This document shows, in pieces, positions 1-32,619 of a stretch of DNA of 32,619 nucleotides (position 1 is the first letter of the stretch; every line of letters begins with the position of its first letter). Location: assembly GCA_028714015.1 (NCBI GenBank), contig JAQTNG010000008.1, positions 1 to 32,619 of the forward strand. The letters run 5' to 3'. Source of the DNA: Elusimicrobiota bacterium. GTDB taxonomy: Bacteria > Elusimicrobiota > Elusimicrobia > UBA1565 > UBA9628. The notes under the pieces were generated by a model, which was not told the DNA's origin, made no database searches, and saw only the letters and a list, made by a program, of their open reading frames with translations. Made by a program: the position numbers and the translations under genes.

Positions 1-104
1 TACTGTCCGCTCAGCGCCTTCTCCTTGCTGCCGAGGACGAGGAGATAGAAGACCGCCGCCGCCAGCGCCAGGACCGTCGGGACGATCACGCTCTTGTTGT
101 TCAT
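1..104 (-). CDS. 5' end of a divergent membrane-anchored or secreted protein, possibly CpaB-like (partial)
   Basis: An open frame begins at the ATG on the minus strand (104-102) and runs off the window edge after 34 codons. The peptide starts MNNKSVIVPTVL and continues with an Ala/Leu/Val-rich stretch (about residues 6-25) followed by GSKEKALSGQ. This looks like an uncleaved signal anchor. CpaB/RcpC Flp-pilus assembly proteins often begin this way, but no SAF domain is visible, so that name is a guess. There is no Shine-Dalgarno. A TACACT hexamer ends five bases before the ATG, like the leaderless-type starts seen elsewhere in this window. The gene is divergent from trpB. Confidence 0.4.
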   Translation of the reverse strand, partial: MNNKSVIVPTVLALAAAVFYLLVLGSKEKALSGQ

Positions 105-109
105 GCCGG

Positions 110-115
110 AGTGTA
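110..115 (-). promoter_or_regulatory. -10-like element of the divergent minus-strand gene
   Basis: On the minus strand TACACT ends five bases before the ATG at 104. The same hexamer precedes the genes starting at 13364 and 16347. No convincing -35 is visible 17 bases upstream. Confidence 0.35.
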
Positions 116-174
116 GGCCGCCTTCGATGGCGCGCCTGTGTCCGGGACCATAAAAATCGGTAAAAGCGCCCGCA

Positions 175-203
175 TGGACAAGCCGGGGGGGGTCTGCTAT
201 CCT
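175..203 (+). promoter_or_regulatory. Predicted promoter of the trp/aro supercluster
   Basis: TGGACA (175-180) and TATCCT (198-203) are separated by 17 bases, the classic sigma-70 spacing. Transcription would start near 210, leaving about three bases before the trpB ATG at 213. No Shine-Dalgarno is present, so the mRNA is probably leaderless. No leader peptide, T-box or attenuator hairpin fits in this space. Confidence 0.5.
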
Positions 204-212
204 CCCTGAGCC

Positions 213-1400
213 ATGAAAACCCCTTCGTCCGGCGGGGCCCAACACGGGCCCGGCTGGTTCGGCCCGTTCGGCGGGCGCTTCGTCCCGGAAACGCTCATCG
301 AGCCCCTTCGAGAACTCGAGGCCGCCTATGACGCCGCCCGGCGCGACCCGAAGTTCAAGGCCGAGCTCAAGCACGAGCTGGCGACCTTCGTCGGCCGCCC
401 CACGCCTCTCACCTTCGCGGGCCGCCTCGGCGAAAAGCTCGGCCTGCGCGTCTGGCTCAAGCGCGAGGACCTGACCCACACCGGCGCGCATAAGATCAAC
501 AACACCGTCGGTCAGATATTGCTCGCCCGGCGCATGGGCAAGAAGCGCGTGATCGCCGAGACCGGCGCGGGCCAGCACGGCGTGGCGACCGCCGCCGCGG
601 CCGCGCGCGCGGGGCTGCCCTGCGTCGTGTACATGGGGACCGACGACATGGCGCGCCAGGCGCCCAACGTCGCGCGCATGCGCATGATGGGCGCGACCGT
701 CGTGGCCGTCGACGCCGGCTCGCGCACGCTCAAGGACGCCACGAGCGAGGCGCTGCGCGCCTGGTCCTCCGACAGCCGCGAGACCTTTTACGTGCTCGGC
801 TCCGCGCTCGGGCCGCATCCTTATCCGACCATGGTGCGCGACTTCCAGACGGTGATCGGCTTAGAGGCCCGCGCCCAGATCTTGAAGGAAGAGGGACGCC
901 TGCCGCGCGAGATCATCGCCTGCGTCGGCGGCGGCTCGAACGCGATCGGCATATTCACCGCGTTCCTGAAGGACCGAGCGGTCCGCCTCACCGGCGTCGA
1001 GGCGGGCGGCACCGGCCCCGGGCCGGGCCGTCACGCGGCGCGCTTCGCCGGCGGCGCTCCGGGGGTTCTGCACGGAACCTACACCTATCTTCTGCAGGAC
1101 AAGAACGGCCAGGTTCTGCCGACGCACAGCATATCCGCGGGCCTCGACTATCCCGCCGTCGGGCCGGAGCACGCGGAGCTGCGGCGGATCGGGCGCGCGA
1201 AGTACGTCCACGCCTCGGACAAGGACGCGCTCGCCGCCGCGCACGAGCTGTGCCGCCTCGAGGGAATACTTCCCGCTTTGGAAAGCGCGCACGCGATCGC
1301 CTATCTGATCAGGGCCAAGCGGCGGTTCAAGAAGAACGACATCGTCCTGGTCAATCTGTCCGGGCGCGGCGACAAGGACCTGGGGACCTTATGTCCGTGA
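213..1400 (+). CDS. trpB: Tryptophan synthase beta chain
   Basis: TrpB condenses indole with L-serine using pyridoxal phosphate, the last step of tryptophan synthesis, as an alpha2-beta2 complex with TrpA. The 395-residue protein has the usual length. It opens with the family pattern [13 protein letters not shown]. The PLP lysine is K94 in the motif HTGAHKINN, and the phosphate-binding loop is GGGSNAIG. The C-terminus ends [12 protein letters not shown], typical of TrpB1. The ATG at 213 has no Shine-Dalgarno but sits about ten bases after a good -10, consistent with leaderless translation. The stop overlaps trpA by ten bases, so the two subunits are translationally coupled. It is the first gene of the cluster. 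Confidence 0.97.
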
Positions 1401-2179
1401 GCCTCGCGCGCGCGCTGCACGGACGCCGCGCCTTCGGGCGCGCGGGCTTCGTGCCTTTTCTCGTCGCGGGAGATCCCTCGTACGAGGCGAGCCTGCGCGC
1501 GGCGCGCGCCGTGATCGCGGCGGGGGCGGACATCCTCGAAGTGGGGGTGCCGTTCTCGGATCCGGTCGCGGACGGGCCGGCGATACAGGCGGCGGGGCAG
1601 AGGGCGCTTCTTAAAGGGATGACGCTGACGAAGGCTCTCCAGTTCGTGGGCGATCTCCGGAAAAGCGGGGTCGCCATTCCGATTGTATTATTCACCTATC
1701 TGAATCCGATCCTGCGCATGGGAACGAAGAAGTTCGCGCGCCTGTGCGGGGGCTCCGGAGTTTCGGCCGTGTTGATCGTGGATCTTCCCATTGAGGAATC
1801 GACGGCGACGGAGGGAGAGCTCGCGCGGCACGGCGTCGAATTGGTGCCGCTCGCTTCGCCGACCACCACGGATAAAAGGCTTTCGAGGATCGGCCGCGCC
1901 GCCGGCACGGCCGTTTATTATGTGAGCCGCGAAGGGGTGACCGGAGTGCGGAAAGGTCTGGCGCCCAATCTGGCCCAACGGATCGCGCACGTGAAGAAAA
2001 TGACCGGCAAACCTTTGATGGTCGGGTTTGGCGTCGCCGAGCCCTCTCAGGCAAAAGCTTTATCCAAACATGCCGACGGAGTGGTGGTGGGAAGCGCCCT
2101 GGTGCTTGCCGGCGCCAACGGCGGCGCCGGCGGCGTTTCGCGCCTGGCGAAGAGACTGGTTTCGGCCTTGGAGATATAA
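1391..2179 (+). CDS. trpA: Tryptophan synthase alpha chain
   Basis: TrpA cleaves indole-3-glycerol phosphate to indole and glyceraldehyde 3-phosphate and channels indole to TrpB. The start is the ATG at 1391, inside the end of trpB. It gives [11 protein letters not shown] and a 262-residue protein, the normal length; an upstream in-frame ATG at 1250 would add sequence that is only trpB read in another frame. Catalytic residues are E50 ([11 protein letters not shown]) and D61 (VADGPAIQ). The phosphate-site motif VGFGV is also present. The substrate-making enzyme TrpC is not encoded intact in this window. From about 1600 the gene is visibly less GC-rich than trpB or aroF. Confidence 0.96.
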
Positions 2180-3220
2180 ATGTTGATCTTGATGCAGTCG
2201 GACCATACGAAGAAAGAGCTGAACGACGTTCTCAAGAAAGTGCGGGCGCTGAAGCTGAAGCCGCACGTCATCCCCGGCAAATTGAGCGTCGCGGTCGGCA
2301 TCACCGGCAACTCCGGCGCGCTCGACGCGAGCCTGTTCGAGACCCTGCCCGGCGTGCGCGAGGCCGTGCGCGTCTCGCGGCCCTACAAGCTCGCGGGACG
2401 CGACTTCAAGCATGAGGACACCGTGGTCCCCGTCGGTCAATTCCGGATCGGCGGTCCCGGGCTCATCGTGATCGCGGGCCCGTGCGCGGTCGAGACCGAG
2501 GAGCAGATGCTGCGCATCGCGCACGCGGTCAAGCGGGCCGGGGCGCAGATGCTGCGCGGCGGCGCGTTCAAGCCGCGCACGTCGCCGTACGCGTTCCAGG
2601 GGCTCGGCAAGAAGGGGCTGCAGCTCCTCGCGCTCGCCAAGAAGGAGACGGGGCTTCCGATCGTGACCGAGGTGCTCGACCAGCGCACCTTGGCCGACGT
2701 GGCCGATTTCGCCGACGTGCTCCAGGTCGGCGCGCGCAACATGCAGAACTTCGCCCTGCTCAAGGAGCTCGGCCAGCTGAAGAAGCCGGTCATGCTCAAG
2801 CGCGGGATGTCGGCGACCTTGGACGAGTGGCTGATGTCCGCGGAATACCTGCTCAGCGAGGGCAACAAGAACGTCTTCCTGTGCGAGCGCGGCATTCGCG
2901 CCTTCTCCGATCACGCGCGCAACACGCTCGACCTGAACGTGGTCCCGGCGGTCAAGGAGATGAGCCATCTGCCGATCATCGTGGATCCGAGCCACGCGAC
3001 CGGCGTGCGGGCGCGCGTGGCCCCGATGGCGCGGGCGGCCGTCGCGGCCGGAGCGCACGGCGTCATGATCGAGGTGCACGACCGCCCCGATCAGGCGCTG
3101 TGCGACGGGCCGCAGGCCCTGCATCCGGACGATTTCGCCGCGCTCATGCGCGACCTGGCCGCGATCGCGGGCGCGTTGGGCCGCGACATGGCCACGCCGG
3201 CGCTCAAGGGCCGCGGGTGA
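2180..3220 (+). CDS. aroF: 3-deoxy-D-arabino-heptulosonate 7-phosphate (DAHP) synthase, type I beta with N-terminal regulatory domain
   Basis: This enzyme condenses phosphoenolpyruvate and erythrose 4-phosphate, the entry to the shikimate pathway. The first ~75 residues form a ferredoxin-like (ACT-type) domain, as in the Thermotoga enzyme, where it mediates feedback inhibition by aromatic amino acids. The barrel follows, with GPCAVETEEQM, LRGGAFKPRTSPYAFQG, KRGMSAT, CERGIRAF and the metal-site motifs VDPSHATG and IEVHDRP. The 346-residue length fits this subclass. The ATG directly follows the trpA stop (TAA then ATG, no gap). The position between trpA and aroA suggests one transcript. The gene name varies between databases (aroF, aroG, aroA(G)); the reaction is certain. 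Confidence 0.94.
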   Translation: MLILMQSDHTKKELNDVLKKVRALKLKPHVIPGKLSVAVGITGNSGALDASLFETLPGVREAVRVSRPYKLAGRDFKHEDTVVPVGQFRIGGPGLIVIAGPCAVETEEQMLRIAHAVKRAGAQMLRGGAFKPRTSPYAFQGLGKKGLQLLALAKKETGLPIVTEVLDQRTLADVADFADVLQVGARNMQNFALLKELGQLKKPVMLKRGMSATLDEWLMSAEYLLSEGNKNVFLCERGIRAFSDHARNTLDLNVVPAVKEMSHLPIIVDPSHATGVRARVAPMARAAVAAGAHGVMIEVHDRPDQALCDGPQALHPDDFAALMRDLAAIAGALGRDMATPALKGRG

Positions 3221-4500
3221 AGGACCGGACCGTCGCCGGCGGCGGGCGCCTCGAGGGCGAGGTCCGCGTGCCGGGCGACAAGTCGGTCTCGCATCGCGCG
3301 CTCATCCTGGGCGCGCTGGCCGTGGGCGAGAGCGCAATCGAGGGCCTCTCTTCGGGGGCCGACGTGGCCTCCACAAGGACCTGTCTCGAGGCGCTCGGCG
3401 TCGAGATCTCGGGCGAAGCGCCGTCGCTGCGCGTGCGCGGGCGCGGTCTGGGCGGCCTGAAGGCGCCTTCGGGCCCGCTCGACGCGGGGAACTCCGGCAC
3501 GACGATGCGCCTGCTGTCCGGCGTGCTCGCCGGGCATCCCTTTTCGTCCCGGTTCGTCGGCGACGAGTCCTTGACCCGCCGGCCGATGAAGCGCGTGGCC
3601 GAGCCCCTGCGCGCGATGGGCGCGACGGTCGCTCTGAGCGGAGACGACACGCCGCCCGTCGTCATCGCCGGCGGCGCGCTGCGGGGCATCGAGTACGCCC
3701 TGCCGATGGCGAGCGCGCAGGTGAAGTCGGCGGTCCTTCTCGCGGGCCTGCACGCGACGGGCGAGACGACGGTCATCGAGCCGGCGGCGACGCGCGACCA
3801 CACCGAGCGCATGCTCACGGCCTTCGGAGTGCCCGTACGGATGGCCGGCCTGCGGGCCTCGGTGACCGGCGGCTCGCCGCTGAAGGCGACCAAGGTCCTG
3901 ATCCCCGGCGATCCGTCGTCCGCCGCGTTCTGGGTCGTCGCCGCGACGCTGGCCGCGGGCAGCGAGCTCGCGGTCCGCGGCGTGGGCGCCAATCCCACCC
4001 GCACCGGCTACCTGGCGGTGCTCGCGCGCATGGGCGCCGACATCCATCGCGAGCCGGCGCGCGGCGAGGGCGGCGAGGAGATCGAGGATTTGATCGTCTC
4101 GTCCTCCGACTTAAGCGGCGTGAGCGTCTCCGCCGGCGAGGTCCCGGGGCTGATCGATGAGGTTCCCATACTGGCCCTGGCCGCCGCGCTCGCGTCCGGG
4201 GAAAGCCGATTTCACGGGCTCGGGGAGCTGCGTCATAAGGAGAGCGACCGGTTAAAGGGCATCGCGTCCTTGCTGACGAGCTTTGGAGCCGAGGCGAGGA
4301 TCGAAAACGACGACCTGATCGTGACCGGCGTCAAAACGCTTCAAGCGGCCAAGGTGGATTCGCTCGGGGATCACCGTCTCGCGATGACGGGATATATCGC
4401 CGGATTTTTGGCGTCCGGCGAAAGCGCGGTGATGGGCGCTTCGTGCGCGGAGATCTCCTATCCCACGTTTTACGACGACTTCATCGCGAGGCGCGCATGA
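3217..4500 (+). CDS. aroA: 3-phosphoshikimate 1-carboxyvinyltransferase (EPSP synthase)
   Basis: AroA transfers the enolpyruvyl group of PEP to shikimate 3-phosphate. The start is a GTG at 3217 overlapping the aroF stop (GTGA), giving 427 residues, the standard length. Motifs in order: VPGDKSVSHRALILG (PEP and phosphate binding), DAGNSGTTMRLL, GDESLTRRPM, ASAQVKSAVLLAG, IPGDPSSAAFW, the catalytic aspartate in GLIDEVPIL, and ELRHKESDR. The NSGTT loop has Gly rather than the Ala of the CP4-type enzyme, which resembles class I, the glyphosate-sensitive type (family knowledge, not tested). The 3' third is less GC-rich than the 5' part. It overlaps aroE by four bases. Confidence 0.97.
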   Translation: MKDRTVAGGGRLEGEVRVPGDKSVSHRALILGALAVGESAIEGLSSGADVASTRTCLEALGVEISGEAPSLRVRGRGLGGLKAPSGPLDAGNSGTTMRLLSGVLAGHPFSSRFVGDESLTRRPMKRVAEPLRAMGATVALSGDDTPPVVIAGGALRGIEYALPMASAQVKSAVLLAGLHATGETTVIEPAATRDHTERMLTAFGVPVRMAGLRASVTGGSPLKATKVLIPGDPSSAAFWVVAATLAAGSELAVRGVGANPTRTGYLAVLARMGADIHREPARGEGGEEIEDLIVSSSDLSGVSVSAGEVPGLIDEVPILALAAALASGESRFHGLGELRHKESDRLKGIASLLTSFGAEARIENDDLIVTGVKTLQAAKVDSLGDHRLAMTGYIAGFLASGESAVMGASCAEISYPTFYDDFIARRA

Positions 4501-5309
4501 AGCTGGGAATTTTCGGGCGGCCCATCGGCCACTCGCGCTCTCCGAAGCTGTTCGCCGTTCTCGGCAGGTTGCTCAATAGAAAAATGTCGTACAAGGCCGT
4601 TGAGGTGAAGAAAGATGATTTCGCCGCGACCGCGGAGCGGTCGCGAAAAGCCGGCTGGCGCGGGGCGAGCGTGACGATTCCGTTCAAACTCGAGGCCGCT
4701 CGTCTGGCGGACCGTTTGACGCCCGCCGCGCGCGCGATCGGCGCGGCCAACGTTCTCCGTTTCGAGGCCAATAACAAAATCACCGGGCACAACACCGACG
4801 CCGACGGCTTGAGGGACGCGTTGAAATTCGCGAGCGTCGGAATGTCCGGCGTACATGTCCTGGTCTTTGGCGCCGGAGGCGCCGCCAGGGCTGCGGGCTA
4901 TGCCGTGGCGAAAGGCGGGGCGAAGACGGTCCGATTCACGAACCGAACGGCATCAACGGCAAAAGAATGTGCACGCGACCTGGCGCCCTACTTCCCGAAG
5001 ACGAGCTTTTCCGTCGGGGCACCGAGGAACGCAGATATATGGATCAACGCCACGCCCTTGGGGCAGAACGGGAACCCTGATAAATCGCCTGCGCCGAAAT
5101 CGCTACGGGCCCCGGCCGCGGCGGTGGATCTGGTGTATGGGAAGAAAACGGCGTTTCAACGGCACGCCGAACGGCTTGGGGCGCGGACATCGGACGGAAC
5201 GGCGATGCTCGTTTTTCAGGCGCTTCGCGCCTACGAATTCTGGGATCGGCCCCTCGGCCCTCGGAGAAGGGCCCTATTGGCCGAACGGCTTATCAAGGAG
5301 CTTTCATGA
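4497..5309 (+). CDS. aroE: Shikimate dehydrogenase (NADP-dependent)
   Basis: AroE reduces 3-dehydroshikimate to shikimate. The ATG at 4497 overlaps the aroA stop as ATGA and gives MKLGIFGRPIGHSRSPKLF, the standard N-terminus, and 270 residues. Catalytic K64 is in GASVTIPFK (the usual Asn of NVTIPFK is Ser here) and D101 is in GHNTDADG. The Rossmann loop is VFGAGGAARA followed by the Arg-containing FTNRT patch that favours NADP. INATPLG and DGTAMLVFQA complete the set. The gene is visibly AT-richer than its neighbours and forms the core of a lower-GC patch running from late aroA into early aroC. It overlaps aroC by four bases. Confidence 0.95.
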   Translation: MKLGIFGRPIGHSRSPKLFAVLGRLLNRKMSYKAVEVKKDDFAATAERSRKAGWRGASVTIPFKLEAARLADRLTPAARAIGAANVLRFEANNKITGHNTDADGLRDALKFASVGMSGVHVLVFGAGGAARAAGYAVAKGGAKTVRFTNRTASTAKECARDLAPYFPKTSFSVGAPRNADIWINATPLGQNGNPDKSPAPKSLRAPAAAVDLVYGKKTAFQRHAERLGARTSDGTAMLVFQALRAYEFWDRPLGPRRRALLAERLIKELS

Positions 5310-6454
5310 ATTTGCGCTACCTTACCGCCGGTGAATCCCACGGCAAAGCCCTGGTGGGAATTCTCGAAGGGCTCCCCGCCGGGCTGAAGCTTGCCGCCGC
5401 CGATATTCAGGCCGACCTGATGCGGCGGAAGAAAGGCCACGGGCGGGGGAACCGTCAGAAGATCGAGGGCGACAAGGTCGAGATATTGTCGGGGATTCGC
5501 GCGGGAAAAACCCTCGGGTCGCCGCTCGCTTTGCTCGTGCCCAATCTTGACTTCAAAAATTGGGAAGGGATCATGGGCGCGGAGCCTTCCGACGCGGCCG
5601 CTGCGCGGCGCGTCGACATACCGCGGCCCGGTCATGCCGACCTCGTCGGCAAGCTCAAATACGGCTTCGACGACATGCGCGACGTCCTCGAACGCGCCTC
5701 GGCGAGAGAGACCGCGATGCGCGTGGCCCTCGGCGCCGCCGCGCGGCGCTTCCTCCAAGAATGCGGCGTCGTGGTGGCCAGCCGGGTCATAGCGATCGGC
5801 TGCGAAACCGACAGCTCGCCCTTTTCGTGCCCGGTCGCGAAGCTGAACGCTCTGGCCGACGCCGATCCCGTGCGCTGCGCCGATTCCAATTTCTCGAAGC
5901 GCATGGTCGCGTGCATCGACGCGGCGAAAGCCGAGGGCGACACGCTCGGCGGCGTCTTTGAGATTCTTGCCGAGGGCCTGCCCATCGGCCTCGGCAGCTA
6001 CGCCCAATGGGATCGCCGCCTCGAGGGGCCGTTGGCCCAGGCGCTGATGTCCCTCAACGCGATCAAGGGCGTCGAGGTCGGCTACGGCTTCCGGGGCGCG
6101 GGCGTTCCCGGCTCCCAGGCGCACGACGCCTACGAGCCGAAGGGGGGGAAAGTCGGCTACCGCTCGAACCGCTCCGGCGGCCTCGACGGCGGCATGAGCA
6201 CGGGGCAGACCTTGGTCCTGCGCGCGGCGATGAAGCCGATCGCCACCTTGATGAAGCCGCTCGACTCCGTGGACCTGCGCACGATGAAGCCCGCGAAGGC
6301 GCACATCGAGCGCTCCGACGTCTGCGCGGTCCCCGCCGCCGCGGTGATCGGCGAGTCGCTGGTCTGCCTGGTCCTCGCCGACGCGGTGCTCGCCAAGTTC
6401 GGCGGCGATTCCATGCAGGAACTCCTCCCCAGACTCGCGGCGTGGCGCAAATGA
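5306..6454 (+). CDS. aroC: Chorismate synthase
   Basis: AroC converts EPSP to chorismate with reduced FMN, the branch-point product used by TrpE further down the cluster. The 382-residue protein starts MNLRYLTAGESHGKAL. It has the family signatures GHGRGNRQKIE, RPGHADLVGKLKYG, ERASARETAMRVA, and the C-terminal FMN-site pattern SNRSGGLDGGMSTGQ, then KPIATL. The ATG overlaps the aroE stop (ATGA) and the stop overlaps aroK (ATGA). Base composition shifts from lower GC to GC-rich near position 5580, inside the gene. Confidence 0.97.
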   Translation: MNLRYLTAGESHGKALVGILEGLPAGLKLAAADIQADLMRRKKGHGRGNRQKIEGDKVEILSGIRAGKTLGSPLALLVPNLDFKNWEGIMGAEPSDAAAARRVDIPRPGHADLVGKLKYGFDDMRDVLERASARETAMRVALGAAARRFLQECGVVVASRVIAIGCETDSSPFSCPVAKLNALADADPVRCADSNFSKRMVACIDAAKAEGDTLGGVFEILAEGLPIGLGSYAQWDRRLEGPLAQALMSLNAIKGVEVGYGFRGAGVPGSQAHDAYEPKGGKVGYRSNRSGGLDGGMSTGQTLVLRAAMKPIATLMKPLDSVDLRTMKPAKAHIERSDVCAVPAAAVIGESLVCLVLADAVLAKFGGDSMQELLPRLAAWRK

Positions 6455-6954
6455 GGCCGACGATTTACATCACCGGATTCATGGGCGCCGGGAAATCCGT
6501 CGTCGGCAAGGAGCTCGCCCGCCTCCTGCGGCGCCCGTTCATCGATCTCGACCTGTCCATCGAGCGCGAGGCGGGCTCGAGCGTCGCCTCTCTGTTCGCG
6601 CGGCGCGGGGAGGCCGCGTTTCGCGAGCTCGAGCATAAGGCGCTGATCCGCGCCGCGAGGCGTTCGGGGGTCATCGTGGCCCTGGGCGGGGGGACCTTGC
6701 TCGATCCGCGCCACCGCGCGATCGTGAAGAAAGGCTACCTCGTTTCCTTGTCGTGCTCCCGCGCCGAGCTCGTCCGGCGTCTCGCTCCGCTGCGGGCGTC
6801 GCGGCCGCTCCTGGCCGGAGGCACGCTGAGCGCCCGGGTGGGCAAGCTCCTGATCGAGCGCCGCGAGGCGTACGCCGGCGCCGACTGGAGCGTGTCGACG
6901 ACCGTCAACTCTCCCCTGACCGCGGCTCAGCTGATCGCCCGGAGGATTCCATGA
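6451..6954 (+). CDS. aroK: Shikimate kinase
   Basis: This kinase phosphorylates shikimate at O3 using ATP. The 167-residue protein starts at the ATG at 6451 overlapping the aroC stop. It has the Walker A loop GFMGAGKSVVGK (about residues 9-20), the substrate aspartate in FIDLDLSIE, the arginine in RRGEAAFRELE, and the GGGTLLD shikimate-binding motif. The lid contains RASRPLL. Length and motif spacing match standard AroK/AroL. It lies between aroC and aroB with ATGA overlaps at both ends. Whether it should be called aroK or aroL cannot be decided from sequence. Confidence 0.95.
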   Translation: MRPTIYITGFMGAGKSVVGKELARLLRRPFIDLDLSIEREAGSSVASLFARRGEAAFRELEHKALIRAARRSGVIVALGGGTLLDPRHRAIVKKGYLVSLSCSRAELVRRLAPLRASRPLLAGGTLSARVGKLLIERREAYAGADWSVSTTVNSPLTAAQLIARRIP

Positions 6955-8003
6955 GCGTCGAAAAACTTTTCGCCGAGCCCGGCGCGCGCCTGCGCGCGGG
7001 ACCCTGGACGCGCGGCCTGTCCTCGTCGGGGCGCGTCGCGCTCGTGTCCGAGGCGGGGGCGTGGCGCCGCTTCGGACCGGGCGTCGAGAAAGCGCTCAAG
7101 CGCGCTGGCCTCAAGGTCCACCGGCATCTTCTCCCTTCGGGAGAAGCCGCTAAAAGCTGGGACTCGGTCGCCGATCTGCTTTCCTCGATGCTCGCCGCGG
7201 GCCTCGGGCGCGACTCCGCCGTGGTCGCCCTCGGCGGCGGGTCGGTCACCGACGCGGCGGGATTCGCCGCCGCGATCTACCAGCGCGGCATACCGTGGGT
7301 GGCCATCCCCACGACCTTGCTCGGCCAGCTCGACAGCGGCCTCGGCGGCAAGACCGGCATCAATATCGCGGGCGGCAAGAACCTCGCCGGCTGCTTCCAC
7401 CGCCCGCGCGCCGTCGTGTGCGATCCTGATGTCCTTCGGAGCCTGCCGCCGCGCGAACGCATATCGGGCTTCGGCGAAGCTCTGAAATACGGCCTGGTAT
7501 TCGAGCCGGCGATCTGGGCCCTCATCACGGGTCACTGGGACGCGCTGATGGCCGGCGATTCCGTTTTAACCGGCAAGGTCGTCGAGCGCTGCGCGGCGTG
7601 GAAGCGCCGGATCGTCGACAGCGACGAGCGCGAGACCAAGGGCCCGCGCGAGCTGCTCAATTTCGGCCACACGCTCGGCCACGCGCTCGAGTCGGCGTCG
7701 GGCCTGGGCGTGCTCCGTCACGGCGAGGCCGTGATCTGGGGCATGCGCGCGGCGCTGCGACTGTCTCACCGCTGCTCGGGGCTCAAGGCGTCGTTCGCCG
7801 CCGAGGCGGACCGCTTCCTGGCGACTTTGCCGGTGCCCCTGCCGCGCCGCATCGAGCCGCGCCGCCTCGTCGACCTGGCGCGGCGCGACAAGAAGGCGCG
7901 CGGCGGGCGCGCGCGCTTCGTGCTCCTGCGCGCGCCGGGGCGCCCGGTGACGGCGTTCGTCCCGGATAAGGAGATCATGCGCGCCGTGCGGGAGATACTG
8001 TGA
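6951..8003 (+). CDS. aroB: 3-dehydroquinate synthase
   Basis: AroB cyclises DAHP to 3-dehydroquinate using NAD and a divalent metal. The ATG at 6951 overlaps the aroK stop and gives a 350-residue protein. Recognisable motifs are the NAD-binding GGGSVTDAAGFAAA, PTTLLGQLDSGLGGKTGIN (active-site lysines and asparagine), the metal-ligand glutamate in SGFGEALKYG, and metal-ligand histidines in NFGHTLGHALE and RHGEAVIWGM. The LDSGLGGKTG variant replaces the commoner VDSSVGGKTG, a small deviation that keeps the key residues. The stop overlaps the aroQ GTG start by three bases, with GGAGA nine bases ahead of it. Confidence 0.95.
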   Translation: MSVEKLFAEPGARLRAGPWTRGLSSSGRVALVSEAGAWRRFGPGVEKALKRAGLKVHRHLLPSGEAAKSWDSVADLLSSMLAAGLGRDSAVVALGGGSVTDAAGFAAAIYQRGIPWVAIPTTLLGQLDSGLGGKTGINIAGGKNLAGCFHRPRAVVCDPDVLRSLPPRERISGFGEALKYGLVFEPAIWALITGHWDALMAGDSVLTGKVVERCAAWKRRIVDSDERETKGPRELLNFGHTLGHALESASGLGVLRHGEAVIWGMRAALRLSHRCSGLKASFAAEADRFLATLPVPLPRRIEPRRLVDLARRDKKARGGRARFVLLRAPGRPVTAFVPDKEIMRAVREIL

Positions 8004-8434
8004 ATATCCTCATACTGAACGGCCCCAACCTGAACCTGCTCGGCGAGCGCGAGCCGGAGGTCTACGGCACGATGACCTTGGCCCAGCTGAACGTCCAGCT
8101 CGCCGCCTACGCGAAGAAAAAGAAGGCGTCTCTGCGCGCGCGGCAGTCGAACCACGAGGGCGAGCTCATCGACATCCTGCACGCGCACCGCAAGTGGGCC
8201 GACGGGATCGTGTTCAATCCCGGCGCCTACAGCCATTACAGCTACGCGCTGCGCGACGCGGTCGCGTCGATCTGCGTGCCGACGATCGAGGTGCATCTGT
8301 CGAACATCAAGAAGCGCGAGCCCTTCCGGCGGATCTCGGTGATCGAGCCGGCGTGCGTGGGGCAGCTGTACGGCAAAGGCAGCGCCTCCTACTTCACGGC
8401 GATCGATCGGCTGCTTAAGAAGGGTTCGAAATGA
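8000..8434 (+). CDS. aroQ: 3-dehydroquinate dehydratase, type II
   Basis: This enzyme dehydrates 3-dehydroquinate. The type II fold is shown by the 144-residue length and the pattern MNILILNGPNLNLLGEREP followed by the catalytic tyrosine Y22 in VYG. Other active-site segments are QSNHEGELID, NPGAYSHYSYALRDA and EVHLSNIKKREPFR. The start is GTG at 8000, inside the aroB stop, with a plausible Shine-Dalgarno (GGAGA at 7991-7995). It completes the pathway set in this cluster. A hairpin begins at its last base, before trpE. Confidence 0.96.
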   Translation: MNILILNGPNLNLLGEREPEVYGTMTLAQLNVQLAAYAKKKKASLRARQSNHEGELIDILHAHRKWADGIVFNPGAYSHYSYALRDAVASICVPTIEVHLSNIKKREPFRRISVIEPACVGQLYGKGSASYFTAIDRLLKKGSK

Positions 8435-8453
8435 ACCCGCACCGGCGCGGGTT
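8434..8453 (+). terminator. Hairpin after aroQ, possible weak terminator
   Basis: The arms AACCCGC (8434-8440) and GCGGGTT (8447-8453) pair perfectly around a six-base loop. Only a short T-run follows, so it may be a leaky terminator or an RNA-stability element between the aro genes and trpE. Confidence 0.4.
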
Positions 8454-8460
8454 TCGGCCA

Positions 8461-8479
8461 ACTGTTTCCAGGAAACAGT
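8461..8479. promoter_or_regulatory. 19-bp perfect palindrome ahead of trpEG, candidate operator
   Basis: ACTGTTTCC and GGAAACAGT flank a single central A, giving perfect nine-base half-sites centred at 8470. The one-base spacer makes a tight RNA hairpin unlikely and fits a dimeric DNA-binding protein better. It ends 21 bases before the trpE ATG, with GATTAT/TATCAG just downstream as a possible -10. An internal, separately regulated trpEG promoter is inferred. Confidence 0.45.
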
Positions 8480-8500
8480 GATTATCAGAAGTGAATTTTA

Positions 8501-9871
8501 ATGCCTCGAACCTTCTCAGTCGTCAAAATTAATCTCGGCCTCAAAGGACTGGATCCCGCGACGTGCTTCGAGCGCCTCGCCGGCGAGGGCGGGCGCGGCT
8601 ATCTGATCGAGAAGGTCGAGGACGGACGAAGGCGGGCTTGGATCGGGGTTCAGCCGTTTGAGACATTGCGCGTCATCAAAGGGCGGGTGTACTCCGTCAC
8701 GGCCCGGCGCAGGAAACAGCTCCCGGGCGAGCCGTTTGCCGTTCTCGGCAAGCGCCTGGCTGAGTACCGAAGCCGAGGAGGACACCCCTTCGACGCCGGA
8801 GCGGTGGGTCTTCTCGACTACGAGATGGTGCGCCACCTCGAGCCGGTCAAAATGAAGGCCGAAGCCGACGAAGGCTTTCTCATGCTGTTCAACGCGGCGC
8901 TGGTCATCGAGGGCGGCCAGGCGAGCCTGCGCGCCCTAGCGGCCGGCGCGGCGGGCAGGCGCCGGGCGAAGAAGCTCGCGGTCGAACTCAAGGCGATCCT
9001 GCGCGGAGCGGGGCCCGTTCCGGCGCCGCCGGCATCGGGACGGCTTCTGCCCATGCAGGCCCGGCGCGGACGCGCGAAATATCTCGAGAGCGTGGCGAAG
9101 ATCAAGAAGCACATCGTCGCGGGAGACATCTTCCAAGCCGTCGTCTCGGACGCCTTCGACGCGCGCGTCGGCGGCGGCCCCTTCGCCGTCTACCGCGCGG
9201 TGCGCGCGGCCAACGTCACGCCTTACGGGTTCTGCCTGCTGGACGGCGAGCGCGCCTGGATCGGGGCCTCTCCCGAGCGGCTCGTGCGCGTGGTCGGCGG
9301 CTTGGCGCGCAACTGCCCGATAGCGGGGACGCGTCCGCGCGGCAAGACTCGGGCCCAGGACAAGCGTCTCGAAATGGAAATGCGCGGCAGCGAAAAAGAG
9401 CGTGCCGAGCATCTGATGCTCGTGGACCTCGCGCGCAACGACCTCGGCCGCGTGTGCGCGCCCGGCTCCGTGAAAGTCGAGCGCTTCATGCTCACGCGCC
9501 GCTTCTCCAACGTGATGCACCTGGTCAGCGAGGTCGAGGGCCGCCTCGACGAGGGCAAGACCGCCTGGGACGCTTTGGTCGCCTCCTTCCCGGCGGGCAC
9601 GGTCAGCGGCGCGCCGAAGGTCCGCGCGATGGAGATCATCGCCGGGCTCGAGCGCGCGGCGCGGGGCTTTTACGCCGGCGCCGTGGTCCAGGCCGATTTC
9701 TCGGGAAATCTCGATTCATGCCTGGCGATACGGTCGCTCGAGCTCGAGGGCGGCAGGGTCCGCCTGCAGGCGGGGGCGGGCATCGTCGCCGACTCGAGCC
9801 CCGCGGCGGAATGGAACGAGGTCCTGCACAAGCTCGCGGGGCTGCGCCGGGCGCTGGGAGGCTTGCGATGA
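8501..9871 (+). CDS. trpE: Anthranilate synthase component I
   Basis: TrpE makes anthranilate from chorismate with ammonia supplied by TrpG. The 456-residue protein has the C-terminal chorismate-binding domain: IGASPERLVRV, PIAGTRPRG, EHLMLVDLARNDLG, SFPAGTVSGAPKVRAME and GIVADSSPAAEWNE. The Ala in PIAGT is typical of TrpE, whereas PabB usually has Lys (PIKGT), so aminodeoxychorismate synthase is less likely. The N-terminal tryptophan-binding motif, usually LLES, reads LIEK here (GYLIEKVEDG). The feedback serine is therefore replaced, and inhibition by tryptophan may be weak (inference). It overlaps trpG by four bases (ATGA). The 66-base gap before the gene is the only substantial break in the cluster. 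Confidence 0.92.
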   Translation: MPRTFSVVKINLGLKGLDPATCFERLAGEGGRGYLIEKVEDGRRRAWIGVQPFETLRVIKGRVYSVTARRRKQLPGEPFAVLGKRLAEYRSRGGHPFDAGAVGLLDYEMVRHLEPVKMKAEADEGFLMLFNAALVIEGGQASLRALAAGAAGRRRAKKLAVELKAILRGAGPVPAPPASGRLLPMQARRGRAKYLESVAKIKKHIVAGDIFQAVVSDAFDARVGGGPFAVYRAVRAANVTPYGFCLLDGERAWIGASPERLVRVVGGLARNCPIAGTRPRGKTRAQDKRLEMEMRGSEKERAEHLMLVDLARNDLGRVCAPGSVKVERFMLTRRFSNVMHLVSEVEGRLDEGKTAWDALVASFPAGTVSGAPKVRAMEIIAGLERAARGFYAGAVVQADFSGNLDSCLAIRSLELEGGRVRLQAGAGIVADSSPAAEWNEVLHKLAGLRRALGGLR

Positions 9872-10452
9872 TCCTCCTGCTCGATAATTACGACTCGTTT
9901 ACCTACAACCTTTACCAGGCGGTGCGGTTCTTGAAGCACGACTGCAAAGTGCTGAGGAATGATTCGTTGTCGGTCAAAAAGCTGTTGGCGTTAAAACCCG
10001 ACGGAATCATACTCTCTCCTGGCCCCGGAAGGCCGGAGGACGCCGGAATACTTCTGGAACTCGTCAAGAAAGCACCGGCGACGATCCCTGTCCTCGGGGT
10101 TTGCCTGGGTCATCAGGCAATAGCTCTCGCGAACGGCGGGCCTGTCATAAGAGCCAAACGGCTTATGCACGGAAAGACATGCGTGATCACTCATGACGGG
10201 AAAGGAGTATTTCGAGGCTTGCCCAAACGCCTCACCGTGGCGCGCTATCACAGTCTCGTGGCCGCGGAACCTCTGCCGAAAAACATGGTCGCGACCGCGC
10301 GCGCGGAGGACGGCTCGCTGATGGGTTTGCGCCTGATCGATCGGCCGGTCGAGGGCGTGCAATTTCACCCGGAATCGGTGGCTACGCCTCTGGGCTTGCG
10401 GATGCTGAAGAACTTCCTCGACGGCGCGCGAGCGCCGAAACGACGAGCTTAG
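9868..10452 (+). CDS. trpG: Anthranilate synthase component II (glutamine amidotransferase)
   Basis: This class I glutaminase feeds ammonia to TrpE. The ATG at 9868 overlaps the trpE stop and gives a 194-residue protein starting MILLLDNYDSFTYNL. The nucleophile is C79 in GVCLGHQAIA, and the catalytic His and Glu are in VQFHPES. The oxyanion-loop motif SPGPGRPEDAG is also present. The enzyme could be shared with folate synthesis as in Bacillus, since no pabA or pabB is seen here. The first ~350 bases are notably AT-richer than trpE (9961-10020 is about 47% GC by hand count, against about 73% for 9541-9600). The stop codon lies in the left arm of the following hairpin. Confidence 0.94.
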   Translation: MILLLDNYDSFTYNLYQAVRFLKHDCKVLRNDSLSVKKLLALKPDGIILSPGPGRPEDAGILLELVKKAPATIPVLGVCLGHQAIALANGGPVIRAKRLMHGKTCVITHDGKGVFRGLPKRLTVARYHSLVAAEPLPKNMVATARAEDGSLMGLRLIDRPVEGVQFHPESVATPLGLRMLKNFLDGARAPKRRA

Positions 10453-10525
10453 TGTCAGGCCTAACAATTCGAACAATTCCTCGCGTCGTTGACGCCGAAT
10501 TCAACGAATTGTTAGGCCTGACACT
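10451..10525. repeat. Long inverted repeat (21-bp perfect arms) between convergent trpG and EamA gene
   Basis: The arms 10451-10471 and 10505-10525 are perfect reverse complements, starting AGTGTCAGGCCT and ending AGGCCTGACACT, with a 33-base loop. The repeat fills the gap between two convergent genes and includes bases of both stop codons. It could end transcription in both directions. The outer GTCAGGCCT resembles GTCAGACCT in the hairpin at 18063, suggesting a REP or MITE-like family. Confidence 0.7.
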
Positions 10526-11403
10526 CAAATTGCCGGTGAACTTTGGCGGCGTTTCGCGAGCGCCAGGCCGACGCCGCCCATAATCAGGGCGATGCCGAAG
10601 CCGGCGTTCGCGGTGAGACTCTCGCCGAGAACCACCCAGCCGAGCACGATCGCGACCACCGGAAATATCAAAGTGATCATGCTGACCTGCGTCGCGGGCA
10701 AGGCGCGGATCAGCTTGTAGTAGGACAGGAAAGCCACCACGGTGCCCAGGATCGCGAGATAGAAGATCGCGCCGACGTTCGACGGGGTCCAGGTCACGGC
10801 CGCGCCGCGCTCGAAGACGAAGCTAAGGCCCAGGAGCAGGGCCGCGCCGAGCGACATCGACCAGGCGTTGAGCACGCGCGCGTCGTCCTTCTTCGACCAG
10901 AGGCTTTGCGCGACGAGGTTGCCCGCGGAGCCCACGCTCGACACGAACGCGGCGAGCAGCCCGAGGGCGTCGGCGGAGGCGACGCCTTCCCTCGGCCAGA
11001 ACAGGACGACGACCCCGGCGATGCCGATGGCGATGCCGGCGCCCTTGCGGCGCGTCAAAGTTTCGGTGCGAGCGACGAAGGCGGTCAGCAAGGCGGTGAT
11101 CAGGGGGGCGACCGCGCACAGGACGGCGACGAGGCCGCTGGAGACCCGCGTCTCGGCCCAGTAGACGAGCGAGTAGCCGATGCCGAAGCCGAGCACTCCG
11201 GCGATCACGGCCGCGCGGCGTCCGCGGGGCGTCAGGCGCGGCGACAGGCCCGAAAAGAACACGAGCCCCCACAGGATCGCGGCCGCCAAGGAAAAGCGCA
11301 GCCCCGCGCCGAGAAACGGGGGCACGCCGTCGAGGCCGAACTTGATCGCGAGCCAGGTCGAGCCCCAGATCAGGCAGACCAGGCCGTAGAGGAATGGAAT
11401 CAC
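10525..11403 (-). CDS. EamA/DMT-family inner-membrane transporter
   Basis: The 292-residue protein is almost entirely hydrophobic, with about ten predicted transmembrane helices arranged as two EamA repeats. The N-terminus has the family pattern FLYGLVCLIWGSTWLAIKFGLDGVP (split here: FLYGLVCLIWGSTW, AIKFGLDGVP). The second repeat contains SYYKLIRALPATQVSMITL and a PVVAIVLGWVVLGE stretch, common in drug/metabolite exporters. The substrate cannot be told. Its place next to the trp cluster allows an aromatic amino acid or metabolite exporter, but that is only context. The start is a GTG at 11403. The promoter overlaps that of the divergent TrpC-like gene. Confidence 0.88.
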   Translation of the reverse strand: MIPFLYGLVCLIWGSTWLAIKFGLDGVPPFLGAGLRFSLAAAILWGLVFFSGLSPRLTPRGRRAAVIAGVLGFGIGYSLVYWAETRVSSGLVAVLCAVAPLITALLTAFVARTETLTRRKGAGIAIGIAGVVVLFWPREGVASADALGLLAAFVSSVGSAGNLVAQSLWSKKDDARVLNAWSMSLGAALLLGLSFVFERGAAVTWTPSNVGAIFYLAILGTVVAFLSYYKLIRALPATQVSMITLIFPVVAIVLGWVVLGESLTANAGFGIALIMGGVGLALAKRRQSSPAI

Positions 11404-11411
11404 GGGGCGTC

Positions 11412-11422
11412 TATGATATCAT
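11412..11422. promoter_or_regulatory. Overlapping divergent -10 elements
   Basis: TATGAT (11412-11417) precedes the plus-strand GTG at 11429 by 11 bases. It overlaps a ten-base palindrome, ATGATATCAT, that offers TATCAT on the minus strand nine bases before the GTG at 11403. Only 25 bases separate the two start codons, so the two promoters would compete for polymerase. Confidence 0.35.
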
Positions 11423-11428
11423 GCCGCC

Positions 11429-11956
11429 GTGGAAAACCTGGCCGGCCGGGCCGCGCACGCCGCGCGCCGCGTCGAAAAGCTCAAGAGGGAGCATCCCGTG
11501 GAGGCCCTGCGGGCGCTGGCCGGCTACGCGCGCGCGCCCCGCGATTTTGCGCCCGCCCTGTCCGGCATCGTGATGGACCTGCGCTTCGCCGAGCCGGGCC
11601 GCGGCCTGCTCGTCTCCGGCGGCGAGGTCACGGCGGAATACGCCGCGCGCCGCGCCGTCTCGGCCGTGGGCCGGGGCGCGACGGGCCTCGGGGTCTGGAC
11701 CGAGCGCAATTTCCACGCGGGCGACTATCTCCATCTCGACGCGGTCCGCGCGGCGGTCCCCGACGCCTTGGTCGCGATGATGGACTACGTCGTGGACTCC
11801 TGGCAGCTCGAGCGCGCCCGCGCGGGGGGCGCCGACGCGATACTGCTCATCCCCGAGCTCATAGGCCCGCATCTCGAGCGCATGCGCGCCTCCGCCCGGA
11901 CCCTCGGCCTGACGCCGATCGCCTGGGACGAAGGCTCCACGCCGCGCCTTCTCTAA
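11429..11956 (+). CDS. Truncated, probably non-catalytic TrpC-like protein (indole-3-glycerol-phosphate synthase homologue)
   Basis: The 175-residue frame matches the N-terminal two thirds of indole-3-glycerol-phosphate synthase by eye. SGIVMDLRFAEPGRG aligns with the IIAEIKRASPSKG segment, GLGVWTERNFHAGD with the SVLTE..YF.G. segment, and GGADAILLIPELIG with the GADAILLI segment. All four catalytic positions that can be aligned differ. The usual Glu and Lys of AEIK are D50 and R52, the essential Lys of KDF is M118 (MMDYVVD), and the Glu of VEVH is A165. The last barrel strands, with the remaining active-site residues, are missing. Codon use is normal for the region, so it is maintained rather than obviously decaying. 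GTG start, no Shine-Dalgarno. A regulatory or ligand-binding role is possible, and a relic is the alternative. Confidence 0.65.
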   Translation: MENLAGRAAHAARRVEKLKREHPVEALRALAGYARAPRDFAPALSGIVMDLRFAEPGRGLLVSGGEVTAEYAARRAVSAVGRGATGLGVWTERNFHAGDYLHLDAVRAAVPDALVAMMDYVVDSWQLERARAGGADAILLIPELIGPHLERMRASARTLGLTPIAWDEGSTPRLL

Positions 11957-11991
11957 AGAGAACAATCACGGCGGTATGATAGGATGAGAAC

Positions 11992-12843
11992 ATGAGCGCT
12001 TTCTCCGAAGCCCTGCTGGCCCTGCGGCGCGAAGGCGGCTACCCGTCCGCCTACCGCTTTTACCACAGCAACGGCGGCCGCCGCCACTTCGGCTTCACCT
12101 ACGTCCACTACCTGCGCCTCGAGAAGGGCGCCAAGGCGCCGCGCGCGGAGGCCTTCGGCGCGATCCTCAAGGCCCTGCGCCTGGCTCCGGCGGCCGACGG
12201 CGCGCGCCGTATGTTCCGCGCCTATCTTCTCGACGTGCTCGGCTCGCCCGAGGCCTACGAGCTCATCGTCGGCTCGGTCAGCAAGTCCGTGCCGTCGGTC
12301 TCGCCGACGCTCGCCGAGGGCGGCTTCGACCGCCTCAAGCGCGAGCGCCTGATTCACATGGGCATCGAGCAGTTCACGGCCATCTCCCGCGACGAGACGA
12401 CCTATTGGACCTCGGAGCTTCTGCTCAACGACGACGGCTCCTGGAGCCCGAAGGACGTGGCCGACCGCCTGGAATGCTCGCCCAAAGCCGCGGCCGAGGC
12501 GCTCGGCCATCTCACGAAGGCCAAGCTCCTGCGCGCGACCTCGCCGGGGCGCTGGAAGACGCGCCACCCCGGAAAATTCTGGACCTTCCCCGGACGCAGC
12601 AAGGGCATGGAGCCCCTGCTCGACCGCGTGCGCGTCTACTGGGACGCGATGGTCGAGCGCCGCGGCGGGCCGTTCGGCGAGCGCCTCGAGCTCGTGCGCG
12701 CCTCCTCGAGCGTCATGCGCCAGTACATGAACGCGCTGCACCGCGCCGTCGACGAGGCCAACCTCGCCGCCACGCACGCGAAGGGCGAGGACACGGCTCT
12801 GTTCCTGATCGAGGGCCGCGTCCGCCGGCTCCTGCCCTTTTAG
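11992..12843 (+). CDS. HTH-containing putative regulator, TIGR02147/DUF4423-like architecture
   Basis: The 283-residue soluble protein has an N-terminal HTH-like segment (about residues 15-65, including YVHYLRLEKGAKAPRAEAF and LKALRL), resembling an XRE-type fold. A second winged-helix-like segment lies around residues 145-190 (WSPKDVADRLECSPKAA, then LTKAKLLRATSPGRWK). The C-terminus ends LIEGRVRRLLPF. This two-HTH layout and length recall the TIGR02147/DUF4423 family, but the match is by overall pattern only. A TATGAT (11975-11980) lies 11 bases before the ATG. It abuts the EVE gene (TAG directly followed by ATG), so the two are probably cotranscribed. The target is unknown. Confidence 0.55.
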   Translation: MSAFSEALLALRREGGYPSAYRFYHSNGGRRHFGFTYVHYLRLEKGAKAPRAEAFGAILKALRLAPAADGARRMFRAYLLDVLGSPEAYELIVGSVSKSVPSVSPTLAEGGFDRLKRERLIHMGIEQFTAISRDETTYWTSELLLNDDGSWSPKDVADRLECSPKAAAEALGHLTKAKLLRATSPGRWKTRHPGKFWTFPGRSKGMEPLLDRVRVYWDAMVERRGGPFGERLELVRASSSVMRQYMNALHRAVDEANLAATHAKGEDTALFLIEGRVRRLLPF

Positions 12844-13299
12844 ATGGCCGCGCACTGGCTCATGAAGTCCGAGCCCGACGTATTTTCGATCGACGACCTC
12901 GCGAAAAAGAAGGCGGAAGGCTGGAACGGCGTGCGCAACTACGAGGCGCGCAACTTCATGAAGTCGATGAAGACCGGCGACAAGGTCCTGTTCTACCACT
13001 CGAACGCGAAGCCCTCGGGCGCCGCCGGCGTCGCCGAGGTGTGCCGCGCGGCCTATCCCGACCCGACGCAGTTCGATCCCAAGAGCGACTACTTCGAGCC
13101 CCGCGCGACGCCGGAGAACCCCGTTTGGTTCCAGGTGGACCTGCGCTACGTCTCCAAGTTTCCTCGCCTGGTCCCGCTCGACGAGCTGCGCGGGACGCCC
13201 GCGCTGGCCGACATGGCGCTGTTCAAGCGCTCGCGGCTCTCGGTGATTCCCGTGACGCCTCAGCAGTGGAAGATCATCACGGCGCGCGGCAAGGCCTGA
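12844..13299 (+). CDS. EVE-domain (PUA-like) protein, THYN1 homologue
   Basis: The 151-residue protein is a single EVE domain, a PUA-like fold that binds modified bases in DNA or RNA in known members. Typical segments are HWLMKSEPDVFSIDDL at the start, GWNGVRNYEARNFM, MKTGDKVLFYHSNA, GVAEVCRAAYPDPTQF, WFQVDLRYV and the C-terminal KRSRLSVIPVTPQQW. These closely follow the thymocyte nuclear protein 1 family pattern. No fused nuclease or methylase is present. EVE proteins sometimes accompany restriction systems, but none is visible here. The ATG directly follows the stop of the HTH gene. Confidence 0.9.
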   Translation: MAAHWLMKSEPDVFSIDDLAKKKAEGWNGVRNYEARNFMKSMKTGDKVLFYHSNAKPSGAAGVAEVCRAAYPDPTQFDPKSDYFEPRATPENPVWFQVDLRYVSKFPRLVPLDELRGTPALADMALFKRSRLSVIPVTPQQWKIITARGKA

Positions 13300-13300
13300 C

Positions 13301-13338
13301 TTATCCATAATTTTCCACCGGTGGAATTCCGTGGATAA
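13301..13338. promoter_or_regulatory. Imperfect inverted repeat with two DnaA-box-like ends
   Basis: TTATCCATA (13301-13309) and the inverted CGTGGATAA (13330-13338, read TTATCCACG on the minus strand) each differ by one base from the DnaA box TTATCCACA. Between them lies a 14-base perfect palindrome, TTCCACCGGTGGAA (13313-13326). The site is upstream of the gene starting at 13364 and could be its operator. A DnaA role is unproven. Confidence 0.35.
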
Positions 13339-13363
13339 CTTCACAAAGGCTACACTAACGACG

Positions 13364-14037
13364 ATGGGAGAAGAGAACGAGCTCGGCGGAGTGCGCATCC
13401 ACGGCGACGGCGCGCAGATGCGCCTGTCCATCAAGGACGGCGTCTATACGATCTGGGTGGAGAACACCGAGCTGATGAGCAGCTCGATCCATAAGTCCGA
13501 GGACGAGCTCGCGAAGATCGTCTGCGGCAAGCTCAAGCACCTGCCGGAGGCGCGTATTTTGATCGGCGGCCTCGGCATGGGCTACACCCTGGCGGCCGCC
13601 CTCAAGGAGCTCGGGCCCAAGGGGCAGGTGGTCGTCGCCGAATTGATGCCCGCGGTTCTCGAATGGAACCGGGGCGTGCTCGCGGACCTCGCCGGACGCC
13701 CGCTCGAGGATCCGCGCGTCGTCGTGAAAATACAGGACGTGGCGCACAGCCTGCAGACCGAGCTCCAGGAGTTCGACGGGATACTCCTCGACGTGGACAA
13801 CGGGCCCGAGGGCCTCACGCGCGGTTCGAACGACTGGCTCTACTCCCAGGAGGGCATCGCGGCGGCGTACACGGCGCTGCGTCCCGACGGCATACTGGCG
13901 ATCTGGTCGTCCACGCCGGACAAGAACTTCGGCATGCGCCTGCGCAAGGCGGGCTTCGACGTCGAGGAGAGGGTCGTCGACTCCTCGAACGACGAGCGCG
14001 GCGACAAACACACGATCTTCCTCGCCGTGAACCGGGC

Positions 14038-14041
<4 letters not shown>
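13364..14041 (+). CDS. Spermidine synthase-like class I methyltransferase-fold protein
   Basis: The predicted 225-residue protein carries a Rossmann nucleotide-binding motif, ILIGGLGMGYTLAAAL, followed by VVVAELMPAVLEWNRGVL, where the acidic residue would bind the ribose. Next come DGILLDVDNGPEGL and a C-terminal LRPDGILAIWSSTPD. This order is that of spermine/spermidine-synthase-like proteins, although the polyamine-synthase GGGDG motif is replaced by GGLGMG, so the substrate is unclear. The ATG at 13364 is preferred: TACACT ends seven bases before it. An upstream GTG at 13331 would extend the protein into the inverted repeat. The stop overlaps the convergent kinase gene by four bases. Confidence 0.7.
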
Positions 14042-16347
<2,306 letters not shown>

Positions 16348-16368
16348 TCGAGAGGGGGCAACCTTGTC

Positions 16369-16397
16369 AGTGTAAAGACCTGGGATGAGGGCGTCAA
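16369..16397 (-). promoter_or_regulatory. Sigma-70-type promoter of the kinase gene
   Basis: On the minus strand TTGACG (16397-16392) and TACACT (16374-16369) are separated by exactly 17 bases. Transcription would start about 14 bases before the ATG at 16347. This also supports that start, because the longer frame begins upstream of the promoter. Confidence 0.6.
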
Positions 16398-16473
16398 GGG
16401 CCTTCGGAGCGCTTTTTGGCGGCGATTTTAGGACCGGGCGGCGCTCCATATCGATTTGCTAATATAAGGACGG

Positions 16474-16902
16474 ATGAGCCGGCTGTTCTGCGTCGACGGC
16501 ACGAATCTGGTCCGCACCGCCTACGGCTACGGCGGCCCGGCCCATTCGGCCCAGGAAGACGCGGACACGGACCGGATCACGGTGATCTTCGCCCAGCTGT
16601 GCGAGGACGCCGGCGGGGAAGTCGAAATCGAGCTTTTTTATGACGGGGCGTTCCGGGCGCTCGGAGGCCCGCGGCCGGAGAACTTCCGCGTGAGCTTCAC
16701 GCGCGAGGTCACGGCCGACGACATGATCCTCGACCGGGTGCGCTCCCGTAAGTGGAGCAAGAGCGGGCCGACGACGGTCGTGACGGCGGACGTCGAGCTG
16801 GGCGAGATGGCCGAGGCCGAAGGCGGCAAGTGGATGCGCGTCGGTCACGGCTCGGCGCCGGAAGGCGTCGCGCGCAAGATTGGAGGGCGGTTTCTCAAAT
16901 GA
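16474..16902 (+). CDS. NYN-domain (YacP/Rae1-like) putative ribonuclease
   Basis: The 142-residue protein has the PIN-like NYN fold. Acidic residues appear in FCVDGTNLVR (D8), IELFYDG, TADDMILDRVRS and VVTADVELG, the positions that bind metal in this family. Members such as Bacillus Rae1 cleave mRNA in the ribosome, which is family knowledge only. The ATG lacks a normal Shine-Dalgarno, and a TAATAT hexamer (16460-16465) lies eight bases upstream, so a leaderless mRNA is likely. The stop overlaps the next gene as ATGA, an odd coupling to an amine oxidase. Confidence 0.75.
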   Translation: MSRLFCVDGTNLVRTAYGYGGPAHSAQEDADTDRITVIFAQLCEDAGGEVEIELFYDGAFRALGGPRPENFRVSFTREVTADDMILDRVRSRKWSKSGPTTVVTADVELGEMAEAEGGKWMRVGHGSAPEGVARKIGGRFLK

Positions 16903-18053
16903 GCAGCGTCAAGAACTCGGTGATCATCGTCGGCGGCGGCATCATGGGCGTGCAGACGGCCTATCACCTGGCCCTGCTCGGCCACACGGTCACCATCCTC
17001 GATCAGCGCGACGTTCCCAACCAGTGGGCGGCCTCGGGCGATCACCTGCGCGTGTTCCGCCTCACCTACGGCAAGGACTCGTTCTACACCGAGATGGCGC
17101 TGAAAGCCCTGCCGATGTGGCTCGAGCTCAACACCCTTTCCGAAGAGACGCTTCTTCTTCAGAACGGCGTGCTCGAGCTCGCGCCCAAGGCCGCCGGCTA
17201 CGAGGCGCAGAGCATGGCCGTCCTCAAGGACCGCAAAATCCGGTTTGAGAAGCTCGCCCCCCCGGACGTCAAGAAGCGCTATCCGATGTACCGCTCGGGC
17301 GCGTTCAAGTGGGCGCTGTTCCACCCGGACGGCGGCATGATCTGGGCCAGCCGCGCGGTCGCCGCGACCGCGTCCATCGCCCAGCGCAAGGGCGTCAAGA
17401 TCCGCAACGGGGTCAAGGTCGTCTCGATCCAGAAGGACAAGACCGGCATCAAGTCGGTCAAGGACGCGACGGGCAAGGTGTGGGAGGCCGACAAGTTCCT
17501 CTTCGCCGCCGGCTACTGGTCCAACGAGCTGCTCAAGCCGTGGGGCGTGCCGATCAAGATCACGAAGCAGGAGCAGTTGTTCCTCAGGCCGCAGGAGGGC
17601 CGCGGCCGCTACCGCCCCGAGCACTTCCCCGTTTTCGCGAGCCAGTCCGGCGGCTTCTACGGCTTCCCGGTCCACATCCAGGGCTTCATCAAGATCGGCG
17701 ACCACCGCAAGGGGCCCGTCGTGAAGGCCGCGAACCCCGACGAGCAGCGCACCCTGTCGCCGAAGTTCGAGAAGTCCTGCCGGGCGTTCCTCAAGCAGTT
17801 CATGCCCGAGCTCGCGAACTTCGTCGACTTCGAGGGCCATGTGTGCTGGTACGACAACACGCCCGACGACGACTTCATCCTGGACCGCCTGCCCGACGCG
17901 CCCAACGGCTTCGTCGCGGCCGGCTTCTCCGGCCACGGCTTCAAGTTCGGGCCGATCATCGGCAAGTCCATGGCGGAGCTCATCGTCGGCGGCAAGTCCG
18001 AGCTGAACCTGCACCGCTTCCGCCTCGGCCGCTTCAAGCTGAAGAAAGCCTAA
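16899..18053 (+). CDS. Sarcosine oxidase-like flavoprotein (MSOX/DAO family)
   Basis: The 384-residue protein starts with an FAD-binding Rossmann motif, IIVGGGIMGVQTAYHLA. By alignment from memory it fits monomeric sarcosine oxidase closely. SGDHLRVFRLTYG corresponds to the substrate-arginine segment (R51). K265 and H269 in FIKIGDHRKG match the oxygen-activating Lys and nearby His. C316 in VCWYDNTPDDDFILD matches the cysteine that covalently holds FAD. AAGFSGHGFKFGPIIG is the C-terminal signature. It should oxidise an N-methyl or cyclic secondary amino acid, releasing hydrogen peroxide. The exact substrate (sarcosine, N-methyltryptophan or pipecolate) is not decided. The ATG at 16899 overlaps the NYN stop. 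There is no signal peptide. Confidence 0.85.
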   Translation: MSSVKNSVIIVGGGIMGVQTAYHLALLGHTVTILDQRDVPNQWAASGDHLRVFRLTYGKDSFYTEMALKALPMWLELNTLSEETLLLQNGVLELAPKAAGYEAQSMAVLKDRKIRFEKLAPPDVKKRYPMYRSGAFKWALFHPDGGMIWASRAVAATASIAQRKGVKIRNGVKVVSIQKDKTGIKSVKDATGKVWEADKFLFAAGYWSNELLKPWGVPIKITKQEQLFLRPQEGRGRYRPEHFPVFASQSGGFYGFPVHIQGFIKIGDHRKGPVVKAANPDEQRTLSPKFEKSCRAFLKQFMPELANFVDFEGHVCWYDNTPDDDFILDRLPDAPNGFVAAGFSGHGFKFGPIIGKSMAELIVGGKSELNLHRFRLGRFKLKKA

Positions 18054-18062
18054 GGCCGCTGC

Positions 18063-18115
18063 GGGGTCAGACCTCCCGTTGTTGCGTATAACGCAACAAC
18101 GGGAGGTCTGACCCC
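18063..18115. repeat. Perfect palindromic hairpin with 25-bp arms
   Basis: Arms 18063-18087 and 18091-18115 are perfect reverse complements around the loop ATA. The outer part reads GGGGTCAGACCTCCC. It begins nine bases after the flavoprotein stop, has no T-tract and lies before a same-strand gene. It resembles REP elements linked to RAYT transposases and shares GTCAGRCCT with the inverted repeat at 10451. It may also terminate transcription or protect mRNA ends. Confidence 0.75.
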
Positions 18116-18182
18116 TAGTAGGCGACGCGCTTGATCGAGCGCGGATCTGAACGAACGCCGCGATTTGGCGTATGATAGGGGC

Positions 18183-18872
18183 ATGATTCGACCTCGATTT
18201 GCCTTGGCGTCACTTCTGCTGCTCGGCGCTTGCGCGACCGCCACGGTCGCGATCAAGGCCGACTTCGACTTCTCGCGCGTCAAGCGCGTGGCCGTCGTCG
18301 GCTTCTCTGATTCCCCGGGCCGCCCGGGCTCCGGCGAGGCGCTCGTCGGCGCCTTCGAGCAGGATCTTCTCGCCGCGGGCTACGACCTCGTCGAGCGCGC
18401 TCAGGTGGACAAAATCCTGGGCGAGAAGAAGCTCTCCGCCTCCGATCCGAAGGCCGCCAAGGAAATCGGCCGTCTGCTCGGCGTGGACGCGCTCCTGTTC
18501 GGGCGCATCACCGATTTCCGCGAGCCGCGCGAGGTCCTGACCCAGGCCGACGTCGTGGACGTCCACCAGGACCCGATCTACGTCCGCAAAACCAGACGCA
18601 CCCAGAACCCCGACGGCACGGTCGGCACGACGCAGGAGACCGAAATCCAGGGCTATCGGACCACGCGCGTCGTGCGCCGCGAGCCGCGCACCGTGACGAC
18701 GTACGGGCGCCTGGGCGTTTCCGCCCGCCTCGTCTATGTGCCGACCGCGGAGGTGCTCTGGTCCGGCTCCGACGCGACCAGCGTCTACACCTTCGAGGAG
18801 TCGGCTCGCTCGGTCGCGGGCTCGATCCTGAAGGCCGTGAAGAAGACCTGGCCCTCCCAGCTCAAGCCCTGA
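18183..18872 (+). CDS. CsgG-like outer-membrane lipoprotein
   Basis: The 229-residue protein has a lipoprotein signal (MIRPRFALASLLLLGAC, lipid-attachment C17). The body follows the CsgG/FlgO-type pattern: RVKRVAVVGFSD, GSGEALVGAFEQDLLAAGYDLVERAQVDKIL and LLGVDALLFGRITDF. Such proteins usually sit in the periplasm on the outer membrane, forming pores or helping secretion. The middle insert (about residues 125-165) is rich in charged and Thr residues. The ATG at 18183 comes six bases after TATGAT (18171-18176), a clear leaderless arrangement. The last 11 bases overlap the convergent membrane-protein gene. Confidence 0.75.
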   Translation: MIRPRFALASLLLLGACATATVAIKADFDFSRVKRVAVVGFSDSPGRPGSGEALVGAFEQDLLAAGYDLVERAQVDKILGEKKLSASDPKAAKEIGRLLGVDALLFGRITDFREPREVLTQADVVDVHQDPIYVRKTRRTQNPDGTVGTTQETEIQGYRTTRVVRREPRTVTTYGRLGVSARLVYVPTAEVLWSGSDATSVYTFEESARSVAGSILKAVKKTWPSQLKP

Positions 18873-19263
18873 GCGCGCCTTCGCGGCGCAGGGCGAGGCC
18901 GTACAGGCCGATCAGCATGGTCGCGGCCATCATGCCCCCGATCACCGGGATCGACACATGCGGAACGATCCGCTCGAGGGCGTAAACGAGCCCGGCCAAG
19001 ACGGTCAGCGGAATCTGGCAGCGCAGCAGCCACGGCGTCATCGCCTCCGCGCGGTCGCCGTTGAACCAAAGGCGGGCGCCGTAGGCCAGCGGGGCGGCCG
19101 CCACGAAGGCGAGCGCGAAGCGGTGCGCTCCGACGGCGGCCCCCGCCGTGAGCCAATCCGCGCCTGCCAAAAAAAAGAGGGACGGGATCCAGGAGAGCTG
19201 GAGCACGAAGGCGGCGTTGATGACGACCATCCCCATGCCGCGAAGATTCTCCTCGTTCGTCAT
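18862..19263 (-). CDS. Hypothetical four-helix inner-membrane protein
   Basis: The 133-residue protein begins MTNEENLRGMGMVV and has about four hydrophobic helices (roughly residues 9-33, 46-62, 82-95 and 104-125) with few charged residues between them. A short basic tail (LRREGALRA) ends it. No family was recognised. It overlaps the convergent lipoprotein gene by 11 bases and lies downstream of the acnA terminator, so it probably has its own promoter; a GTATAGG stretch near 19275 is only a weak candidate on either strand. Confidence 0.6.
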   Translation of the reverse strand: MTNEENLRGMGMVVINAAFVLQLSWIPSLFFLAGADWLTAGAAVGAHRFALAFVAAAPLAYGARLWFNGDRAEAMTPWLLRCQIPLTVLAGLVYALERIVPHVSIPVIGGMMAATMLIGLYGLALRREGALRA

Positions 19264-19312
19264 GCTCCTTGAAGTATAGGTCCCGTCCCGCCGGGCCGCA
19301 AGTAAAAAAGAG

Positions 19313-19340
19313 GCGCCCCCCGGACCGTCCCGGGGGGCGC
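19313..19340 (-). terminator. Rho-independent terminator of acnA
   Basis: Eleven-base GC-only arms (19313-19323 and 19330-19340) flank a six-base loop. On the minus strand the stem is followed by CTCTTTTTTACT, a proper U-tract. It lies 20 bases after the acnA stop. Confidence 0.85.
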
Positions 19341-19359
19341 GCTTTCCCGGATCGCGGAT

Positions 19360-22071
<2,712 letters not shown>

Positions 22072-22174
22072 GGGAAGCGCTCCTTATTGGACGACCTTCG
22101 CGCATCCTATCATTTCGTCTTCGCGGGCTCCATGACCGAGAGCGTACGGACTCGCCGCCGCGTCGGGGAAATAA

Positions 22175-22375
22175 TCATTTCGAGCCGCGGGTGAGCCCCC
22201 CGAGCCCGGCGACGGCCGCCAGGCCGCCTCCGATCAGCAGCCACAGGGCGCGGTTCGTCGGCGCGCCGGTGAAGACCCGGGCGACGTCCGAGCTCACCGA
22301 CCGATAGGCGTCCCAGCCGAGCCCCAGAAGGATGACGCCGAGCACCAATAAGACGAGCGAAGCGATTCGATTCAT
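22175..22375 (-). CDS. DUF3185-family small membrane protein
   Basis: The 66-residue protein has two hydrophobic helices (about residues 5-21 and 44-61) separated by a short extramembrane segment that reads SVSSDVARVFTGAPTNRALW, the hallmark of DUF3185. The function is unknown; such proteins often occur with other small envelope-stress proteins. The ATG at 22375 follows the YvlD-like stop by two bases, so it is the second gene of that operon. A nearby MNRIASLV start gives the expected family N-terminus. Confidence 0.85.
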   Translation of the reverse strand: MNRIASLVLLVLGVILLGLGWDAYRSVSSDVARVFTGAPTNRALWLLIGGGLAAVAGLGGLTRGSK

Positions 22376-22377
22376 TT

Positions 22378-22716
22378 TTATACCTTGGTGACCGCGTGAA
22401 AGACGGAATTGACGAGCGCCAGGACGAAGGCGAAGCCCAGCGCCCACCAGAAGCTCGCGACCTTGAAGCCCGGAACCAGGGCCGCCGTCAGCATGACCAG
22501 CGCGCCGATGATGACGAACGTGAAGAGGCCGAGCGTCAGGAAGTTGATCGGCAGCGTCAGGAGAAGCAACACCGGCCCCAGCACGCCGTTGACGATGCCG
22601 AGCACGATCGCCACCAGGATGGCCGTGCCGAAGCCGTCGATCGTGACGCCGCTGAGGAGCCTGCCCGTGACGAACACCGCGACGGCGCTGACGAGTATGT
22701 TGAGGACTATGTTCAT
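22378..22716 (-). CDS. YvlD-like (PF04020, phage-holin-4 type) membrane protein
   Basis: The 112-residue protein has four predicted transmembrane helices. It shows the family pattern: an N-terminal MNIVLNILVSAVAVFVTGR, then GRLLSGVTIDGFGTAILVA (the conserved P/SGV..DGF.TA motif), VLGIVNGVLGPVLLLL, LPINFLTLGLFTFVIIG, and an end at ALVNSVFHAVTKV. The holin name is historical, and the proteins are linked to envelope stress in firmicutes (family knowledge). The Shine-Dalgarno GGAG is well placed ahead of the ATG at 22716. It is followed directly by the DUF3185 gene. Confidence 0.82.
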   Translation of the reverse strand: MNIVLNILVSAVAVFVTGRLLSGVTIDGFGTAILVAIVLGIVNGVLGPVLLLLTLPINFLTLGLFTFVIIGALVMLTAALVPGFKVASFWWALGFAFVLALVNSVFHAVTKV

Positions 22717-22739
22717 GGGAAAAGCTCCTTTTACGGCTT

Positions 22740-22768
22740 CGCCGGAATCCTATCATTGCGTTCCGGCG
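22740..22768 (-). promoter_or_regulatory. Inverted repeat flanking a -10-like element of the YvlD/DUF3185 operon
   Basis: CGCCGGAA (22740-22747) and TTCCGGCG (22761-22768) are perfect inverted half-sites with 13 bases between them (centres 21 bases apart, two helical turns). The spacer contains, on the minus strand, AATGAT (22757-22752) as a -10. A repressor bound here would block polymerase. The start codon is 35 bases downstream. Confidence 0.45.
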
Positions 22769-22824
22769 GCTTTGATGACGGCGCTGTCACGCTTTATTTG
22801 CGGGGCGAAACGAGCCCCCGCCTC

Positions 22825-23277
22825 TCAGCTCTTGAAGTAGTAGCGCAGGCCGAGGCCGGCGTCAAAACCCACGCCGGGGTCGCGCGTCAAAAAGAAGACG
22901 GGAACGATCTCGACGAAAACCTCGACGGGATTGTTCGGCAGCCAGTACGCCACGCCCGCGACCGCGCGAACGCCGAACTCCGAGTCCCGGAAGGTCCGGA
23001 CCTGCGCGCCGAGGCCGAGATAGACGGGCAGCTTTCCCTGGGCCGGCTGCGGGAGGACGTCCCAGCCGTGCCAGAGGTAGTCGCCGTAAACGGTCAATTC
23101 CGAGTTCCAGCCCAGGCCGGCGTCGATGGCCTTGTTGCCGTCGAGCCAGAGCTTGCCGGTGATGCCCGTCGGAGCGCCGAGGATGACGCCGACGCCCGTG
23201 TCCCCGGCCTTCTGAGCCCGAACGGGAGCGGCGGCCGCGAGCAGGCAAACGAGCGCGAGCAAAGTTCTTTTCTTCAC
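22825..23277 (-). CDS. Small outer-membrane beta-barrel protein (DUF3996-like)
   Basis: The 150-residue protein has a signal peptide (MKKRTLLALVCLLAAAAPVRA) followed by alternating hydrophobic strands such as GVGVILGAPTGITGKLWL, LTVYGDYLWHGWDVL, YLGLGAQVRTF and a closing DAGLGLRYYFKS with C-terminal aromatics, typical of an eight-stranded barrel. The overall pattern resembles DUF3996-type barrels known from spirochaetes, an uncertain match. The start is a GTG at 23277 with GGAG seven bases ahead. The promoter has TATAGT with a GAATTCCGCA box just upstream of its -35 position. It is divergent from the lmo0937-type gene. Confidence 0.72.
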   Translation of the reverse strand: MKKRTLLALVCLLAAAAPVRAQKAGDTGVGVILGAPTGITGKLWLDGNKAIDAGLGWNSELTVYGDYLWHGWDVLPQPAQGKLPVYLGLGAQVRTFRDSEFGVRAVAGVAYWLPNNPVEVFVEIVPVFFLTRDPGVGFDAGLGLRYYFKS

Positions 23278-23305
23278 GTGATCTCCATGAGACGCGTCTA
23301 AACGA

Positions 23306-23401
23306 ACTATACCCTCTTCCCGGAATCGCTCCTATGCGGAATTCTACCTGCTCCCCCGCGTATTACTCCGAATAGTCGAGGCCCGCGTAAGGGAGTATCC
23401 T
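23306..23401. promoter_or_regulatory. Divergent control region with GAATTCCGCA box and composite element
   Basis: Leftwards (minus strand), TAGAATTCCGCA (23346-23335) is followed by TAGGAG, 17 bases and TATAGT (23311-23306). Rightwards (plus strand), TGCGGAATTCTA (23335-23346), 13 bases, GTATTACTCCGAATA (23360-23374), 21 bases and TATCCT (23396-23401) precede the gene at 23432. Neither side has a good -35, so activator dependence is likely. The rightward layout recurs base for base in spacing at 31329-31395 on the minus strand. Confidence 0.6.
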
Positions 23402-23431
23402 CCATGCGATCGTTGAAGCACGGAGATCCTC

Positions 23432-23581
23432 ATGGGCTTGCTTGACGTCGTCATACTGCTGGTGCTGCTGTCGTGGCTTGGGGGCTTTTCTCTCCACGTC
23501 GGCGGCGGTCTGATCCACCTCCTGATCGTCATCGCCTTGATCATGCTCGTCTTCAGGATCGCGAGCGGCCGGCGTGTCTAG
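23432..23581 (+). CDS. lmo0937-family (DUF5670-type) small membrane protein
   Basis: A 49-residue protein, MGLLDVVILLVLLSWLGGF then SLHVGGGLIHLLIVIALIML, ending VFRIASGRRV. The two short hydrophobic helices separated by a glycine turn, the GGGLIHLLIVIA segment and the GRRV end are the pattern of lmo0937-family proteins. The start is the ATG at 23432 with GGAG eight bases upstream. The last bases overlap the GTG of the next gene, so translation is coupled. The function is unknown, and family members are often stress-induced. Confidence 0.8.
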   Translation: MGLLDVVILLVLLSWLGGFSLHVGGGLIHLLIVIALIMLVFRIASGRRV

Positions 23582-24860
23582 GCCGCGGCCGATCCTCGGT
23601 CGAGGTCCGCGCTGGGTGGTCCTTGCGCTGCTGCTGTGCGCGGCGGCGCGCCCCGCCTCCGCCCAGATCGACCCCGAGCGCCGGCAGCTGCTGCAGCTGG
23701 GCTTCAATCAGGCGATCGAGGGCCGGGGACCTTTGGCCGCCTATGCCTATTACTATCTGAATGCGCCCCATTTCTTCGCGCCGAAGCGAACCTTGAGATT
23801 GGTCGTCGCGCCCGGCTACGCCGACTCGGAGCTGGGCTTTGAAAAAGCGCTCGGGGAGAAGACCGATCTCGGCGTCGGGCTGGCGGGCGGCGCCTTGGCC
23901 GACAGCCATACCGAGATCCGCCGGGATCGCTACATAAAGGGAGAGTCCTTCCGGGGAGACGGGCTGCGGGCCGCTTTGGGTGTTTACCATGACTTCCCTC
24001 CTCGCGGCCCCGTGCCGCTGGCCGGCATCGTCCGCGTCGAGGGCCATTACGCGAAGTTCACGCGGGACAAGACGACCGATCCGGGGTTCGCCATCCCCGA
24101 GCCCCAAAGCGAGATCACCGTGCGCGCCGGTTTTCGGCTGGGAGGCAAGGAGCCCCTGCTCAGCCCCAATCTGGCGATGGAGGTCTCCGCATGGTACGAG
24201 GGCCGCTACCGCCTCGCGCCGATGGCTTACGGCTTCGCCGGCGACCGCCGGACCGAGCGCGACACCCAGCTGCTCTGGGCCCGGGCCCTGCTCATCTATA
24301 ACAAGCCGGACTCCGACAAGCGCTTCATCGCGGTCGTCAGCGGGGGAACGAGCCTGCGCGCCGATCGCTTCAGCGCCTACCGGCTGGGAGGGGATTTGCC
24401 GATGGCCGCGGAATTCCCGCTCTCCCTGCCGGGCTATTATTACGATGAGATCAGCGCGCGGCGCTACGCGCTTGTCGGCGGCAGCTACATCGTCCCTTTA
24501 AGCCGCGACAAGAACACCTGGACGGCGAGCCTCACGGCTTCGTCCGCCTTGGTCGAATACGCCCCGGGATTCGAGCAGCGCGGCAAGACTCACACCGGCG
24601 TCGGGGCGGGCGCCGCCTATCTGTCCCATTCGAAGGCCTGGCAGGTCCTGGGCGCCTACGGCTACGGGATCAACGCCGCGCGCGGCCACGGCAACGGCGG
24701 CCACACCGTCGGCCTGCTTCTGCAATTCGACTTCCAGCGCGTCCAGGTTCCTTTTTTCCATCCCGCCGATCCCAACTCGGGCCTCCATTACCTGCTTCGA
24801 GGCAAGCAGTCCCTGCCTCTGCCGTTCAAATTGCCGGCGAAATTGTTGCCCGGCGGTTGA
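23574..24860 (+). CDS. Large outer-membrane beta-barrel protein of unknown family
   Basis: The 428-residue protein begins at a GTG overlapping the previous stop. A signal peptide ends near ASA (VVLALLLCAAARPASA), and the mature part starts QIDPERRQLLQLGFNQ. Many alternating strands follow (for example TLRLVVAPGYADSELGF, GVGLAGGAL, EITVRAGFRLGG, MEVSAWYEGRY and TWTASLTASSALVEY), so a 12- to 16-strand barrel is likely. The segment LPGYYYDEISARRYALVGGS recalls Omp85-type barrels but is not diagnostic. It sits between the lmo0937-type gene and the GAATTCCGCA promoter of the next operon. Confidence 0.62.
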   Translation: MSRPRPILGRGPRWVVLALLLCAAARPASAQIDPERRQLLQLGFNQAIEGRGPLAAYAYYYLNAPHFFAPKRTLRLVVAPGYADSELGFEKALGEKTDLGVGLAGGALADSHTEIRRDRYIKGESFRGDGLRAALGVYHDFPPRGPVPLAGIVRVEGHYAKFTRDKTTDPGFAIPEPQSEITVRAGFRLGGKEPLLSPNLAMEVSAWYEGRYRLAPMAYGFAGDRRTERDTQLLWARALLIYNKPDSDKRFIAVVSGGTSLRADRFSAYRLGGDLPMAAEFPLSLPGYYYDEISARRYALVGGSYIVPLSRDKNTWTASLTASSALVEYAPGFEQRGKTHTGVGAGAAYLSHSKAWQVLGAYGYGINAARGHGNGGHTVGLLLQFDFQRVQVPFFHPADPNSGLHYLLRGKQSLPLPFKLPAKLLPGG

Positions 24861-24870
24861 GTTCGGTCAG

Positions 24871-24911
24871 TAGAATTCCGCATTGAGACGTTTTGGTGCG
24901 GACGCTACAAT
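24871..24911 (+). promoter_or_regulatory. Promoter with GAATTCCGCA box for the GlsB/PAP2 operon
   Basis: TAGAATTCCGCA (24871-24882) directly abuts the -35 TTGAGA (24883-24888); a 17-base spacer leads to TACAAT (24906-24911). Transcription would begin about 25 bases before the ATG at 24944. Box, -35 and -10 keep the same spacing as at 31662-31702. Confidence 0.65.
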
Positions 24912-24943
24912 TTGAGGATCGAATACGGCGGGAGGCGGCGATC

Positions 24944-25189
24944 ATGAATCTGCTCTATCTAGTCGTTGTCGGCCTCATCGCGGGCTGGCTCGCGGGCCGG
25001 GTCATGAAGGGGGGAGGATACGGCATTCTCCTTGATATAGTCCTCGGGATACTCGGCGGCGTCTTCGGCGGCTGGACCTTCGGCGTGCTCGGAATATGGC
25101 CCGGCGGAGGCATCGTCCCGGCGATCCTCGTCGGTTTCGTCGGGGCCGTCGCTTTGGTTTGGATCACGCGCCAGATCAAGAAGGTCTAG
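24944..25189 (+). CDS. GlsB/YeaQ/YmgE-family small membrane protein
   Basis: The 81-residue protein starts MNLLYLVVVGLIAGWLAGRVMKGGG, split by a glycine-rich turn from two further helices. The pattern GLIAGWLAGRVMKGGGYG then DIVLGILGGVFGGW is the classic YeaQ/GlsB (transglycosylase-associated) family signature. Members are envelope or general stress proteins of unknown biochemistry. The ATG at 24944 is preferred over an upstream ATG, since the Shine-Dalgarno GGAGG (24931-24935) lies ahead of it. It is the first gene downstream of the promoter and is followed after three bases by a PAP2 gene. Confidence 0.9.
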   Translation: MNLLYLVVVGLIAGWLAGRVMKGGGYGILLDIVLGILGGVFGGWTFGVLGIWPGGGIVPAILVGFVGAVALVWITRQIKKV

Positions 25190-25192
25190 CCG

Positions 25193-25936
25193 ATGAAAGC
25201 ACTGGCTTTGCTCCTTTTTCTGCTGCTGCTTCCCGCCAAGGCCGCGGCCGCGGAGCTGCGCGAGCTCAAGGAGTTCCCGAAAGACATGTGGGGCGGCTTC
25301 AAGGAGGAGGGAAAGCCCGAGGGGCTTCTCACCTTGCTCACGGCCGGCGCGGGGGCGAGCATCGCCCGCTTCGGCTCGCGGACGTATTTCGACGATTTTC
25401 GCGTCGCCGACACGCTGGAGAGGACCGCTCCTCTGGGCAAGCGCGCCGTCGATTTCGGCGCCGTCATCGGTTATCCCGCCTTCCTCCTTCCCGCCATGGC
25501 CGGCACCTATTTCGCGGGCGCCTACGCGCACGCCGACGGGGCGCAGGAGTTCGGCCTGATGGGTTTCGAGGCGCTCGCCTTGGCCGGTCTTCAGACGGAG
25601 GTTCTCAAAGTCAGCGTGCGCCGCTTGCGCCCGGACAAAACCGACTTCGCCGCGTTCCCGTCGGGACACACGTCGGCCTCGTTCGCCCTGGCCACGGTGG
25701 CGGCCTCGAAATGGGGCTGGAAGGCCGGCGTTCCCGCCTGCATGCTGGCGGGGTTCGTGGGCTATACGCGCATGGAGGGCCGCAGCCATTATCTGTCGGA
25801 CGTCTTTTTCGGCGCCGGCCTCGGCATCCTCTCGGGGCGCGCGGTCTACAAGTTCCGCAAGCACGCGCATCCTGATCGGTACGTCTTCACGCCGTTCCTC
25901 ACCCCGGGCGGCGGCGGCGTGACGATGGCCTTCTGA
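25193..25936 (+). CDS. PAP2-family membrane phosphatase (first copy)
   Basis: The 247-residue protein has a signal-like N-terminus (MKALALLLFLLLLPAKAAAA). The three PAP2 motifs are present: K-x6-RP as KVSVRRLRP, PSGHTSASFALAT, and the TRMEGRSHYLSD block with the catalytic His and Asp. The acid-phosphatase fold is thus complete, and dephosphorylation of a lipid phosphate (phosphatidate or undecaprenyl pyrophosphate) at the outer face is likely. The length is typical. The C-terminus is Gly-rich (PGGGGVTMAF). It overlaps the next PAP2-like gene by one base (TGATG). Confidence 0.88.
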   Translation: MKALALLLFLLLLPAKAAAAELRELKEFPKDMWGGFKEEGKPEGLLTLLTAGAGASIARFGSRTYFDDFRVADTLERTAPLGKRAVDFGAVIGYPAFLLPAMAGTYFAGAYAHADGAQEFGLMGFEALALAGLQTEVLKVSVRRLRPDKTDFAAFPSGHTSASFALATVAASKWGWKAGVPACMLAGFVGYTRMEGRSHYLSDVFFGAGLGILSGRAVYKFRKHAHPDRYVFTPFLTPGGGGVTMAF

Positions 25937-26769
25937 TGAAGTTCGCCCTCGCGCTCTTGGCGATCCTGTCTCCGGCTCTACGCGCCGCGGAAGTCCCCAG
26001 ATACGCCTGGGACGAGAGCTGGCCGAAATTCCGGGCGTCGGAGTACGCCGTCACCGGGGCGGCGCTGGCGGGGGCCGCCGCGAATTTTTATCTCGTTCCC
26101 GCTCCTCAGTCGCCCGTCTGGAGAGGCCCGATCCTGTTCGATAAGCCCGCCCGGAACGCCCTGCTGATCGGCTCCGCAGCGGGCCGCGACCGGGCGAAGA
26201 GCCTATCGGACCTCCTGTCCTACCCGCTCATAGGCTATGCCATGCTGGACGGGCCGATCACCGCGGGCTGGGCCGGCGGCAACAAGGACACGGCGATCCA
26301 GCTGGCTTTGATCAACGCGGAGACCTTCGCCGTCGTCGAAGTCCTCAACCTGACCGTTTCCAATGTGCTCCCGCGCAGCCGCCCGGAGGGCGCCGTGTGC
26401 GACCCGAACACCAAGTACGATCCGGCATGCGTGAAAAGCTTCTGGAGCGGTCACGCGGCCAACGTTTTCGCCGCCGCCTCCCTCGTCTGCGCCGAGCATG
26501 GAGCGTTGGGCCTGTACGGCGGCGGCAAGGCCGACACGATCGCCTGCGCGGGCGCGCTGGTGGTCGCCTCCGCCGTCGGCGTCTCGAGGATCACGTCGAA
26601 CAATCACCACGCCTCGGACGTCTTCGTCGGGGCCGCGGTCGGAGCCGCGGCCGGGTATCTGATGCCCAAGCTCCTGCACTTCAGGCCGAAAAAGGACCAT
26701 CACCTCGGCTACTTGATGCCGAGCGTCGGGCCGCAAGGCGGCGGGCTCACTTATGTCAAGACATGGTAG
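25936..26769 (+). CDS. PAP2-like membrane phosphatase (second, divergent copy)
   Basis: The 277-residue protein has a signal peptide (MKFALALLAILSPALRA) and membrane segments. The PAP2 motifs are NVLPRSRPEG (motif 1, its K replaced or shifted), SFWSGHAANVFAAAS (SGH with the catalytic His), and SRITSNNHHASDVFVGA (motif 3 with His and Asp). The order is right, but spacing and some residues differ from the first copy, so substrate and activity may differ. A cysteine-containing insert (VCDPNTKYDPACVKS) before SGH is unusual. The two copies are adjacent and translationally coupled; an ancient duplication is possible but the sequences are not close. Confidence 0.78.
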   Translation: MKFALALLAILSPALRAAEVPRYAWDESWPKFRASEYAVTGAALAGAAANFYLVPAPQSPVWRGPILFDKPARNALLIGSAAGRDRAKSLSDLLSYPLIGYAMLDGPITAGWAGGNKDTAIQLALINAETFAVVEVLNLTVSNVLPRSRPEGAVCDPNTKYDPACVKSFWSGHAANVFAAASLVCAEHGALGLYGGGKADTIACAGALVVASAVGVSRITSNNHHASDVFVGAAVGAAAGYLMPKLLHFRPKKDHHLGYLMPSVGPQGGGLTYVKTW

Positions 26770-27166
26770 GCGGGGAATTATCCCGGCGCTCATCCTGGCG
26801 GCTCTCGCCGGCTGCGCTTCCCCACAGCGGCTGCGTCCTTTCACGACCGACGGCTGCAGCCTCTTTCCCGACGGGACGCCGCATCGCAAGGACCTGTGGC
26901 TTCATTGCTGCGAGGCGCACGACTACACGTATTGGAAGGGCGGCTCCGAAGCGGATCGCGCGGAAGCGGATCTCTCGCTGCGCGCCTGTGTCGCGGCCGC
27001 CGGCCAGCCCCAGGTCGCGGACTGGATGCTGAGAGGAACGCGGGCGGGCGGAACGCCTTATCTTCCGGCCGGCTTCCGCTGGGGTTACGGCTGGCCGTAT
27101 CTTCGAGGTTATAAGCCGCTCACGATCGCCGAAAAAAAGCTCGTTGAGGAGTCCCCGCGCCGATGA
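26753..27166 (+). CDS. Phospholipase A2-like lipoprotein
   Basis: The 137-residue protein has a lipoprotein signal peptide, with lipid-attachment C21 in LAALAGC. The mature part holds a PLA2-like core: DGCSLFPDGTP, then WLHCCEAHDYTYWKGG, where CCxxHDxxY carries the catalytic His-Asp pair, followed by ADLSLRACVAAA. Related lipoproteins occur widely in Gram-negative genomes, but activity is rarely tested. The start overlaps the PAP2 gene by 17 bases and the stop overlaps the DUF3943 gene (ATGATGA). Next to two PAP2 phosphatases it suggests an envelope phospholipid turnover unit (inference). Confidence 0.72.
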   Translation: MSRHGRRGIIPALILAALAGCASPQRLRPFTTDGCSLFPDGTPHRKDLWLHCCEAHDYTYWKGGSEADRAEADLSLRACVAAAGQPQVADWMLRGTRAGGTPYLPAGFRWGYGWPYLRGYKPLTIAEKKLVEESPRR

Positions 27167-28650
27167 TGAATCTTGGAATTCTATTCCTGCTTTTCCTTTC
27201 CGCGAGCTCCCATGCCGGGCTGCCCGCCGTCCTGACCTCCACCGGCACCGTGGAGACCGTGACCAAGGCCTCCTCCAGCACGGCCACCAACGACGGCCCC
27301 ACCTCGCCCAACCGCGTGCTCCCGGGGGAGCCGCCCAAGCGCAAGAACTACCTCATACCGGCCGTCGAGATACCGCTGTTCCAGTTGACGCTCAACGGCT
27401 ACGACCGCCTCGTTTATGGGGAGGCGGACTACGGCTCGACCTTGAACACCGGCTGGAGCCACGTCCGCAAGGGCCCCTGGGTGGTCGATCAGGATGAGTT
27501 CGCGATCAATCAGCTCGGTCATCCGTATCAAGGCTCCATGTACTACGGTTTCGCGCGCGCGTCCGGCCTCAACTTTTGGGAGGGTTTGGTCTACAGCAAC
27601 GTGGGCAGCTTCTTCTGGGAAACCTACGGCGAGACCACCAAGCCCTCCATCAACGACCAGGTCGCCAGCGGCAACGCCGGGCCCCTCATCGGCGAGCCCC
27701 TTTTCCGGATGGCCAACCTCGTGCTCGAGGGGGGAGGCGGCCCGCCCGGCTTCTGGCGCGAGCTGGGAGCCGCGTTCATATCGCCGCCGACGGGTTTGAA
27801 CCGTCTCCTGTTCGGGGAGAAGTACGCTCCGATTTTAAAGAGCCGGAACGCGGCGACCTTCATGCAGATTCAGGCCGGCGTCGGCGTGAATTCCAAGATC
27901 AAGGATCCGGGCAGCGCGGGCGTCATCGGCCGCAACGCCGTCGCCGCCGACTTTGCCATGGCCTACGGCCTGCCGGGCCGCGAAGGCTATCTGTACCTCC
28001 GGCCGTTCGACTACTTCACCTTCGAATTGAGCGGCCTGCGCGAAAGGCGCTCCGACTTCGCCAACATGATGACCCGCGGCCTCCTGTTCGGAGATAAATA
28101 CGAACTGGGGGATGACTATCAAGGCGTGTGGGGCCTCTACGGCTCCTTCGATTACTATTCCCCGCAGGTGTTCCGGTTCTCCACGACGGCCGCGTCCCTG
28201 GGGAGCACCTTCGAATGGTGGCTCTCGCGAAAGGTGGCGCTCCAGGGCACGGCCCTGGCCGGCGTCGGCTACGGCGCGGCCGGGACCATCGTGCCCCAGG
28301 ACGATGAAAAGGACTTTCACTACGGCGCCGCGCCGCAGGGCCTGCTGTCGCTGCGCTTCCTCTTCGGCACGCGGGCCATGATCGACGCGACCGGGCGCGG
28401 CTATTACGTCACGGGCCTGGGCTCCAGCCGGGCTCCCGGCGCGGAAAGCATCGGCCGCCTGAATTCCTCGTTCTTCGTCCGTATTTTCGGCCATCACGCC
28501 GTCGGCGTCAGCTACGCGCTCACGAGCCGCGAGGCGAAGTACGCCGGCGCGGGCATCGCGTCTCGGCACCAGCTGGTAGAGACCGTCGGCGTCGCCTACA
28601 ACCTGCTCGGCGACGTCCATTTCGGAGCGGTCGGCTGGGGTAGGAATTAA
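27163..28650 (+). CDS. DUF3943-family outer-membrane-associated protein
   Basis: The 495-residue protein has a signal peptide (MMNLGILFLLFLSASSHA) and a Thr/Ser-rich linker. The DUF3943 core follows: DQDEFAINQLGHPYQGSMYY, then FARASGLNFWEGLVYS, SFFWETYGETTKPSINDQ and LIGEPLFRMANLVLEG. The C-terminal half has alternating strands (FEWWLSRKVALQGTALAGVG, VRIFGHHAVGVSYALT), so a barrel is likely. The N-D-F/HPYxGS pattern is the family hallmark. It is the last gene of the five-gene operon (GlsB, PAP2, PAP2, PLA2, DUF3943) and ends one base before a strong terminator. Confidence 0.85.
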   Translation: MMNLGILFLLFLSASSHAGLPAVLTSTGTVETVTKASSSTATNDGPTSPNRVLPGEPPKRKNYLIPAVEIPLFQLTLNGYDRLVYGEADYGSTLNTGWSHVRKGPWVVDQDEFAINQLGHPYQGSMYYGFARASGLNFWEGLVYSNVGSFFWETYGETTKPSINDQVASGNAGPLIGEPLFRMANLVLEGGGGPPGFWRELGAAFISPPTGLNRLLFGEKYAPILKSRNAATFMQIQAGVGVNSKIKDPGSAGVIGRNAVAADFAMAYGLPGREGYLYLRPFDYFTFELSGLRERRSDFANMMTRGLLFGDKYELGDDYQGVWGLYGSFDYYSPQVFRFSTTAASLGSTFEWWLSRKVALQGTALAGVGYGAAGTIVPQDDEKDFHYGAAPQGLLSLRFLFGTRAMIDATGRGYYVTGLGSSRAPGAESIGRLNSSFFVRIFGHHAVGVSYALTSREAKYAGAGIASRHQLVETVGVAYNLLGDVHFGAVGWGRN

Positions 28651-28688
28651 AAAGGCCGGGCCGGGATCGAATCCCCGGCCCGGCCTTT
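28651..28688. terminator. Bidirectional terminator between convergent operons
   Basis: Perfect 15-base arms AAAGGCCGGGCCGGG (28651-28665) and its complement (28674-28688) flank an eight-base loop. The AAA and TTT ends give a short U-run in both directions, so it can serve the DUF3943 gene and the opposing coiled-coil gene. Confidence 0.85.
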
Positions 28689-28703
28689 CCCGCCGCCTCG
28701 AAG

Positions 28704-29081
28704 CTAGTCCTTGGCGGCTTCGTCGTACGCCTTCTTGAGCTCGTTGATGCCGTCGTCCACGCCGGCCTTGAAGCTGATCCAGGCCTTGCCGCTCGCGTGC
28801 CGGAGCTTGGCGAAGTCCCTCTTGGCCGTCTTGCGCTGGGCCTTGAGCGCCGCGAGCTTCTTGTCCATGCCTTCGCGCGCCTCCGAGCCGGCCGCCTTGG
28901 CCTTGAGCTCCAGGGCGTCGATCTTGCCGCTGAGCTCGTTGAGCTCGGCGTGGGCTTTCTTGACGTACTCGGCCTTCGTCTCGGCGATCTTAGACGGAGC
29001 GCTCTTCGACTCCGCGGCGTTCAGCTGCGTCGAGGGCGCCAGCGCGCAGACCAGCGATACGGCCAGAATTAAACTTTCCAT
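28704..29081 (-). CDS. Exported coiled-coil protein
   Basis: With the ATG at 29081 the protein has 125 residues. The Shine-Dalgarno AAGGAG before it is strong. An upstream in-frame ATG at 29114 lies inside the previous gene. The N-terminus MESLILAVSLVCALAPSTQLNA is a signal peptide. The rest is helical and highly charged, with heptad-like Leu and Ala spacing (AELNELSGKIDALELKAKAA, then LAALKAQRKTAKRDFAKLR). It resembles Ala/Lys-rich periplasmic stress proteins, and no family can be named with confidence. It is the last gene of the six-gene operon. Confidence 0.68.
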   Translation of the reverse strand: MESLILAVSLVCALAPSTQLNAAESKSAPSKIAETKAEYVKKAHAELNELSGKIDALELKAKAAGSEAREGMDKKLAALKAQRKTAKRDFAKLRHASGKAWISFKAGVDDGINELKKAYDEAAKD

Positions 29082-29098
29082 ATATATCTCCTTTCCGT

Positions 29099-29650
29099 CT
29101 AGGGATAGCGCCACTCGTAGGTGCGGCGCTTCGTTTCCTGCTCGTCGTTGAATTCCCGGTGGCGCTTGGCCTGGTCCGCGCGGAACGCGCGCGTCAGGCT
29201 CCGGCGCTCCCAGAAGCCCTTATCCGCGAGCGTCGCCTCGAATCCCTTCTTCTCCTCGGCCTCGCGCAGGTCGAACTCGCGCTTGGCCGCGGCGCTCTTT
29301 TCGCCGAAATGCCGCTCGTCTTCCTTGAGCTTGCCGCGCAGCTCGCTGCCGAGCGGCGGAGGCGGCGGGGCGATGGGCTTCAGTATCGGCGCCAGACCCG
29401 GCACCGTCGTCGTCGAGACCGCGGCGGGCGGGACCGGCAGAGGCTGAACCGGCACGACCGGCAGCACCGGCGCGACCGGCAGAGCCGGCGCAGCCGGCAC
29501 GATCGGAAGAGCCGGCGGAGGCGCCGGGATCGGAGCCGGCTGGCCCGGAGCGGCCGGAGTCTGAGGCGTTTGCGTCTGCTGAGCCGCGACGGCCGTCCAA
29601 AGGAGCATGAGGCAGCCCGTCGCGAGGCCGGCGCGATGTCGCTTGATCAT
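29099..29650 (-). CDS. Exported protein with Pro-rich linker and charged helix
   Basis: The 183-residue protein has a signal peptide (residues ~1-23). A long Pro/Ala/Val-rich stretch (about 24-100; for example PVLPVVPVQPLPVPP) would extend through the periplasm. The C-terminal part (about 103-183) is charged and helical (LKEDERHFGEKSAAAKREFD, then EEKKGFEATLADKGFW). The layout recalls TonB-like or peptidoglycan-spanning linkers, but no TonB box or LysM is visible. The ATG overlaps the stop of the 55-residue frame (ATGA). Confidence 0.65.
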   Translation of the reverse strand: MIKRHRAGLATGCLMLLWTAVAAQQTQTPQTPAAPGQPAPIPAPPPALPIVPAAPALPVAPVLPVVPVQPLPVPPAAVSTTTVPGLAPILKPIAPPPPPLGSELRGKLKEDERHFGEKSAAAKREFDLREAEEKKGFEATLADKGFWERRSLTRAFRADQAKRHREFNDEQETKRRTYEWRYP

Positions 29651-29814
29651 AAGCGCTGCTCGCAGCCGCGGCGCTTATCCGCGGCCCTGGCGCGCTGGAG
29701 CTGCGGCTTGAGGCCGCAGCCCGAGCGTGCGACGACGACCGCGTCCGAGCGCTTGGCGGCCATCCAGGACTGACTGACCAGACTTTGCTGAAGGTATCTT
29801 CGGATGCAGTTCAT
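29647..29814 (-). CDS. Small basic 55-residue protein (short ORF)
   Basis: A minus-strand frame starts at the ATG at 29814 and ends with a TGA that overlaps the next gene's ATG (ATGA). The peptide begins MNCIRRYLQQSLVSQSWMAA and ends RAADKRRGCEQRL. It is cationic, with about a dozen Arg or Lys and three Cys. An AAGGAG lies 15 bases ahead, farther than usual. The start-stop overlap and the place inside an operon argue that it is real, but no family was recognised. Confidence 0.5.
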   Translation of the reverse strand: MNCIRRYLQQSLVSQSWMAAKRSDAVVVARSGCGLKPQLQRARAADKRRGCEQRL

Positions 29815-29843
29815 ATGTCAGGGTGCGCACTCCTTGTTCGCGG

Positions 29844-30422
29844 CTAGAAATGATGATTCAACGATGCCGTCAGCATGAATCCGTTGTCGCTGAAATGACG
29901 GCCCGCGGGATGAGCGAGGTCCTCGGAGTTGATGTCGCGGGTCCAGAGATAGCGGTAGGAGCCGTCGATGGACCAGAACTTATTGAGGGACAGCTTCAAG
30001 CCCGCCCCGGCGTGAGGGCCGAAGCGGTATTGAGTGCTCTCGTGCGGCGCGCGAACGTGGGTGTAGTACCACCCGCCGCCGCCGAGTATGAACGGCGTCA
30101 GCCGGGAAGAAGGCATCAGGTAGACGAGGAGCGAGGCCTGGACGGGATACACGTCCACGACCGTGCTGCCGAAGGTCTCCTTGCGGTAGTCGATCGACCC
30201 CTCGAGCGCGAGCATGTGCGAGAGATGAATGCGCAGCTGGGCGCCCCCGCTCAGCGCGCCTTCGCTGGCGTCCTTGGGGCGGAAATACATGGCCCGGCCG
30301 CCGAGCGAGACGCCTTCGGCGATCTCGCTGTCGGCCGCGAGGACCCGGATGGGCGCGAACACGGCCGCCGCGAGAACCAGCGCCGAGATCCCTCGGCGGA
30401 AAAGACGGTCGTGGGTTTTCAT
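29844..30422 (-). CDS. Outer-membrane beta-barrel protein (OmpW/OmpA-like porin family)
   Basis: The 192-residue protein has a signal peptide ending near VLAADS. Alternating strands follow, such as GVSLGGRAMYFRPK, SGGAQLRIHLSHMLALEGS, VYPVQASLLVYLM, LTPFILGGGGWYYTHV and YRFGPHAGAGLKLSL. The final residues NGFMLTASLNHHF end in Phe, as BAM-recognised barrels do. It is most like an eight-stranded porin-family protein. The ATG overlaps the ferritin-like gene's stop (ATGA). It ends 29 bases before the small basic frame. Confidence 0.75.
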   Translation of the reverse strand: MKTHDRLFRRGISALVLAAAVFAPIRVLAADSEIAEGVSLGGRAMYFRPKDASEGALSGGAQLRIHLSHMLALEGSIDYRKETFGSTVVDVYPVQASLLVYLMPSSRLTPFILGGGGWYYTHVRAPHESTQYRFGPHAGAGLKLSLNKFWSIDGSYRYLWTRDINSEDLAHPAGRHFSDNGFMLTASLNHHF

Positions 30423-30976
30423 TTGTTCTCCTTGAGCAGCGACGACAGATCGTCGGCGTGCTCTTCTTCCTTGGCGAGTATGCCTTCCAGCATGACCCGG
30501 GTCGTCGGGTCGTCGTTGCCGATGTAGCGGATCATCTCGCCGTAGCTGTCGATGGCGATGCGCTCGGCGATGAGATCCTCCTTGATCATCTCCGCCAGGT
30601 CCTTGCCTTCCGCGTACTCCGAATGGCTGCGCGTCGCCAGGCCCTCCGGCGAGAAATCCGGGGCGCCGCCCAGCTGCACGATCCTTTCGGCGAGCAGGTC
30701 CGCATGGGCCTGCTCCTCGGCGGCGTGCTGAGCGAACTCGGCCGCGACGCCCTTCGCTTGAATCCCCTTGGCCATGAAGTGGTGGCGCTTGTATCGCAGG
30801 ACGCAGACGATCTCGGTCGCGAGCGCCTCGTTGAGCACCTTGATGACGGTGTCGCGGTCGGCCTTATATCCGGCGGTCACGGCGCCCTTCTCGATGTGCA
30901 GGCGCGCGCGATCCCGGAGCAGCTTGATGTCGCTCAGGAACGGCTTTCCGTCGACGGCGCTGTTCGTGTGGTTCAT
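30419..30976 (-). CDS. Ferritin-like (bacterioferritin-type) di-iron protein
   Basis: The 185-residue protein is a four-helix bundle. Metal ligands are visible in VLNEALATEIVCVLRYKRHH (first Glu), AAEEQAHADLLAERI (Glu and the His of ExxH), AERIAIDSYGEMIRYIG (Glu), and AKEEEHADDLSSLL (second ExxH). The order matches bacterioferritin-type domains, though the N-terminal ~45 residues are extra. It may store or detoxify iron. There is no signal peptide, so it is cytoplasmic, unlike its operon partners. The start overlaps the YtxH-like stop (ATGA). Confidence 0.85.
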   Translation of the reverse strand: MNHTNSAVDGKPFLSDIKLLRDRARLHIEKGAVTAGYKADRDTVIKVLNEALATEIVCVLRYKRHHFMAKGIQAKGVAAEFAQHAAEEQAHADLLAERIVQLGGAPDFSPEGLATRSHSEYAEGKDLAEMIKEDLIAERIAIDSYGEMIRYIGNDDPTTRVMLEGILAKEEEHADDLSSLLKENK

Positions 30977-31287
30977 TTGAGCTGCTTGTCGATGTGCGAC
31001 CAGGCGCTCTTGAGGTCGGCGGTGATGAGCTTGAGCTCGGCCGCGCTGACGTTCTTCACGCGTCCGAAGCGCTCCACGGTCTCCGTGATGAGCTCGTTGT
31101 ACGCTTCCTGGTTGACGCTATCGAGCTTCTCCATCTTCTCGAGGACCTGCCCCTTCAACTGAAGCGCCCAGCCGGCGATCGTCTCGCGGTTCTTGGCGCC
31201 GCGCTTTCCGTACAGAAAATAAGTTCCGGCCGCGGCGAGCGCCGCCAGACCGATCCCGGCTCCGATCATCTTGTTCTTGGTTTTCAT
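30973..31287 (-). CDS. YtxH-like membrane-anchored small protein
   Basis: With the ATG at 31287 (Shine-Dalgarno GGAG eight bases upstream) the protein has 104 residues. A glycine/alanine-rich membrane helix (MIGAGIGLAALAAAGTYFLY) is followed by a short basic patch (GKRGAKNR) and a charged amphipathic helix (about residues 40-95). YtxH-type stress proteins share this shape. A GTG at 31299 would only add four residues. It is the first gene of a six-gene operon and lies downstream of the composite element. Confidence 0.75.
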   Translation of the reverse strand: MKTKNKMIGAGIGLAALAAAGTYFLYGKRGAKNRETIAGWALQLKGQVLEKMEKLDSVNQEAYNELITETVERFGRVKNVSAAELKLITADLKSAWSHIDKQLK

Positions 31288-31328
31288 TTTAATCTCCACT
31301 CGCGGTCCATTGCGTCGGACTCATCAGG

Positions 31329-31395
31329 AGTATACGCGCGCGCCGGACTTGAGGATATTCGGAGTTGTACTCGGCGCGGCGCGTAGAATTACGCA
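31329..31395 (-). promoter_or_regulatory. Composite element and promoter of the YtxH/ferritin operon
   Basis: On the minus strand: TGCGTAATTCTA (31395-31384), 13 bases, GTACAACTCCGAATA (31370-31356), 21 bases and TATACT (31334-31329). Both spacings equal those upstream of the gene at 23432. The -10 lies 41 bases before the ATG at 31287. No -35 is visible, which supports an activator. Confidence 0.6.
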
Positions 31396-31661
31396 GAAAT
31401 TCGGTTGTCGTGATACGACCCAGCAGGAAGCGGGCTAGGTTCGCCAGCAGGCGGCCAAGACGAACGTCGGGCCGCCATGTCGTGAATGGACAGCGCCGGA
31501 GTTGGGAATCAGTCTTGAGAATGGATGCTCCTCGCGCTCATCTTTGCCCCGCGGGTTCCTTAGTAAGCGCGGAAACAATCTTGCGCGCTTGCGCTTCCGC
31601 GCTCGCGGCCGAGGCTCAGTGGTTTTGATCGCGGCTCCGTAATTTACCTGCCCGAGCCTCG
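31396..31661. other. Gene-poor stretch with one hairpin
   Basis: No convincing gene is seen between the YtxH promoter region and the collagen-like promoter. Short frames here lack codon bias, Shine-Dalgarno and recognisable features. A stem of nine bases (AGCGCGGAA at 31566-31574 with TTCCGCGCT at 31595-31603, 20-base GC-rich loop) is the only notable structure. It could be part of an untranslated RNA, but that is speculative. Confidence 0.3.
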
Positions 31662-31702
31662 TGGAATTCCGCATTGGCCGGAGCCTCTGCCCGCGGTACG
31701 CT
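31662..31702 (+). promoter_or_regulatory. Promoter with GAATTCCGCA box for the collagen-like gene
   Basis: TGGAATTCCGCA (31662-31673) directly abuts TTGGCC (31674-31679) as a -35, with 17 bases to TACGCT (31697-31702). The spacing is identical to 24871-24911. The ATG at 31741 follows with the Shine-Dalgarno GGAG a few bases ahead. Confidence 0.55.
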
Positions 31703-31740
31703 TATGAGGAAATGCGCGTGACTGGAAGAAATGGAGAAAC

Positions 31741-32619
31741 ATGTCAGCCCGGAAAATAATCTTTGCATTCATCCTCGTGGCTCTAAGCTCGGGCCGCGCC
31801 CGCGCCTTTCCTCAGTTTCTTCTCTACCAAGGGCGCTACTCGAACAATGGCGTCGCTCCCACCGGGACCGTGCCGATGGAGTTCCGTATCACCAATGGCA
31901 GCGTCGCCGGGTGCGGCTCCGCCGCGAACGGGACGAGTTTGTTTTGGACCTCCGGACCGCAAAGCGTGGCGGCGAGCAACGGCGTCTTCGCTTATAAGCT
32001 CGGCATGCAGGCCGATCAGGTCACGCAGGACCAGGGTTTCTCCAACATCAACTGGGCGGCTCCGGGCGTCGCCTTCACCATCGACGTCTGCGTCTCCGGC
32101 GCCTCGCTCGTGCCTCATGAGCCCATCGGCTCGGGGGTCTTCGCTCTTTACGCGAGCTCCGCCGGCTACGCGGCCTCGACGACCCTTGACTCATCCAGCG
32201 TCACTCTGCAGGGCAACACTTTCAATGCTCCCAATCGTCTGGTGAAGCTCGACGCCTCGGGGAAGTTCCCGGCGTTGGACGGATCTCAGATCACGAATCT
32301 CGCCGCCGGACTAACCGGAGCGACGGGCGCAACGGGTTTGCAGGGCCTGACCGGGAATGCGGGAGCCGCGGGCGCGGCGGGAGCGGCAGGAGCGCAGGGT
32401 TTGCAGGGCCTGACCGGGAATGCGGGAGCCGCGGGCGCGGCGGGAGCGGCAGGAGCGCAGGGTTTGCAGGGTCTGACCGGGAATGCCGGAGCCGCGGGCG
32501 CGGCGGGAGCGGCAGGAGCGCAGGGTTTGCAGGGCCTGACCGGGAACGCCGGAGCAGCGGGCGCGGCGGGAGCGGCAGGAGCGCAGGGTTTGCAGGGTCT
32601 GACCGGGAATGCCGGAGCC
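31741..32619 (+). CDS. Secreted collagen-like surface protein (3' end beyond the window)
   Basis: The frame is open from the ATG at 31741 to the window edge (293 codons). The N-terminus MSARKIIFAFILVALSS is a signal peptide. A globular domain of about 175 residues begins FPQFLLYQGRYSNNGVAPTG and includes VPMEFRITNG, LFWTSGPQSVAASNGVFAYKLG and SNINWAAPGVAFTIDV, the beta-rich domain common in exported repeat proteins of these bacteria. From residue 199 it is Gly-X-Y collagen-like, in a 21-residue unit of seven triplets: GLQ, GLT, GNA, GAA three times, GAQ. A trimeric fibre with a distal domain beyond the window is expected (inference). The Shine-Dalgarno is GGAG. Confidence 0.85.
   Translation, partial: MSARKIIFAFILVALSSGRARAFPQFLLYQGRYSNNGVAPTGTVPMEFRITNGSVAGCGSAANGTSLFWTSGPQSVAASNGVFAYKLGMQADQVTQDQGFSNINWAAPGVAFTIDVCVSGASLVPHEPIGSGVFALYASSAGYAASTTLDSSSVTLQGNTFNAPNRLVKLDASGKFPALDGSQITNLAAGLTGATGATGLQGLTGNAGAAGAAGAAGAQGLQGLTGNAGAAGAAGAAGAQGLQGLTGNAGAAGAAGAAGAQGLQGLTGNAGAAGAAGAAGAQGLQGLTGNAGA
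32335..32619 (+). repeat. 63-bp tandem repeats encoding collagen triplets
   Basis: Four full copies (32335, 32398, 32461 and 32524) and a partial fifth (32587) continue past the window edge. Copies 1 and 2 are identical. The others differ by silent changes only (for example GGC to GGT-type third-base changes). The units keep the reading frame. Confidence 0.95.

Follow-up and report, generated by a model that had tools for sequence, protein, structure and literature searches.

The window analysed here, a stretch of 32,619 nucleotides that forms contig C8 in the genome of an uncultured Elusimicrobiota bacterium (G000; 4.05 Mb in 505 contigs), carries five promoters of one family, in which a conserved arm with the consensus GTAnnAyTCCGnA lies at a fixed distance upstream of a sigma70-like -10 hexamer (TATnnT). 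Taken as a whole, the explanation that we consider likely is that these promoters belong to a stress regulon that is transcribed by the housekeeping polymerase, depends on class II activation and is controlled by an autoregulated regulator of the NarL/FixJ family. The relevant features of the window are as follows:

22825..23277, minus strand: protein of 150 aa (secreted or outer-membrane-like), served by the divergent arm, downstream of the divergent promoter
23306..23311, minus strand: -10 TATAGT of the divergent promoter (promoter 23347-23306)
23333..23347, minus strand: inverted arm (the former box 1), by arm match; putative operator for divergent transcription and at the same time the distal arm of the DUF5670 gene
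23360..23374, plus strand: proximal arm (putative operator) of the DUF5670 (lmo0937-type) promoter, GTATTACTCCGAATA; the arm core ends 23 nt before the -10
23373..23378, plus strand: weak -35 position TAGTCG of the DUF5670 promoter, 17 nt before the -10
23396..23401, plus strand: -10 TATCCT of the DUF5670 promoter (promoter 23360-23401)
23432..23581, plus strand: DUF5670 (lmo0937-type) small membrane protein, 49 aa (Pfam PF18919, E 8e-10)
24870..24911, plus strand: single-arm promoter with arm GTAGAATTCCGCA, -35 TTGAGA and -10 TACAAT, by arm-plus-(-10) match
24944..25189, plus strand: transglycosylase-associated (GlsB/YeaQ-type) membrane protein (PF04226)
30419..30976, minus strand: ferritin-like/rubrerythrin protein, second gene of its operon (PF00210, E 1.8e-29)
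30973..31287, minus strand: 104-aa YtxH-like protein, first gene of the same operon (likeness by inspection)
31329..31334, minus strand: -10 TATACT of the YtxH-like/ferritin operon promoter (promoter 31370-31329)
31356..31370, minus strand: proximal arm of this promoter, GTACAACTCCGAATA, by arm match
31383..31395, minus strand: distal arm of this operon, read on the minus strand as TGCGTAATTCTAC, by arm match
31661..31702, plus strand: weak single-arm promoter (GTGGAATTCCGCA, TTGGCC, TACGCT) with two mismatches to the pattern
31741..32619, plus strand: start of a secreted collagen-repeat protein (PF01391), served by the weak promoter; the gene is truncated at the window end

The first-pass annotation of this DNA had described a composite of two boxes and a -10 at fixed spacing upstream of both the DUF5670 gene and the YtxH-like/ferritin operon, and both copies were found where it had placed them, namely TGCGGAATTCTA-N13-GTATTACTCCGAATA-N21-TATCCT at 23335-23401 on the plus strand and TGCGTAATTCTA-N13-GTACAACTCCGAATA-N21-TATACT at 31395-31329 on the minus strand, the joint fixed-spacer pattern occurring twice in the window and not once in 100 dinucleotide shuffles. 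Both boxes are hence present, but they are not two different boxes, each being the reverse complement of the other: box 2 used as a query matches box 1 on the opposite strand with 2 mismatches, so that the element is an inverted repeat, with a full unit of TnCGGAnTnnTAC-N12-GTAnnAnTCCGnA and two arms in inverted orientation 23 bp apart from start to start. Likewise, the two promoters then named are real, but the window holds three further ones, at 23347-23306 (minus strand), 24870-24911 (plus strand) and, in a weak form, 31661-31702 (plus strand).

At 23333-23374 the inverted repeat serves two divergent genes, that of DUF5670, which begins 30 nt after its -10, and that of the 150-aa protein, which has no Pfam family and whose promoter recurs before its orthologues in G007 and G040. 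The distal arm at 31383..31395 has no -10 on its other side and is consequently read as an upstream site and not as a divergent promoter; the 104-aa YtxH-like protein of that operon gave no Pfam match. The GlsB/YeaQ-type gene is followed at 25193 by a PAP2 phosphatase gene (PF01569). A box at 31662 was considered as half of another pair and reads better as the weak single-arm promoter of the gene at 31741.

The geometry of the promoter was derived from 37 elements (up to 2 mismatches) in the fetched loci of six genomes, which were aligned on their 74 arms alone, the arms having been selected without reference to the -10. A TANNNT hexamer starts exactly 23 nt downstream of the arm in 37 of the 74 and at 24 nt in 9, while any other offset is occupied 0-3 times, so the spacing is fixed and not random. 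With a matrix made from the arms and applied to held-out loci, the -10 again lay at offset 23 in 15 of the 24 arms outside its training set. Directly after the arm stands TTG in 29 of the 74 arms and, in the subset of 37 whose -10 starts at 23 nt, T-n-G in 33 and TTG in 19, which by its position 17 bases from the -10 represents a weak -35. The earlier statement that neither promoter has a -35 therefore does not hold for the promoter family, in which the two copies noted at that time have some of the poorest -35 sequences (TAGTCG, TATCCT). The centre of the arm lies near -42 and abuts the -35, as is the case for class II activator sites (near -41.5), and a weak -35 combined with a sigma70-like -10 is likewise what is expected of a class II promoter. 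As such, the layout argues for the activator-dependent reading proposed before, with activation as the probable mode of control.

Across the six genomes we found 87 promoters with arm plus -10, of which 81 are intergenic although coding sequence makes up 93% of these loci, and 79 precede a start codon by 0-100 nt (median 25; gene calls for these counts came from a simple codon-usage script). An inverted partner occurs at offset 23 in 49/87 promoters and at no other offset in more than 4. It is commoner between divergent genes (37/53) but is also seen in tandem arrangement (11/33), from which it follows that the distal arm probably has a role of its own. A -10 is likewise present at arms that lack a partner, so that the single arm is the working unit. 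The arm itself is an imperfect dyad (CGTA-N6-TCCG); a strict reading of each arm as a perfect dyad was dropped, since a self-palindromic score was reached in 6/87 only.

In G000, arm plus -10 at the fixed spacing (up to 2 mismatches) occurs at 31 places, nearly all of them just before a gene, compared with 1 for the reversed-pattern control; the loosened full-unit pattern gave nine places versus three for its control. Among 58 relatives, searched with up to 1 mismatch, six genomes from three families of the order carry 2-9 copies each (control 0), so the element is conserved across families; a single AT-rich match in G050 was taken as chance. An exact scan of the genome contig collection for the full composite returned 0 matches, this being a strict pattern and a collection that possibly omits records near the own genome. 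In orthologous promoters the arm and the -10 are kept and the remainder is more variable, as seen for DUF5670 and OsmC in G000 and G007, for GlsB in G000, G029 and G037, and for the YtxH-like/ferritin operon in G000, G007 and G037.

The targets and operon members in G000 identified by Pfam comprise DUF5670, Transgly_assoc (GlsB/YeaQ), ferritin/rubrerythrin, YtxH (the C161 copy), PilZ, BrkB/YihY, LPG_synthase_TM, phosphatidylserine decarboxylase and PAP2, and OsmC together with a pyridine-nucleotide disulphide oxidoreductase, a zinc alcohol dehydrogenase and a TPP enzyme; DnaJ was added by sequence. In relatives, catalase, ScdA/RIC hemerythrin, BON, a scaffold-YkuD L,D-transpeptidase, an AI-2E transporter and a cation P-type ATPase are found among the targets. 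The regulon of small membrane and ferritin-like stress proteins postulated from two promoters is hence borne out by the 31 sites of the own genome, and its theme is envelope, redox and general stress.

Concerning the factor that reads the element, contig C10 has several sites and, downstream of the gene of a 1686-aa CheB-CheR-PAS-HisKA_3-HATPase kinase, a tandem of three NarL/FixJ response regulator genes (C10:7442-9624). The candidates are about 220 aa long, with one to several paralogues per genome (three in G000), and consist of a receiver (PF00072, E 4.2e-28) and a LuxR/GerE helix-turn-helix domain (PF00196, E 8.6e-14); almost all of the 37 copies compared retain the residues of the receiver phosphorylation site (DD, the D of LD..LP, S/T and K). 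The adjacent CheB-CheR-PAS protein contains HisKA_3 and HATPase_c and is as such a histidine kinase beside the regulator, in the same order in several genomes. Regulator orthologues (E up to 1e-40) are present in 14/58 relatives including all six element-rich genomes (p 7e-5), and in a sample of the phylum strong orthologues (E up to about 1e-53) occur in 17/19 genomes with at least four sites versus 27/295 overall (the latter counted by hand; p 8e-19), both p-values overstating the case because the genomes of a clade are related and not independent. The element with a correct -10 stands upstream of regulator genes in G000, G001, G002, G007, G028, G029, G037, G040 and SKS5. In SKS1, JAQTOU and CAIXBR it precedes an outer-membrane-type gene that is followed by a regulator; in regulator-positive genomes with few sites (G001, G002, G044), some of the sites are no more than a few kb away from the regulator gene. 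From our point of view, judging by sequence, the most likely factor is a response regulator of the NarL/FixJ type whose gene lies next to that of the CheB-CheR-PAS-HisKA_3 kinase, the binding paralogue being one of two or three candidates. Genomes with the regulator and few or no sites (G011, G027, G033, G035, G042 and G044) count against this assignment, as does the imperfect symmetry of each arm.

The conserved gene order is CheB-CheR-PAS kinase, regulator 1, regulator 2, often a 194-aa outer-membrane-type gene, and regulator 3 (L051, i.e. G000:C10, 2385-9624; also L092, L093, L094, L099, L113, L115, L116 and L119). Regulator 2 is a receiver-only or shortened form in several genomes and could in this form act as a phosphate sink or as a dominant partner. 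Just before CheB-CheR kinase genes in L119 (about 1216-1577) and L116 (about 1830-1960) there are near-symmetric arm variants (CCGTAnTAnTACGG, e.g. TCGTAATACTACGTA), with no -10 at the usual distance; these are possibly a related site for another paralogue. At some regulator promoters, TTGGCA...TGC look-alikes of a sigma54 promoter (GG-N10-GC at -24/-12) were seen and rejected, as by inspection they are two bases too short.

It is conceivable, and to our mind unlikely, that a different transcription factor binds the element and that the NarL-type regulator is merely a target in the same island. The regulator genes are indeed targets of the element, and since the sites cluster in islands, any island gene would show co-occurrence with them. 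Moreover, in G253 (90% complete) eight sites stand without a strong orthologue of the regulator; either the assembly lacks the regulator gene or its role has passed to another paralogue. Against this stands that no other DNA-binding protein recurs beside the sites in the gene lists, as judged by inspection, and that regulator and kinase are conserved together across families, with several regulator promoters carrying the element.

Two further interpretations appear very improbable to us. A strongly fixed distance to the -10 combined with a stress regulon would also be expected of sigma-factor promoters, so that the arm could be taken as the -35 element of an alternative (ECF-type) sigma factor instead of an activator site. 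However, ECF promoters have a conserved -35 motif 15-19 bp from the -10, whereas the conserved arm ends 23 nt and its TCCG 25 nt before the -10, the proper -35 place 17 nt upstream is occupied by TnG/TTG, the -10 is TATnnT, and both the inverted partners and the divergent use are as expected for a protein able to bind in either orientation. The many intergenic copies of a 38-bp inverted repeat are reminiscent of mobile or structural DNA (REP/MITE, terminator or recombination site), a reading to which we give hardly any credence, together with that as repressor sites: conservation is limited to arm core, -35 and -10 with variable flanks, the copies are placed in the gaps between divergent genes or shortly ahead of starts, and, being upstream of the -10, they are not transcribed. 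A repressor at -42 with a poor -35 would be possible but less usual.

Under the preferred reading of class II activation by a NarL/FixJ-type regulator, the element would be the operator of positive control in a regulon transcribed by a housekeeping-type RNA polymerase. A dimeric activator is predicted to bind GTAnnAyTCCGnA near -42, directly against the degraded -35 (TnGnCg), and to recruit the polymerase to the TATCAT/TATACT -10 seventeen bases further on. The second, inverted arm, 23 bp upstream from start to start, would either serve the divergent gene or form a distal activator site near -69. Through the element upstream of its own genes the regulator would be autoregulated, and the neighbouring kinase would be expected to phosphorylate it. 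The output would be an envelope-, redox- and general-stress programme.

Members of the NarL/FixJ family such as NarL, VraR, DevR/DosR and RcsB activate from sites that overlap or abut the -35. The candidate resembles them in its receiver and LuxR-type helix-turn-helix, its closest solved chains being NarL (5.6e-30), VraR, DevR and RcsB, but differs in that its sensor is a CheB-CheR-PAS-HisKA_3 fusion; to our knowledge, the operator GTAnnAyTCCGnA is unlike any site of NarL, VraR, DevR/DosR or RcsB. Rcs (RcsB) and VraSR control envelope genes, and envelope targets including an L,D-transpeptidase and lipid and membrane proteins are found here as well, whereas redox and sensory genes are among the present targets too. 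Comparable outputs (OsmC, ferritin-like, catalase, YtxH, GlsB/YeaQ, DnaJ, BON) are known from the general stress responses of sigma-B, RpoS and EcfG; these rely on a sigma-factor swap, while the promoters described here are sigma70-like with a putative activator site. ComA of Bacillus subtilis, a NarL-family activator that serves quorum sensing, uses a class II site and a distal site at strict spacing, as is seen here, but it combines a proximal direct repeat with a distal inverted repeat in place of the same arm twice in inverted orientation (PMC4797271).

Gene control in Elusimicrobiota is little known and nearly all members are uncultured. Literature searches of open-access papers yielded no prior description of the regulator, its target set or Elusimicrobiota regulons. 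The mechanism is of a known kind; regulon, operator and regulator appear undescribed so far. What is gained from sequence alone is an operator at base level, about 30 promoters in one genome, a predicted regulator with its kinase and their distribution in the phylum, and many small proteins of unknown function (YtxH, DUF5670, GlsB and unnamed outer-membrane-type proteins) are placed in one programme. One could speculate, and we do so tentatively and with some doubt, that this represents a class-wide general stress response of Elusimicrobiota, run with no alternative sigma factor by autoregulated paralogous NarL-type regulators under a CheB-CheR-PAS hybrid kinase, in which one bidirectional operator might join envelope repair, redox defence and sensory kinases and the regulon might be gained or lost as a whole.

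Two further observations concern the surroundings of the sites. In G000:C18:9000-21600 (L052) a run of genes resembles a phage structural and tail cluster (prophage), and a strong copy of the element is found at C18:23473 with no called gene close downstream. Large secreted proteins of the FEKNRGQTDASVKFLTRAAGY type, followed by smaller membrane-type genes, occur in L051 (9783-18153), L094, L104 and L117; these gene sets occur in duplicate next to the regulators, and every one of them has a promoter copy of its own.
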